Positions 1 through 61,274 of a DNA stretch of 61,274 nt are shown piece after piece (positions within the stretch are counted from its first letter, which is position 1; every line of letters starts with the position of its first letter). Origin of the DNA: Pseudomonadota bacterium (lineage in GTDB: Bacteria > Pseudomonadota > Alphaproteobacteria > Puniceispirillales > Puniceispirillaceae); contig JAQCEA010000015.1 in NCBI GenBank assembly GCA_027620495.1, positions 1-61,274 on the forward strand, in the 5' to 3' direction. The notes beneath the pieces are model-generated. The model was not told where the DNA came from. It searched no databases and was given only the letters and a program-made list of their open reading frames with translations. The position numbers were made by a program, and so were the translations under genes.

Positions 1-70
1 CGGAATAAAGATGCCGGAATAAAGATGCCGGAATAAAGATGCCGGAATAAAGATGCCGGAATAAAGATGA
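1..70 (+). repeat. 14-bp tandem repeat carrying mini-ORFs before hisG
   Basis: Five head-to-tail copies of a 14-bp unit (CGGAATAAAGATGC). The first four are identical and the last ends in A. It runs off the left window edge, so the true copy number is unknown. Each unit has a weak Shine-Dalgarno-like GGA six bases before an ATG. The first four ATGs read ATG CCG GAA TAA, a Met-Pro-Glu-stop mini-ORF whose stop lies two bases before the next ATG. The fifth ATG (67) is the first possible start of hisG. Because 14 is not a multiple of three, each ATG falls in a new frame. This layout could feed ribosomes to hisG by termination-reinitiation; that role is inferred. Confidence 0.95.
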
Positions 71-975
71 TAGTGGAACAAGAAATGGATAGTGAAAACA
101 GGCTGAAAATTGCCATACAAAAATCTGGACGGCTGGCAGATATGTCGCTGCAGCTTCTTGAAAAATGTGGGATTCAGCTGTCAAAAAGCCGTGACCAACT
201 ATTGTGCAGGTCACAAAATTTTCCGCTGGATGTGTTTTTGGTTCGCGATGATGACATCCCGGCATTTTTGGCAACGGATGTGTGCCAACTTGGGGTGTTG
301 GGGCAAAATGTGCTTCGTGAAAAACAGGCGATCGGCAATGGCAAATTTGCTGGATTAAAAGAAGAATTGCCACTTGGTTACGGGCGGTGTCGGCTATCAA
401 TCGCGGTGCCGCAGGGATTTGCCTATGATGGTATCGCCTCGCTTCAAGGCAAAACCATTGCCACTTCATACAAAGGGTTGCTTAATGCCTATCTGCAAGC
501 CAATAAGATTGACGCGGATATTGTTACCATGGAAGGCGCCGTTGAGGTGGCACCGCGGACGCATCTAGCAGATGTCATTTGTGATCTTGTATCGACTGGC
601 AATACGCTGATTTCAAATGGACTGGTGGAACAGGATGTTATTTTGCAATCAGAGGCTGTGTTGGTCAAAAACCAGATTGCCGATCCTGATATTGCAAAGC
701 TGTGTGACCAATTAATGTCACGTATCAAGGCGGTCCAGCGCGCCGCCAAAAGCCGCTATATTATGCTCAACAGTCCAATTGACAATCTGGCCGCCATCAA
801 AGCCGTGCTGCCCGGTTCACAATCACCAACGGTTATGCCATTGCAAGGACGCGATGATATGGTGGCGGTGCATGCTGTCTGCGAAGAGGGCGTGTTTTGG
901 GATACGATGGAAGATTTAAAGGCAAATGGCGCGAATTCGATTCTTGTCGTGCCAATCGAAAAGATGCTGGATTAG
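67..975 (+). CDS. hisG: ATP phosphoribosyltransferase, long form (HisG)
   Basis: First step of histidine synthesis: condenses ATP with PRPP in the cytosol. The 302-aa length and a C-terminal ACT-like regulatory domain (about residues 230-302, ending in VVPIEKML) mark the long, self-sufficient form that needs no HisZ and is usually feedback-inhibited by histidine. Visible motifs are IQKSGRL near residue 17 and the PRPP-binding stretch around residues 160-181 (EVAPR...CDLVSTGNTL). The sequence resembles enterobacterial HisG closely, whereas most alphaproteobacteria use the short form. Start: ATG 67 lies in the last repeat unit; ATG 85 (MDSENRLKIAIQ) is a plausible alternative. Ten bases separate it from hisCB. 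Confidence 0.97.
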   Translation: MIVEQEMDSENRLKIAIQKSGRLADMSLQLLEKCGIQLSKSRDQLLCRSQNFPLDVFLVRDDDIPAFLATDVCQLGVLGQNVLREKQAIGNGKFAGLKEELPLGYGRCRLSIAVPQGFAYDGIASLQGKTIATSYKGLLNAYLQANKIDADIVTMEGAVEVAPRTHLADVICDLVSTGNTLISNGLVEQDVILQSEAVLVKNQIADPDIAKLCDQLMSRIKAVQRAAKSRYIMLNSPIDNLAAIKAVLPGSQSPTVMPLQGRDDMVAVHAVCEEGVFWDTMEDLKANGANSILVVPIEKMLD

Positions 976-985
976 GGGCGGGGTA

Positions 986-2668
986 ATGGCCAAAACTGTG
1001 AAAACCGCGCCGAACAGCGCTATGATAAGCCAACGGGCCCGGCCAGAAATTCTCGCCATGGGCGGTTATGTGTCGGCGCGGTCAATTGAAAAATCAAATC
1101 GTGATACAATTTTTCTGGATGCGAATGAATGCGCCTTTGAACCGTTTATTGGCGCGCAGAATTTATCGCGCTATCCCGAGCAACAACCAACTGCCCTGCA
1201 AGAGGCCATTTGCCGATGGCTAGATGTGTCAAAACGGCATATCACCATCACCCGCGGGGCTGATGAGGCGATTGATTGCTTGGTGCGGGCATTTTGTGTG
1301 CCGGGTCAAGATAACATTGTCATTTGCCCGCCAACCTTTGCCATGTATGCGCAATCTGCAACGCTTCAAAATGCCGAGGTGCGTCAGGCAAAGCTTGATA
1401 AAACATTTGATCTAGATGTTAAACTTATCAATCAAACTACTGATAAAAATACAAAAATTATTTTTGTATGTTCACCAAATAACCCAACGGCAAATCTTAT
1501 GAACCGTGCGCGTATTTTGCGGCTATGTGCAGATTATGCCGAAACAGCCCTTGTTGTTGTTGATGAGACCTATGTTGAGTTTGCCGATAGCGAAAGTTTG
1601 ATCCCGTGTCTTGATGCGCATGCAAATTTGGTGATTTTGCGCACATTGTCTAAATCGCATGCGGCCGCTGGGTTGCGTTGCGGGGTTGCGGTCGCGCGGT
1701 CTGATGTTACCGGGCTGTTACAAAAAGTGCTGGCACCTTATCCGCTAGCCCAACCTGTTGTTGACGCGGCGCTAACCATTTTATCGGCAAAGTCACAATC
1801 TGTTCTGGCGGCAAAGCGGCGAGACATTGTGACCCGGCGCAATCAGGTGGCGGCCTCGTTTGCCGCATGCCCGGATATCGTCGAGGTGTTGCCATCTGAT
1901 GCCAATTATTTGCTGGTTCGGGTAAAAGACGCCGCGGATTTATGTGAAAAATGCCGCGCATCAGGCATTATTTTGCGCAACCAATCGCATCAGCCGGGGC
2001 TTGAAAATTCAGTGCGGGTCTCGATTGGCAGTGACGAGGATATGCAGGCTTTCCTTGCTGTGGTGAGGGGCGAGACCATATCCGCCCGCACCAATCAAAG
2101 GGTTGAAACTGTTATTCGAAAGACCAATGAAACGGCAATTTCAGTGCGGGTTAATCTGGATGCGGCCGCCCCGGTGCGGATCAATACCGGCATTGGCTTT
2201 TATGATCATATGCTAGACCAAATTGCCAAACATGGTGGGTTTTCTCTGGAAATTGAATGTGATGGCGATTTGCATATTGATCCACATCATTCGGTTGAGG
2301 ATTGTGCCATTGCGCTTGGTCAGGCCATTCGATTGGCGTTAGGTGACAAACGCGGTATTGGCCGCTATGGGTTTTTCCTGCCGATGGATGAATCACAGGT
2401 CAAGGTGGCTTTGGATTTTGGTGGACGGTTCTATCTTGATTTTAACGCTGATTTTCCAGAAAGCCATGTGGGTGATTTGCCAACTGATATGGTGCCGCAT
2501 GTGTTTTATTCACTTGCTGAAAATATGCAGGCCAATCTGCATATCGCGGTCACTGGTGAAAACACCCATCACATGGTTGAGGCTTGTTTCAAAGGATTTG
2601 GCCGGGCGTTGCGTCAAGCCATTCGCCGCGAGGGTGACGAAATGCCAAGTACAAAGGGCAGCCTATGA
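986..2668 (+). CDS. hisCB: HisC-HisB fusion: histidinol-phosphate aminotransferase / imidazoleglycerol-phosphate dehydratase
   Basis: One 560-aa reading frame holding two enzymes. Residues 1 to about 362 are a PLP-dependent class I/II aminotransferase (HisC): the CSPNNPT stretch is at 162-168 and the Schiff-base lysine lies in RTLSKSHAAAGLRCG (Lys223). Residues about 368-560 are imidazoleglycerol-phosphate dehydratase (HisB) with both metal motifs, HHSVED (434-439) and HHMVEA (528-533). No HAD phosphatase domain is present, unlike the bifunctional enterobacterial HisB. The frame is open across the joint with only a short linker, so this is a true fusion unless a sequencing error removed a stop and restart. 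ATG 986 is preferred over an upstream start that would lie inside hisG. The stop overlaps the hisH start by four bases. Confidence 0.95.
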   Translation: MAKTVKTAPNSAMISQRARPEILAMGGYVSARSIEKSNRDTIFLDANECAFEPFIGAQNLSRYPEQQPTALQEAICRWLDVSKRHITITRGADEAIDCLVRAFCVPGQDNIVICPPTFAMYAQSATLQNAEVRQAKLDKTFDLDVKLINQTTDKNTKIIFVCSPNNPTANLMNRARILRLCADYAETALVVVDETYVEFADSESLIPCLDAHANLVILRTLSKSHAAAGLRCGVAVARSDVTGLLQKVLAPYPLAQPVVDAALTILSAKSQSVLAAKRRDIVTRRNQVAASFAACPDIVEVLPSDANYLLVRVKDAADLCEKCRASGIILRNQSHQPGLENSVRVSIGSDEDMQAFLAVVRGETISARTNQRVETVIRKTNETAISVRVNLDAAAPVRINTGIGFYDHMLDQIAKHGGFSLEIECDGDLHIDPHHSVEDCAIALGQAIRLALGDKRGIGRYGFFLPMDESQVKVALDFGGRFYLDFNADFPESHVGDLPTDMVPHVFYSLAENMQANLHIAVTGENTHHMVEACFKGFGRALRQAIRREGDEMPSTKGSL

Positions 2669-3258
2669 TCGCAATTATTGACAGTGGAGGTGCCAATATT
2701 GCGTCTGTGCAATTTGCGCTGGAACGCCTTGGTGCCAAATCGGTTTTGACGCGAGACGCGGCAGAAATTGCGGCGGCAGACCGGGTGCTTTTGCCTGGCG
2801 TTGGGGCCGCACCGGTGGCCATGAAGGCCCTCAATGATGCGAAATTGATCGAACCAATCCGAAAACTTCGCCAGCCTGTGCTGGGCATATGTTTAGGTAT
2901 GCAATTGCTGTTTGGTCGCTCATTTGAGGGGGATACGGATATGCTTGGCATTTTAGATGGTGAATGCCGCGCATTCACCCCGGCAGCGGGGCGATCCGTC
3001 CCGCATATGGGTTGGAATAGGCTGCATCCAACCACCACGCATCCGTTGCTGGCTGGTTTGGATGATATATCGCATGTTTATTTTGTGCATAGCTATTATG
3101 TGCCAGTAAACAAAGCCACCATTGCGACCTGCAATTATGGTCAGGATTTTACCGCGATCGCCGCGAAAGACAATTTTTTGGGGTGCCAATTTCACCCGGA
3201 ACGATCTGGGCAGGTTGGCGCCCGTATTTTGCAGAATTTTTTGGAGATGCCGTCATGA
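2665..3258 (+). CDS. hisH: Imidazole glycerol phosphate synthase, glutaminase subunit HisH
   Basis: Class I glutamine amidotransferase, 197 aa, that frees ammonia from glutamine and channels it into HisF. The catalytic triad is visible: nucleophile Cys76 in GICLGMQLLF, and His177 and Glu179 in FHPERS near the C terminus. The N-terminal IIDSGGANI and the LLPGVGA loop (residues 42-48) are typical of the family. It overlaps hisCB by four bases and hisA by four bases (ATGA), so translation is probably coupled. Its partner HisF lies two genes downstream. Confidence 0.97.
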   Translation: MIAIIDSGGANIASVQFALERLGAKSVLTRDAAEIAAADRVLLPGVGAAPVAMKALNDAKLIEPIRKLRQPVLGICLGMQLLFGRSFEGDTDMLGILDGECRAFTPAAGRSVPHMGWNRLHPTTTHPLLAGLDDISHVYFVHSYYVPVNKATIATCNYGQDFTAIAAKDNFLGCQFHPERSGQVGARILQNFLEMPS

Positions 3259-3980
3259 TTATATACCCGGCAATTGATCTGATTGGCGGCGCTGTTGTGC
3301 GGTTACATAAAGGTGATTTTGATCAATTGACACAATATGGCACCGATCCGGTGGCGGTCGCCAAAACCTATGCGGATGCTGGGGCCACTTGGCTTCATCT
3401 TGTCGATTTGGACGGGGCAAAAAACCCGCAAAACCGGCAAATTGATCTGATTGCCAATATCATTAACAGCACCGGGTTGTTGGTTCAAACAGGTGGGGGA
3501 ATCCGGTCAGTAGATGATGTGGCCGCCCTACTTGATGCGGGGGCCGCACGTGTTGTTATTGGCAGTCTTGCGGTGCGTGACCCCGATGTTGTCAAACAGC
3601 TTATGCACGATCATGGGCTAGAAAAAATCTGTCTGGCGGCCGATGTCATTTGGCAAAATGACGCCTTTTACATTGCTGTGTCAGGATGGCAGGAAGCCAG
3701 TGATCTCAGCCTGTTTGATTTCTTAAACATGTATGAAATGGCGGGGTTAACGCATGTCTTATGCACCGATATTGATCGTGATGGTACATTGCAGGGGTTT
3801 AACCGATCGCTCTATACCAATGTAAAACAAGAATTTTCACATTTGCAACTGCAGGCATCTGGCGGGGCAAGCCGCCTTGAAGATTTGAAAAATCTGGATG
3901 CGGATGGGGTGATCATTGGCAAGGCCCTGTATGAAGGGCGCTTTAGCGTCGCCGAGGCGCTGGAGGCGACCGCATGCTGA
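3255..3980 (+). CDS. hisA: ProFAR isomerase HisA
   Basis: A 241-aa (beta/alpha)8-barrel that isomerises phosphoribosylformimino-AICAR-phosphate, the fourth step of histidine synthesis. The catalytic aspartates at the ends of the two half-barrels are visible: Asp8 in YPAIDL and Asp130 in LAADV. The phosphate loops QTGGGIRS (near 78-85) and QASGGAS in the C-terminal half are present. The start at 3255 overlaps the hisH stop as ATGA; an upstream start at 3183 would lie inside hisH and add residues unlike HisA. Its end overlaps hisF by seven bases. Confidence 0.97.
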
Positions 3981-4744
3981 CCAAACGTATTATCGCTTGC
4001 CTTGATGTGAAAGATGGCCGGGTGGTCAAAGGCGTGCAATTTAGAAATCATGTCGATATGGGTGATATTCTAGAGCTATCACAACGCTATGCAGATGAAG
4101 GCGTTGATGAATTGGTGTTTTACGACATTACCGCTAGCAGTGATGGCCGGGTGGTTGATAAAAGCTGGGTCAATCAAATCGCCCGCCGGATCAATATACC
4201 CTTTTGCGTGGCGGGTGGAATTAGAACGGTTGGCGATGCCAAGGCCATTTTAAATGATGGCGCAGATAAAATTTCTGTCAATTCGCCAGCACTTGAGACG
4301 CCTGAATTTATTACCGAACTTGCCGCGGCATTTGGTACACAATGTGTTGTCGCAGGTATCGACAGCCGCCGCGAGGATGACGGGCGTTTGCAGGTATATC
4401 AATATACTGGGGACGCGGCCAAAACGATCAAATCTAAACGCCAAACGGTTGCTTGGGCGCAACAGGTTGTGGCGCTTGGTGCCGGTGAAATTGTCTTAAA
4501 TTGCATGAATAATGACGGGGTTAAAAAGGGCTATGATATTGAACAGTTAAAAGCTGTCAAAGCGGCCGTTTCGGTGCCAGTGATCGCCTCTGGTGGGGCG
4601 GGTGATTATCAGCATTTCGCCGATTTGTTTCAGACCACCGATATTGATGGTGCGTTGGCCGCATCGGTGTTTCATAGCGGCAAAATACCTATTCCTGATC
4701 TAAAAGCCTTTTTACGGGCGCAATCTATCGAAGTGCGAGTGTGA
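3974..4744 (+). CDS. hisF: Imidazole glycerol phosphate synthase, cyclase subunit HisF
   Basis: A 256-aa barrel enzyme that uses ammonia from HisH to form imidazole glycerol phosphate and AICAR. It starts with the family signature [19 protein letters not shown]. The catalytic pair Asp11 and Asp130 (VAGIDSRR) is present, as are the two phosphate-binding loops (CVAGGIRT near 78-85 and IASGGAGD in the C-terminal half). It overlaps hisA by seven bases and is followed one base later by hisIE, in keeping with one polycistronic message. Confidence 0.98.
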
Positions 4745-4745
4745 T

Positions 4746-5357
4746 ATGCCGATGATCAACAGTGAAAATCTTGCATGGGAAAAGGGCGATGGGTTGTTGC
4801 CAGCCATAATTCAGGATGTGAATACTGGTCAGGTATTGATGCTTGGCTATATGAATGCGGACGCACTTGCCAAAACCGTGGACACAAAAAAAGTGACATT
4901 TTATTCGCGGTCAAAAGACAGATTATGGACAAAGGGCGAAACCTCCGGCAACTGGCTGGATTTTGTGAGCGCCGAGATGGATTGTGATGCCGACACAATT
5001 TTGGTTCAGGCCTGGCCACATGGCCCGGCATGCCATACCGGAAGCCGGACCTGTTTTAATGATCATGCGGCCAGCACAAGCCTGTTTTTAGACCAATTAT
5101 CCGCGTTAATTGTAGCGCGCCACCGCAGCATGCCGGAAAATAGCTATACAACCAGCCTGTTTCGCGATGGCACCGCGCGGATTGCCCAAAAAGTGGGAGA
5201 AGAGGGGGTCGAGCTGGCATTGGCGCGGATGAAAAATGATCCAGAAGAAACCAAAAATGAAGCGGCAGATTTGCTGTTTCATATGATGGTGTTACTGGAA
5301 GATGCCGGATTGGCATTCAGCGATGTTGTCGCAGTGTTGCAAGAGCGCCATAAATAA
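4746..5357 (+). CDS. hisIE: HisIE: phosphoribosyl-AMP cyclohydrolase / phosphoribosyl-ATP pyrophosphatase
   Basis: Bifunctional enzyme, 203 aa, for the second and third steps of the pathway. HisI (about residues 1-110) shows the metal-binding cysteines Cys80, Cys96 and Cys103 in EMDCDADT and ACHTGSRTCF. HisE (about 115-203) is an all-helical MazG-like domain with KVGEEGVELALA (149-160) and EAADLLFH (172-179). The fused form is usual in enterobacteria and Bacteroidetes; alphaproteobacteria normally carry separate hisI and hisE. It is the last gene of the operon, and a minus-strand tRNA gene follows. Confidence 0.97.
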   Translation: MPMINSENLAWEKGDGLLPAIIQDVNTGQVLMLGYMNADALAKTVDTKKVTFYSRSKDRLWTKGETSGNWLDFVSAEMDCDADTILVQAWPHGPACHTGSRTCFNDHAASTSLFLDQLSALIVARHRSMPENSYTTSLFRDGTARIAQKVGEEGVELALARMKNDPEETKNEAADLLFHMMVLLEDAGLAFSDVVAVLQERHK

Positions 5358-5378
5358 CACGCATATTTTGAAAAAAAA

Positions 5379-5453
5379 TGGCTCCCCGGGACGGATTCGA
5401 ACCGCCGGCCAAGCGATTAACAGTCGCTTGCTCTACCGCTGAGCTACCGGGGA
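5379..5453 (-). tRNA. tRNA-Asn (GTT)
   Basis: Minus-strand cloverleaf with acceptor stem TCCCCGG/CCGGGGA, D-arm GTAGCTCAGC, anticodon loop CTGTTAA (anticodon GTT), T-arm GGTTCGAATCC and an encoded CCA. Length is 75 nt including CCA. It lies opposite to the his operon, just beyond its end. Confidence 0.97.
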
Positions 5454-5471
5454 ATAAGCCTTGAGAAAACG

Positions 5472-5499
5472 GTTATACATAACAACAACCGATATGCAA
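5472..5499 (-). promoter_or_regulatory. Putative sigma-70 promoter for tRNA-Asn
   Basis: Minus strand: -35 TTGCAT (5499-5494) and -10 TATAAC (5477-5472), 16 bases apart. The expected start of transcription lies about 12 bases upstream of the mature tRNA 5' end. Assigned by eye from consensus only. Confidence 0.5.
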
Positions 5500-5509
5500 G
5501 CCCGTTTTA

Positions 5510-6625
5510 TTACAAATCTGTTTTGAATGAATCAGCGGCTGGTTTGTTGGTGGCTATACTGGCTGATTTTGACATGATGGCCTCTGCCAGACGGTTGATA
5601 TCATCATGGTCAAGCGTTGTGGCGGCAACAACCCCGGTTTCACGTGCCAGCCGCGCGCTGCCGGATCGCTGATAGGACGGGTCATAATGTGTTTCCAAAA
5701 GGCTTTTGATAAAATCTGGCCAGTCTTTACGGTCAATCATGTCTTTCCATGTGGCGAGCTGTTTTGCACTATGGCGGTGCGTTAACTTTGACAAAAGTGG
5801 CATGATAAATTCAGGCTGGTTGATCATATGGGCATAGTCACGCTGCAGAAAATTTACCCGCGCATCGATTGGTGCTGTTACCCGTATCGTTGGCGCGTTT
5901 CGCATGGCGGCCCAAAATGCTGGCGGCACATGAATATTACCAATTTTGTTGCTTTCGGCCTCGATCAATATGGTTTGCCCGGGGGCGCATTGTTGAAGCG
6001 CCTTACAAAGCTGTGATTCAAAATAGCGTTGCGTTGGTTGCGGCTGGCCGGGTTCGCTTCCCAACAAAGAGCCGCGATGACAGGCTAGTCTTTCTAAATC
6101 AATGATAGGCGCCCCTTTTGCAGAAGCCGCCCGCAAAATATGTGTTTTTGCCGTGCCGGTCTGGCCCGATACAATCATGAGCGATAATTGTTTTGGCAGA
6201 TGATCCAAACAATCTAACACATGACGGCGATAGGATTTATAGCCGCCATCAATCACACTGCTATGCCAGCCAATATTGCTGAAAATTTGCGCCATTGCGC
6301 CACTACGCTGGCCGCCGCGCCAGCAATAGATAAGCGGCCGCCAGTCCCGCGGCTTATCCTGTAACGAACTTTGCAAATGCGCGGCAATATTTTGCGCCAC
6401 CAGAGCGGCGCCCGCCCGTTTTGCGGTAAACGGGTTGATTTGCTTATAGATGGTACCAATTTCTGCGCGCTGTTGATCATTCAGAACCGGCAGATTGATG
6501 GCCCCCGGTATATGATCATCGGCAAATTCAGCTGGTGAGCGCACATCAATGATGGTGTCAAATTTATGAAGATCAGCAAGGGAAATATCTGGCGATATGC
6601 CGGTGATAGGAGGTGCCATGTTCAT
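5510..6625 (-). CDS. mnmH: tRNA 2-selenouridine synthase (MnmH/SelU)
   Basis: Replaces sulfur with selenium (through a geranylated intermediate) at the wobble uridine of tRNA-Lys, -Glu and -Gln, using selenophosphate from SelD. 371 aa. The N-terminal rhodanese domain (about 12-135) has the catalytic Cys101 in YCWRGGQRSG. The C-terminal P-loop domain has a Walker A-like SGQTGTAKT (153-161), where Ala replaces the usual Gly before Lys. Its start overlaps the selD-fusion stop by four bases, so the two are translationally coupled and use the same selenophosphate pool. It is the last gene of the minus-strand operon. Confidence 0.95.
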   Translation of the reverse strand: MNMAPPITGISPDISLADLHKFDTIIDVRSPAEFADDHIPGAINLPVLNDQQRAEIGTIYKQINPFTAKRAGAALVAQNIAAHLQSSLQDKPRDWRPLIYCWRGGQRSGAMAQIFSNIGWHSSVIDGGYKSYRRHVLDCLDHLPKQLSLMIVSGQTGTAKTHILRAASAKGAPIIDLERLACHRGSLLGSEPGQPQPTQRYFESQLCKALQQCAPGQTILIEAESNKIGNIHVPPAFWAAMRNAPTIRVTAPIDARVNFLQRDYAHMINQPEFIMPLLSKLTHRHSAKQLATWKDMIDRKDWPDFIKSLLETHYDPSYQRSGSARLARETGVVAATTLDHDDINRLAEAIMSKSASIATNKPAADSFKTDL

Positions 6626-8904
6626 TCCCCTCCATTCACAAGCTGAATACCGGCAAATTGCCGGTCGAGCTTGCCGATCGCCGCCGCCCTGTGGCCAGCC
6701 TTGACCAGTGCGTTTACGGCATTTTCAGCATCCTTTGCCGCAAACACCCCAAGCAGGCCGCCACTTGTCTGAGGATCAAAAAGAATGGCAGTGCGGTTTT
6801 TATGGTGCGAGGCATGATCATGGATGGTCACGGCAAGCTGGTTTTGTTCATGCAAGCTGGATCTAATACCAGCTTCGATAAGATGCGTCACACCATTCAA
6901 AAGTTGCAGTGATGCAAGATTAATCGCACAGCCCGTGACGCCCACGCGCATTGCCAGATTTTGCGCATGTCTGGCCAAACCAAATCCGGTCACATCAGTT
7001 GCCGCGATACTATTATGCTGCATAAAAATATCCGCCGCTTGCCCGTTGCTTTGGCGCATGCTGGCAATGGCATCATCAACCGAAACAGCGTCTGCTTGCA
7101 GCTGCATATGGGCGGCCATGATCACGCCGGTACCAAGTGGTTTGGTCAAAATAACCCGTAAATCTTCATCCTTATCGAGCATAATTTTAGATGGTAATAT
7201 GGCGGTGCTGCCGGTGATCGCAAAACCAACAGACAAGCCGCCACCCTCGCTTGTATGACCGCCAACCACGCGAACACCAGCCTGACTATGCGCCAATAAA
7301 GCACCGGCCAAAATATGCGTTAACTGGTTTGTTTGTATCGATAATTCTGTTTCTGGTAAATTTATAATAGCTAATGAAAAGAGTGGCTTGGAAAGTGATG
7401 CATAGATATCGCTTAACGCATGAACCGTTGCAATTTCACCAAGTAAAAATGGGTCAGATACAATTTCAGACAAGACATCAACCGATTGTACCCAGCCGGA
7501 TATGCCGGGCGGTATGGCCAGTACCACGCTGTCTGTTTCTAGTCCAACTGGCGGCATTAAATTGGGATTGGCACCTTTTTGGACAGCCAATGCGATAGCG
7601 GCTTGCATCGCCGCTTGCAACACTTGATGGCTGGTCTTTGCCGCACAACCCAGACAGCGCATAGAGGAAAAAGCCGGGTCGTGCTGGGCAAGGGCGGTAT
7701 GATCTGGTTCAGAGGGATGCGTTTTCGATAACCCGGCAAAGCGGGTGATGCCGGGTGCAACCGGCATTGATAAATTTTTGAATTTTTGCATAAACCGGCG
7801 GTCAATCCAGCATTTCAGGTGCCAAAACAGCCGCCCAGCCATTACAATATCACCGCGCACGGCTATGGCCCGCCGATCGCCCGTGCCAATAAGCGCAAGA
7901 TAATGTGTTTGCGGGGTCCAAGAGGTGAGTGGCTTGGCAAGGATATAGCGGCGCAGATTACGCGCCAGAATCTTGCCAGCCCGCACTGCAAATACACCAG
8001 CTTTTGGACGCGGACTGTGGCTGACCGCGGCGATATCGCCAGCGGCAAAAATATAGGGGTGGCTGGTTGATTGCAGGGTCGGTGCAACCATCACAAACCC
8101 ATCAGAATCAAGATCTAGCCCGGTATCCGCCAGCCAGCCCGGGGCGGCCACTTGTGTAACCAGAAAACACGCATCAAAGGCATGTGTCTTTCCATTATCC
8201 ATGGTCAGGGTATTGGCGCTAATTGCCGTGACACGGCTGTTATATAGAATATCCGCACCGCCAGCGCGCAGGGTTTTGTCGACAAGCCTGCCAGCCTGCG
8301 GTGCCATTTGCGGCATCAGACGGTCTTTGTCGGTGATTACACTCAATTGTGGGGCGGTGCCAGTTTCTGTTTTCCATCTGGTGATTAAGGCAAGCGCTAA
8401 TTCACATCCCGCGGCCCCGCCACCAATTACCGCCAATTTTTTTGGCAAATTTTTGGGTGTTTTCAGGGCAAAAAGCGTTTCAAACCGGTTTTGAAATTTT
8501 GCGATTGGTTTGACTGGGATGGCGTGTTCGGCGGCCCCGCTAATCATGGCCAAGCTTGGTTGGCCCCCGATATTGATCGACAGCACGTCAAACCGTAACG
8601 CCGGGCGATCATCAAAATAAATTTCTTTTAAATCAGCATGTATCCCGGTCACCGTTGCCACAATTATGCGTGCATTTGCCGCCGCGGCGAGATGCCTTAA
8701 ATCAATATGCAGGTCTTTATCCTGCCATACGCCCTCTACATAGCCGGGCAGCATACCAGAATAGGGGGTGCGACTGCTGTTTGTGACAAGGGTCAACCGC
8801 AACCCCTGCAGTGGCTGCATTGCAAAAGCTTTTAAAACGGCAATTTGTGCGTGGCCGCCACCAACCAAAACAAGATCGCCAATAATCGGATGACTTGTCT
8901 GCAT
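6622..8904 (-). CDS. selD: NDH2-like FAD oxidoreductase fused to selenide, water dikinase (SelD)
   Basis: A 760-aa two-part protein. Residues about 8-390 are a pyridine nucleotide-disulfide/type II NADH dehydrogenase-like flavoprotein with an FAD motif LVLVGGGHAQ (11-20), an NAD(P) motif LAVIGGGAAGCE (157-168) and the C-terminal FAD motif IFAAGD (285-290). Residues about 410-760 are SelD, which makes selenophosphate from selenide and ATP. The catalytic Cys420 and Lys423 sit in CLGCAAK, metal-ligand aspartates in ETDSVV, and VVGGHTSEGG follows. The natural fusion is known in several bacteria and suggests a redox step feeding the kinase; the substrate of the flavoprotein half is not established. 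Start codon shares TGATG with the upstream flavin reductase stop; no selA or selB is nearby. Confidence 0.95.
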   Translation of the reverse strand: MQTSHPIIGDLVLVGGGHAQIAVLKAFAMQPLQGLRLTLVTNSSRTPYSGMLPGYVEGVWQDKDLHIDLRHLAAAANARIIVATVTGIHADLKEIYFDDRPALRFDVLSINIGGQPSLAMISGAAEHAIPVKPIAKFQNRFETLFALKTPKNLPKKLAVIGGGAAGCELALALITRWKTETGTAPQLSVITDKDRLMPQMAPQAGRLVDKTLRAGGADILYNSRVTAISANTLTMDNGKTHAFDACFLVTQVAAPGWLADTGLDLDSDGFVMVAPTLQSTSHPYIFAAGDIAAVSHSPRPKAGVFAVRAGKILARNLRRYILAKPLTSWTPQTHYLALIGTGDRRAIAVRGDIVMAGRLFWHLKCWIDRRFMQKFKNLSMPVAPGITRFAGLSKTHPSEPDHTALAQHDPAFSSMRCLGCAAKTSHQVLQAAMQAAIALAVQKGANPNLMPPVGLETDSVVLAIPPGISGWVQSVDVLSEIVSDPFLLGEIATVHALSDIYASLSKPLFSLAIINLPETELSIQTNQLTHILAGALLAHSQAGVRVVGGHTSEGGGLSVGFAITGSTAILPSKIMLDKDEDLRVILTKPLGTGVIMAAHMQLQADAVSVDDAIASMRQSNGQAADIFMQHNSIAATDVTGFGLARHAQNLAMRVGVTGCAINLASLQLLNGVTHLIEAGIRSSLHEQNQLAVTIHDHASHHKNRTAILFDPQTSGGLLGVFAAKDAENAVNALVKAGHRAAAIGKLDRQFAGIQLVNGGE

Positions 8905-9407
8905 CAGCTTTCATATTGACCAAGCTGGCCCTTAAAAAAAGCCGCGGCTGGCCGGTCCGACAAATGTTGTGCATGTATCACTTCGCCAACGAAAATCGTA
9001 TGGTCACCACCGGCATAGGTTTGCCATGGTCGGCATTCTATATGGGCCAGCGCATGGGTGATCAAAGGGTGCCCAGATGTACCAAATGTCCAGTCAACAC
9101 CAACAAATCGGTCACTGTCTTTGCCAGCAAAACGCCGACATAAATCGATTTGATCAGCCGCCATGATATTGATGGCAAAGCCGGCAGTATTTTCAAACAG
9201 GCCAAGATTTGAATTTTTATTGTCCAGAGACCACAAGATCAAAGGTGGGGCCAAAGATACTGAATTAAATGAATTAACAGTCAAGCCATAGGGGGTGCCA
9301 TCGGGTTTGGTAACGGTTACGATGGTCACACCAGTCAGATAATGCGACAGAACCTCGCGCAAGTTAGATGCAGTAACATCAGCTTTGTTTGATGGCATGA
9401 TCGTCAT
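8904..9407 (-). CDS. Flavin reductase-like domain protein
   Basis: 167-aa protein of the flavin reductase (FMN-binding split-barrel, HpaC/RutF-like) family. It has the typical opening LSHYLTGVTIVTVTKPDG, then GLTVNSFNSVSLAPPLILWSLD and a C-terminal GDHTIFVGEV. Such enzymes reduce free FMN or FAD with NAD(P)H, and some act as partners of oxygenases. No oxygenase is nearby. The stop codon shares bases with the selD-fusion start (TGATG), so the two are translationally coupled, which points to a role in the selenium module or its electron supply; that link is inference. A perfect 14-bp dyad lies just upstream. Confidence 0.88.
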   Translation of the reverse strand: MTIMPSNKADVTASNLREVLSHYLTGVTIVTVTKPDGTPYGLTVNSFNSVSLAPPLILWSLDNKNSNLGLFENTAGFAINIMAADQIDLCRRFAGKDSDRFVGVDWTFGTSGHPLITHALAHIECRPWQTYAGGDHTIFVGEVIHAQHLSDRPAAAFFKGQLGQYES

Positions 9408-9421
9408 GGCAACTCTTTGAT

Positions 9422-9435
9422 GGCGACATGTCGCC
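9422..9435. promoter_or_regulatory. Perfect 14-bp palindrome upstream of the flavin reductase gene
   Basis: GGCGACATGTCGCC is a perfect inverted repeat with no spacer, ending 15 bases before the flavin reductase ATG on the minus strand. It does not resemble a terminator: there is no loop and no T-run. An operator for a dimeric regulator is the simplest reading, not proven. A looser dyad, CGATC-N6-GATCG (9480-9495), lies further upstream in the same gap. Confidence 0.45.
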
Positions 9436-9501
9436 GGTAAATAAAACTAGCCGTTCTTGTCGGTTCAGGCTGTGTTCATCGATCCTATATGATCGTTAGC
9501 G

Positions 9502-10428
9502 TTAACAAGGCGGCGATCTCGATATCATAGCCTTTACATAGCGTTTAATTCTGTCTGCCGATAGGGTTTCGGCGATAATAACCGCAATAAAAATCAACAA
9601 ACAGCCGATGATAGCAAGAATGGCCAGCTGTTCGCCAAGAAGCCACCAGCCAAAAATTGCCGCAAATACAGACTCTAGCGACAATATAACCGCCGCCGCC
9701 GCCGCTGGGGTGTGACGCTGGGCGACCAGTTGCAAGGTGTATCCAATCCCCACCGCCATAACCCCGGCAAACACAAGCTGTGGCCACATTGGCAGAAAAT
9801 CTGCCAGTTGCGGGCTTTCCAGCGGCAGCATAATCACACCCGCCAGCACCGCCGTGACAAGGGATTGATAAACAGATAATTGAAACGGTGCTGTTACCTT
9901 TTCAAGCACATGTTGGATCAATAAAATATGGCCAGCCCAAAAAAATGCTCCGCCAATAATGAGCAGATCACCAAATTGCGCATCGAGTGACGAGGTGCCA
10001 GATAGCAGATAACTTCCGGCCATCGATAATAATACGGCTGGCCAGATATTAAGTGGCACATGTCTGCGCAGAAAAAATGCTGCAATCAGCGGTACCAAAG
10101 GCACATATAGCGCGGTTAAAAAGGCGGCATTTGCCACATTGGTATAAAGTAGGGCGGTTTGTTGCAACCCAATGCCGCCAAACATCATCAGGCCCAAACC
10201 AAACGCCGCAAAATTAAGGTTTTGATCTTTTTTGAGCGCTCGAAGCAAATTGACTTTGCGGGATTCATACAGCGCAAAGGGCATAATCACACCAGCGCCA
10301 ATCAAATAGCGGCCAAAGGTAAAACCCATCGGCCCGATTGTTTCCATACCAGTCTTTTGCGCGATGAATGTTGTCCCCCAGACAATGGCGGTAATGCACA
10401 TCATGCAATTCGCGACAAAACGGGACAA
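9502..10428 (-). CDS. EamA/DMT-family permease
   Basis: 308-aa inner-membrane protein of the drug/metabolite transporter superfamily. About ten hydrophobic helices form two EamA repeats. The first has the typical ITAIVWGTTFIAQK opening and the second ends in AAVILSLESVFAAIFGWWLLGE, the family hallmark. Substrate unknown; relatives export amino acids, metabolites or drugs. It lies 94 bases upstream of the flavin reductase in the same direction, so it may share a transcript with the selenium genes, although the gap leaves room for a separate promoter. Confidence 0.93.
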   Translation of the reverse strand: MSRFVANCMMCITAIVWGTTFIAQKTGMETIGPMGFTFGRYLIGAGVIMPFALYESRKVNLLRALKKDQNLNFAAFGLGLMMFGGIGLQQTALLYTNVANAAFLTALYVPLVPLIAAFFLRRHVPLNIWPAVLLSMAGSYLLSGTSSLDAQFGDLLIIGGAFFWAGHILLIQHVLEKVTAPFQLSVYQSLVTAVLAGVIMLPLESPQLADFLPMWPQLVFAGVMAVGIGYTLQLVAQRHTPAAAAAVILSLESVFAAIFGWWLLGEQLAILAIIGCLLIFIAVIIAETLSADRIKRYVKAMISRSPPC

Positions 10429-10602
10429 ATTCGTGTCTCCTTGGTGACCGGGATCAAATAAAGGCTGATGTTTGTTCGGAGTTTTTCTTTTGACTTTTGA
10501 TTCTGACTGTTTGTTTTGGTTTTTTCACACCATTTGGTCACAGCCAGTGATGCATATTGTCTGCTGGCACCGGGTCTTGGATAACTGACGCCGCGCATGC
10601 GA

Positions 10603-10676
10603 TGGAGGCCCGGACCGGAATTGAACCGATGTACACGGTTTTGCAAACCGCTGCATAACCACTCTGCCACCGGGCC
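10603..10676 (-). tRNA. tRNA-Cys (GCA)
   Basis: Minus-strand cloverleaf: acceptor GGCCCGG/CCGGGCC, anticodon loop TTTGCAAA (anticodon GCA), T-arm GGTTCAATTCC, encoded CCA. 74 nt with CCA. It lies between the EamA gene and a decayed adhesin gene. Confidence 0.97.
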
Positions 10677-10822
10677 ACCGCAAGGAATCTGAGTGTGATA
10701 TACGATGATGTCGGTGACGTCAATCATCTGCGCGCGCTGTTTGCATAGTTTATCTATCGGTATTTTAGTTTTTTCTTATGAAAGGTTAACGCTGGTATTT
10801 TCACGAACTGATTACGCTATGA

Positions 10823-11877
10823 AACCAAAATGGCGATGATGGGGTGGTATTATCGCTTGGTGATCGTTTTGGGACCATTAATGTGGGGACAAGGTCAGCA
10901 CTTCCCGCCGATGTTGATGTGATAAATAACGGGACGGCACGTGTGTCGCTGAACGGGCCTGTTGGGTCGATACGGACCGCGCTGGCATCCTTATCCTATC
11001 AACCACCAGCCAATTTTTTTTAGTGAAGATACATTGACCATTACCGCGCAATCCGGGCCAATCAGACGGTCTGGGCTGACGATTCTTGATGTTGCGGCAA
11101 ATTGCGGCAATGAAACTGGCACTGCGACGCGTTTTGACCTTGGTCAATATGATCCAGATACTGGCGTTTTTACCACGCATCAATATGTGACGACGGTGTC
11201 GCTTCAAACCACACAATTTCCGCAAGCCTTTTATGGATTTTGTAAAAATGGGATTCGCTATGACCGTGAAGATGGGCTGGTCAGCAAAACAAAAGGCGCG
11301 AATGGCAAAAATGGTCAGCCAATTCGGCGATTGGCAAAATGGTTGGATTGGCGCGAGCCGCAATCAGAATTTGGAATGGCGTTGGCATGGCGGGGCAGAT
11401 AATCAAAAGCTGTTTTGGGTTGGTGATGGTGCGAGTGCACCGGTGAGCGCCAGCGGTGCCGACATCGGACAAGCGGTATTTGCCCGGTTGTTGATTGCCT
11501 ATGATTTAGCCCAATCCAGCCTGATCAACTATTCTTGGACCCGGCCAATCATATCTAAACGCGATAAAAAAGTCGAATTTAACTATTTCACTGCCGGGTC
11601 GATGTCCGAAGGCGGATGCAATACGCCAGCCCCCTATAATTGCCAGCCAGTCCGGACAGTTGGACATGACAAGCTGGCCATTTTGGGCGCGGCAAAAGCG
11701 TCTGGCTTTTGGTTTGCCATGCGTGAGAATGTGCATAATTGTGTGGATGGCGAAATCAACAGCATTTGTGGACATTATCGTGAATGGGGCGGCTCATCCA
11801 ATGACCCCGCTATAAAATTAGGCGGTATATTTCCAATAGATGTCGCAGCGAATCGGCAAGTTTGTCGTGCCAACTGA
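10823..11877 (+). pseudogene. Frameshifted remnant of a cadherin-like/C-type-lectin-like surface protein
   Basis: Three reading-frame pieces join into one protein-like sequence. Piece 1 (10823 to about 11016; no start codon, in-frame stop just upstream) encodes a bacterial Ig/cadherin-like repeat (GDDGVVLSLGDRFGTINV, then ALASLSYQPPANFF). Piece 2 (about 11019-11273) continues with SEDTLTITAQ. The break is at a T8 run (11014-11021); one T fewer restores ANFF-SEDTLTITA. Piece 3 (about 11277-11877) follows a second +1 shift at GGG (11274-11276) and holds a segment like bacterial C-type lectin domains (NGWIGASRNQNLEWRW ... HYREWGG). It looks like the C-terminal end of a large marine-type adhesin, truncated at its 5' side. 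Both shifts could be sequencing errors, but the missing N terminus argues for decay. The domain calls are by resemblance. Confidence 0.65.
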
Positions 11878-11950
11878 GGGGCTAGTACGGGCTAAATCAA
11901 GCCAATGGCGCTGGCGAAAATGGTAAAAGTTGGCAATCGCAAGCAAATCA

Positions 11951-11979
11951 TTGAATAACAGTGTAACAGGGTTTATAAG
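11951..11979 (+). promoter_or_regulatory. Putative sigma-70 promoter for the pcm-like/tolC genes
   Basis: TTGAAT (11951-11956), 17-base spacer, TATAAG (11974-11979), about 95 bases before the pcm-like start. Chosen by eye as a good consensus match in the 186-base gap after the pseudogene. Confidence 0.45.
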
Positions 11980-12072
11980 CGTCAGATGTTAGCGCGATAA
12001 ATAACGGTAACAAGTTATTATCACTATCCATTTTTTGTCTTCCTTTCTGATCATAAACAGTGAGTGTCAATA

Positions 12073-12738
12073 ATGCAGAACAGCTCATTCGCAACCGCCC
12101 GCAAAACTATGGTTGATTGCCAGTTGCGTCCATCCAAAGTAACAGATCAGTTTGTATTGGATGCCTTTTCGACGATTCCGCGCGAAGAATTTGTTGGCAA
12201 GCAACAACGCGCGTTGGCGTATGTTGACGAAGATTTGCCGTTGTCTGGTGGCCGCTGTCTGATGGAACCAATGGTGCTGGCACGCTTGCTGCAAGCGCTG
12301 GAAATCCGGCCTGATGACAATCTTTTGATTGTGGGTGCTGGCTGTGGGTATGGCACGGCGATTGCTGCAAAATTGGCTGGGTCGGTGATCGCCATTGAGA
12401 CACGTGCAAATCTTGTGGAAAAAGCGCAAGATGTATTGGTTTCGATTGGTATTGATAATGCGGCGATCGTCAAATCACGTTTGGTTGATGGGTACCCGGA
12501 TGAGGGGCCATACGACCGCATTTTGATTGAGGGTGGGGTTGAAGTTGTTCCCGATAGTTTGCTTAAACAACTAACGCCAAAAGGCCGGTTGGCAGCGATT
12601 TATCGTAAACCGGGTCATCCGGTTGGTGTGGCCAGCTTGTGGATGCGATCTGGCAAAGACTTCACCCGCACCCCGTTATTTGATGCCCGGGTGCCAAACC
12701 TTGATGAGTTTAATGCCAAGGTAGAATTTTCCTTTTAA
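12073..12738 (+). CDS. Protein-L-isoaspartate O-methyltransferase-like protein (alphaproteobacterial tolC-linked type)
   Basis: SAM-dependent methyltransferase fold of the PCMT family, about 221 aa. The SAM-binding loop LLIVGAGCGYGTAIAAKL and the N-terminal ARKTMVDCQLRPSKVTD are visible; the latter is typical of the alphaproteobacterial paralogue next to tolC rather than of classic Pcm. A canonical Pcm is encoded separately near 30.6 kb, so this copy may have another substrate. Whether it repairs isoaspartate is unknown. Start: ATG 12073 is preferred; a GTG at 12064 would add three residues. TolC follows 27 bases later. Confidence 0.88.
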   Translation: MQNSSFATARKTMVDCQLRPSKVTDQFVLDAFSTIPREEFVGKQQRALAYVDEDLPLSGGRCLMEPMVLARLLQALEIRPDDNLLIVGAGCGYGTAIAAKLAGSVIAIETRANLVEKAQDVLVSIGIDNAAIVKSRLVDGYPDEGPYDRILIEGGVEVVPDSLLKQLTPKGRLAAIYRKPGHPVGVASLWMRSGKDFTRTPLFDARVPNLDEFNAKVEFSF

Positions 12739-12765
12739 CACCTTTGTCATAATGGGGCTGACATT

Positions 12766-14139
12766 TTGATAAAATCTCGTTCTTATGTTTATGCCTGCGC
12801 GTTGTGCCTTGGTTTGGTTCATGCCAGCACAAATGGTGTGTTGGCCGATACGCTTGACGATGCGTTGCGGGCGAGTTTGCAAAATTCATCTGAAATTGCC
12901 GCCGCCAGACAAGGGTGGCTGGCGGCCCGCGAAAACATAGAAACCAAAACATCGACAAGCGATTTAAAAGCAACTTTGTCAGTGACGGGCAATCAATCGC
13001 ATACAAATACGCCGACCAGCAATGGGTACAAACAATCTGAATATGGTTCTGGCAGCATTACTGTGGCCAAGAATTTATATGATGGCGGTCAGACTTCGGC
13101 CAATATGAAGCTTGCACAAATTCAACTCGACGAAGCCACCGCCAGCTACCTTGCGACAGAACAAAATGTCATTTTGACCAGCATCGAAGCCTATTTGAAT
13201 GTATTGAAATCGCGGCGTGATGTGAATTTGAATGAATCCAATTTAAAACGGCTACAGGCACATTTGGATGCTGCACGTATCCGCGTTGAAGCTGGCGCGG
13301 CAACACCAACACGCTTGGCCGAGGCCGAAGCGCGTCACGCGCGCGCGAAATCCAACGCATTGGTCGCCGCCACTGATTTGCAAAATGCCGAAGATGCCTA
13401 TAAATCGCTTACCGGTTTGCAGGCAGGTGATTTAACTCTTCCCGCGACACCGGAAAATTTGCCCAAACAAATTGGCGAAGCTGAAAAACTTGCCAGTTCA
13501 ATGCACCCCTATGTACAGGCTGCACTGGCCGCAGAACGCGCCGCTGATCAGGCCTTTGATACGTTAAAAGCGGGGGTCAGCCCAACATTGTCTCTGTCAT
13601 TATCGGCAACGTCAAAAGACGCAACCGGGACAAGTTCTGATTTGGATGTGTTGGCTGGGTCTTTGGTTTTCTCGACCCCTATATTGTCGACAAATGCCAC
13701 CCGTGCCAAGGCCCGCAATGTAGCGGCGTCCCATCAACAGGCAAAATATGCGCGCGCAGAGGCTGTACGCGCCGCCGAAGTTCGTGCGCGCGCCGCTTTT
13801 CGCACACAAGAAACAGCAAAAATTAACCTTGATGCTGTCCAGCGTGAGCTAAAAGCATCAAAACTTGTTGCGGCAGGCATTGCCAGCGAAGCCCAGTTTG
13901 GTCAAAAGACAACACTTGACCTGCTTGATGCGGAACAAGATTTGAATGACGCCGAATTAAGACTTGTAACCGCGGAGCATAATTTGCGGCTAGCGGCCTA
14001 TCGGTTACAAGCGGCCATTGGTGGTTTAACCGCTGAATCTTTGGGGTTGGGCGCTGTGCTTGGCACGCTGGACAATATGCCAATGCCAGCTGACCCATTC
14101 AGCACGACCTTTCCATTTTCAAGGCGCATCGCTGAATAA
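12766..14139 (+). CDS. tolC: TolC-family outer membrane efflux protein
   Basis: 457-aa outer-membrane channel protein for type I secretion or multidrug efflux. It has a signal peptide (about residues 1-27, cleavage after GVLA before DTLDDALRAS), then two tandem OEP repeats with long amphipathic helices: the first around SIEAYLNVLKSRRDVNLNESN, the second around ARAAFRTQETAKINLDAVQREL ... TTLDLLDAEQDL. Start is TTG 12766 with GGGG upstream; the nearby ATG at 12752 runs quickly into a stop. It may serve the RND pump and adaptor encoded near 58 kb. Confidence 0.92.
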   Translation: MIKSRSYVYACALCLGLVHASTNGVLADTLDDALRASLQNSSEIAAARQGWLAARENIETKTSTSDLKATLSVTGNQSHTNTPTSNGYKQSEYGSGSITVAKNLYDGGQTSANMKLAQIQLDEATASYLATEQNVILTSIEAYLNVLKSRRDVNLNESNLKRLQAHLDAARIRVEAGAATPTRLAEAEARHARAKSNALVAATDLQNAEDAYKSLTGLQAGDLTLPATPENLPKQIGEAEKLASSMHPYVQAALAAERAADQAFDTLKAGVSPTLSLSLSATSKDATGTSSDLDVLAGSLVFSTPILSTNATRAKARNVAASHQQAKYARAEAVRAAEVRARAAFRTQETAKINLDAVQRELKASKLVAAGIASEAQFGQKTTLDLLDAEQDLNDAELRLVTAEHNLRLAAYRLQAAIGGLTAESLGLGAVLGTLDNMPMPADPFSTTFPFSRRIAE

Positions 14140-14143
14140 GATC

Positions 14144-14377
14144 ATGCCAGCTGTTCAGCCCACATCCAAAAGGGATAACGGGATCGGTGACGCTGATATC
14201 TGGCTGTTAGAAACTGTGGTCTGGCGCGCCCCCTATTTTCCTGTTAATGGAACTGCCGCCATGCCCGCACCCGCGGCCTTACATGAATTAAACGGCACGC
14301 ATGTCGTTGATCTGGTAGAGATCGTTCTTCACGGCGATGCCCCATCACCAACAGATGATGGCAAGGCGGATTCATAA
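14144..14377 (+). CDS. Small hypothetical protein between tolC and valS
   Basis: 77-aa reading frame starting five bases after tolC (ATG 14144). No domain is recognised. It contains DADIWLLETVVWRAPYFP and ends acidic after VVDLVEIVLHGDAP. In many alphaproteobacteria this position holds a DUF2497/PopZ-like gene, but the conserved C-terminal helical region of PopZ is absent here. It could be a shortened relic of that gene or an unrelated small protein. Existence rests on the tight spacing with tolC and the open frame. Confidence 0.45.
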   Translation: MPAVQPTSKRDNGIGDADIWLLETVVWRAPYFPVNGTAAMPAPAALHELNGTHVVDLVEIVLHGDAPSPTDDGKADS

Positions 14378-14484
14378 ATAATCGGTTAAAACCGGCCGAA
14401 GATACGTTGCAAGCTGGCCAGTAAAGTCGTACATAAACGCAAGTATTTTTGAAATTTAACAGCCCTTTTTAGCCAGCAGCAGCC

Positions 14485-17142
14485 ATGACCGACCCCATTC
14501 TGCCTAAAACCTATGATCCACAAGCCATTGAACCGAGCTGGTATGATCAGTGGGTGTCAAGCGGACATTTTGCATGCGACCCAGAGTCGAACAAATCCCC
14601 CTATACGATCATGATGCCGCCGCCAAATGTCACTGGCAATCTGCATATGGGGCATGCGCTGACATTCACCTTGCAAGATTTGTTGATCCGCTATCACCGC
14701 ATGGCTGGGCGCGACACATTATGGCAACCGGGCACAGACCATGCCGGTATAGCGACACAAATGGTTGTCGAACGCCAGCTTGCCGCACAAAATATATCGC
14801 GGCGTGACCTTGGGCGTGATGCCTTTATTGAAAAAGTCTGGGAATGGAAAGCCGAGTCTGGCGGTATGATCCACAAGCAACTGCAACGCCTTGGCGCTTC
14901 GCCTGATTGGGACCGGGAACGCTTTACCATGGACCCGGGGCTGTCGGAAGCAGTGATTAAAGTGTTTGTTGCCTTGCATCGTGACGGTTTGATTTACCGG
15001 GACAAACGGCTGGTCAATTGGGATCCAAAACTGATGACCGCTATTTCCGATTTAGAAGTCGAACAGCGTGAACAAACAAGTTCTATGTGGCATCTTAAAT
15101 ATCGTCTTGTCGGCACGGATAATGAATTTATCTCGATTGCCACGACCCGGCCCGAAACCATGCTTGGCGATGGGGCGGTGGCGGTCAACCCCGAAGATGA
15201 ACGGTATCAACATCTGATTGGCAAAATGGTAATCTTGCCGCTGTCAAACCGGCATATTCCAATTATCGCCGATGATTATGCGAAAATGGATAAAGGGTCG
15301 GGCGCGGTAAAAATCACACCAGCGCATGATTTTAACGATTTTGAAGTTGGTCGCCGTCACAATTTGCCTTTGATTAATTTAATGACAGCGACAGCCGCGA
15401 TGGAGTCGATTGATGAAATCCCAGAAAAATATTGGGGTCTTGATCGCTATGATGCGCGGCGGCAGATTTTACAGGATCTTGAGGCGGAAGGGCTGGTTGA
15501 ACGCGAGGAAGTTCTGACCAATGTGGTGCCGCATGGCGACCGGTCAGGCGTTGTTATTGAGCCATGGTTGATGGATCAATGGTATGTGAATGCTGAAAAA
15601 CTTGCCGCACCAGCGATTAAAGCGGTTGAAGATGGCCGCACCAAATTTGTGCCAGAGCGCTGGAGCAAAACCTATTTCGAATGGATGCGCAACATCCAGC
15701 CATGGTGTATTTCAAGACAATTATGGTGGGGACACCGGATCCCGGCCTGGTATGGACCGGATGATACCGCCTTTGTCGAGGAAACTGAGGAAGCCGCCAT
15801 CGCCGTGGCAACCGCACATTATGGCAAAACTGTTGAATTGCGCCGTGATGAAGATGTTTTGGATACATGGTTTTCATCTGGTTTATGGCCGTTTTCTACA
15901 CTTGGCTGGCCGGAAAGCAATGCCGAGGTAAAGCGATATTATCCGGGTGACGTTTTGGTCACCGGCTTTGATATCATCTTTTTCTGGGTGGCCCGCATGA
16001 TGATGATGAGCATGCATTTTATGGATGGTGAGGTTCCATTCAAAGAGGTCTATATCCACGCTTTGGTGCGGGATGAAAAAGGCCAGAAAATGTCAAAATC
16101 AAAGGGCAATGTTCTCGACCCGCTGGAATTGATTGACCAGTATGGGGCGGATTCGCTCCGTTTTACATTGGCGGCAATGGCGGCGCAGGGGCGTGACATC
16201 AAAATGTCGACCAGCCGGCTTGAGGGCTACCGGAATTTCACCACGAAAATTTGGAATGCTTGCCGGTTTTTACAAATGAATGACTGTACCAATGCCAAAA
16301 CTATTGATCTTTCTACAGTCAACGCACCGGTCAATAAATGGATTGTGTCCGAATATAATACAGCCATTGCAAAAACCACTGCTGCCATTGAATCCTATCG
16401 ATTTAACGAGGCGGCAGATGCCTTGTATCATTTTATCTGGCATAGCTATTGTGATTGGTATGTTGAACTGATCAAGCCCAGCCTTGGTGCCGATGACAGC
16501 ATGATTGCCGCCGAAATCAAGGCCACCGCCAGCACCATTCTGGCTGGTACCTTGCGTCTGCTTCACCCATTTATGCCGTATCTGACCGAAGAGCTGAATC
16601 AAAAAATCTTTCAAAGTGACGCCATGTTAATCGCCGCCAACTGGCCGCAGGCAACAGCCGATACAGATCGTAACGCGGTCAATGATATGCAATTTCTGAT
16701 CAGCCTGATTACCGAAATTCGTTATATCAGGTCTGAAATGAACGTGCCATTGTCGGCCAAGCCAATGTTGCAAGTCAGAGGCATGACCGCGGCACAAGCC
16801 ACTGTTTTGGACGCGCAAAGCGCCGCCCTGATGCGATTGGCACGGGTATCTGGGGTAGACGTAGTTGACCAGTTTGCCAAAGGCACAGCCCGTGGTAGCG
16901 TTGACGGGGCGGATATTGGCCTGCCACTTGCCAACATTCTTGATTTAGATGCCGAAGCGGCACGGTTGAGAAAGGATATTGGTGGGATTGAAACGGAAAT
17001 AAAGAAAATATCCGGCAAATTAGACAACCCGAATTTTCTGGCAAAAGCCCCAGATGACGTTGTGGCTGAAAACCGCCGCAGGCTTGAAGATGAACACGTA
17101 AAACTAGATGGATTAACCGCGGCTTTGCGCCGTTTGGCCTGA
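14485..17142 (+). CDS. valS: Valyl-tRNA synthetase
   Basis: 885-aa class Ia aminoacyl-tRNA synthetase, close to the usual bacterial length. HIGH motif is HMGH (54-57) in PPPNVTGNLHMGHAL; KMSKS is near residue 535 (GQKMSKSKGNVLDP). The CP1 editing domain lies between, with TTRPETMLGDGAV. The anticodon-binding helical domain is followed by the Val-specific C-terminal coiled coil (about 825-885). It starts about 110 bases after the small ORF and is followed 31 bases later by ilvD. Confidence 0.99.
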   Translation: MTDPILPKTYDPQAIEPSWYDQWVSSGHFACDPESNKSPYTIMMPPPNVTGNLHMGHALTFTLQDLLIRYHRMAGRDTLWQPGTDHAGIATQMVVERQLAAQNISRRDLGRDAFIEKVWEWKAESGGMIHKQLQRLGASPDWDRERFTMDPGLSEAVIKVFVALHRDGLIYRDKRLVNWDPKLMTAISDLEVEQREQTSSMWHLKYRLVGTDNEFISIATTRPETMLGDGAVAVNPEDERYQHLIGKMVILPLSNRHIPIIADDYAKMDKGSGAVKITPAHDFNDFEVGRRHNLPLINLMTATAAMESIDEIPEKYWGLDRYDARRQILQDLEAEGLVEREEVLTNVVPHGDRSGVVIEPWLMDQWYVNAEKLAAPAIKAVEDGRTKFVPERWSKTYFEWMRNIQPWCISRQLWWGHRIPAWYGPDDTAFVEETEEAAIAVATAHYGKTVELRRDEDVLDTWFSSGLWPFSTLGWPESNAEVKRYYPGDVLVTGFDIIFFWVARMMMMSMHFMDGEVPFKEVYIHALVRDEKGQKMSKSKGNVLDPLELIDQYGADSLRFTLAAMAAQGRDIKMSTSRLEGYRNFTTKIWNACRFLQMNDCTNAKTIDLSTVNAPVNKWIVSEYNTAIAKTTAAIESYRFNEAADALYHFIWHSYCDWYVELIKPSLGADDSMIAAEIKATASTILAGTLRLLHPFMPYLTEELNQKIFQSDAMLIAANWPQATADTDRNAVNDMQFLISLITEIRYIRSEMNVPLSAKPMLQVRGMTAAQATVLDAQSAALMRLARVSGVDVVDQFAKGTARGSVDGADIGLPLANILDLDAEAARLRKDIGGIETEIKKISGKLDNPNFLAKAPDDVVAENRRRLEDEHVKLDGLTAALRRLA

Positions 17143-17173
17143 ATGACAAAAGACCTGATAGAGGAGAGAGACC

Positions 17174-18904
17174 ATGCCCGATAGTGTAAAACCAATCGAT
17201 AAGAGTAAATTACCTAGCCGACATGTGTCTGTCGGGCCGGAAAAGGCCCCGCATCGGTCCTATTACTATGCCATGGGCATGACCGAAGAAGAAATCGCCC
17301 AGCCACTTGTTGGGGTGGTTTCGACATGGAACGAAGCCGCGCCTTGTAACATTGCACTCGCACGCCAAGCACAAGCGGCAAAACGCGGGGTGCGCGATCA
17401 TGCCGGATCGCCTCGGGAATTTACCACCATCACCGTCACAGATGGTATTGCCATGGGGCATGCGGGCATGAAATCATCGCTTGTTAGCCGCGAGGTCATT
17501 GCTGATTCAATCGAACTGACAGTGCGCGGCCATTGTTATGATGCGGTTGTTGGTCTTGCTGGCTGTGATAAATCACTTCCCGGCGTGATGATGGCGATGG
17601 CGCGTTTGAACGTACCATCGGTATTTATGTATGGTGGGTCCATCTTGCCCGGTCGGTTCAAAGACCGTGATGTCACCGTTCAGGATGTTTTTGAAGCTGT
17701 TGGCGCGCATGCGGCCGGCAATATGTCTGATGAAGATTTGCACGAACTTGAATGTGTTGCATGCCCTAGTGCCGGGTCTTGTGGCGGTCAATTTACCGCC
17801 AATACAATGGCTTGTGTTTCCGAGGCAATTGGCCTTGCATTGCCGGGATCAGCCGGGGCGCCAGCACCGTATGAAACACGTGATGAATATGCCTATCATT
17901 CAGGCCGGATGGTCATGGAATTGGTAAAAAGCCAATTGCGGCCACGCGACATTCTTACGCGTAAAGCCTTTGAAAATGCGGCAACTGTTGTGGCGGCTTC
18001 TGGCGGGTCTACCAATGCTGGCTTGCATTTGCCCGCATTGGCATCCGAATGCGGCATTGAATTTGATTTGCATGATGTTGCCGAAATTTTCAAAAAGACA
18101 CCCTATATCGCTGATTTGAAGCCGGGCGGACGGTATGTAGCCCGTGATATGTATGAAATTGGCGGCGTGCCGGTGTTGATGAAAGCGCTGCTCGATGGTG
18201 GATTTTTACATGGTGACTGCATCACCGTGACCGGCAAAACAATCGCAGAAAATCTGGCTGATGTCAGTTTTCCAACAAATCAAGATGTTGTCCGGACAAC
18301 TGCAGACCCTTTGTCACCAACTGGCGGCGTTGTTGGGTTGCGCGGTAACCTTGCCCCTGAAGGCGCTTTGGTAAAAGTGGCCGGTATGAAGGTTTTGAAA
18401 TTTACCGGTACGGCGCGGTGCTTTGATTGTGAAGAAGATGCCTTTGCGGCTGTTGAACGGCGCGATTACAAAGAAGGCGATGTGCTGGTGATCCGCTATG
18501 AAGGGCCAAAGGGTGGTCCGGGTATGCGCGAAATGCTGGCAACAACAGCGGCGTTATACGGACAAGGGGCCGGGGACAAAGTGGCATTGATCACGGATGG
18601 GCGTTTTTCCGGTGCGACACGCGGTTTTTGTATTGGTCATGTGGGGCCTGAAGCGGCGGTTGGCGGCCCAATTGGCCTGTTGCAAGATGGGGATCAAATC
18701 ACCATTGATGCCGAGGCTGGCACCATTGATGTCGATCTTAGTGGCGAAGAACTGGCCAAGCGCAAAGCGGCTTGGACACCGCGTGGTACAGATTATAACG
18801 CTGGTGCCATCTGGAAATATGCACAAACTGTCGGATCAGCCGAAAAAGGCGCGATTACACATCCAGGTGGTAAAGCAGAAACGCATATGTATGCAGATAT
18901 TTAG
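17174..18904 (+). CDS. ilvD: Dihydroxy-acid dehydratase
   Basis: 576-aa Fe-S dehydratase making 2-keto acid precursors of valine, isoleucine and the pantothenate branch. Cluster cysteines are visible: Cys58 (AAPCNIAL), Cys131 ([11 protein letters not shown]) and Cys203 ([14 protein letters not shown]). Three cluster cysteines fit the [2Fe-2S] type. Lys133, next to the second Cys, matches the residue that is carbamylated in this family. The C-terminal barrel holds [12 protein letters not shown] and [14 protein letters not shown] strong Shine-Dalgarno (GAGGAGAGAG) precedes ATG 17174. A hairpin terminator follows. Confidence 0.98.
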
Positions 18905-18932
18905 CGATTAAAATTAATTAAAAATATTAAAT

Positions 18933-18965
18933 AAATAGGCGGGGTCAAACCTGCCTATTTTTATT
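18933..18965. terminator. Rho-independent terminator shared by ilvD and xthA
   Basis: Perfect outer stem AAATAGGC / GCCTATTT (18933-18940 and 18953-18960) with a GGGGTCAAACCT loop that can extend the stem, followed by a T-rich stretch on the plus strand and preceded by A-rich sequence. It sits between the convergent ilvD and xthA, so it could stop both transcripts. Confidence 0.85.
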
Positions 18966-18981
18966 TGCTGAACAACAAAAA

Positions 18982-19752
18982 TCAGAAATGCAAATCGCAC
19001 CAAATGGGTGTGTGGTCTGATGGCTTTTCAAGCCCGCGCGGGGCCTTGTCAACACCAACCGCACCAAGACGGTCAACAGCTTCGGGCGACAGCAACAAAT
19101 GATCAATCCGCACGCCATGATCGCGTTGCCATGCCCCAGCCTGATAATCCCAATAGGTATAGATGACCTCATGCGGGTGGCGGGCACGCAGCGCATCACA
19201 ATAGCCAGTGTGGGTGAGCCTGCGAAAAGCCTGACGTGTTTCTGGGCGGGTGAGGGCATCCCCCTCCCAGCCAAGCGGGTCGTAACAGTCCACATCATCT
19301 GGAATGACGTTAAAATCGCCGCCAAGAATAATCGGTTGTTCGCGCGCAAGAAGCGCCGCCGCACGTTGATTTAACCGGTTCATCCATTGCAATTTATAGT
19401 CAAATTTAGGCCCCGGTGCCGGGTTTCCGTTTGGCAAATATATACTGGCCACACGGACATTTTCTATGCTGGCCTCGATATAGCGGGCTTGTTCATCACG
19501 ATCATCACACGGCAGGCCGCACATAACATCATGGATCGGATGGCGGCTGGCAATAGCCACGCCATTATAGCTTTTTTGCCCATGAATAGCGACATGCCAA
19601 CCAAGTGCAGAAAACGCCTCACGCGGGAAATTTTCATCTTGTGATTTTGTTTCCTGAAACAACAAAACATCACAAGAATCTGACTTTAACCAATTGATAA
19701 TTATATCTAATCTGGATTTTGCCGAATTCACATTCCAACTGGCAATGCGCAT
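18982..19752 (-). CDS. xthA: Exodeoxyribonuclease III
   Basis: 256-aa AP endonuclease/3'-phosphodiesterase of the exonuclease-endonuclease-phosphatase family, acting in base excision repair. Motifs: N-terminal RIASWNVNS, catalytic Glu in LLFQETKSQD (near 34), GGDFNVIPDDVD around the middle, and SDHTPIWCDL near the C terminus with the catalytic His. It lies four bases after the erpA stop, so the two probably form an operon. Confidence 0.97.
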   Translation of the reverse strand: MRIASWNVNSAKSRLDIIINWLKSDSCDVLLFQETKSQDENFPREAFSALGWHVAIHGQKSYNGVAIASRHPIHDVMCGLPCDDRDEQARYIEASIENVRVASIYLPNGNPAPGPKFDYKLQWMNRLNQRAAALLAREQPIILGGDFNVIPDDVDCYDPLGWEGDALTRPETRQAFRRLTHTGYCDALRARHPHEVIYTYWDYQAGAWQRDHGVRIDHLLLSPEAVDRLGAVGVDKAPRGLEKPSDHTPIWCDLHF

Positions 19753-19756
19753 CCGA

Positions 19757-20149
19757 TTAAACTGAAAAAGATGTGCCGCAACCGCATGATGCTGTGGCGT
19801 TTGGGTTATTGACAGCGAAATATGACCCCATCAAATCCTGTTTGTAATCAAGTTCAGCTGTATCAACAAGCTCCAGCGACATGGCATCGATAACAATTTC
19901 AACATCATGCGCGGTAAAAACGCAATCGTCAGGCTGCTTGGTGGCGTCAATGCTAAAATCATATTGAAAGCCTGAACACCCACCGCCCAGCACCGCGACG
20001 CGAAAAAAGCTGCCATCTGGTTCATCTGCAAGCATTTTGGTAATGCGCGCCGCGGCAGATACGGTTAGGCCGAATTTACCACCGTTTGCAGACGCTGATT
20101 GGTCTTGGACGGCGTCGTTAGATGCTGATGTGAATTGTTGCTGTGTCAT
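19757..20149 (-). CDS. erpA: Iron-sulfur cluster insertion protein ErpA (A-type carrier)
   Basis: 130-aa HesB/IscA-type protein that delivers Fe-S clusters to client enzymes. The three conserved cysteines are Cys58 (GGGCSGFQYDF), Cys122 and Cys124 (SCGCGTSF). The N terminus (about 25 residues) before LTVSAAARI is low-complexity and variable. The start at 20149 (MTQQQF) gives a family-sized protein; much longer upstream reading is open but unlike ErpA and would overlap the dgt start. It diverges from dgt, with about 200 bases between. Confidence 0.93.
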   Translation of the reverse strand: MTQQQFTSASNDAVQDQSASANGGKFGLTVSAAARITKMLADEPDGSFFRVAVLGGGCSGFQYDFSIDATKQPDDCVFTAHDVEIVIDAMSLELVDTAELDYKQDLMGSYFAVNNPNATASCGCGTSFSV

Positions 20150-20349
20150 TTGATTGCAAAGACCTGTTTTCATGCCGCGGCATCTTGTACCACTAATAAT
20201 ATGAGGGTTTGAGAGGTTTGAATCAAGCCATTCAATCCAAATAAGCATATGGTTAAGATTGCGGTTTTTATTGACTAGGCCTACATTAACCGGGATTGGA
20301 TGACATGGCGACATAGTCATCAGCCCGGTAAAAGTGAAACAGCGTGAAC

Positions 20350-21546
20350 ATGATAACCGAACACAGGGGGCTTGCCCCATATGCGTCACATGGGCCGCAA
20401 TCGCGTGGGCGGCTTTTAGCCGAAGATGATGGCCGTGAAGCGACCAGCCGGTCGCCTTTTCAGCGTGACCGTGACCGTATCATCCATTCAGGCGCGTTTC
20501 GCCGTCTTAAACACAAAACACAGGTTTTCGTCTATCACGAAGGTGATTATTTTCGCACGCGGTTGACCCATTCGCTTGAAGTGGCTCAGATTGCCAGATC
20601 TATGGCGCGGGCGTTGCAACTGAATGATGATTTGGCCGAAGCCGTGGCACTGGCACATGATCTTGGCCATACGCCATTTGGTCATGCTGGCGAAGATGCG
20701 CTTAATCGGGCAATGCAGAATTTTGGTGGGTTTGATCATAATGACCAAACCATCCGCATATTGACTCATCTGGAACAAAGATATGCTGGTTTTAACGGCT
20801 TGAATCTAAGCTGGGAAACGATCGAAGGCGTGGTCAAACATAACGGCCCGGTCACTGGTGATGCCGCTGGCCGTGACCCGGTCATTACGATTGATCAGCA
20901 GTTTCACCTTGAACTGCAAGATTACGCCTCGGCAGAAGCCCAGCTCGCCAATCTGGCTGACGATATTGCCTATCTTTCGCATGATTTTGATGATGGGTTG
21001 CGCGCTGGCCTGTTTCGTTTGGAAGATATTTGTCATTTGCCCCAAGTGTCGACAGCTTTAAAAGATATTGATCAACGCTATGGCGCGATTGATCTTGGCC
21101 GCACAACGCATGAGCTGGTAAGGCGATTAATTTCCGTATTTGTTGAAGATTTGTTGGCTGTGTCATCGCGTAATTTGGCCGAGGCAAAGCTATCAACAGC
21201 CGATGATATACGCAAGGCTGGCCGCCCTTTAATTGCGTTTAGTGCGCCTATGGCGGCTGATCTTGATTGTTTGCGCGATTTCTTATTTCAGCATATGTGG
21301 CGTCACTATAAGGTCAACCGAATGACAAGTAAGGCAAAACGGGTGGTGACAGATCTGTTTGATTTGTTTATGTCCGAGACCAATATTTTGCCGCATGATT
21401 GGCAGTTCAGCGCGGGCGTTGCACTGACTGACCTCTCACCAACCCAACGGGCCCGTATTACTGCCGATTATATTGCCTCTATGACAGACCGCTATGCCAT
21501 CATAGAACATCAAAGGCTATTTGATTTAAGCCCCATTTATAAATAG
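20350..21546 (+). CDS. dgt: Deoxyguanosinetriphosphate triphosphohydrolase-like protein
   Basis: 398-aa HD-domain protein hydrolysing dNTPs, of the type 2 dGTPase subfamily found beside erpA and argS in alphaproteobacteria. The metal site is visible as HSLEVAQIAR and AHDLGHTPFGHAGE (HD motif), with further His/Asp residues in DDIAYLSHDFDD. The N-terminal RSPFQRDRDRIIHSGAFRRL is characteristic. ATG 20350 is chosen; a GTG two codons earlier (20344) is possible. ArgS follows 19 bases after the stop. Confidence 0.95.
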   Translation: MITEHRGLAPYASHGPQSRGRLLAEDDGREATSRSPFQRDRDRIIHSGAFRRLKHKTQVFVYHEGDYFRTRLTHSLEVAQIARSMARALQLNDDLAEAVALAHDLGHTPFGHAGEDALNRAMQNFGGFDHNDQTIRILTHLEQRYAGFNGLNLSWETIEGVVKHNGPVTGDAAGRDPVITIDQQFHLELQDYASAEAQLANLADDIAYLSHDFDDGLRAGLFRLEDICHLPQVSTALKDIDQRYGAIDLGRTTHELVRRLISVFVEDLLAVSSRNLAEAKLSTADDIRKAGRPLIAFSAPMAADLDCLRDFLFQHMWRHYKVNRMTSKAKRVVTDLFDLFMSETNILPHDWQFSAGVALTDLSPTQRARITADYIASMTDRYAIIEHQRLFDLSPIYK

Positions 21547-21565
21547 AGATACAAAGTTAGTTTTG

Positions 21566-23284
21566 ATGAATATTTTCCAGTATTTCGAAAGTGAATTCGC
21601 CAGCATCTTGGCCGAACTTGTCGGGCAGGGCCTGTTGCCAGAACATCTCGATGCAAACCGTGTGGTATTTGAATTGCCGCGCGATGCAACGCATGGTGAC
21701 CTTGCCACAAATGCGGCGATGATCTTGGCAAAACCAGCGCAAAAATCGCCGCGTGATTTGGCGGCTGTGTTTGCCAGTGCATTTGCAAAAATTGACGAGG
21801 TTACCGCGGTTGATATTGCCGGGCCGGGATTTATCAATCTGCGCGTATCACCCATTTTATGGGCGCGTCAAATTGACGATATTATCAAGGCGGGTAACCA
21901 ATATGGACGCAGTCAAATTGGCGCAAGTGCCCATGTGAATGTTGAATTTGTCTCGGCAAATCCAACAGGCCCCCTGCATGCGGCGCATGCACGCGGTGCT
22001 GTCATTGGTGACGCGCTGGCGGAGCTGATGGCATTTTGTGGCTGGGAAGTGACCCGTGAATATTACATTAATGACGCCGGAGGGCAGGTTGATGTGTTGG
22101 CGCGGTCGGCATATCTGCGCTACCGCGAGGCGTTAGGTCAAGATATCGGCGACATACCGTCCGGTTTATACCCAGGAGACTATCTAAAAGATGTTGGCAA
22201 TGCCCTCGCCAAACAGGTGGGTGATCGTTATCTAGATCGGCCTGAAGCGGAATGGCTGGATGATTTACGCCAGTTTGCCATTCAGTCAATTATGGATGTG
22301 ATCAAACAGGACCTGATCGCACTTGGCATCCATATGGATGTGTTTTCATCCGAAAGGTCATTGGTTGAATCAGGCGCTGTTCAGCATGCGATAGATCAGT
22401 TACAGGCCGCCGGTCACCTCTATACCGGCGTCTTGGCACCGCCGAAAGGCAAAGAACCAGAAGATTGGGAACCACGTGAACAGCTCTTGTTCAAAGCCTC
22501 TGAATTTGGTGATGATACGGATCGCCCTTTGCAAAAATCGGATGGTAGCTGGACCTATTTTGCCGCTGATGTCGCCTATCATTTAAACAAGCTTGAACGC
22601 ACCAAGGGTCAATTGATCAATATTTTTGGGGCAGATCATGGCGGCTATGTGAAACGCATGAATGCGGCGGTCGCTGCCTTGTCCGGTCAAGACGATATGC
22701 TGGATATTAAATTATGCCAGCTTGTCAATTTGCTTGATAAAGGCAAACCCGTCAAAATGTCGAAACGTGCTGGCACATTTGTCACCGTTCGGGACGTTAT
22801 CGATGCTGTTGGTGCTGATGTCATCCGCTTTATCATGCTCACCCGCCGCAATGACCAAACGCTTGATTTTGATTTTGCCAAAGTCACCGAACAATCGCGC
22901 GATAATCCAGTGTTTTATGTGCAATATGCGCATGCCCGGGCCTGTTCGGTATTGCGGCAAGGCGAAGCGCCAGATCAAGCCGATTTGGCTTTGCTAACCG
23001 CCGACGCTGAATTGGCCTTGCTAAAGCAACTGGCAAGCTGGCCTAAACTGGTCGAATCTGCGGCCCAAGCGCATGAACCACATCGCATTGCATTTTATTT
23101 GGTGGACCTTGCTAGCCAGTTTCACAGCTTGTGGACCGCCGGGCGTGAAAACCCATCATTGCGTTTTATTATAGAGGGTGATCAAGCGGTAACAGATGCA
23201 CGGTTGATGCTGGTCAAAGCAACAAGTTTAGTTATCCGGACAGGATTAAATATGCTATCGATTACAGCGCTGGATGAGATGTAG
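21566..23284 (+). CDS. argS: Arginyl-tRNA synthetase
   Basis: 572-aa class I synthetase. The N-terminal Add1 tRNA-binding domain (about 1-105) is followed by a HIGH variant, HAAH, in SANPTGPLHAAHARG; KMSKS appears as KMSKRAGTF. The C-terminal DALR anticodon-binding domain includes NPVFYVQYAHARACSV. ATG 21566 lies one codon after an in-frame TTG and is preferred. It sits between dgt and a SPOR-domain gene, the usual alphaproteobacterial order. Confidence 0.98.
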   Translation: MNIFQYFESEFASILAELVGQGLLPEHLDANRVVFELPRDATHGDLATNAAMILAKPAQKSPRDLAAVFASAFAKIDEVTAVDIAGPGFINLRVSPILWARQIDDIIKAGNQYGRSQIGASAHVNVEFVSANPTGPLHAAHARGAVIGDALAELMAFCGWEVTREYYINDAGGQVDVLARSAYLRYREALGQDIGDIPSGLYPGDYLKDVGNALAKQVGDRYLDRPEAEWLDDLRQFAIQSIMDVIKQDLIALGIHMDVFSSERSLVESGAVQHAIDQLQAAGHLYTGVLAPPKGKEPEDWEPREQLLFKASEFGDDTDRPLQKSDGSWTYFAADVAYHLNKLERTKGQLINIFGADHGGYVKRMNAAVAALSGQDDMLDIKLCQLVNLLDKGKPVKMSKRAGTFVTVRDVIDAVGADVIRFIMLTRRNDQTLDFDFAKVTEQSRDNPVFYVQYAHARACSVLRQGEAPDQADLALLTADAELALLKQLASWPKLVESAAQAHEPHRIAFYLVDLASQFHSLWTAGRENPSLRFIIEGDQAVTDARLMLVKATSLVIRTGLNMLSITALDEM

Positions 23285-23293
23285 TGGGGCGGC

Positions 23294-24082
23294 ATGGATA
23301 CCGAGGATAAGCAAAGCCGTAAATCAAAATTGACATGGTTTGTTTTTGGTGTTGCCATTATTGGGCTTGGGGCAATAGGCGCCTATGTTGTGTGGCCGCA
23401 GCTATCGCTGAAAACACCAACGGATGTAATTATCGTGAAAGCTGTTGACGGCCCGATCAAGGTGAAACCGCTTGATCCGGGTGGGGCAAACGTTGCACAT
23501 CAAGATTTGCTTGTGATTGATATGCTGAAAAACGGCACCGCCAATTCTGGCGAGGTGGAAACGCTCCGTCCTAATCTTTCTACACCGGAACCCCCGCCAA
23601 TTGACGGCGGCAAACCAGCAGATGCAACGGCTGAGGGAAAATCGGTAACGGTCGCCACAGATCATGTGACAGCAGATGTGGCAGAACAGCCTGAAAAACC
23701 GGCACCATCGGTCAAGAAGGCAGATTTAGACACCACAAAACCGGCGGAAAAACCTCTGGCAAAACCGGCGGAAAAACAGGAAAAAGCCATCAAAACACCG
23801 CTTGTCAAACAAACAGACGAGCCAGCTTTTGTGATCCAGTTAGCGGCCTTTCGAAGTGCCGAAAAAGCCGAAGAAATTGCAAGTTTATTATCGGCAAAAC
23901 ACGGCTCTAGGCTAGACGGTATAAAGTTACAAACCATGCGCCTTGATACTGGGGCAAATGGTATTTTCTTCCGCGTGGTCAGCCCGCCTTTGCCAAGGGC
24001 GGAGGCAGAAACAGCATGCACCAATTTACGGCGGGCTGGTCAGGATTGTTTTTTGCGTAAATTTACCGCACCAGAAGGGTAA
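23294..24082 (+). CDS. SPOR-domain membrane protein
   Basis: 262-aa bitopic protein. A short basic N terminus precedes one transmembrane helix (about 14-36, WFVFGVAIIGLGAIGAYVVW). A Pro/Lys/Ala-rich periplasmic linker with repeated KPAEKP-type units follows, then a C-terminal SPOR domain (about 180-260, FVIQLAAFRSAEKAEEIASL). SPOR domains bind denuded glycan at division septa. The gene starts nine bases after argS. In many alphaproteobacteria nagZ follows here; it is absent, and scpA comes next. Confidence 0.9.
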   Translation: MDTEDKQSRKSKLTWFVFGVAIIGLGAIGAYVVWPQLSLKTPTDVIIVKAVDGPIKVKPLDPGGANVAHQDLLVIDMLKNGTANSGEVETLRPNLSTPEPPPIDGGKPADATAEGKSVTVATDHVTADVAEQPEKPAPSVKKADLDTTKPAEKPLAKPAEKQEKAIKTPLVKQTDEPAFVIQLAAFRSAEKAEEIASLLSAKHGSRLDGIKLQTMRLDTGANGIFFRVVSPPLPRAEAETACTNLRRAGQDCFLRKFTAPEG

Positions 24083-24115
24083 ATCTTACAGCATGATTGT
24101 GGTATTTTCAGTCAA

Positions 24116-24922
24116 ATGACAGATATAAACACAGATCCATTTGACAATGATCATTCGGGCCATGGTCATTCGGGCCATGGTCAGCCGGAACAACTCGCGC
24201 TTTTCGTCAATCTTGACGGGTTTGAAGGGCCGATTGACCTGTTGCTCAATCTGGCGCGCGACCAAAAACTTGATCTAAAAAAAATCGCCATATTGCCGCT
24301 TGCTGAGCAATATCTAGAATTCATCAACAATGCACGCGAACTGGATCTGGAAATTGCCGCCGATTATTTGGTGATGGCGGCATGGTTGGCTTATTTAAAA
24401 TCACGTCTCTTACTGCCTGACCCTGAACCAGAGCAAAATGACGAAATTATCGATATGACTGACGCTTTGCGTTATCAGCTGTTGCGGCTTGAAGCCATGC
24501 AACAAGCGGCAAAGCGCTTGCAATCATTGCCAAAATTGGGCCAAGCCCGGTTTGCGCGCGGGGCCCCAGAACAATTTGCCAGCAGCAGTGCATCTGTATG
24601 GACAGCATCTTTATATGATCTTTTGGCTTGCTATGGTGATATCCAGTCAAGCGGTGAGGCAGAAACCCTAACCATAGCCGCGACAAGATTATATTCGGTG
24701 GAAGAAGCGGCAAAGCGCTTGCGCCATCTGATATCAAGCATGTCTGACTGGACGGTGCTTCAACATTTTCTGCCGCCAAATTTGTCCAAACCGATGGATG
24801 TACGGTCAGCCACCGCATCACATTTTGTGGCGTCGCTAGAATTGGCGCGCGAAGGTGTGCTACGACTGCGTCAAGATTCACATTTCGCACCTATTTATCT
24901 AAAAACAAGAGATCAGGCATGA
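24116..24922 (+). CDS. scpA: Segregation and condensation protein A
   Basis: 268-aa kleisin of the SMC-ScpAB condensin. The N-terminal SMC-contact region shows FEGPIDLLLNLARDQKLDLKKI, and EIAADYLVMAAWLAYLKSRLLLP follows; the C-terminal winged-helix part ends near residue 265. The extreme N terminus has a small duplicated HSGHG motif coded by a 15-base direct repeat. The stop overlaps the scpB start by four bases. No smc gene is in the window. Confidence 0.95.
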   Translation: MTDINTDPFDNDHSGHGHSGHGQPEQLALFVNLDGFEGPIDLLLNLARDQKLDLKKIAILPLAEQYLEFINNARELDLEIAADYLVMAAWLAYLKSRLLLPDPEPEQNDEIIDMTDALRYQLLRLEAMQQAAKRLQSLPKLGQARFARGAPEQFASSSASVWTASLYDLLACYGDIQSSGEAETLTIAATRLYSVEEAAKRLRHLISSMSDWTVLQHFLPPNLSKPMDVRSATASHFVASLELAREGVLRLRQDSHFAPIYLKTRDQA

Positions 24923-25617
24923 GCAGTTTGGACAAGCTGACAGAATATGCGGCAACATTAGAAGCATTGGTATTTGCTTCGGACAAGCCTTTACGCGACC
25001 GCGAATTACAACATCATTTGCCTGATGATATGCATGTTGCTGATGTCATGGCGGTTGTGATGCAACGTTATGATGCATCTAGCGGTGTTGAATTATGCCA
25101 AGTGGGGGATGGCTGGGCGTTTCGTACCAGACCCGCTATTGCCGAACGCTTGCAACAGCATAAAACGATTGAACGGCCGCTATCACGCGCCGCCCTCGAA
25201 GTGCTGGCGATCATCGCTTACCATCAACCGATTACCCGTGCAGAGATAGAGGAAATTCGCGGCATCAGCCTGTCAAAAGGCACTATGGATATTCTGCTTG
25301 AACTTACATGGATCAAACCACGTGGACGGCGCAGTACCCCGGGACGCCCGCTGACATGGGGGACCAGCCCGGCATTTCTTGATCATTTTGGATTAAGCGA
25401 CATCACCGACTTGCCCGGGATGGAAGATTTAAAAGCGGCTGGCTTGCTTCGTAAAGGGCAAATTCTGGGCGCGCTGATGGATCACAATGCCGGTGATGAT
25501 GATGCCAGTGATGACAGTGATACCTATGACAGCGATGATGATGGTGATGATCTTGACGGCGATTTTTTAGAAGACGCCTTGCTGGACGCTGGCTATGACG
25601 GAGAGGCGGATGCTTGA
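24919..25617 (+). CDS. scpB: Segregation and condensation protein B
   Basis: 232-aa partner of ScpA, two winged-helix domains (about 8-180). The family core is seen in RPLSRAALEVLAIIAYHQPI and TRAEIEEIRG. A long Asp-rich tail (about residues 193-232, with runs such as DDDASDDSD) is encoded by GAT/GAC-rich DNA and is not part of the conserved fold. It overlaps scpA by four bases and the next ABC gene by about eight. Confidence 0.95.
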   Translation: MSSLDKLTEYAATLEALVFASDKPLRDRELQHHLPDDMHVADVMAVVMQRYDASSGVELCQVGDGWAFRTRPAIAERLQQHKTIERPLSRAALEVLAIIAYHQPITRAEIEEIRGISLSKGTMDILLELTWIKPRGRRSTPGRPLTWGTSPAFLDHFGLSDITDLPGMEDLKAAGLLRKGQILGALMDHNAGDDDASDDSDTYDSDDDGDDLDGDFLEDALLDAGYDGEADA

Positions 25618-26650
25618 ATTTGATCAAGTGCAGCATGCCTACAACGGCACCCAGTCAGTAAATGGTGTCAGTTTTTATGTTGAACGCGGTGAAGTGGTAT
25701 CACTGTTGGGGCCATCAGGGTGCGGCAAAACAACATTGCTGCGGCTTGCCGCTGGTCTTGAAAAGCCGCGTGCTGGCTGTATCAGGCTCGATGGTCAACT
25801 GTTATCAGATAGTCAGGTCACGGTTCCACCGGAACAACGCGGTATTGGCTATATGTTTCAAGATTACGCGTTATTTCCGCATTTAACAGTGTTGCAAAAT
25901 GTGACCTTTGGCCTGTCACATCGGGGCAGCGGGTCTACGCGGCGCGGTTTGGATGTATTAGAACAGGTTGGCATTGAAAACGCGGCCGATCTCTATCCAC
26001 ATGAATTATCTGGCGGCCAGCAACAACGTGTTGCCTTGGCTAGAGCGCTGGCACCAAATCCAGCCGTTATTTTGTTAGACGAGCCGTATGCCGGGCTTGA
26101 TAGCCGTCTTCGTGAGCGTATCCGCGATGAAATGCTGCATGTGTTAAAAGCCGCAAACGCGGTGGCGTTGATGGTCACCCATGATGCGGAAGAGGCCATG
26201 TTTATGTCTGACCGCATTGTTGTTTTGCGTGATGGCAAAGTGGTGCAATCTGGCCGCCCCGTTAACCTTTACTGCCAGCCAAACAGCGCCTTTGTGGCTG
26301 AATTTTTTGGTGAGGTGAACCGGGTAGATGGGGTTGTTGCCAACAAAAAAGTATCAACGCCTCTTGGTGATTTTGATGCACCCGATGGTTTGCAAAATGG
26401 GTATCAGGCGAGTGTAATCATACGCCATGAGGCCTTGTTTATTGATCCCGGCAATGATGGTGTGATTGCCGAGGTTATGGAATCGAGACTTTTGGGGCGA
26501 GCTTCATTAATCCATCTATCGGTTCCAACTGGACGCAGTGAAATCCATCTTCATGCGCGCATTCCAGGGCTCAATTCGATAGAGGTGGGAAGTCAGGTGC
26601 GGGTAAGGGTTGACCCCAGTCAGGCATTTGTATTTCAGGCTGGTGCGTAA
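25610..26650 (+). CDS. ABC transporter ATP-binding protein (FbpC/PotA-like)
   Basis: 346-aa ATPase of the iron/spermidine/molybdate importer class. Walker A GPSGCGKTT (34-42), Q-loop MFQDYALFPHLT, signature LSGGQQQRVALARAL (133-147), Walker B VILLDEP (153-159) and the H-loop in MVTHDAEEAMF. A C-terminal TOBE-like domain follows (about 240-346). No permease or binding-protein gene is near, so substrate and partners are unknown. ATG 25610 has GGAG upstream at good spacing and overlaps the scpB stop; a start at 25595 is less likely. Its place between scpB and tatA is unusual. Confidence 0.92.
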   Translation: MLEFDQVQHAYNGTQSVNGVSFYVERGEVVSLLGPSGCGKTTLLRLAAGLEKPRAGCIRLDGQLLSDSQVTVPPEQRGIGYMFQDYALFPHLTVLQNVTFGLSHRGSGSTRRGLDVLEQVGIENAADLYPHELSGGQQQRVALARALAPNPAVILLDEPYAGLDSRLRERIRDEMLHVLKAANAVALMVTHDAEEAMFMSDRIVVLRDGKVVQSGRPVNLYCQPNSAFVAEFFGEVNRVDGVVANKKVSTPLGDFDAPDGLQNGYQASVIIRHEALFIDPGNDGVIAEVMESRLLGRASLIHLSVPTGRSEIHLHARIPGLNSIEVGSQVRVRVDPSQAFVFQAGA

Positions 26651-26719
26651 ACCCACCCATATTTGCCATTACCACAGATATTTTCTTACAGATTTCTATC
26701 TCTTTTTGGCTTCGATAGC

Positions 26720-26748
26720 TTGTGGTTAGTTATCACGCACTCTATAGT
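26720..26748 (+). promoter_or_regulatory. Putative sigma-70 promoter for tatABC
   Basis: TTGTGG (26720-26725), 17-base spacer, TATAGT (26743-26748). A GCACT-CTAT-AGTGC dyad overlaps the -10. It lies about 65 bases before the tatA start, in the gap after the ABC gene. Confidence 0.5.
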
Positions 26749-26814
26749 GCCTCTATCGTGCGCAGCGGCGTCAAAACCACCGCGCAGCAGCGTTTTATTT
26801 TGAGGAGCATAAGC

Positions 26815-27138
26815 ATGTTTGGCGGTTCATTTAGTATACTGCATTGGATTGTGGTGCTGGCAGTCGTTCTATTGTTGTTTGGCGGTCGTGGCAAAGTATC
26901 TGCCATCATGGGCGATTTTGGAAAAGGCCTGCGTAACTTTAAGACTGGTCTGAAGGGGCCAGACGGCGAGCCAGCAGACGATGATGCGGCAGAAGCAATA
27001 GAGGCAGCGCCGCGCCCGGTTACAAAAGCGGCAGCAAAAAAAGCACCAGCTAAAAAAGCGGCGGCAAAAAAAGCGGCAACTAAAAAAGCCCCGGCAAAAA
27101 AGAAATCAGCTAGCAAAAAAGCTAGCGCCAAAAAGTAG
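26815..27138 (+). CDS. tatA: Twin-arginine translocase subunit TatA with Lys/Ala-rich tail
   Basis: 107-aa pore-forming Tat component. The N-terminal transmembrane helix (about 5-24, [20 protein letters not shown]) and the amphipathic helix with the [12 protein letters not shown] signature (about 32-45) are normal. The C-terminal half is not: after an acidic stretch, residues about 66-107 are repeats of [14 protein letters not shown] and similar units, as in histone-H1-like proteins. ATG 26815 follows a clear GAGGAG; a longer upstream frame adds residues unlike TatA. tatB follows after 16 bases. Confidence 0.95.
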
Positions 27139-27154
27139 GCACTAGGCCCACCTG

Positions 27155-27592
27155 ATGCTTGATATTGGTGGTTGGGAATTTTTGGTCGTTGCCTTTGTGC
27201 TTCTTATGGTTGTTGGGCCAAAGGAGTTGCCAAAGATGCTGCGTGGATTCACCCGCGCCATGCGCCAAATCCGGAGCATGGCGTCTGAATTCACCCGTGG
27301 CATGGAGGATCTGGCGTCTGACAGCGAACTTGGCGATTTGAAAAACACTATTTCTGACGTCAAATCTGGCAATTTAGATCGCATTGCCGACAAGATTGAT
27401 CCCGGTGGGGAATTAAAAGAGTCTGTGTCTGATATCAAATCTAATGGTGATTTTGATGACGCGATTGAAGAATTATCTAACATAAAAAATATTGGTGGCG
27501 ATGCTGGTCAGCAAATGGCATCTGCGACAGCGCCAGTTAAGACGCAACCAAAAGCGCCCAAAGCCAAATCAGCGAAAAAGAAAAAGAGCTAA
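27155..27592 (+). CDS. tatB: Twin-arginine translocase subunit TatB
   Basis: 145-aa Tat receptor component. Family hallmark at the N terminus: one transmembrane helix (about 5-21) then the VGPKELPKMLRGFTRAMRQIR amphipathic segment, where TatA has FG. The middle holds repeated SDIK-type helical stretches; the C terminus is Lys-rich (KAKSAKKKKS), echoing the TatA tail. Works with TatC to bind twin-arginine signal peptides. tatC begins five bases after the stop. Confidence 0.95.
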   Translation: MLDIGGWEFLVVAFVLLMVVGPKELPKMLRGFTRAMRQIRSMASEFTRGMEDLASDSELGDLKNTISDVKSGNLDRIADKIDPGGELKESVSDIKSNGDFDDAIEELSNIKNIGGDAGQQMASATAPVKTQPKAPKAKSAKKKKS

Positions 27593-27597
27593 AACGA

Positions 27598-28419
27598 ATG
27601 GCCGACAAGCAAGCCGCAACCTCTGGAATTGACGAAGGGCAGATGACGCTCATTGATCATTTGACTGAATTGCGCAACCGTCTTGGCATCGCGTTGGCGG
27701 CGTTTCTTGTCATATTTTTGGTCAGCGTTGCCCCGTGGCCGGGCACAACAAGCAACAGTATTGCCTATCATGTATTTGTGTTTTTGCAGGCACCGTTGGC
27801 AGAAATTCTCGAAGAAAAAGGCGGCGGCAGAATGATTTTCACCGCTTTGCATGAAGGGTTTTTCACCCAAATCAAAGTTGGATTTTTCACCGCGCTTTGC
27901 ATCACCTTTCCAATTTTCAGCATCCAGCTTTGGAAATTTATCGCGCCCGGACTGTATAAAAATGAAAAGCAAGCCTTTGCGCCATTTTTAATTGCTACGC
28001 CGGTTTTATTCATGGCCGGTGCCGCCATGGTCTATTATGTGGTAACGCCAATGGCGTGGGGATTTTTTGTGTCATTTGAAATGGGCGGTGCGGCGGGGGC
28101 GCTACCAATCGAACTGGAACCACGTATCAGCGAATATTTATCATTGATGATGCGGCTGATATTTGCCTTTGGTCTGGCTTTTGAATTGCCAGTTGTTTTG
28201 TTGTTGCTGGCACGAGCTGGTTTGGTAACCCCGGAGGGTCTTGCCGAAAAGCGCAAAATTGCCATTGTTGTGGCTTTTGTTGTCGCCGCTATTTTGACCC
28301 CGCCAGATGTGATTTCTCAGCTTCTTTTGGCGGTACCAATTATCATGCTATATGAATTATCAATTTTCGGGGCGCGTATGGTGGTGCCGCCCTATGAAAA
28401 TGAATTTGACGATACATAA
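27598..28419 (+). CDS. tatC: Twin-arginine translocase subunit TatC
   Basis: 273-aa six-helix membrane protein that recognises the twin-arginine signal. The conserved N-terminal LIDHLTELRNRLGIAL contains the Glu/Arg residues that contact the signal peptide. Later landmarks are FFTQIKVGFFTALCITFPI, a periplasmic loop, and PPDVISQLLLAVPIIMLYELSI before the last helix. Last gene of the tat operon; serS starts 58 bases on. Confidence 0.97.
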   Translation: MADKQAATSGIDEGQMTLIDHLTELRNRLGIALAAFLVIFLVSVAPWPGTTSNSIAYHVFVFLQAPLAEILEEKGGGRMIFTALHEGFFTQIKVGFFTALCITFPIFSIQLWKFIAPGLYKNEKQAFAPFLIATPVLFMAGAAMVYYVVTPMAWGFFVSFEMGGAAGALPIELEPRISEYLSLMMRLIFAFGLAFELPVVLLLLARAGLVTPEGLAEKRKIAIVVAFVVAAILTPPDVISQLLLAVPIIMLYELSIFGARMVVPPYENEFDDT

Positions 28420-28477
28420 AAATTTTAATAGGCGGCATCATGCGTGCCGTCCAATTGTAAAATGGTAGACACGAAAG

Positions 28478-29767
28478 ATGCATGACATACGCTTTATACG
28501 CGAACACCCTGACCAATTCACCGCGGCAATGCAACGCCGTTCAGTGGCGGTGACCGCTGATCAAATTTTGGATATTGATAGCCAGCGTCGTAGCCTGCAG
28601 GCCGAAATTCAGGACATGCAATCGTGCCGTAACGCCGCATCAAAGGATATTGGGACGCGAAAGGCAAAGGGCGAAGATGCCGAAGACCTTATCGCCGAAG
28701 TTAACCGTATAAAAGCCAAATTACCGCAGCTTGAAAACGAGGAAACAGCCCTAGCTGAAACGCTTGAGGGGTTTTTACTTGAGCTGCCAAACATTTTAGA
28801 TGAAACGGTTCCTGATGGCGCCGATGAAACCGACAATGCCCTTGTACGCACTGTTGGTGACATTCCGAAATTTGATTTTGTGCCAAAAGACCATGTGGTC
28901 ATCGGCGAGGGGCTAGGGCAGATGGATTTTGCGCTGGGGGCGAAACTGGCCGGGGCACGGTTTGTTGTGCTGTCGGGCCAGCTGGCCCAACTTGAACGCG
29001 CGCTTGCTAGCTTTATGCTGGATACACATACACAAGAATTTGGCTATGTCGAGACGTTGCCGCCAGCACTGGTAAATAGCAAGACCATGACCGGCACAGG
29101 CCAACTGCCAAAATTCGCCGAGGATCTCTATAAAACCGATGATAAATGGTTGATCCCGACAGCTGAAGTGCCGCTGACCAATATTGTAGCAGACGATATT
29201 TTAGACCAGTCAAAACTGCCACTTCGCATGACCGCCTATACCCAGTGTTTCCGGTCTGAAGCTGGGTCAGCTGGCCGCGATACGCGCGGCATGATCCGCC
29301 AGCATCAATTTTCAAAAGTTGAGATGGTATCAATTTGTCACCCCGATCATTCCGCCGCAGAACTGGAACGAATGACAAATTGCGCTGAAACAATTTTGCA
29401 ACGCCTAGAGCTTCCATACCGGGTGATCAAATTATGCAGTGGAGACACCGGGTTTTCAGCCCAGCAAACCTATGACCTTGAAGTCTGGCTAGCCGGTCAG
29501 GATGACGGGCGTGGCATGTACCGGGAAATTTCCTCTTGTTCGAATTGCGGGCCATTTCAGGCACGCCGCATGCGGGCGAGGTTTCGTGACAGCGCAACAG
29601 GGGACACGCGGTTTGTGCATACATTGAACGGATCAGGCCTTGCCGTTGGACGTACACTTATTGCTGTGCTTGAAAATGGCCAGCAAAATGACGGGTCGGT
29701 GATTTTGCCCAAAGCATTGCATAGCTATATGAAAACTGACCGCTTGCTGCCTGTGGCGGCAAGCTGA
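28478..29767 (+). CDS. serS: Seryl-tRNA synthetase
   Basis: 429-aa class II synthetase. It begins [21 protein letters not shown] and has the long antiparallel coiled-coil tRNA-binding arm (about 30-105). The catalytic core shows motif 2 [22 protein letters not shown] and motif 3 [16 protein letters not shown]. If the selenocysteine pathway existed it would also charge tRNA-Sec, but no sel genes for that are visible. The stop overlaps the surE start (TGATG). Confidence 0.98.
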
Positions 29768-30549
29768 TGGACGCAAGCACGCATAAACCAATTCGGCGTA
29801 TTTTACTCAGTAACGATGATGGCATTGACGCGATTGGCCTTAAAATTCTGTATGATATCGCGGTGCAATTTAGTGATGATGTCTGGGTGATTGCCCCGTC
29901 TGAAAATAGATCCGGGGCGTCGCGTTCAATAACATTGCGGCGTGATGTGGCGATCCAGCAAATCGGGCCAAAACGCTATAGCTGTTCGGGTACGCCAGCA
30001 GATTGCATTATTTTTGGTATGTCGCAAATTTTAGACCAGCCGCCAGATCTGGTTTTGACCGGCATTAACCATGGTATGAATGTGGCTGATGATATTTTAT
30101 ATTCTGGCACAGTTGCAGGCGCGATGGAGGCCGCATTGCTTCAGGTGCCAGCCATTGCAATGTCACAGCGCCATGGCCGAGATGATATCGCCGACTACGC
30201 GCCGAGTCAGCGATTTGGCGTTGCCGTTGTTCGGCATCTGCTGGATGTCGGTATTCCTGATCGGGTAATCATGAATGTCAATTTTCCAAAAACCAATGTC
30301 GATCAAATCAAAGGCATGAAACCGGCCTTTCTTGATCGTCATAAGCTGGGTGATGTGATTGTGGCGGGGGAAGGTCCGCATCATTACCGCCTTGGGCCAT
30401 TGCATAGTGACCCACAAAAATCGCCGGGAAGCGATCGTGCAGTTTTGGATAATGGGTGGATTTCGTTGACACCGTTATTGATGGATGTCACCGCACAAGA
30501 TGTTATGGCATCATTAACGCCAACCAAACTGGATGTTGAACCTGTATGA
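29767..30549 (+). CDS. surE: 5'-nucleotidase/3'-nucleotidase SurE
   Basis: 260-aa metal-dependent phosphatase acting on nucleoside monophosphates and some polyphosphates. The family signature LLSNDDGIDAIGL (about 13-25) carries the metal-binding Asp pair; APSENRSGASRSIT and GINHGMNVADDILYSGTVAGA complete the active site. Linked to pcm as in many Proteobacteria, where both respond to stress and protein damage. It shares TGATG with serS, and pcm begins about 17 bases after its stop. Confidence 0.97.
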   Translation: MDASTHKPIRRILLSNDDGIDAIGLKILYDIAVQFSDDVWVIAPSENRSGASRSITLRRDVAIQQIGPKRYSCSGTPADCIIFGMSQILDQPPDLVLTGINHGMNVADDILYSGTVAGAMEAALLQVPAIAMSQRHGRDDIADYAPSQRFGVAVVRHLLDVGIPDRVIMNVNFPKTNVDQIKGMKPAFLDRHKLGDVIVAGEGPHHYRLGPLHSDPQKSPGSDRAVLDNGWISLTPLLMDVTAQDVMASLTPTKLDVEPV

Positions 30550-30565
30550 TAACAGGATGTGTGTA

Positions 30566-31195
30566 ATGCAGGAATTTCACACTGAAAAAGCCCAGTTAAT
30601 CATGACATTGCGCGGTATGGGGGTGCTTGACCCAGCGGTTTTGTCAGCCCTAGAGGCGGTGCCACGCGAATTGTTTGTACCCGCGGCATTGCGACAGCAT
30701 GCCTATGAAAATGCGTCGCTTCCCATAGCGTTAGACCAAACAATCAGCCAGCCTTATGTGGTGGCGCGCATGACCGAGGCGTTGCAGCTAACAGGCCGTG
30801 AGAGGGTGCTTGAAATTGGCTGTGGCAGTGGCTATCAGGCAGCTATTTTAACATTTTTATGTCGCCGCGTTTATTCAATGGAACGGCTAAAGCCATTGTT
30901 GGTTGACGCCGAAAACAGGCTGCGTGATTTAAGAATTTCTAATATTAGCCTGCGGCATAGCGATGGGGCAAAGGGGTGGCCTGAAGCCGCGCCATTTGAC
31001 CGCATTATTTTGACATGTGGTAGCCGCAAAATTCCAGACATTCTGTTGCAGCAACTGAAAATTGACGGCATCATGGTAGCCCCAGAGGGGGCTGATGGTG
31101 CACAGCAACTTGTTGTCATCACGCGCCGCGAGACCGGCTTTGAACGTAATATTTTGATGCCAGTCACTTTTGTGCCGCTAATTGAGGGGTGTTAA
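30566..31195 (+). CDS. pcm: Protein-L-isoaspartate O-methyltransferase
   Basis: 209-aa SAM-dependent enzyme that starts repair of isoaspartyl residues in aged proteins. Signature features are VPRELFVPAALR, LDQTISQPYVVARMTEAL and the SAM loop VLEIGCGSGYQAAIL; DRIILTCGSRKIP follows. Three Met codons are possible (30533, 30557, 30566); 30566 has an AGGAT at good spacing and gives the usual N terminus. This is the canonical Pcm of the window; the paralogue near 12 kb is more divergent. Confidence 0.95.
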   Translation: MQEFHTEKAQLIMTLRGMGVLDPAVLSALEAVPRELFVPAALRQHAYENASLPIALDQTISQPYVVARMTEALQLTGRERVLEIGCGSGYQAAILTFLCRRVYSMERLKPLLVDAENRLRDLRISNISLRHSDGAKGWPEAAPFDRIILTCGSRKIPDILLQQLKIDGIMVAPEGADGAQQLVVITRRETGFERNILMPVTFVPLIEGC

Positions 31196-31197
31196 CA

Positions 31198-32151
31198 ATG
31201 TCAAACACAACCACCAACGCCGGATATTTAGGGATATATCTGATCGGTGTGTTGACCGGCAGTGTCTTGTTCCTGACGGGCTGTGGACCAAACCTTAGCC
31301 TAACCCGGGCCACACCAGCCCCGGTCACGGTGGCACCGTTGCGCCAGGCTGTAGAAGCTGTGCCGGCAAACGGCGTAATCAATGTGCGGGCTGGCGACAG
31401 CCTGTATGATATCGCCGCCCGGTATCAGGTAACGCCGCAATCGATTATTCAGGAAAATAACCTTGTTGCCCCCTTTACATTGCGGACCAGGCAAAGCTTG
31501 AAAATAACCCCGCCACGCACGCATATTGTGCGGTTTGGTGATTCGGTCAATCTGATTTCACAGCGCTATGCCGTCAGCCCGTATCAATTGGCACAGTTGA
31601 ACAATCTAGATGCGCCATTTGAATTGACCGTTGGGCAACGGTTGCAATTACCTATGAGCCTTGATTTCAGTGTTTTGGATAGCGGTGTGCCTGATGGGGC
31701 TAGCCCCGCTGTTGCTGTTGCTGTTCCCACCCAACCAAGCCAACCGCGAAAGAAATTTGTTGCGCCAAAATTGGGGGCAGGCGGGTTCAGCTGGCCAGTT
31801 GAGGGGGAAATCATCACAGAATTTGGCCCATCCGCCCGGGGCGTTCATAATGATGGGGTGAATATTGCCGCCGACATGGGCGCACCAGTTACCGTATCGG
31901 CCAATGGCACGGTTGCCTTTGTTGGTGATAACATCAAAAACTTTGGCAAGCTAGTTCTGGTCAAACATGATGGCGGTATCATCACCGCCTATGCCCATCT
32001 TGACAGTATTTCTGTCAGTGAAGGCGATGTTTTGGCCGCTGGGGATTCAATAGGTAATGTGGGGGCAACAGGGCGCGTGGATCGCCCGCAATTGCATTTT
32101 GAAATCCGTAAATCTCGCCAGCCAATTGACCCGCGCAGTCTGATTTCTTGA
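31198..32151 (+). CDS. LysM/M23 lipoprotein (NlpD/DipM-like)
   Basis: 317-aa predicted lipoprotein with lipobox FLTGC near residues 25-29. Two LysM peptidoglycan-binding domains follow (about 58-105 and 106-153), then a Pro/Val-rich linker and a C-terminal LytM/M23 domain (about 200-317). In the M23 site the usual H-x3-D is HNDGVN, with Asn where the zinc-binding Asp is expected, while YAHL and LHFEIR are kept. This suggests an amidase activator rather than an active peptidase; inference by analogy with NlpD/EnvC. ATG 31198 has GAGGGG upstream and is preferred to GTG 31189. Confidence 0.9.
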   Translation: MSNTTTNAGYLGIYLIGVLTGSVLFLTGCGPNLSLTRATPAPVTVAPLRQAVEAVPANGVINVRAGDSLYDIAARYQVTPQSIIQENNLVAPFTLRTRQSLKITPPRTHIVRFGDSVNLISQRYAVSPYQLAQLNNLDAPFELTVGQRLQLPMSLDFSVLDSGVPDGASPAVAVAVPTQPSQPRKKFVAPKLGAGGFSWPVEGEIITEFGPSARGVHNDGVNIAADMGAPVTVSANGTVAFVGDNIKNFGKLVLVKHDGGIITAYAHLDSISVSEGDVLAAGDSIGNVGATGRVDRPQLHFEIRKSRQPIDPRSLIS

Positions 32152-32167
32152 TTTGATTGCGCCGTGA

Positions 32168-33040
32168 TTAGCCTTTTAATGTCAAACGGGTGTTGGTCCG
32201 CGCCGCCAAATCAGTGATATATTGCCACGCCACCCGGCCGGAGCGTGCGCCCCGTCCAATTGACCATGCAAGCGCTTCAGCTCTTACATCAATTTTGCTG
32301 ACCTTGATATTGAAATAATTTATATATTCATCAATCATTTCAAGATAAGTGTCTTGATCAATTGAATGGAATCCGACCCACAAACCAAATCGATCTGACA
32401 GCGATACAGTTTCTTCAGTGGTTTCAGAAGGGCTGATCGCAGACGAGCGTTCGTTTTCCATCATCTGGCGCGGCATCAAATGCCGACGGTTAGATGTAGC
32501 ATAGAAAATGACATTTTCCGGGCGGCCTTCGATACCGCCATCAAGCGCGGCTTTCAGCGATTTATATGTGCTTTCGCCCTGTTCAAATGCCAGATCATCA
32601 GAAAATACAATAAATTGTCTGTCGATCGTTGCCAAAAAATTCATTAACAGCGGCAAATCAGCGATATCCTCGCGGTGAATTTCAACCAGCCCACAATCAA
32701 GTCCTGAAGCTAAAATGGCACCATGAACAGCTTTTACAAGCGATGATTTACCGGTCCCCCTTGCGCCCCACAGCAGAACATTATTGGCTGGCAATTTGTT
32801 GGCAAAGGCGGTGGTGTTCGCCATCAGCAAATCGCGCTGTTCATTAACGCCGCGCAGCAGCCCCAGTGCCAATCGATTTACCGAATGGACCGGTGCCAAT
32901 TTACGGATATCGGAATGCCAGACATAGGCCTCAGCTCGTGCAAGATCAGCACTATTTGGCAGCGGTGGCCATTGACGCTCTAGCGCATCAGCAATGCGTG
33001 TTAACTGTTGCAACATGGCATCATCATTAAGTTTTGACAT
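32168..33040 (-). CDS. DUF815 family AAA-type ATPase
   Basis: 290-aa P-loop protein. Walker A GARGTGKSSLVKA is near residues 94-106; a Walker B-like FIVFSDDLAFE follows, then ATSNRRHLMPRQMMEN, which is characteristic of DUF815. Function is not established. It is found in this same place, between the LysM/M23 gene and yajC, in many alphaproteobacteria. It converges with the M23 gene (16-base gap) and diverges from yajC. Confidence 0.9.
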   Translation of the reverse strand: MSKLNDDAMLQQLTRIADALERQWPPLPNSADLARAEAYVWHSDIRKLAPVHSVNRLALGLLRGVNEQRDLLMANTTAFANKLPANNVLLWGARGTGKSSLVKAVHGAILASGLDCGLVEIHREDIADLPLLMNFLATIDRQFIVFSDDLAFEQGESTYKSLKAALDGGIEGRPENVIFYATSNRRHLMPRQMMENERSSAISPSETTEETVSLSDRFGLWVGFHSIDQDTYLEMIDEYINYFNIKVSKIDVRAEALAWSIGRGARSGRVAWQYITDLAARTNTRLTLKG

Positions 33041-33172
33041 GGTAAATACTCACAAAAACCTTATTGTGTTTCGAAAAACTGGTCTGAAAGGACATATGGG
33101 TCATTGCGACAAAGCGCAAGGGCCGTTATGTTCCCTGTAGATTTTTTTCATGACAAGCGGAGACACCGAATT

Positions 33173-33499
33173 ATGTTAATCACCCCTGCATTCGCACAAT
33201 CATCCGGCGGCTTAGCTGAAGGCGGTTTTGGTCTGTTGCCCATCATTTTCGTGATGGTCATTTTCTACTTCCTTCTTATTCGCCCACAACAAAAACGTGC
33301 CAAACAACACAAAGAAATGCTAGCCGCCATCAGACGCGGTGACAAGATCGTCACATCTGGTGGTCTGACCGGTACGGTTGTCAAAGTGCTTGACGATATT
33401 GATACGGTTGAGGTTGAAATTGCAAAAGATGTTAAGGTGAACGTTGTGCGGGCAATGATTGCTGACATCCGCGGCAAAACTGAACCTGTTAAAAAATAA
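33173..33499 (+). CDS. yajC: Preprotein translocase subunit YajC
   Basis: 108-aa membrane protein of the SecDF-YajC accessory complex. One transmembrane helix (about 21-38, LPIIFVMVIFYFLLIRPQQ) is followed by a cytosolic domain with GDKIVTSGGLTGTVVKV. Typical alphaproteobacterial N terminus MLITPAFAQ. ATG 33173 has GGAGA upstream; the longer upstream frame is not YajC-like. A strong hairpin separates it from secD. Confidence 0.95.
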   Translation: MLITPAFAQSSGGLAEGGFGLLPIIFVMVIFYFLLIRPQQKRAKQHKEMLAAIRRGDKIVTSGGLTGTVVKVLDDIDTVEVEIAKDVKVNVVRAMIADIRGKTEPVKK

Positions 33500-33507
33500 A
33501 CATAATG

Positions 33508-33538
33508 GCATTGGCTGACAATTTTTTTCAGCCAGTGC
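33508..33538 (+). promoter_or_regulatory. Stable hairpin between yajC and secD
   Basis: Inverted repeat GCATTGGCTGA / TCAGCCAGTGC (33508-33518 and 33528-33538), 11 base pairs with one G-T pair, and a loop CAATTTTTT. The T-run is in the loop, not after the stem, so it is not a standard intrinsic terminator. It may attenuate or process the yajC-secDF message and so set subunit ratios. Confidence 0.6.
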
Positions 33539-33578
33539 ATAGGCCCTGTTCCTATTTGTTCCAGCGAGACCCATCGCC

Positions 33579-35129
33579 ATGCTACAATTTCAACTATGGA
33601 AAAAGCTTCTTGTCGCCGTGGTTCTGCTTGGCGGTGTTGTTTATGCATTGCCAAACCTTGTAAATGGTCAGGCCGCTTCTATTCTCCCCGGGGAAAAAAT
33701 CAATCTTGGACTGGATTTAAGAGGCGGGTCTCATTTATTGCTGCGGGTGGATATCGATGCCGTGCGTCAAGAGCGTCTTGACACCATTGCAGACACCATT
33801 CGGCAGGAATTCCGTGGTGCTAAAATCAGATTTAGCGGACTTGATTTGCGTGACAATTCTGTGGTTGTCAAACTGCGTGATGCCAGCGATGCCGATGCGG
33901 CACAAAGCATTATTAATGGATTGGGGCAGGGGGTCAGCCTGACCCGCGACAATGATATTTACCGCATTGCCTTTAACGATGCCGGTATGATGGAAATGCA
34001 AACGCAAACCGTTCAGCAATCTATCGAAATCATTCGCCGCCGGCTTGATCCAAAAGGCACAAAGGAACCGGTGATCCAGCGCCAGGGATTGGACCGTGTA
34101 TTGGTACAATTGCCCGGCGTTGACGACCCCGAAGCTGTCAAACGGTTGCTTGGTCGTACCGCAAAACTCACATTTCAGCTTGTTGATAGCCGTATGACCG
34201 CTGCCGAGGCCATTGATCGTGGGCGCACCCCGCCGGGTACTGCCCTGCTGCGAAGCGCATCAGATTATGGCCGCAGCTATGTCGTAGAAAAGCGCGTTAT
34301 GGTAAGTGGCGAAATGCTTGACAGCGCCTCGGCTGGGATTGATCAAAATAACCGTCCCGCGGTTAATTTCGCCTTAAACACCGTTGGTGCGCGTAAATTT
34401 GGCAAAGTCACTGGCGATAATATTGGTCGGCCATTTGCAATTGTTCTTGATGGAAAGGTGGTTTCTGCCCCGGTGATCCAATCACAAATTTTTGGCAGTG
34501 GGCAAATCACTGGCGATTTTACTGTTGCTGAAACCAATGAGCTGGCATTGATTTTACGTGCTGGGGCGCTACCTGCGCCACTCATTGTTATGGAAGAACG
34601 CTCGATCGGGCCGGGGCTTGGGGCGGATTCGGTCGCCGCTGGTGAAATTGCGGCGGTGATTGGCTTGGTGCTGGTGGCCGCTTATATGGTGGCGAGTTAT
34701 GGGTTGTTTGGCGCGCTAGCGGATGTGGCGCTGGTTGCCAATATTGTGTTGATCATTGCGGCGCTATCGGCGTTGCAGGCAACGCTAACGTTGCCCGGCA
34801 TTGCGGGCATTGTGCTGACCATGGGTATGGCTGTTGATGCCAACGTGTTGATTTTTGAACGAATCCGTGAAGAACTAGCACGAGGCCGGTCGGTTTTGGC
34901 GGCGATTGATGGCGGCTATCAACGCGCACTCTCAACCATTGTTGATTCAAATTTAACCACCTTATTTGCCGCACTGTTCCTGTATATTTTTGGGTCTGGG
35001 CCGATCAAAGGTTTTGCTGTCACACTTGCGATTGGCATTGTGACATCGCTCTTTACCGCGGTGATGGTCACCCGCTTGCTGATCATTCTTTGGGTTGAAC
35101 GCAAGCGGGCATCAAAAATTATCCTATAA
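33579..35129 (+). CDS. secD: Protein translocase subunit SecD
   Basis: 516-aa inner-membrane protein that uses the proton gradient to help pull proteins out of SecYEG. N-terminal helix (about 7-26), then LGLDLRGGSHLLLRVD, a large periplasmic P1 domain, and five C-terminal helices including AGIVLTMGMAVDANVLIFERIREE, the conserved D..N motif region. A periplasmic AGALPAPL motif precedes the first of them. secF begins 16 bases after the stop. Confidence 0.98.
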   Translation: MLQFQLWKKLLVAVVLLGGVVYALPNLVNGQAASILPGEKINLGLDLRGGSHLLLRVDIDAVRQERLDTIADTIRQEFRGAKIRFSGLDLRDNSVVVKLRDASDADAAQSIINGLGQGVSLTRDNDIYRIAFNDAGMMEMQTQTVQQSIEIIRRRLDPKGTKEPVIQRQGLDRVLVQLPGVDDPEAVKRLLGRTAKLTFQLVDSRMTAAEAIDRGRTPPGTALLRSASDYGRSYVVEKRVMVSGEMLDSASAGIDQNNRPAVNFALNTVGARKFGKVTGDNIGRPFAIVLDGKVVSAPVIQSQIFGSGQITGDFTVAETNELALILRAGALPAPLIVMEERSIGPGLGADSVAAGEIAAVIGLVLVAAYMVASYGLFGALADVALVANIVLIIAALSALQATLTLPGIAGIVLTMGMAVDANVLIFERIREELARGRSVLAAIDGGYQRALSTIVDSNLTTLFAALFLYIFGSGPIKGFAVTLAIGIVTSLFTAVMVTRLLIILWVERKRASKIIL

Positions 35130-35145
35130 GCGAGAGGACTGTCAC

Positions 35146-36081
35146 ATGCGCCTAAAACTGGTTCCAAGCGATACCTCTATTGATTTTCTGCGGCATCGTC
35201 GCATCGCCTTTGTCTTTTCACTGTTGCTTGTGCTGAGTTCAATTGGCTTGTTTCTATCAAAGGGCCTGAATCTCGGCATTGATTTTAGGGGCGGTATTTT
35301 AATAGAGGCACGCAATAGCACCGGCCCGGCAGATATTTCAGGCCTGCGCCGTAATTTGGAAAGTTTGGGTCTGGGCGATATCAGCCTGCAAGGGTTTGGT
35401 GCCGAGACAGACATATTGGTCCGCGTACAACGCCAAGAGGGTGATGAAGCCGCGCAAATCGCCGCCATTCACGCGATAACAGCGAGTTTGGGTGAGGCCT
35501 ATGATGTCCGCCGTACCGAATTTGTTGGCCCGACTGTGGGGGCGGAACTTGCCGAAAAGGGCCTGTTGGCTGTGGCCTGTGCGTTATTGGCAATTATGGT
35601 CTATATCTGGTTCCGATTTGAATGGCAGTTTTCGATCGCGGCGATTTTAGCGCTGGCACACGATATCTTCAGTACTGTTGGTTTATTTGCCCTGACGAGT
35701 TTTGAATTTAATCTGGCCACCGTTGCGGCCATCTTAACAATTGCCGGTTATTCAATAAATGACACGGTGGTGGTATTTGACCGTGTGCGGGAAAATTTAC
35801 GCCGGTACAAATCTTATGAAATCACTGATATCATTAACAAATCTTTAAACGAAACATTATCGCGCACCGTCATGACATCGGTCACCACCTTGCTGGCATT
35901 GGGGGCCATTGCCGTATTCGGCGGGGCTGTATTACGCGATTTTGCCTTGGCCATGATCTGGGGCGTTGTGATCGGCACCTATTCATCAATATTTGTCGCT
36001 GTTGGATTTTTGTCACGTTTTGACATCCGGCACCAAGAACCAGATGACGGGGTTGAGGTACCGGAAACCGAACGGTCTTAA
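35146..36081 (+). CDS. secF: Protein translocase subunit SecF
   Basis: 311-aa partner of SecD with six helices. Signatures: LNLGIDFRGGILIEAR after the first helix, and AAILTIAGYSINDTVVVFDRVREN in helix four, with the conserved Asp. ATG 35146 has GAGAGG just upstream. The 51-base longer frame overlaps secD and is not SecF-like. A Mth938-domain gene follows at once. Confidence 0.98.
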   Translation: MRLKLVPSDTSIDFLRHRRIAFVFSLLLVLSSIGLFLSKGLNLGIDFRGGILIEARNSTGPADISGLRRNLESLGLGDISLQGFGAETDILVRVQRQEGDEAAQIAAIHAITASLGEAYDVRRTEFVGPTVGAELAEKGLLAVACALLAIMVYIWFRFEWQFSIAAILALAHDIFSTVGLFALTSFEFNLATVAAILTIAGYSINDTVVVFDRVRENLRRYKSYEITDIINKSLNETLSRTVMTSVTTLLALGAIAVFGGAVLRDFALAMIWGVVIGTYSSIFVAVGFLSRFDIRHQEPDDGVEVPETERS

Positions 36082-36082
36082 C

Positions 36083-36478
36083 ATGGATAAACACAGCAAC
36101 CTTGTAACCATTAAAACCATTCAATCTGAAAATGATTTGCAGATTATCCATGGCTATGGTGACGGTGGGTTTCGGATCAGTGGCAACCGATTTTCTGGAT
36201 CGGTCTTTGTCACGCCGCGCCATACCAGATTATGGTCGCCAGCCGCGCCGGAAAAGCTAACAGCGTCAGCCATTATTGATGTGGCACCGGCGTTGCCGCC
36301 GTTGCTGCTGCTTGGTGTTGGTGCGGCCCCGCTTAGCCCATTGCAAACATTGGCTGATGATCTGAAACAACAGGGCATTGCCCTTGAATTAATGTCAACC
36401 GCGGCCGCCTGCCGTACATGGAATGTGCTGATCAGCGAGGGGCGCAATGCCGCCGCCGCGCTTTATGCCGTGGCCTGA
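36083..36478 (+). CDS. Mth938-like domain protein (DUF498)
   Basis: 131-aa protein of the Mth938/NDUFAF3-like fold. Recognised from IIHGYGDGGFRISGNRFSGSVFV and LLLLGVGAAPLSPLQTL. Mitochondrial NDUFAF3 is a complex I assembly factor; the bacterial role is not proven. Its stop shares TGATG with the next gene, a phytoene synthase-like protein related to the complex I factor NDUFAF6, so the pair may act together in complex I assembly. That is inference from the eukaryotic homologues. Confidence 0.88.
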   Translation: MDKHSNLVTIKTIQSENDLQIIHGYGDGGFRISGNRFSGSVFVTPRHTRLWSPAAPEKLTASAIIDVAPALPPLLLLGVGAAPLSPLQTLADDLKQQGIALELMSTAAACRTWNVLISEGRNAAAALYAVA

Positions 36479-37182
36479 TGTCCGACACTGCCACAGGCAA
36501 CCATCTGGCGCGGGATTCCATGCAAAATTTGCGCAACTATCCGCATCATCTGGCGCGGCCATTCGCCTTATGCTTTGTGTTTGAACCAGCCAATACGCAA
36601 TTTATTGCGGCGACATGCCTTGAACTTGGCTTTACCTTAGACACAGCATTGGCGACGCCAAGTGAATCACTATTGGCGGTGATCCGCCTTCAATGGTGGA
36701 TTGATGCCATTCAAGATACCGCGCCAGCACCAGCCCCATTGGTGCAGAGTCTGCGTATTTTAATCAAGAATCAACCAGAACTGCGTGAACAATTTGTCAC
36801 CGTAATTGGCCATTGGCAAAGTGCCTGCCATGATGATAACCGCAACAGCCAGCAAGGTTGGCAGGCGTTGTGGCACTTGCTTGGCAGAGCGCTTGGTCAC
36901 ATAGATGATAAAGCCGCCAGCATTGGGGTATTTTGCTTGTCATTAGATGTGCCGCCGCCGGCTGACATTCATGACAAAGCCGGGCTTTTGGCCTTGCGCC
37001 GTACCGCACCGGCTGGCCGCCGCCAATGGCTATATCTTTTGGCATGTTTTGGCATCTATCAACGACAAGGCGGCCAGCATCACCAGAAAACCCATGATTT
37101 TACCTTGCTTGGATGGCATGTCTTATTGTGGTGGCTTGGCTTGCCGCCGCGGCACCGTGCAGCACTAGCAGACCACCCCTAG
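36478..37182 (+). CDS. Squalene/phytoene synthase-like protein (NDUFAF6-type)
   Basis: 234-aa helical protein of the squalene/phytoene synthase superfamily. The clearest match is [16 protein letters not shown] (about 61-76), equivalent to the RLQWWRDA motif of NDUFAF6-like proteins. The catalytic Asp-rich motifs of true prenyl-transferring members are not evident, so a biosynthetic role is doubtful. It is coupled to the Mth938-domain gene. Its stop codon lies in a CTAG that is also the trmFO stop on the other strand. Confidence 0.75.
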
Positions 37183-38537
37183 GCGGTGTGCGCCCATTGT
37201 TGCAGGCTGCCTAGCGCACGTTTGGCATAGGCTGCTTTACGATCACGTCCACGCGGCCGCCGACCCCGTTCATCCATTGGCAATTCAGGAAATAAACCGA
37301 AATTGACATTCATTGGCTGAAAGCTATCTGCCATCGCCCCGCCAGTGATATGCGTTAAAAGCGCCCCATGCGCGGTATCCGCTGGCGGCGGCGTCCATTT
37401 TGATTGCAATCGATCATGCGCGGCCATACGGCCAGCCAGCAAGCCAATTGCCGCTGATTCGACATATCCTTCAACCCCGGTGATTTGTCCGGCAAAACGC
37501 ACATTTGGCCGAGATTTAAAACGCAACTCTGCATCAAGAAGACGCGGCGCATTGATAAATGTGTTGCGGTGCAACCCACCAAGCCGCGCAAATTCAGCCT
37601 GTTCAAGCCCGGGAATTGTTCGAAAAATACGAATTTGTTCCGCATATTTTAGCTTTGTTTGAAACCCGACCATATTATACAAGGTGCCAAGCGCATTATC
37701 CTGCCGCAGTTGAATAACAGCATGCGGCCGTGATTGGTCATGCGCATTGGTCAGGCCAACAGGCTTCATCGGCCCCCAGCGCAATGTGTCATGGCCGCGT
37801 GATGCCATCACCTCTATCGGCATGCAACCATCGAAATAGGGGGTGTTTTCTTCCCATTCCTTAAATTGCATTTTTTCACCAGTTAATAGCGCCTCGACAA
37901 AGCTATCATATTGAGACTTGTTCAGGGGACAGTTGATATAATCTTTACCATCACCACCATCGGTTGATTTGTCATAGCGTGATTGAAACCAGACGATTTC
38001 GGTATTGACGCTGTCAAAATGAATAATGGGCGCGATCGCATCAAAAAAGGCCAAATCATCTTCGCCGCCCCATGCGCGGATTTTGTCGGCAAGTGCTGGC
38101 GAGGTGAGGGGGCCGGTCGCAATAATCACCTGATCCCAATCATCTGGAATGTCGGTGACTTCTTCGCGTTCAACGGTAATCAGTGGATGCGCCGCAATGA
38201 TAGATTCTACAGCGGCTGAAAACCGTTCACGATCGACGGCCAAGGCCCCACCAGCAGGCACTTTTTCTTGATCTGCCGCGCTGATGATCAATGACCCTAG
38301 CTGGCGCATTTCTTCGTGCAAAACGCCAACCGCATTGGCGGTTGCGTCATCTGACCTGAATGAATTTGAACAAACAAGCTCTGCCAAACCATGGGTTTGA
38401 TGGGCATCGGTCATGCGTTGGGGGCGCATTTCATGCAAAATGACCGGAATTTGTTTGCTGGCAATCTGAAACGCCGCCTCGCATCCTGCTAGACCGCCAC
38501 CAATGACATGAATTGGGCTGTGTGTTTGTGACATCAT
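37179..38537 (-). CDS. trmFO: Methylenetetrahydrofolate-tRNA-(uracil-5-)-methyltransferase TrmFO
   Basis: 452-aa FAD/folate enzyme forming 5-methyluridine at position 54 of the tRNA T-loop. FAD motif [16 protein letters not shown] (about 11-26), the conserved Cys in [12 protein letters not shown] (near 55), and a second conserved Cys in [15 protein letters not shown]. Two adjacent ATGs (38537, 38534) overlap the uvrA stop, so translation is coupled. The two convergent genes overlap by four bases at CTAG. Confidence 0.97.
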
Positions 38538-41455
38538 TTGGCCTTTTTAAGCAGGCGGGCCAGATAGCTGCCAGTATGTGACCCGGCGATGCCAGCTACT
38601 GTTTCTGGTGTGCCTTCGGCCACAACCAACCCGCCGCCATCACCGCCTTCAGGCCCCATATCAATGATCCAATCGGCGGTTTTTATGACATCCATATTAT
38701 GTTCAATCACAATGACTGTATTGCCTTGATCAACAAGTTCCTGCAATACCTCTAGTAATTTGGCGATATCGTGAAAATGTAGGCCGGTGGTTGGCTCATC
38801 AAGGATATAGATGGTTCGGCCGGTGGCACGCCGCGACAATTCCTTTGATAATTTCACACGTTGGGCTTCGCCGCCTGACAGGGTGGTGGCTTGCTGGCCG
38901 ATACGCACATATCCAAGCCCAACACGCAGCATCGTTTCTAGCTTTTCGCGGATCGCTGGCACCGCTTTGAAATATTCAAGACCTTCTTCCACAGTCATTT
39001 CAAGAACATCAGCGATTGATTTGCCGCGCCATGTGATTTCCAGCGTTTCACGGTTGTACCGGCGCCCCTTGCAATGATCGCAGGTCACATAAACATCTGG
39101 CAGAAAGTGCATTTCAATTTTGATTAATCCATCCCCCTGACAGGATTCGCACCGCCCACCTTTGACGTTAAAGGAAAATCGACCCGGGGCATAGCCACGC
39201 GCTTTTGCTTCTGGCAGCCCGGCAAACCATTCTCTGATCGGGGTAAATGCGCCGGTATAGGTGGCTGGATTTGACCGCGGTGTTCTGCCAATTGGCGACT
39301 GGTCGATATCAACAACCTTGTCCAGCAATTCAGCGCCGTAAATGGCTTTATGCGGGGCTGGCATTTGCCTGGCTTTGTGCAACCGCCGTGCCAGAGATTT
39401 CCATAATGTTTCCAATACCAGCGTTGATTTGCCGCCGCCTGATACACCCGTCACACACGTCAAAAGACCAAGCGGAAATTGCACGGTCACATTTTGCAGA
39501 TTATTGCCATAGGCATCTTCAACACGGATAAACCGGCCCTTTTGCGCTTTGCGCCGCGTTTTCGGCACGGCAATTTCTAAGGCGCCAGATAAATATTTCC
39601 CAGTCAGCGATTGGCTATTCGCCATAATTTCTGCTGGGGTGCCAGCCGCCACGACGGTGCCGCCATGAACGCCAGCACCCGGCCCCATATCGACAACATA
39701 ATCTGCCAACAAAATGGCTTCTTCGTCATGTTCAACGACCAGCACGGTATTGCCAAGGTCGCGTAGCCGTACCAAGGTAGCCAGCAAGCGGTCATTATCG
39801 CGCTGATGCAAACCAATAGATGGCTCATCAAGAACATATAATACCCCGGTCAGCCCAGACCCAATTTGCGAGGCCAAGCGAATACGTTGCGATTCCCCAC
39901 CCGACAATGTGCCTGAATTTCGAGACATTGCCAGATAACCCAACCCAACATTGACCAAAAACCCCAGCCGTTCGTTGATTTCTTTTAGAATGCGGGCGGC
40001 GATTTCAGATTCCTGACCCTGCAGTTTTGCGGCCAAATCGGCAAACCATTGGCGCGCATCAGCGATCGATAGCCGGGCCACATCCGAAATGTCACAATTA
40101 TCAATTTTAACGGCCAATGACTCGGCTTTTAGACGTTTGCCACCACACACATCACAAGGCTGATTGGCGCGGTATTTTTCAAGCTCTTCACGGGTCCAAG
40201 ATGAATCGGTTTCCCGGTAACGCCGTGCTAAATTTGGAATCACGCCTTCAAATGGCTTTTTGGTCCGATAAGACCGCATGCCATCATCAAATTCCATGGT
40301 AACAGGCACGTTGCCAGACCCATATAGGATGATCGACTGGACGTCTTCGTCTAGATCATTAAATGGCACATCTAGCGAAAAATTAAATTGTTTACCAAGC
40401 GATTCAAGGGCTTGGATAAAATAGCGTGAATTATTTGATGACCATGGGGCAGGCGCAAGCGCCCCATTTCGCAGACTGATTTGCCCATCAGGCACAATCA
40501 ATTGCCGTTCGAAATGGCTGCTAACCCCCAACCCGTCACATGCGGTACAGGCTCCAAACGGGTTGTTAAAGGAAAACAGGCGTGGTTCGATTTCATCAAT
40601 GGTAAAGCCTGATTCTGGGCAGGCAAAGCGGGCAGAAAATACAATGCGTTCATCGCGGTCTGCATAATCGGCAAAGGCCAACCCATCGGTCAAGCCAAGT
40701 GCCGTTTCCAGTGAATCAGCAAGCCTGACGGCCAGTTCGTTGGCATCACCAGTAATCACCAACCGGTCAACAACAACCTCAATATCATGCTTTTTTTGCT
40801 TATCCAGCGATGGGGTGTCTTCAACATCATAAACATCGCCATCAATTCGCACCCGGCCAAAGCCTTTACGGTGCAATTCGGCAATTTCCTTGCGATATTC
40901 ACCTTTGCGGCCGCGCACAATCGGGGCCAGCAGATATAATCTTGTGCCATCATCTAACGCCATCAAAATATCAACCATCTGGCTGACAGTCTGACTGCGG
41001 ATCGGCAGACCCGTTGTTGGCGAGTAGGGGATGCCAATGCGCGCCCATAATAGCCGCATATAGTCATAAATCTCGGTGACGGTACCAACGGTGGAGCGGG
41101 GATTACGTGAGGTGGTTTTTTGTTCGATGGAAATGGCTGGTGACAGCCCTTCAATCAAGTCAACATCTGGCTTTTGCATCATTTCCAGAAATTGCCGCGC
41201 ATAGGCCGATAGCGATTCAACATAGCGGCGCTGCCCCTCAGCATAAATCGTATCAAAGGCAAGCGATGATTTGCCTGACCCGGATAGCCCAGTCAGCACA
41301 ACAAGCCGGTCGCGCGGCAAATCAATGTCAACATTCGATAAATTATGTTCGCGTGCGCCACGCACCGATATCAAGCGAGGTTCGCCTGCCGGTGCGCTGT
41401 AGGGGGATTGCGCCGCTAGCGCGGCGTCAACGGTGTTTGTTTGCTCGTGTTTCAT
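38534..41455 (-). CDS. uvrA: Excinuclease ABC subunit A
   Basis: 973-aa damage sensor of nucleotide excision repair with two ABC ATPase modules. Walker A sequences are GLSGSGKSS (N-terminal module) and GVSGGGKST (C-terminal module); both have LSGGE signatures ([16 protein letters not shown] and [14 protein letters not shown]). Zn-binding cysteines: CDVCGG and related pairs in the first half, CESCQGDG...CDHCKG in the second. It diverges from ssb over 180 bases. Partners uvrB and uvrC are outside the window. Confidence 0.99.
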
Positions 41456-41560
41456 GGCCGCGAATATAGCCCCGGCATGGCTTTTATCGCTAGCATTTTT
41501 ACACCAATTCTGCGGGCAAAAAACATATTTGCATTTTCCTCAAAATACCGGGGAATTGTC

Positions 41561-41590
41561 TTGTCAGATTGGGGGCAGGTTGCGTATTCT
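41561..41590 (+). promoter_or_regulatory. Putative sigma-70 promoter for ssb
   Basis: TTGTCA (41561-41566), 18-base spacer, TATTCT (41585-41590), about 45 bases before the ssb start. No GTTC-N7-GTTC type LexA box is seen in the uvrA-ssb gap. Confidence 0.45.
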
Positions 41591-41635
41591 AACAGCTCAC
41601 AACAAATCAATCGTCCGAAAAGGAATTTTGTCGTC

Positions 41636-42133
41636 ATGGCTGGCAGCATCAACAAAGTGATTCTCGTTGGAAATTTGGGGCGTGATCCCGAAGTCCGCGC
41701 AACCCAAGATGGCAGCAAAATAGTGAATCTATCACTCGCCACATCTGAACGCTGGAAAGACCGCAATACCGGTGAACAGCGCGAACGGACGGAATGGCAC
41801 CGGGTGGTGATTTTCAATGAAAATCTTGGCCGTATTGCCGAACAATATCTTCGCAAAGGATCTACTTGCTACATTGAGGGACAGTTGCAAACACGCAAAT
41901 GGACAGACCAGCAAGGCGCAGAAAAATACACCACCGAAGTGGTCTTGCAACGCTATCGCGGCGAGTTGACCTTGCTTGGTGGACGCGGGGATAGCGCTAT
42001 GGGTGACGGCGGCTTTGGTAGCGATCAAGACAGCTATGCATCGCAGTCATCAGATAGCGCGCGTTCATCTGGCGGCAGCACCCCGCCGCCTATGCGTGAC
42101 GCCTCTGACCTTGATGACGATATTCCATTTTAA
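41636..42133 (+). CDS. ssb: Single-stranded DNA-binding protein
   Basis: 165-aa SSB with an N-terminal OB fold (about 1-110; [18 protein letters not shown], then [21 protein letters not shown]) and a disordered Gly/Ser-rich linker. It ends in the acidic tip DLDDDIPF, which recruits partner proteins. Start at ATG 41636 after AAAGGA; the upstream extension of the frame is not part of SSB. It stands divergent to uvrA, a common arrangement, and is followed by its own terminator. Confidence 0.97.
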
Positions 42134-42162
42134 ATCAATATTTTAATAAACATATAAAAACT

Positions 42163-42197
42163 AGCGCTTTAATTCATGTTTGAAGCGCTGTTTTTTT
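42163..42197 (+). terminator. Rho-independent terminator after ssb
   Basis: Stem AGCGCTT / AAGCGCT (42163-42169 and 42183-42189) followed by a T7 run (42191-42197), 30 bases after the ssb stop. An A/T dyad ATTTATT-TC-AATAAAT follows at 42202-42217. Confidence 0.88.
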
Positions 42198-42306
42198 GGA
42201 TTTATTTCAATAAATTTACAATATTTAGTGTCCAACAACATCAGAATCGTGTAAATATAGTGGTTAATATGCGCGTCAATCTTGACAGGCAGTTGCTGAA
42301 AGACAT

Positions 42307-45078
42307 GTGGTTGTGAACGAAGCGTCTGGTCCAGTGAATCCGACAATTTCCATCTCTGACGAAATGCGCAAATCCTATCTGGATTATGCCATGAGCGTGA
42401 TTGTGTCGCGGGCGCTTCCTGATGTGCGTGATGGATTAAAGCCAGTGCATCGGCGCATTTTATACGCCATGATGGAAGGCAATTACGATTGGTCAAAGCC
42501 GCCGCGTAAATCAGCCCGTATCGTCGGTGATGTGATGGGTAACTATCACCCGCATGGTGATAGTTCTATTTATGAAGCGATGGTGCGGATGGCGCAGGAT
42601 TTTTCCATGCGTCTGCCACTGGTTGATGGGCAGGGCAATTTTGGTTCGGTTGACGGCGACCCAGCCGCCGCCATGCGATATACCGAGTCGCGGTTGGCAC
42701 GCGCGGCAGAAAGCCTTTTGCGTGACATTGATAAAGATACCGTTGAATTTACCCAAAACTATGATGAAACACAGCTTGAACCGACTGTGTTGCCAGCCGA
42801 ATATCCAAATTTGCTGGTCAATGGTGCCAACGGTATCGCCGTTGGTATGGCGACCAATATTCCGCCGCATAATCCGGCAGAGGTCATTGCCGCTTGCGAG
42901 GCCTATGTACAGAACCCCGACATTACAACTGAAGCGTTGATTGAAATTGTCCCAGGGCCAGATTTTCCAACAGGTGGGTTAATTATGGGGCGGCACGGTA
43001 TCCGCGAAGCTTATAATACCGGGCGTGGGTCTATCTTGATGCGGGCAAAGGCCGAAGTGCAAACCAATGCCAAAGACCGTGAATCAATCATCATTCACGA
43101 AATTCCCTATCAGGTGAACAAGGCCCAGCTGCTTGAACGCATTGGCGAAATGGTGCGCGACAAGACGATTGAAGGGATTTCTGATATCCGTGACGAGTCC
43201 GATCGAAACGGCATGCGGGTGGTCATTGAAATCAAACGTGATGCCGCCGGTGATGTGGTCTTAAACCAGCTTTACCGTCATACCCGTTTGCAAACCAGCT
43301 TTCCGGTCAATTTGCTGGCAATGAATGCTGGCAGGCCGATGCAGATGGGATTGAAAGACGTTATTGCCGCTTTTTGCGAGTTTCGTAAGGAAGTTGTTGT
43401 TCGTCGCACCGCATTTTTACTCGGTAAAGCCCGTGAACGGGCGCATATTTTGGCTGGCTTGATGGTGGCACTGGCGTCGATAGACGTCATTATTGAAATG
43501 ATTAAAAAGGCACCAGATGCCGAAACAGCACGCAAATCGCTTTGTGCCACGCCATGGCCAGCCGCTGAAGTAGCCGATTTTATCGCGCTGATTGATGATC
43601 CAGGTCATGAAGTGGTTGACGGCCATTACACATTATCCGAAACCCAAGCCAGAGCGATTTTGGAATTACGGTTGCAACGTTTGACCGGAATGGAACGAAG
43701 CAAGCTGACCGATGAAACACAAGAATTGGCCGGACGTATTGGCGATTATCTAAATATTTTGGGTTCGGTTACCCGCGTGAACGAGGTGATGCTTGAAGAA
43801 TTAGCCGCCGCACGTGAACGGCTTTCTGATCCGCGTCGCACTGAAATCACCGATCAGCTGGGCGATCAGGATGACGAGGACCTGATCCAGCAAGAAGATA
43901 TGGTCGTCACCGTCAGCCACCGCGGTTATATCAAACGGGTGCCATTGTCAGTGTATCGTGCACAGCGTCGTGGTGGCAAAGGCCGGGCGGGGATGAAAAC
44001 CCGCGATGAAGATTTTGTCACACGGCTATTTGTCACAAACACCCATACGCCGATCTTATTTTTCACCTCACGCGGCATGGTCTATCAGCTTAAATGCTAC
44101 AAACTGCCCGAAGCCGCGCCGCAATCGCTTGGTAAAGCGATGGTCAATATTCTGCCAATTGAGCCAGAAGAGACCATCAACACAGTCATGCCTATGCCGG
44201 AAGATGAATCCAGCTGGGGCGCGTTAAATGTGGTCTTTGCCACAGCGTCGGGAAATATTCGCCGCAATAATTTAAGCGATTTCACCAATATTAAGCGCAA
44301 TGGAAAAATCGCCATGAAGCTTCAGGATGGTGACGATCTGGTTGGGGTGATGCCATGCAATGAAACTGATGATGTGTTGCTGGCAACGCGTGATGGCAAG
44401 GCCATTCGATTTGGTGTGGATGCGGTGCGGGTGTTCCGTGGCCGTGACAGTACTGGCGTGCGTGGCATCCGGTTGCTGGGAAGTGACCGTGTTGTATCGA
44501 TGTCGGTCATCACTGATGATGCCGACCAGTTTATTTTATCAGTGACCGAAAATGGATATGGCAAACGCACGCCTGTTGATGATTATCGGCGGTCTGGACG
44601 TGGCGGGCAGGGCGTTGCCAATATTGAGACCAGCAAACGCAATGGCAAGGTCATGGCGTCATTTGCCGTGGTTGATGATGACCAACTGATGCTGGTCACC
44701 AATATGGGGCAGGTGATCCGCATTCGTGTGCATGGCGGCGATGGCGACTCGATTCGGATTGCCAGCCGCAAAACCCAAGGTGTGCGCTTATTTGACGTTG
44801 CCGATGATGATAATGAAAAAGTTGTATCGGCCGGTCTTGTTCGTGAAACTGATGACGATGAAGATGCAGCATCCAGGACGGGTGAGTCATCCGGCGGCGC
44901 GGGTGATCCCCATGCGCCAACCGCGTCAGACATGACCAATGGGGCCGCAAAAAGCGAAAACCCAGATAACGAAACCCTGGGCAATCAAACCCTGGACAAT
45001 CAGACCCCGGGCAATGAAGAGATTGGCTATGAAACCCCAAATGACGAGGGAGCAAGTGGCGAGGATACCCCCACATGA
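42307..45078 (+). CDS. gyrA: DNA gyrase subunit A
   Basis: 923-aa topoisomerase subunit that cuts and passes DNA. The breakage-reunion domain starts [21 protein letters not shown]. The quinolone region [17 protein letters not shown] keeps Ser at the E. coli Ser83 site and has Glu at the Asp87 site. The catalytic Tyr is in [12 protein letters not shown]. The C-terminal beta-pinwheel carries the GyrA box [12 protein letters not shown]. The last about 60 residues are an acidic, Asn/Thr-rich tail with near repeats ([14 protein letters not shown]). The start is GTG 42307 or 42313; the ATG at 42305 hits a stop at once. Confidence 0.98.
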
Positions 45079-45590
45079 CCCCCCGCATCAGCATTTACCC
45101 CGGCACATTTGACCCGCTGACATTTGGTCATATTGATATTATTGAACGGGCCGCACGGCTTGGTAATCAGCTTATTGTGGCTGTGGCTGAAAATAGTGGT
45201 AAACAGCCGCTTTTTTCGGTCGAGGAACGCACTGAAATTGTTGCGAATGAAGTCCAGCGCATTAACAAGGCCAATAATTTGCCATTTCCCGTTCTTGTCA
45301 AAAATTTTTCTGGGTTACTCACTGATTTTGCTGACAGTCAAGGCGCGCATGTGGTGATCCGCGGTTTGCGCGCGGTGGCTGATTTTGAATATGAATTTCA
45401 AATGGCTAGCATCAACAAAAGGCTGCACGGTGAACTTGAAACCGTATTTTTAATGGCCGCCGAACAGCAGCATTTTGTCGCGTCACGTTTTGTCAAAGAA
45501 GTGGCGCGTTTCGGCGGTGATGTATCAAGCTTTGTGCCAGAAAATGTCGCCAAGAAACTGGCAACAAAACTGGCAACAGAACTGGGTTAG
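45075..45590 (+). CDS. coaD: Phosphopantetheine adenylyltransferase
   Basis: 171-aa nucleotidyltransferase for the penultimate step of coenzyme A synthesis. It begins with the family core [19 protein letters not shown], where T/H-x-G-H binds [22 protein letters not shown] and the C-terminal SSFVPENVA region are typical. It overlaps gyrA by four bases. The downstream side converges on a small lipoprotein gene. Confidence 0.97.
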
Positions 45591-45629
45591 AGCCCCTGAT
45601 CTGTAGTGACCAAAGCCACTATATCTGGC

Positions 45630-45809
45630 CTACCAAGAGAATGGATTCCACCAAGTTGATTCAGTTTTAGTGGCGTCACCGCTCGCTTCAGCCTCAGTGC
45701 CAGATGATCCAATTTTTGCCCAATCTGGGGCATAAGCATTATAAGTTGAGCACCCACCAAACGCCAATACTGACGCCAAAAGGGCCACTTTGATCACTGT
45801 CTTGTTCAT
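45630..45809 (-). CDS. Small predicted lipoprotein (59 aa)
   Basis: A short minus-strand gene with a clear ribosome site (AGGAG, nine bases before ATG 45809). The protein begins MNKTVIKVALLASVLAFGGC: a basic N terminus, hydrophobic stretch and a lipobox-like FGGC with Cys20. The mature part is about 40 residues, Ala/Ser/Thr-rich, ending in the aromatic WWNPFSW. No family recognised. The lipobox is not ideal (Phe at -3), so a simple secreted or anchored peptide is also possible. An AT-rich stretch upstream could hold its promoter. It converges with coaD, 39 bases away. Confidence 0.7.
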   Translation of the reverse strand: MNKTVIKVALLASVLAFGGCSTYNAYAPDWAKIGSSGTEAEASGDATKTESTWWNPFSW

Positions 45810-46177
45810 GTCTGAGGTCTCCTGAAACGCAAAGATTAAATTGAAAATAAGTATTAAAATACAACTTAAACTCTTATAATGCTAGGCAAGCGATCCGGCG
45901 ATGTCAATTCATCATCCATGATGCTTGTGATTACGGAACAGGCCAGAAGGCCAGACCATTTGACCACCATTGAGCTGGCTATTTTTCCCATCCAAAGCAA
46001 ACCAAAACCGATGGACGAAGATAAACTTTCGGCGCCAATGAAAAAACCAGTTTTTCATCTATCTTTTTCCACCTGCTATAGGGTTTTTGGGGTTTACAGC
46101 TAATTATGTCCTCTCTATACAGAGGTCACCTTTCGCCAATGGCGTTTGGGTATGTCCGTTTTTTTACAGGCTATAAC
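45810..46177. other. Intergenic region between the small lipoprotein gene and tRNA-Lys
   Basis: 368 bases without a convincing gene. It opens AT-rich (45835-45885), probably the lipoprotein promoter region. There is an 8-bp hairpin ATGAAAAA-ACCAG-TTTTTCAT (46038-46058) and a CGCCA-A-TGGCG dyad (46134-46144). A 74-codon plus-strand frame at 45879 has no ribosome site or protein-like composition. Confidence 0.6.
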
Positions 46178-46253
46178 GGGCGCGTAGCTCAGTCGGTAGA
46201 GCAAGTGACTTTTAATCACTGGGTCACAGGTTCGAATCCTGTCGCGCTCACCA
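46178..46253 (+). tRNA. tRNA-Lys (TTT)
   Basis: Cloverleaf with acceptor GGGCGCG/CGCGCTC (one G-T pair), D-arm GTAGCTCAGTCGGTAGAGC, anticodon loop CTTTTAA (anticodon TTT), T-arm AGGTTCGAATCCT and encoded CCA. It is a natural substrate of the MnmH encoded at 5.5-6.6 kb, which modifies the wobble U of this tRNA. Confidence 0.97.
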
Positions 46254-46277
46254 TAGCTTGAAATAATTTGACGGAAC

Positions 46278-46316
46278 AAAGCGCCCCCGGCCGCAAGCAA
46301 GCGACTGGGGGCTTTG
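46278..46316 (+). terminator. Hairpin terminator after tRNA-Lys
   Basis: AAAGCGCCCCC pairs with GGGGGCTTT (about nine pairs with a small bulge) around a loop of some 18 bases. It ends in TTT but has only a short T-run, so efficiency is uncertain. It begins 25 bases after the tRNA. Confidence 0.6.
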
Positions 46317-47242
46317 TATATGGTGGGCTTTAAGGGAGAAAAAGCTATACCGTTACACAAATTCCATGTTTGTCGAAAGCGACAACAGCACCAGTGGTAT
46401 CGCGGTAACAGGCAAAATGTTCATGGGCGCGCATATTGCTTGCAATATGTTGTCGCAATGCGATGGGTGGTGCGATGGGAAGGCTGCATTGCCTTGTATG
46501 CGCGGCAATGGCGAGCCTGGTGAAGAAACTGACGATAACCTGTGATGTCATATATAACTGCCCCATAAAAACGCTGTTTTTAATTTGATCGGTTTTCTTG
46601 GCCGGTGGCCACGTCCCTTGTTCATCTAAGGTGATTCTAATTTAACTATAACTTTATTAATTTTTTCCTAATACAATTTCACGATGCTGTGAGGTTAGGC
46701 AGGTTCATGCGCCAATCAGTTTGTTTGTCCGGCAGATAACGGCAAACCGCCGAAAAGCGATGGCGCAAAGCTGAAGGCACAAAGGTGAAGGCGCGGAATA
46801 TTGTAGCCAGAAAATGATAGCCAGAAATGCCAGTGTGAAATTTTGGCCCCAATGTGAACTGCACAATGTCAAATTGCCTTGCCAGCTTGCCTCGCCAGAT
46901 TACCTTATTACCTAGCCGTTCGCTAAAAAGGTGTCGTGCTTGATGTGTCCATGTGAATCGGTTCATCAATCATTGTACTGCGTCATCTGGCATTCGGTCT
47001 ATCACGGCCATATGTTCGCGCGCGGCGAGGTAGAGCTTGATAAAAGAGGCGGCGCTAAATGCGTATAGGCAAGAATTTATAGTAACAAGAATTTACGCGG
47101 TTTAACATTGTTACGCGGTGAAATAGATAATCTATTTTTGTCGCATAACTTATATTATGTATAATTGAACAAAAAGGAATGTAAATAAATACAATGCGCT
47201 ATAAATGATTTCTTGCGTGAAAATATAATAAAATAAACACAA
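46317..47242. other. Gene-poor region between tRNA-Lys and the MBL gene
   Basis: About 920 bases with no supportable gene. Two minus-strand frames (46345-46566, 73 codons; 46679-46969, 96 codons) lack a good ribosome site and resemble nothing. There is a near-duplicate TAGCCAGAAA(A)TG around 46804-46829. The right end is very AT-rich: direct repeats TTACGCGGT (47093-47101, 47111-47119) 18 bases apart, then a hairpin AAATAGA-TAA-TCTATTT (47121-47137). The base composition differs from the flanking genes; it could be decayed sequence or a small-RNA locus. Confidence 0.6.
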
Positions 47243-48019
47243 TCATAATTCAAATTGTAGGCCATCAATACCTGGTTCGGTACCGGCTGGACACAGCCGC
47301 GACAACCGTTCGTAATCCGCCTCAAGCCCGAGATGCGTCAACACCGCCCGCCGCGGCTTGACGCGTTCAATCCATCCAAATGTTTGGTCAAAATGACTAT
47401 GCGCCGAATGTGGATCCGCGCGCAACGCTTCGACAATCCACAAATCAACCCCGGTTAATTTGTCGAATACATCATCACTCATATCAATAACATCGGTCGA
47501 ATAGGCAAATTTGTCATCAAACATAAAGCCGAGCGATGTCGAATTGCCGTGATCTTGATGCAAAATATCAATCTTGCATCCGCCAATGGTAATTTGTGTC
47601 CCAGCGTCAATTTGATGCATGACCATTGGTGGGACAAAATAAGATGGCGAATCTGGCTTTTTGGTAAAAAGATATGGAAATCTGGCCACGATATCCTTGC
47701 CATGATGCGCTGTTGCGTAAACTTTGATGTCATTGCGCTCTGGCCAATAAAAGGCACGCAAATCATCAAGCCCGGCAACATGGTCAGAATGCGTATGGGT
47801 AATCAATACAGCGTCAATTTTTGTCAATTGATGAGGCAATAGCTGGTTGCGAATATCTGGCCCGGCATCGACAAGAATGGTTGTGCCATTTACCTCGACA
47901 AGCACCGCACAGCGCTGACGCCGGTTACGGCTGTTATTTGGATCGCATGATCCCCATCCTGCATGACCAAGCGCCGGCACACCAACAGAGGTGCCGCATC
48001 CCAGCATGGTTACTCTCAT
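47243..48019 (-). CDS. MBL-fold metal-dependent hydrolase (PhnP-like)
   Basis: 258-aa metallo-beta-lactamase fold protein. The metal motif THTHSDHVAGLDDL (HxHxDH) is near residues 74-87, with further ligands in LHQDHGN and the C-terminal LTHLGLEADY. N-terminal VTMLGCGTSVGVP is typical of the PhnP-like phosphodiesterase group. Substrate unknown; PhnP itself cleaves cyclic ribose phosphates, but no phn genes are nearby. It lies after tatD with a four-base overlap, a conserved pair in alphaproteobacteria. Confidence 0.92.
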   Translation of the reverse strand: MRVTMLGCGTSVGVPALGHAGWGSCDPNNSRNRRQRCAVLVEVNGTTILVDAGPDIRNQLLPHQLTKIDAVLITHTHSDHVAGLDDLRAFYWPERNDIKVYATAHHGKDIVARFPYLFTKKPDSPSYFVPPMVMHQIDAGTQITIGGCKIDILHQDHGNSTSLGFMFDDKFAYSTDVIDMSDDVFDKLTGVDLWIVEALRADPHSAHSHFDQTFGWIERVKPRRAVLTHLGLEADYERLSRLCPAGTEPGIDGLQFEL

Positions 48020-48810
48020 GAAAGCCTCATCTTGGAAAATAATCTGGCGGTATTCTGGCGCGTTATCGCCGCCATCTCGGCCACAGGCAGGCCGCGTATT
48101 TCCGCCAGCTTTGCCAAAGTATGCGCGCTAAAGGCAGGCTCGTTAGATTTGCCCCGATGCGGCGTTGGTGCCAGATAGGGCGAATCCGTTTCGACCAAAA
48201 TCCGCTCTAGCGGTATTTCAGCCGCAATGGCCTGCAAGTCTGTCGATTTGTTAAACGTCAAAATCCCTGAAAAGCTGATATAAAACCCGACCGCCAATGC
48301 CCGTTTGGCCAACATCGCGCCTGAACTGAAACAATGCATCACACCGCTAAAGGCACCGCGCTGCATTTCCTCTTCCAAAATTGCCGCCATATCCTCATCT
48401 GCGTCACGCGAATGCACAATAATGGGCAATTGCATGTCGCGTGCCACGGCGATTTGCGCCCGAAAGCTGGCGGCTTGTTGATCAGGTCGTCCATAATCAT
48501 AGAAATAATCAAGACCGGCCTCGCCAATCGCAACACATTTCGGGTGGTCAGCCGCCGCCTTGATAGCATCAATGTTACAGGCATCCGCCTCATTGCCAGC
48601 CTCATGCGGGTGAATGCCAACCGAACACCATACATTGTCATAAGCTTCAGCGATTTTTTTTGGTGCGTCTGATGTGCTTAATTTCACCCCAATGGTGATC
48701 ACATGCGATACGCCAGCCGCATTTGCCCGCGCCAAAACAGCTGGCAAATCACCTGCAAGCTGGGGATAATCCAAATGCGCGTGGCTATCGATGATTGCGG
48801 TATCAGCCAT
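48016..48810 (-). CDS. tatD: TatD-family metal-dependent deoxyribonuclease
   Basis: 264-aa TIM-barrel hydrolase (TatD/YcfH type). The first metal motif IIDSHAHLDYPQ is near residues 6-17; GEAGLDYFYDY (a catalytic Glu), PIIVHSRDADEDM and VETDSPYLAP follow. Start at 48810 (MADTAIIDS) overlaps the metG end by eight bases. The frame stays open another 41 codons upstream inside metG, but those residues are unlike TatD. Confidence 0.95.
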   Translation of the reverse strand: MADTAIIDSHAHLDYPQLAGDLPAVLARANAAGVSHVITIGVKLSTSDAPKKIAEAYDNVWCSVGIHPHEAGNEADACNIDAIKAAADHPKCVAIGEAGLDYFYDYGRPDQQAASFRAQIAVARDMQLPIIVHSRDADEDMAAILEEEMQRGAFSGVMHCFSSGAMLAKRALAVGFYISFSGILTFNKSTDLQAIAAEIPLERILVETDSPYLAPTPHRGKSNEPAFSAHTLAKLAEIRGLPVAEMAAITRQNTARLFSKMRLS

Positions 48811-50356
48811 CTGCACCTGCTTCGTCCATATAGCGCGGAAATACGGGGGATGGCTTGTCAATTTGATGGCCGCTGGCAAGCCGCCCTTTTCCGGCAATAA
48901 CTTTAAAATCCCGCTTGGCCGTATCAACGCCAAGCTGATCCAAAATCATATCAGCAGAGTGTGGCATAAACGGCTGAATTAAAATGGCAATTTGCCGGAT
49001 AGTTTCTGCTAACACCGCCAGCACCTCTGCCATCCGCACCGGGTCCGTCTTTTTAAGCGCCCACGGTGCAGACGCATCAACATACCGGTTTGCATCAGCA
49101 ACAACCTGCCAAATCACCCGCAATGCCTCGTTAAAGGCCTGACGATCCAGCAGATCACGCACTTGGTCTAACAGGCCATCCGCCGCTGATAAAAGTGCCT
49201 GATCAGCATCAACTGGTTGTGCTGGCAAGGCTGGCATTACGCCGTCACAATTTTTAAAAATCATAGACAGCACGCGCTGGCACAGATTTCCCAAATCATT
49301 TGCCAGATCACCATTCATCCGATGGGTCATGGCGGTGGCAGAAAAATCGCCATCATTACCGAACGGCACCTCGCGCATAAGGAAATAGCGCGTTTGGTCC
49401 AGACCATATTGTGCTGTCAGCGCGTTTGGATCGATGACATTGCCGAGTGATTTAGAAATTTTCTGCCCTTCATTTGTCCACCAGCCATGTGCATAAACAC
49501 GCTTTGGCAGAGGCAAGTCAGCGGCCATCAAAAATGCCGGCCAATAGACCGCGTGAAATCGCAAAATATCCTTGCCAACCATATGTAAATCGGCTGGCCA
49601 TAATTTTTCATATTTCGCCGGGTCTCCCAATTCACTATCGGTTGGCCATCCAGACGCGGTGATATAATTTGTCAGCGCGTCCAGCCACACATACATTACA
49701 TGGTCTGGATCACCCGGTACAGGAATGCCCCATTTAAAGCTCGCACGGCTTACCGAAAGGTCCCGCAACCCCCCTTTGACAAAGCTTTTGACTTCATTAA
49801 ACCGGCTTTCCGGCCCGACAAAATCAGGGTTGGCCTCATAAAAATCAAGAAGTGGTTGTTGCCATTGGGACAAATTAAAGAAATAGGATGGTTCTTCCAC
49901 CCATTCCACTGGGGCACCGGTCGGTGCTTTTCCGTCAACAACTTCGGTTTCGGTAAAAAAGGCCTCATCACGAACAGAATACCACCCAGCATAATTGCCA
50001 AGTCGAATATGGCCACGTTCCTGCAAACGCTGCCAAATTTCTTGACAGGCAAGCTTGTGACGCGCCTCTGTGGTGCGGATGAAGGCATCATTTGAAAAAT
50101 TCATCTGGGCTGTTAGATCACGAAAATTCTGACTGACTTCATCGGTAAAGGACTGTGGTGACACGCCTTTATCAAACGCCGCCTTTTCAACCTTTTGGCC
50201 ATGTTCATCAGTACCGGTCAAAAAGGTGACATCAAAACCATCTAGCCGCTTAAACCGTGCCAAAACATCACATGCGAGGGTTGTATAGGCATGCCCAATA
50301 TGCGGCTTGTCATTTACGTAATAAATGGGGGTGGTGATATAATAAGTCTGCGCCAT
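48803..50356 (-). CDS. metG: Methionyl-tRNA synthetase
   Basis: 517-aa class I synthetase of the short, dimerisation-domain-free type. HIGH motif HIGHAYTT is at 19-26 and KMSKS variant KISKSLGN follows in GWWTNEGQKISKSLGN. The connective peptide lacks the four-Cys zinc knuckle of the long form. The anticodon-binding domain shows VDASAPWALKK. Order holB-metG-tatD-MBL is typical of alphaproteobacteria; holB lies 69 bases upstream. Confidence 0.98.
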   Translation of the reverse strand: MAQTYYITTPIYYVNDKPHIGHAYTTLACDVLARFKRLDGFDVTFLTGTDEHGQKVEKAAFDKGVSPQSFTDEVSQNFRDLTAQMNFSNDAFIRTTEARHKLACQEIWQRLQERGHIRLGNYAGWYSVRDEAFFTETEVVDGKAPTGAPVEWVEEPSYFFNLSQWQQPLLDFYEANPDFVGPESRFNEVKSFVKGGLRDLSVSRASFKWGIPVPGDPDHVMYVWLDALTNYITASGWPTDSELGDPAKYEKLWPADLHMVGKDILRFHAVYWPAFLMAADLPLPKRVYAHGWWTNEGQKISKSLGNVIDPNALTAQYGLDQTRYFLMREVPFGNDGDFSATAMTHRMNGDLANDLGNLCQRVLSMIFKNCDGVMPALPAQPVDADQALLSAADGLLDQVRDLLDRQAFNEALRVIWQVVADANRYVDASAPWALKKTDPVRMAEVLAVLAETIRQIAILIQPFMPHSADMILDQLGVDTAKRDFKVIAGKGRLASGHQIDKPSPVFPRYMDEAGADG

Positions 50357-50425
50357 CTGCGGTACCCGACTGTTCGCCGATAAAAATAAATAATTGTCTG
50401 TCTTTGAGGTAGCCCAGACATCGGG

Positions 50426-51505
50426 TCAGGGCAAGGTTTTCTGATATATTTTTGTAAGATGTCGTTCTAAAAACCGGGAAAAATCCAAATATAGCCCTTC
50501 GGCTTTTGCCGCATTTGTTACAAATGCATCATGGAACCGGGCCAATTGTTCGGCGGAATGGCTGCTGGCTAATCGCTCGATCACTGGGATTTCAAATTCG
50601 CACAATTCATCAGCCTTGATATTGCTGGCGCGTAATGCGGCGCGGCGCAACAATCTATTTATGCAATATACTGCCCCTGCCCGTGTTTCGCGCCCGGCAG
50701 TTGTCCCCCGCCCCCATTTTGCACAAAGATTGGCAAGTGCCGGTTGGTCCAACGGTGATGACTGAAGCAATGCACAAGCCACCTGATACAAATCAGCAGC
50801 GCCGCTACTGGCAAGCTGCACGGCCTGACCGGGGGCGCCTTGGGATAATTTGCCCAAAATTTCAAGCTGGTTTCTATCTGCATCGGGCCATATGCGGCCA
50901 AGCGCTTTCATACATGCATCTGGGGCCAATCTGGTCATCCGTACAAGGCGGCATCGTGACCGGATGGTAGGCGGCAGATGCCCGATATGCGAGGCAATTA
51001 GGAATATAACAGCCTGTTCGGGTGGTTCTTCCAGCAATTTGAGCAAGGCATTTGCGCCATTGCGATTGACGTCATCCATCGAGTCAATGATCGCAACGCG
51101 CCACCCATCACGGGCTGGCTTATGCATCATAAATGGAAGCAATTCGCGGATTTGATCAATTTTAATCTGGCCAGATTTATTGTCTTCGGTATGGGGGGTG
51201 ATAATTTTGTAATCTGGATGCGCACCTTTCAAAACCAAACTGGTACCAGCATCCTCTGCATTAATGTTTATATCTGGGCGATCTATACCAAATAATGCCC
51301 CAGACCGTGCGTCTTCTGATAACAGCCATGCGGCCGCTAATCTGGCCATGCTCGCTTTACCAATGCCAACTGGCCCAGTCAGCAACCACGCATGATGCAT
51401 GCGCCCGGTTGAAAGTGACGCGGCGATATCTGCCAAAAATTCATCGTGCCCCTGAATGTCACCTATGAACTCTGATCCAGTGTCGGTCAATGTCGGGCTA
51501 TTCAT
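50426..51505 (-). CDS. holB: DNA polymerase III subunit delta' (HolB)
   Basis: About 359-aa clamp-loader subunit of the AAA+ fold. N-terminal GHDEFLADIAASLSTGRMHHAWLLTGPVGIGKASMA holds the P-loop (TGPVGIGKAS). Then RVAIIDSMDDVNRNGANALLKLLEEPPEQ, the family's most conserved stretch, and a sensor 1-like TIRSRCRLVRM. ATG 51505 overlaps the tmk stop by eight bases; a TTG at 51511 is possible. Coupled to tmk upstream. Confidence 0.95.
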   Translation of the reverse strand: MNSPTLTDTGSEFIGDIQGHDEFLADIAASLSTGRMHHAWLLTGPVGIGKASMARLAAAWLLSEDARSGALFGIDRPDININAEDAGTSLVLKGAHPDYKIITPHTEDNKSGQIKIDQIRELLPFMMHKPARDGWRVAIIDSMDDVNRNGANALLKLLEEPPEQAVIFLIASHIGHLPPTIRSRCRLVRMTRLAPDACMKALGRIWPDADRNQLEILGKLSQGAPGQAVQLASSGAADLYQVACALLQSSPLDQPALANLCAKWGRGTTAGRETRAGAVYCINRLLRRAALRASNIKADELCEFEIPVIERLASSHSAEQLARFHDAFVTNAAKAEGLYLDFSRFLERHLTKIYQKTLP

Positions 51506-52154
51506 TGCCAATCAAACCGCTGGTCAAAAGATGGGGGCATACCACCTGCCATATATCTGCGGCAATTTCATCTGGCGTCCGGTTGGCATTGATCACCACA
51601 CAGCGCATCGGCGCATTGGCCGCAATTTCAAGAAACCCAGCCCGCACTTTTTCATGAAACGCTTGGCCTTTTGCTTCAAAACGGTCTTCACCCTCTCCGC
51701 GTGACATTGCCCGCGCAAGACCAATCTGGCTATCGATATCCAATATAATTGTGACATCTGGATAGATGTCACCACAGGCAATTTTATTCATCGCGGCAAT
51801 ATCATCAGCTGACACACCACCAACAATCCCCTGATACACAATTGTTGAATCGACAAACCGATCTGAAATAACCAGCTTGTTTTGCGCCAGAGCAGGCCGA
51901 ATGATTTGTTCTACATGTTCATGTCGTGCCGCCGACATCAACAACCCCTCGGTGGCTGGTCGCCATGTTTCGGCATCGCCATTCACCAAAAGCCCCCGGA
52001 TCAATTCGGCCGCTGGCACGCCGCCGGGCTCTCTGGTGACGACAAAAGCAGTTGATGTTAGATTTTTAATGCGATCAGCAAGTTTTTGTATTTGCGTTGT
52101 TTTTCCACATCCCTCTCCACCCTCAAATGTGATAAACAATCCACGCGCTGTCAT
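51498..52154 (-). CDS. tmk: Thymidylate kinase
   Basis: 218-aa kinase phosphorylating dTMP to dTDP. P-loop FEGGEGCGKTTQIQKL is near residues 8-23; the DR motif (ISDRFVDSTIVYQG) and a LID with SRGEGEDRFEAKG follow. ATG 52154 is one base after the dacA stop. A 12-codon longer frame would overlap dacA. It is the usual alphaproteobacterial neighbour of dacA and holB. Confidence 0.97.
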   Translation of the reverse strand: MTARGLFITFEGGEGCGKTTQIQKLADRIKNLTSTAFVVTREPGGVPAAELIRGLLVNGDAETWRPATEGLLMSAARHEHVEQIIRPALAQNKLVISDRFVDSTIVYQGIVGGVSADDIAAMNKIACGDIYPDVTIILDIDSQIGLARAMSRGEGEDRFEAKGQAFHEKVRAGFLEIAANAPMRCVVINANRTPDEIAADIWQVVCPHLLTSGLIGNE

Positions 52155-52155
52155 A

Positions 52156-53328
52156 TTATTGTGCAATCCTTTGCGGCGTTGCGGCCCCAAAAATCAGATA
52201 TTTTACCGCTGCTCCGATACGGTTAAACAAGCCAAGCGCGTCAACATCTTGGGCGGCACGTAACGGCAATTTTGTAACTTCGTCAGGCAGGCTTATAACC
52301 AATGTGCCGATTTGATCGCCAGCGCGAATTGGGGCTGGCACCGGGTCAAGCCACTGCACAGAAATTTCCATGGCTTGGCGATCTTTGCGCGATAGCACCA
52401 GTTTGAGCGGGGCATCCAGAACCAAATCGACTTGTGGTGCGGTACCTAGCCACACATTGGCCTGATCGACCGTCTGTCCTTGTTTAAAAAATTCATACGA
52501 TTGATATTCGCGGAAGATTAAATCCATCAACCGACGAGATTCCGTCGACCGTTGTTTCATGCTGTCCATACCATTTAACACCATGACAACACGTTGGCCA
52601 TTGCGCACGACTGACCCCACCAGACCATAGCCTGATTCCTCTGTATGGCCGGTTTTTAAACCATCTGCCCCAGCTGTTCCATACACCAATGGGTTACGAT
52701 TAGGCTGAGTGATTTTATTGTAGGTAAATTCTCGCTTGGCAAAAATAGGGTAAAGATCAGGGTATGTGTCCGCCGGAAAACGTTTGATCATTTCAGTTGT
52801 CAGAATATTTAGATCCTTTGCACTGGTTTGCAAATCTGGGTCGGGCCATCCTGTCGAATTTCGAAAATTGGTCTGTGTCATCCCCAATTTTTGCGCCCAG
52901 AAATTCATTTCTTCGGCAAAGGCGTCTTCGGTTCCGGCGATGCCTTCGGCCAAAACAATCGCCGCATCATTGCCAGATTGTACAATCACCCCATGCAGCA
53001 AATCATTGACAGATACGCGTGATCCAACCTCAACAAAGGTTTTAGACCCGCCTTTGCGCCATGCTTTTTCAGATACAAGAAACTTGTCATCAAGTTGCAA
53101 CGACCCATCGGCAAGGCGCTGAAACACCACAAAAACGGTCATGATTTTAGCCATGGAAGCGGGCTTCATCGGCAGGTCTGCATCTTTTGCAAACAGCACC
53201 TTTCCGCTCTCAAAATCAGTGATATAGGCTTGCTTTGCGGGCGTGAGAATCTCTGCCGCTATGGCGGGCCACGTCATGCCTGTTAACGCGGCTGCAGCTA
53301 TGACCCGTATGAAAAACGTTCCGAACAC
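52156..53328 (-). CDS. dacA: D-alanyl-D-alanine carboxypeptidase (DacA, PBP5/6 type)
   Basis: 390-aa periplasmic low-molecular-weight penicillin-binding protein that trims the terminal D-Ala of peptidoglycan stems. Signal peptide about 1-25 (cleavage after PAIAA). Active site: Ser58 in SMAK (58-61), SGN (118-120) and KTG in GLKTGHTEESGYGL. The C-terminal PBP5-like domain is about 300-390; a membrane-anchoring amphipathic end is not obvious. Start codon is GTG 53328. rlpA lies 79 bases upstream. Confidence 0.96.
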   Translation of the reverse strand: MFGTFFIRVIAAAALTGMTWPAIAAEILTPAKQAYITDFESGKVLFAKDADLPMKPASMAKIMTVFVVFQRLADGSLQLDDKFLVSEKAWRKGGSKTFVEVGSRVSVNDLLHGVIVQSGNDAAIVLAEGIAGTEDAFAEEMNFWAQKLGMTQTNFRNSTGWPDPDLQTSAKDLNILTTEMIKRFPADTYPDLYPIFAKREFTYNKITQPNRNPLVYGTAGADGLKTGHTEESGYGLVGSVVRNGQRVVMVLNGMDSMKQRSTESRRLMDLIFREYQSYEFFKQGQTVDQANVWLGTAPQVDLVLDAPLKLVLSRKDRQAMEISVQWLDPVPAPIRAGDQIGTLVISLPDEVTKLPLRAAQDVDALGLFNRIGAAVKYLIFGAATPQRIAQ

Positions 53329-53407
53329 GAATTACCCCTTTTATACCGCCGGGCGGCTTTTTTCTTGTCTTCAATCCCTGTTAAGTATTTGCCGGTAGAA
53401 CGGTGTG

Positions 53408-54367
53408 TCAATCGACAATAATGCGGGCCCCAGAAAACCCAATATTCATTACACCATATAGTAACTCATCTGCCTCACTGACAGATTGTACAGGACCTAA
53501 TCTGACACGGTGCAGCGTTTGGCCAGCCTTTGACAGGGATGAAATTTCACCATTTCCCAAGGTTTGCACTTGCGCCAACACTGATGCGGCACTGCTTTCC
53601 GAATGAAACGCCCCGACCTGCACCCAAATTTGCGTTATTACCGGAGACACCGTCATGACCTCGCCAACACGAGATTGCGATAACAAATCCAACGCCGACT
53701 GACCGTTGGTAGAACTATAAGCCGACCTGCCAGTGTTTGACTTGGCTGTTAGGTTTACTGTTGGTTTGGCGACCGCTTCAACCTCTGGCATGGCGGTTGA
53801 TGGCGCACCGTCAACGGATGGAAACTCGCCATTTTTTGCAAGCTTTTCAAGCCGCAATGACTGTTCGGCCAGCAATTGGACCCGCACCCGTGCCAAACCA
53901 TTATCTTTATATCCAATCCGGCGCGCGGCTTCACGGGACAAATCAATGATGCGTCCGGCAACAAACGGGCCGCGGTCATTGATCCGCACAACAAGCGACT
54001 TGCCATTATCAAGATTTGTCACCCGCACAACGCTGGGCATCGGCAAGGTTTTATGCGCCGCCGTAACCAATTCAGGATCAAAAATTTCACCATTGGCTGT
54101 AAGTTTTCCGGCAAATTCATCGCCATACCAAGACCCGATACCAGTTTCATCATAGGTCAAATCGCGTTCTGGATAATACCAAACACCTGCCACTTTATAC
54201 GGATTGCCAACCTTATATCGCGGCGCCGCCACAACAGCTTCTTCCGCCGTTTCACGCTTTTGTTTTTTATAAAGGTCAACGGCAAGTTCTACTGACGAAC
54301 AGCCCTGCATCATCAGCAGTATTAGCGCCATAGCAAAGGCCCTGATAACATGTTGTAACGTGATCAT
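53408..54367 (-). CDS. rlpA: RlpA-family septal lytic transglycosylase (lipoprotein)
   Basis: 319-aa predicted outer-membrane lipoprotein: lipobox LMMQGC with Cys near 23. The double-psi beta-barrel domain (about 75-165) has GIGSWYGDEFAGKLTANGE, HKTLPMPSVVRV and the RINDRGPF core with the catalytic Asp. The C-terminal SPOR domain (about 245-319) targets denuded glycan strands at the septum. Between mltB and dacA, so three peptidoglycan-remodelling genes stand together. Confidence 0.94.
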   Translation of the reverse strand: MITLQHVIRAFAMALILLMMQGCSSVELAVDLYKKQKRETAEEAVVAAPRYKVGNPYKVAGVWYYPERDLTYDETGIGSWYGDEFAGKLTANGEIFDPELVTAAHKTLPMPSVVRVTNLDNGKSLVVRINDRGPFVAGRIIDLSREAARRIGYKDNGLARVRVQLLAEQSLRLEKLAKNGEFPSVDGAPSTAMPEVEAVAKPTVNLTAKSNTGRSAYSSTNGQSALDLLSQSRVGEVMTVSPVITQIWVQVGAFHSESSAASVLAQVQTLGNGEISSLSKAGQTLHRVRLGPVQSVSEADELLYGVMNIGFSGARIIVD

Positions 54368-54377
54368 ATCACAACCT

Positions 54378-55361
54378 CTATTTCAGCATGTCTGACAGAT
54401 GGCCAATCGCCAGTGCGTAGTAATTTGACCGGTTCCAGTCCAGAATTGAATCAAAATTACTATAGACAAGGAATGTTGGCCCTTCAGCACCAGATGGCAT
54501 TACCAATCTTGCAACAGGATCGGCTTTGGGAAGCGAGCTACCATCTGCTGAGCGTACACCCGCCGCTGCCCAAAGCTGTAAATTTTTGCGTGTTTTCTTA
54601 TCAGCTAGCGTCATGGCGTCTTTGCCATCCATGGTAAAATTATCTGGCAGTAAGACACGGCGTCCCCATGTCAACTGATCATTCCACCCGGCCTTTTTCA
54701 GATAATAAGCTGTTGAGGCAAAAACATCTGGTTTGGTACCCCAGATATCGCGTTTGCCGTCACCATCCCAATCAACGGCATAGGATAAAAAGCTAGAGGG
54801 CATAAATTGGCTCTGCCCCATGGCACCTGCCCATGACCCTTTCATCGTCGATGGCGTGATATGCCCCTCTTGCAAAATCTGCAGAGCATTTAACAGTTCT
54901 TTTCTAAAATAGGCACTACGCCGCCCATCATACGCCAAAGTCGCCAGCGCATGCGGTACGTTGAATGAACCTAAATATTGGCCAAAATTCGTCTCAACCC
55001 CCCAAAAGGTCACAATGAAACGCTTTTGAACACCGTATTTTTTAGAAATTTCTGTCAAAATCTCATCATGCTCAATCAGCTTTTGTGCGGCTTTTTGCGC
55101 GCGCGTTTTTGATACGATTTTGTTCAGATATTCATCAAATGTCAGGGTAAATTCAGGTTGGCTGCGATCAAGCTCAATCACCCGTTTTATTGGCTTGGCA
55201 TCACCAAGAGCCGCGTCAAAAATAGCATCAGACACGCCTCGCTTTTGGGCCTCAATACGTAAATCAGCCAACCATGTTTGGAAATCATCTGCCTGTGCAA
55301 CCATTGGAATAACAGCTATCGACATGACAGTCGCTGTTATGAACAAAAAAAGTCGCACCAT
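54378..55361 (-). CDS. mltB: Lytic murein transglycosylase (MltB/SLT_2 family)
   Basis: 327-aa secreted enzyme cleaving the MurNAc-GlcNAc bond to form anhydro ends. Signal peptide about 1-24 (VAQA). Catalytic Glu123 in FWGVETNFG. Further family motifs: GSWAGAMGQSQFMPSSF and VDWDGDGKRDIW, and the C-terminal YYALAIGHLSD. No lipobox, so likely soluble in the periplasm, unlike E. coli MltB. rlpA follows ten bases later. Confidence 0.95.
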   Translation of the reverse strand: MVRLFLFITATVMSIAVIPMVAQADDFQTWLADLRIEAQKRGVSDAIFDAALGDAKPIKRVIELDRSQPEFTLTFDEYLNKIVSKTRAQKAAQKLIEHDEILTEISKKYGVQKRFIVTFWGVETNFGQYLGSFNVPHALATLAYDGRRSAYFRKELLNALQILQEGHITPSTMKGSWAGAMGQSQFMPSSFLSYAVDWDGDGKRDIWGTKPDVFASTAYYLKKAGWNDQLTWGRRVLLPDNFTMDGKDAMTLADKKTRKNLQLWAAAGVRSADGSSLPKADPVARLVMPSGAEGPTFLVYSNFDSILDWNRSNYYALAIGHLSDMLK

Positions 55362-55542
55362 CTAAAACCCCCTGAAGAAATGAATATTTTTTTGGCTACT
55401 TTAAACAAAGCAGTGACCAACCAATTCGAAGCCTTGCCATGGTAAAGCGGATGTCTAGTTTGGGGCAACCGTCAAAATCAAGAAAACGACTATTTTCAGC
55501 GTTCATGCGTAATGATTTTAAACAGATGCGGCCGGTGCCCAA

Positions 55543-58500
55543 TCAAAGTGCTTCTGACAGCGAGGTATTTTGCTGAAGACGTCCACCAAAACGGCTATTT
55601 AGCGCGATCGACAATAAAGGTGGCACAATGATAAGGGTTGCCAACATTGACAGGCCCAGACCGCCAAACACCACCACACCAATGCCCCGATATAATTCAG
55701 ACCCCGCACCGGGGAAGATAACCAATGGCACCAACCCAAACAAGGAAGTCAGGGTCGACATGAAAATAGGACGGATACGATTGCGTGTTGCCTCAATGAT
55801 GGCCTCATTTGCTGTCATTCGATCATCACGAAGATGCAGCATGGTTTGCTCAATCATCAAAATGGCGTTATTCACCACCACACCAGTCAAGATAACAAAC
55901 CCCAGCATGGTCAACATATCCAATTGCTGTTGGATAAATATATTAAGCACGGCAAGCCCAGCGATCCCGCCTGCCCCCGCCACTGGAATCGTCAATAGGA
56001 TAATAAAGGGCAGAACAAAACTGCGAAGTAAAATCACCAATAGCAGAAAAATAACAAAAATCGCTGTCATTACATTTCCCTGCATGGCCCGCCATGTCTG
56101 ATCCAGCGCACTAGCAGCGCCTTCAAGCTTTATAGACACGCCCTGTTGCAGCGCCTCAGCGCGGATATCTGGCAAAATTTCATTGTCAATGATCGCCACC
56201 ACATCTTCTAGCGCGAGCGCATTATTCGGCCTTAATTGTAACGAGATTGATTGGCGTCCACCAAGGCGGCTTACCTGTTCAGGCGCAGTCACGACTTCGA
56301 TTTGTGCCAATTGATGCAAGCGCAACACCAGGCCGCTACGGGTTACAATCGGGATATCTTGTAACTCGCCAGCTGTCAGGTTTTCAGCATTGGCCCCTGA
56401 CAGCACCATGTCAATCAACTGGCCATCAATCGGCACCTGTATCACATTGGCACCATCGTTAAACACATCAACGGCGGCGGATAATTCGCGTACCGACACG
56501 CCCGCACGGGCAAGTGCCGTTAAATCAGGGGTGATGCGAATTTGTGCGGCCCCTGAATCCAACGAGGGTATCGCGCGTATCTGGTTGCCATCACGTGGTG
56601 AAAACCGCGCCTCTAGCGCCGCATTCACCTGCGTGGCAACGGGAAGAATATCATCGCGGTTTGGCCCCACAATATCAACACGGATAGACCGTGACCCGCC
56701 GACTGATCGCCCAAAAAGTGAAGCCTGCTGGACAAAAGCCCGTGCGCCCGGTTCTGCAAAAATTGGCCGCGACAGCACCATTTGCAACTCACTCACGCGC
56801 GATGGGTCTTTTGCTGCCGCCCCGGCAAAGGCCCCGCCTGAATAGGCGACAAAGAAAAACCGTTCGATTTCTGGCGGCCCGCCCGGTTCTGTCTTGCCTT
56901 CCCACAAAGGCCGCGCGGCCTTTTCCATACGTTCGGCAATCCGCAAGGTTTCATCCATCGAATAGCCAGCAGGCACACTGATTCGACCAAATGCAAAATT
57001 GGCATTGCCATCAGGCAGATAATCAAGCTGCGGCATAAACAGCGCGCAAAACCCACCAGCCGTCATCAAAATTGCCGCAACAACAGCTAGACCGCGGCGC
57101 TGGTAACCAACCGCGAACCGTGCATAACGCAAAATCTGGCTGGCAAAATATGTGGCTGGCCGATCAACCAACGGAATAATGCGCAATTTTGTGAAGCGGT
57201 CTGGTGCCCCAGCCAAAAGCCTTGCGGCCAGTGTCGGAATCACCGTTACTGACACCACTACCGAGATCAGAACTGACACTGAAATCGCAATGCCAATATC
57301 CCGAAATAATTGCCCCACCGGCAGATCAAGCATCAACACAGGCACAAACACAATGACCGTTGTGAGCGCCGACCCTAAAATAGGTGCCCAGACCTGACGC
57401 GCGCCATGATAGGCGGCATTCGGGGCATCAATTCCTTTTTGACGAAGCCGGAAAATATTTTCCAGCGATACGATTGACGCATCAACCACCATGCCCACCG
57501 CAAACGCCAATCCCGCAAGTGAAATCACATTGATCGAAAACCCAAATCCAGCAATCGCCACAAATGTACCAATCACCGAAACCGGAATGGCGGCAAAAAC
57601 GATAATTGTTGGCATTAGATTTCTGAAAAATAACAATAATATAGACAGCGCAAGAATGCCGCCAATCCATATATTTTGCTGAACCAGATTAATTGCCGAG
57701 GCGATATATTTGGTTTCATCATAGACAACTTGTAAATGTAAACCGCGGGCATTTAGCTCGCTTTCATTCAGGCTTTCCGCGGCCGCACGCAATCTGACCA
57801 TCGTTGCCACCACGTTACTGCCTTGATCGCGTATCGCGTTTAAAATGATCGCTGGCTTTCCGTTCAAACGTCGGAAACTCGTCCTTTGTTGCACTTTAAA
57901 GTCAATTGTCGCCACATCTTCTAACAGCAACGGAATGATCGTACCTGATGGCGATATGTCGGTGCGCAATACAATTCGTCCAGCCGTTTCAGGCGTGTAA
58001 TTTACCGCTTCTGTCCGCACGGCATAGGAACGCTTTCCTTCGGTGACCATGCCCACACTCATCATTGATGATGAGGTGCGCAAAGCATCCGTTACCTCTG
58101 ATAATGTCAGCTGGTATCGCACCAATTTATCAGGGTCGATGATGACCCGCATTTCGTATTTACCGCCGCCGCGATATTCAACTTCTGAAATGCCATTTGT
58201 GCGGCTAAGCGGCTCGACAATATTGGTATCAAGATATTGACCAAGCGCTTCGAGGTTCACGTCAAAGCCGTCTTTTGCAACCAGCGCCAAGCGGGCAATC
58301 GGGCTATCTTCGGAATTTGACGTCCTGACGAGCGGCGTATCAGCATCATCAGGCAGGCCATTTACCGCTGATAATTTGCTCAGCAACATAACCAGCGCTT
58401 TATCCATATCTTGGGTAACGCCATAAGTCAGCGTCACCCGTGCATAGCCGCGGGTGGACCGAGACGCAATTTCCTCAATACCGTTTAAAGACGCCAATTC

Positions 58501-58710
58501 GCGTTCCAGTCGGCCGACAATCTCGCGGTCAACATCAACCGGCGACGCGCCATTCCACCGCACCCGCACATCAAGCACCGGTTTTTCAATATCTGGACTC
58601 ATCTGAATGGGAATGGTTTGCAACGCCACCGCACCAAACACAATGGTCATCAAAATCATCGCCATAACAGCAATTGGCCGTTCAATGGCAAGTTTGATTA
58701 GCCGTCCCAT
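55543..58710 (-). CDS. RND-family efflux permease
   Basis: 1055-aa inner-membrane pump of the AcrB/MexB superfamily, 12 helices and two large periplasmic loops. N terminus RLIKLAIERPIAVMAMILMTI; helix four carries VGMVVDASIVSLEN, where one of the AcrB Asp-Asp pair is kept and the second is Ala. Second-half landmarks are VVVNNAILMIEQ and RPIFMSTLTSLFGLVPLV. Substrate unknown. Its start shares TGATG with the adaptor gene, so they form one transcript. The outer channel may be the TolC encoded near 13 kb. Confidence 0.95.
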   Translation of the reverse strand: MGRLIKLAIERPIAVMAMILMTIVFGAVALQTIPIQMSPDIEKPVLDVRVRWNGASPVDVDREIVGRLERELASLNGIEEIASRSTRGYARVTLTYGVTQDMDKALVMLLSKLSAVNGLPDDADTPLVRTSNSEDSPIARLALVAKDGFDVNLEALGQYLDTNIVEPLSRTNGISEVEYRGGGKYEMRVIIDPDKLVRYQLTLSEVTDALRTSSSMMSVGMVTEGKRSYAVRTEAVNYTPETAGRIVLRTDISPSGTIIPLLLEDVATIDFKVQQRTSFRRLNGKPAIILNAIRDQGSNVVATMVRLRAAAESLNESELNARGLHLQVVYDETKYIASAINLVQQNIWIGGILALSILLLFFRNLMPTIIVFAAIPVSVIGTFVAIAGFGFSINVISLAGLAFAVGMVVDASIVSLENIFRLRQKGIDAPNAAYHGARQVWAPILGSALTTVIVFVPVLMLDLPVGQLFRDIGIAISVSVLISVVVSVTVIPTLAARLLAGAPDRFTKLRIIPLVDRPATYFASQILRYARFAVGYQRRGLAVVAAILMTAGGFCALFMPQLDYLPDGNANFAFGRISVPAGYSMDETLRIAERMEKAARPLWEGKTEPGGPPEIERFFFVAYSGGAFAGAAAKDPSRVSELQMVLSRPIFAEPGARAFVQQASLFGRSVGGSRSIRVDIVGPNRDDILPVATQVNAALEARFSPRDGNQIRAIPSLDSGAAQIRITPDLTALARAGVSVRELSAAVDVFNDGANVIQVPIDGQLIDMVLSGANAENLTAGELQDIPIVTRSGLVLRLHQLAQIEVVTAPEQVSRLGGRQSISLQLRPNNALALEDVVAIIDNEILPDIRAEALQQGVSIKLEGAASALDQTWRAMQGNVMTAIFVIFLLLVILLRSFVLPFIILLTIPVAGAGGIAGLAVLNIFIQQQLDMLTMLGFVILTGVVVNNAILMIEQTMLHLRDDRMTANEAIIEATRNRIRPIFMSTLTSLFGLVPLVIFPGAGSELYRGIGVVVFGGLGLSMLATLIIVPPLLSIALNSRFGGRLQQNTSLSEAL

Positions 58711-59996
58711 CAGCCGTCAACCTTTGGCGCTGATTCACCCTTTTCACCGCCATATTCAATGGTTTTGCCATCAGATAGCTGTTCGTTGCCACGGGTGACA
58801 ACAACCGCACCCGCACTAAGGCCAGACCGGACGATAAAGCCAGATGCCACCGCCGCGCCAAGTTTGATGGGTTGTCGCTTGGCACGCCCATCAACAGCCA
58901 AATACACAATATGCCCGCCTGCAACCGGGATCACCGCATCTTTTGGCACGATGATCACCGGCGCTGGGCTAGTGATTGGTGTTTGCACGGTCACAACCGC
59001 GTTATTTGCCAGCATCGCTTCGGCTGGTGGTGCGTCCATTTGAAACCGCACAATGCGGGTGGCGGTACGGGTATTTTGAACTGGCAAAATGACACGAACA
59101 GCCAAATCAAGTTGGTAGCCATCAAGTGTGCGTGCATTGATGGTTTTGACATTCTGCAAAAATGCCAATTGATTTACCGGCACTTCCACCTCGACCTCAA
59201 AAATTGTGGGATCAAGAATGCGGGCAATCACATCGCCTTCGCGGGCAAATCCACGTTTGTCGTCAAACAAGTAAATAATCTGCCCGTTGGTTCGTGCGCG
59301 AAGCGTTGTCGCGTCGATATCTTTGTCCAGCTGTTTGATTTGGGCGCGCAATCGGTTCTTTGTCACGTCGGCAACCGCCAATTGCGCTTTTTTCCGCGCC
59401 AGACCACTTTTTTGCGCCAGCAAATTTTCGTGGGCGGCTAGGCTATTGCCAAGTGCCGTCTCAGCCGCATCAATTGGCAAGGCATTATTGGCCGCTAAAT
59501 CTTCGGCCCGTGCGGCTTTACGCTCGAGCAAAACCGTACGCTGTTCGGCAATTTGAAGCAACGCGCTTTCGATTTCTATCTCGGCGGCCATATCATCATG
59601 TTTTAGATTGGTTTCGGTGAGTTGGGCCTGTAGCACGACCCGATTCAAAACCAGTTTTGCTGGGTCCTGCTTGGCGATATTTTGGCCCTTTGATACAACA
59701 TCACCAAGCTGCAGGTCCAAAATTTCGATTTCGGCACTTGTGACCGCGGTTACAGATTCAGTCGCACCGGCCACAAGGCGTCCCTGCAATTCAGAAAAAT
59801 CAGCGATCGTTTCGGTTGTGACCTCGGCAACAGCTACCTTGGTTGCGCGCGGTTTTCCAGATGACTGTGCAAAGGCTGTCGCCCCGCCGAAAAGCACGCA
59901 TAATGAAACCAATAAGGGCAAAATTGACCGAGGCACCACAAAATGGCATCTGGCCAAACATACAGCCACATTGACGGACAAAACTGCCGAGGTCAT
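58710..59996 (-). CDS. RND periplasmic adaptor (membrane fusion protein)
   Basis: About 428 aa. N-terminal membrane anchor or signal (SILPLLVSLCVLFGGATAFA), then the first lipoyl half, a long alpha-helical hairpin rich in Ala/Glu/Lys (about 110-230, LAANNALPIDAAETALGNSL), the second lipoyl half (TTLRARTNGQIIYLF) and a beta-barrel with membrane-proximal domain. It bridges the pump to an outer-membrane channel. The start is uncertain: the frame is open to 60119, and 59996 gives a sensible signal-bearing N terminus but no strong ribosome site. Confidence 0.9.
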   Translation of the reverse strand: MTSAVLSVNVAVCLARCHFVVPRSILPLLVSLCVLFGGATAFAQSSGKPRATKVAVAEVTTETIADFSELQGRLVAGATESVTAVTSAEIEILDLQLGDVVSKGQNIAKQDPAKLVLNRVVLQAQLTETNLKHDDMAAEIEIESALLQIAEQRTVLLERKAARAEDLAANNALPIDAAETALGNSLAAHENLLAQKSGLARKKAQLAVADVTKNRLRAQIKQLDKDIDATTLRARTNGQIIYLFDDKRGFAREGDVIARILDPTIFEVEVEVPVNQLAFLQNVKTINARTLDGYQLDLAVRVILPVQNTRTATRIVRFQMDAPPAEAMLANNAVVTVQTPITSPAPVIIVPKDAVIPVAGGHIVYLAVDGRAKRQPIKLGAAVASGFIVRSGLSAGAVVVTRGNEQLSDGKTIEYGGEKGESAPKVDG

Positions 59997-60198
59997 CCTA
60001 CACGCTCCAAACATGATAAAAACGTTTGTGATGGCAAAAGGGGCGCCCAAGCTTTCGCCAAGCAGCGACTTAAACTGCGGCATTACGCATCTGCCAAAAC
60101 CTTTCGCATCATATGACAATCTGCGCCGCCTACAATAACAAACTTGCGTACAACAGAGGCAAAATGAATAAAATTAAAAAAAGCCGGTGTTAATCATG

Positions 60199-60227
60199 TT
60201 GACAGGCACCCCCGTTTTCCATTAGCA
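60199..60227 (+). promoter_or_regulatory. Putative promoter for tRNA-Ser
   Basis: A consensus -35 TTGACA (60199-60204) lies 33 bases before the tRNA; 17 bases on, TTAGCA (60222-60227) is a weak -10 candidate. The -35 is convincing, the -10 is not. Confidence 0.4.
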
Positions 60228-60237
60228 CAGGCGCTAC

Positions 60238-60327
60238 GGAGAGGTGGCAGAGCGGTTGAATGCACCGGTCTTGAAAACCGGCATGGGTGCGAGCCCATCG
60301 TGGGTTCGAATCCCACCCTCTCCGCCA
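60238..60327 (+). tRNA. tRNA-Ser (TGA)
   Basis: 90-nt class II tRNA with a long variable arm: acceptor GGAGAGG/CCTCTCC, anticodon loop CTTGAAA (anticodon TGA), variable arm around ATGGGTGCGAGCCCAT, T-arm GGGTTCGAATCCC and encoded CCA. Its 3' end lies directly before an integrase gene, so it is the likely attachment site of a genomic island. Confidence 0.97.
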
Positions 60328-60339
60328 TCTAGCTTCACC

Positions 60340-60463
60340 AAATCATGTCAAATCATGTCAAAACCTAAGGCTATCCTTGGGTTCTGTTGATTTGTCCGTG
60401 TCAGAGCGTTTCACTGTAAGTCAGCATATTTCAGTTCAGGTAATGGGCTGAGTAATGGGCTGG
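60340..60463 (+). repeat. Two short tandem repeats between tRNA-Ser and the integrase
   Basis: AAATCATGTC occurs twice in tandem (60340-60359), and GTAATGGGCTGA is followed by GTAATGGGCTGG (60440-60463). Both lie in the 149-base gap between tRNA and integrase start. Directly repeated arm-type sites for the integrase are a reasonable guess. Confidence 0.6.
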
Positions 60464-60476
60464 AGTGAAACCCGAA

Positions 60477-61274
60477 ATGAAGCTTAACAACGCAAGATTA
60501 AAGACCCTTCCCCTCGACAAATCCGTATGCGATGGCGCCAACCTCTATTTCACCAGAACCGGCCCTGAAAGAGGCAAATGGAGCTTCCGCTATCAGAGAC
60601 TCGGCAAAAAGCGTGAAATGGGTCTTGGCCCCTACCCCGCCATCAGTCTTGCTGAAGCCCGTCAGCGGGCCCGTGAGCTGCACAGCCTCATTCATCAGGG
60701 CAAGGACCCTTTGTATGAACGGCGGGAAGCTGAGCGACAGCGCAGGAAGCGTGAGGGCAAAAGATTTTCAGATATAGCCAGACAATACATTGAAGAGCAC
60801 AAGTTAGAATGGACCAATGCAAAACACGCCCGGGACTGGGCCTCTACCCTTGAAAGACTTGCATACCCCGCTCTTGACCAGAAGCCTTTTGCTGACCTCA
60901 CCACAGAAGATGTCATCGAGGTTTTGAGCCCGATATGGCAGAGCAAAAGAGAAACTGCAAAGAAGCTGCAGGGCCGGATGAAACTTGTATTTGGTTACGC
61001 AAAGACGGCGCGGCTTTATGAAGGAGAAAACCCCGCAGCCTGGCAGGACCATCTCAGCCATTACTTTGCCATGCAGACCAATAAGCACCTAATAAAGCAC
61101 CACAGGGCTCTGTCTTTTACGAAAGCACCAAACTTCTACAGAGATTTGAGACAAATTGAGACTATGGCGTCTCATGCACTACAGTTCACGCTTCTGACCG
61201 CTGCCAGAACATCTGAGACTATAGGCGCTACCTCAGACGAGATTGATATAGATAAACGCCTGTGGCGGGTTCCG
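60477..61274 (+). CDS. P4-type tyrosine integrase, cut by the window end
   Basis: The first 266 codons of an integrase, open to the right edge. N-terminal DUF4102 arm-binding domain (about 1-90): ARLKTLPLD, DGANLYF, WSFRYQRLGKKREMGLGPYP and ISLAEARQRAREL. A SAM-like core-binding domain follows (about 105-200). The catalytic domain begins FTLLTAARTSETIGA, holding the first catalytic Arg; the His, second Arg and Tyr lie beyond the edge. About 13 of some 28 Arg codons are AGA/AGG, unlike the neighbouring genes, which suggests recent transfer. GGAG precedes ATG 60477 by 11 bases. Its place beside tRNA-Ser fits integration into the tRNA 3' end. Confidence 0.93.
   Translation, partial: MKLNNARLKTLPLDKSVCDGANLYFTRTGPERGKWSFRYQRLGKKREMGLGPYPAISLAEARQRARELHSLIHQGKDPLYERREAERQRRKREGKRFSDIARQYIEEHKLEWTNAKHARDWASTLERLAYPALDQKPFADLTTEDVIEVLSPIWQSKRETAKKLQGRMKLVFGYAKTARLYEGENPAAWQDHLSHYFAMQTNKHLIKHHRALSFTKAPNFYRDLRQIETMASHALQFTLLTAARTSETIGATSDEIDIDKRLWRVP

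Follow-up and report, generated by a model that had tools for sequence, protein, structure and literature searches.

Is a chain of very short open reading frames that leads from one gene stop to the next gene start a translational device, or is it simply what a short tandem repeat can look like? The question is raised by the first bases of the window (the whole stretch of DNA analysed, 61,274 nucleotides), where identical 14-bp units, each a complete start-stop mini-ORF, precede hisG. In the draft genome, which comprises 48 contigs and 2,403,379 bases, the window is contig C44.

The array between hisR and hisG

The features at the start of the window are collected in Table 1.

Table 1. Features from the first base of the window to the end of hisG (window positions)
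Feature	Position	Strand	Remarks
14-bp tandem array, unit GGAATAAAGATGCC	1..66	+	4.7 perfect units; continues on contig C5
Mini-ORF ATG CCG GAA TAA (M-P-E-stop)	11..22	+	traced ORF
Mini-ORF M-P-E-stop	25..36	+	traced ORF
Mini-ORF M-P-E-stop	39..50	+	traced ORF
Mini-ORF M-P-E-stop, TAA 2 nt before ATG 67	53..64	+	traced ORF
ATG in array register, in frame with hisG	67..69	+	ORF trace; would extend HisG by MIVEQE (six residues)
GGAA, Shine-Dalgarno-like motif for ATG 85	75..78	+	weak, -3.3 kcal/mol against the assumed anti-Shine-Dalgarno sequence
hisG, ATP phosphoribosyltransferase with HisG C-terminal domain, long form	85..975	+	conserved start ATG 85

The array, a candidate VNTR, is a tandem repeat in the plain sense of head-to-tail copies of a short unit. 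TRF reports it at positions 1-69 with period 14, 4.9 copies, 100% matches and a score of 138, the top of the 38 TRF rows in the window. The ATGs of the four mini-ORFs (11, 25, 39 and 53) follow one another with a stop-to-ATG gap of 2 nt throughout, and both ATG 67 and ATG 85 open in frame with hisG. Tandem 14-bp start-stop units ahead of hisG, as described in the initial annotation, are thus confirmed by the four complete traces and by the TRF array.

The sole other match to the array in the genome is the end of contig C5, behind hisR (yerC, TrpR family). This upstream gene matches TIGR02531 with 81 bits (cut-off 42.2) and PF01371 with 87.8 bits (cut-off 27), and the TrpR-family profile match together with its place before his genes assigns it to the HisR (YerC) family. 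Read toward the break, hisR ends in TAA and is followed by 9 nt, two units GGTTTGATAATGCC, one unit GGATTAATGATGCC and a perfect unit; the C5 mini-ORFs read MPV*, MPD*, MPE* and MPE*. The first array ATG lies 18 nt past the hisR stop, all later traced gaps are 2 nt, and one unit also has a TAATG overlap. Because the end of C5 carries the matching repeat directly behind hisR, the array fills the gap between hisR and hisG, and the contig break falls inside it. Its units are diverged toward hisR and identical toward hisG. If the largest possible overlap of C5 and the window contig is assumed, the gap holds at least seven mini-ORFs, and the hisR stop lies at least 116 nt from ATG 67 and at least 134 nt from ATG 85.

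Following the array upstream, a check that the initial annotation had called for, thus raised the number of mini-ORFs from the at least four claimed to at least seven. The array had been called the leader of hisG; it does precede hisG, but it sits between two genes and is not the 5' leader of the his operon. Like a classic his leader attenuator, it places short ORFs ahead of a his gene. Unlike one, it has neither tandem His codons nor a terminator: its mini-ORFs read MPE, MPD or MPV, and no terminator-like site was found in window positions 1-300. The earlier view that it is not such an attenuator therefore holds.

The hisR-hisG junction in relatives

A HisG search matched 92 of 121 genomes. 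Loci were taken for the best 30, and the region upstream of hisG was read in 25 of these, leaving aside L032 and L033, where the match starts late, and L035-L037, where HisG has about 33% identity and is probably of the short form. Among these 25 loci (from the best 30 of the 92 matches), hisR stands directly before hisG in all 23 relatives' loci that have hisR on the hisG contig; in G000 and G001 it is not on that contig, and they fall outside the 23. The genus is represented by 16 genomes, several of them incomplete, 4 without a hisR match and 3 without a hisG match. Twelve genus loci have both genes, and in 10 of them the two overlap as ATGA (-4). The exceptions are G011, which has a plain spacer, and the present genome, in which hisR lies on C5. 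In 12 loci outside the genus, the nearest in-frame ATG lies at +3 to +29. The his operon downstream is tightly packed, with spacings of +10, -4, -4, -7 and +1 nt.

In the 10 overlap species, the first residue of HisG corresponds to the one that ATG 85 encodes here; thus ATG 85 is the conserved hisG start. The start block that follows the array, including the GGA before ATG 85, is kept in two sister species, G011 and G001, both with 93% HisG identity. The ladder pattern itself is seen in only one of the 16 genus genomes, this one. In G001, the 27 nt that precede the HisG match contain no array. The spacer of G011 is without a ladder and offers possible starts at +30 to +69, the likely ones being GTG starts 57-69 nt from the hisR stop. 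It does hold one copy of a segment resembling the stretch that leads into the first unit (TTTGGCACCAGTTTGATAA versus TTTAGCGCTGGTTTGATAA, 15/19 alike), a similarity whose score is reached in 8 of 2000 shuffles.

A different array was found in G022, from another genus of the family. There, 12-bp and 15-bp repeats lie at L022 1363-1503, between hisR and the conserved hisG start; they are in frame with hisG and would lengthen HisG. The hisR-hisG junction has thus acquired repeat arrays at least twice. HisG itself varies across genera of the family, with identities to the present HisG of 66-93% in some and, across some 230 N-terminal residues, of only about 28-36% in others, which suggests a switch between long-form and short-form HisG within the family.

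Frequency and context of ladder geometry

Is such a geometry unusual? We drew 200,000 random 14-mers, of which 64,735 contained an ATG. Placed in tandem, 44% of the ATG-containing 14-mers give a start-stop ladder with a gap of -4 to +5, and 34% give one with a mini-ORF of at most five codons. In genomes we searched for two units of ATG-N6-TRA-N2 plus a third ATG, at a unit length of 14. We found the pattern in 1 of the 16 genomes from the genus, 8 of 61 from the family, 10 of 385 from the class and 6 of 398 from the phylum, counts that include the present genome at every level and come from overlapping samples. Read backwards, it is rarer (0/16, 2/61, 3/385 and 3/398, respectively). An out-of-frame control, ATG-N5-TRA-N3, occurs in 12 of the 385 class genomes as against 10 for the ladder. 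It is not a clean control either, since 7-bp repeats account for several of its loci. We trust it more than the backwards pattern because it shares the ladder's period as well as its ATG and TRA letters. Over this control, there is no excess of ladders.

Three scans gave 20 ladder loci besides this one. Two of them, L067 and L070, bridge a gene stop and a gene start exactly; 18 do not. The last ATG opens an ORF of more than 100 aa in four of the 20 (L067, L070, L104 and L105), but L104 and L105 are not repeats (8/14 and 7/14 alike), and neither has an ORF of 100 codons within 150 nt on its upstream side. In L062, a 291-codon ORF ends 2 nt before the ladder, which leads into no ORF. In L067, a glycosyltransferase-2 gene (PF00535, 76.2 bits) ends in TGA and is followed, with 2-nt gaps, by ATGCCGAAATGA, ATGCCAAGATGA and an ATG. 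This ATG opens a 219-aa ORF with a sub-threshold match only (NTP_transf_3, 20.4 bits, cut-off 27), and a further in-frame ATG overlaps the last TGA. In L070, a glycosyltransferase-9 gene precedes a 258-aa MazG gene, and its final codons, ATGGAAAATTGA, appear a second time between the two. L070 thus illustrates how a rung can originate: the coupled junction itself is copied in tandem.

Taken together with the present locus, 3 of the 10 class ladder loci run from gene stop to gene start. Among the 14 out-of-frame loci examined, which include two taken from G369 (at least 40 matches) and the near-copies L074 and L085 from one genome, the array ends on a gene start in one, L072. The difference in gene-to-gene context between ladder and out-of-frame loci is not significant (Fisher P 0.27). 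In L072 (G146, 1501-1531), a 7-bp ATGAGGT repeat runs into the start of a 336-aa ORF that is acyltransferase-like by eye. Each copy there consists of a Shine-Dalgarno-like GAGGT and an ATG, and an upstream ORF was not seen within 100 nt.

The units of the hisR-hisG array were also compared by hand. They vary at five positions (3, 4, 6, 8 and 9), all of which leave the start codon, its in-frame stop and the 2-nt spacing intact. Random substitutions spare these elements in about 4% of sets of five and in 18% of sets of three. This pattern is a weak sign of constraint, and only a suggestive one because the units are copies of one another.

Several further arrays of related sequence were noted. 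In G318 (L066, around 1501), an array of several ATGTTTCGTTAAAG units shares the TAAAGATG joint with the hisR-hisG array and leads into no ORF. Two more ATGCCGG arrays occur in a Desulfobulbaceae MAG and an Acidimicrobiales MAG; by eye, these seem to follow closely on an ORF without leading up to a gene start.

Origin of the array and translation of hisG

Based on these results, we believe that the array is probably a minisatellite grown by slippage, that its ladder is a tolerated by-product, and that hisG is made mainly from its own conserved start. Tandem duplication through replication slippage would have expanded a 14-bp segment in the hisR-hisG gap of one species. The duplicated segment would have brought a stop, two bases and an ATG along, so that each copy became a start-stop mini-ORF. 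An array with diverged units at one end and identical units at the other would fit growth of this kind. Translation of hisG would begin mainly at ATG 85, or at the in-frame ATG 67, served by the GGA motif that follows the array. A ribosome that initiates or terminates within the array would stop 2 nt before another ATG, the final one being in the hisG frame, and this may be why the array is tolerated. HisG could arise either way, since the last array ATG is in frame and hisG also has a start of its own.

The initiation signals leave room for both starts. The draft gave no match in a 16S rRNA search for the anti-Shine-Dalgarno sequence, so we scored against an assumed one. Against this sequence, perfect units reach -3.5 kcal/mol, ATG 85 reaches -3.3 and the diverged units reach -2.6 to -3.3, compared with -4.5 kcal/mol for the ATGA starts of three relatives; the values of the perfect units and of ATG 85 lie near the 25% quantile of the background. 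As the perfect units match ATG 85 in the quality of their GGA motifs, starts upstream of ATG 85 may be used. Promoter scans found no sense-strand promoter-like site in the array; each gave one promoter-like site, both antisense to the operon and not clearly above shuffles. Terminator scans gave one terminator-like site, which lies inside hisR and is likewise not clearly above shuffles.

It is possible, though we find it doubtful, that ribosomes leaving hisR reinitiate at the first mini-ORF and pass rung by rung into hisG, with the number of units setting the HisR:HisG ratio. The coupling seen in ATGA-overlap relatives would thus survive a gap of at least 134 nt. The chain is indeed unbroken on both sides of the contig break, from 18 nt past the hisR stop and with 2-nt gaps thereafter, which places each traced stop within a few nucleotides of the next start. 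Coupling geometry is the genus rule at this junction and is common downstream in the his operon, the divergence of the units keeps the start-stop module, L067 and L070 show similar bridging, and the backwards pattern is rarer than the ladder. In the E. coli reporters described in PMC10666635, reinitiation persists at +2 nt, with cuts of 5, 20 and 70% relative to the native overlap in three gene pairs, as against cuts of 80-90% in two pairs and a complete loss in one at +38 nt. However, over seven steps, losses of this size would let through anything from roughly 0.02% to 70% of the flux, and the ladder could be nearly transparent or nearly closed. In addition, the first rung lies 18 nt from the hisR stop, and according to the same source a spacing of about 20 nt almost abolishes coupling (PMC10666635). 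The lack of enrichment over the out-of-frame control and the lack of bridging in 18 of the 20 other loci also argue against this explanation. So does the sister species G011: it already has a spacer without a ladder, so the loss of coupling may predate the array. A broader form of the idea, which we regard as unlikely, holds that a duplicated stop-start junction is a translationally transparent spacer, through which a repeat can grow without breaking coupling and in which rung number sets the output ratio. The hisR-hisG array would then be a long example, and L067 and L070 short ones. Thus, the reinitiation ladder proposed in the initial annotation had the geometry right, and reinitiation could occur, but a role is not established for a pattern that is present in one of 16 genus genomes, given in tandem by a third of random 14-mers with an ATG, and in no excess over the out-of-frame control, although commoner than the backwards pattern.

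Other explanations are less probable than these. The array might regulate through changes in copy number, RNA structure or ribosome trapping, as a phase-variable dial or a trap. Tandem repeats can change in number, and the assembly breaks within this one, as assemblies do where repeats are long or variable. Still, we think this improbable: the ladder pattern is missing from 15 of the 16 genus genomes (several of them incomplete), and the predicted accessibility around ATG 85 is flat, at 0.78-0.83 for 0 to 8 added units in one folding program. As unit number leaves this value unchanged, no folding-based dial is predicted, and we rejected an effect of copy number through RNA folding. An assembly artefact is very improbable. 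Although the draft has 48 contigs and the array sits at the ends of two of them, both ends carry the repeat in hisR-to-hisG order, which is the gene order of all 23 relatives' loci with hisR on the hisG contig, and the diverged units fit an old array. This answers in part the concern that the array was produced at the contig edge. The idea to which we give least credit is that the units are operator sites for HisR. The HisR (YerC) gene does adjoin the array, but the best match of the published proteobacterial HisR motif in the junction is 8/14, a score reached at 891 places in the window, whereas the region upstream of hisR has an 11/14 match, a score reached at 3 window places. An operator in the array was therefore rejected.

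The array can be set beside known systems. Mycobacterial interspersed repetitive units (MIRUs) are often arranged in tandem and are variable in number. They are described as short repeats at gene starts with an ORF coupled to the next gene (PMC12548453), and the array resembles them as a short repeat at a gene start that carries an ORF. However, MIRUs form an interspersed family coupled through -4 overlaps, whereas the array has a 14-bp unit, a 3-codon ORF and +2-nt gaps at a single locus; only the two contig ends match it in the genome, and its genome matches gave no sign of mobility. In termination-reinitiation coupling, as reported for iraD, a short upstream ORF can drive a gene (PMC5574718). 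The likeness is a stop near the next start and is one of geometry alone, and hisR-hisG differs in having many tandem, near-identical mini-ORFs. The two-codon minigene mg2 of axe-txe, also a very short ORF before a gene, is reported to affect the next gene, with distance and frame mattering (PMC8708949); one minigene is present there and a tandem array here. In the open-licence literature we found no report of tandem-repeat ladders of short ORFs that act by reinitiation in an operon, which is no proof of their absence from print.

If ribosomes pass the ladder, the locus would be a natural test of the number of consecutive termination-reinitiation steps open to a ribosome, and a change in repeat copies could set the ratio in which two adjacent proteins are made. 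If they do not, it shows the ease with which tandem repeats mimic a designed translational device, and it supplies the control needed when such devices are claimed for repeats.

Three minor observations concern the surrounding genes. Upstream of hisR, an inverted repeat, GTGTTTCAGCG / CGCTAAAACAC (11 nt, 91%; L003 395-424), overlaps the 11/14 motif match and is a candidate HisR operator that may serve autoregulation. By eye, neighbouring ORFs at L003 4982-6760, of which the last has a zinc-ribbon-like end, resemble a broken TnpB-type transposon gene. Finally, hisC and hisB (IGPD) share one frame at window positions 986-2668 as a HisC-HisB fusion: a 580-aa ORF (926-2668) matches the hisC profile over residues 39-381 and HisB over residues 389-580.
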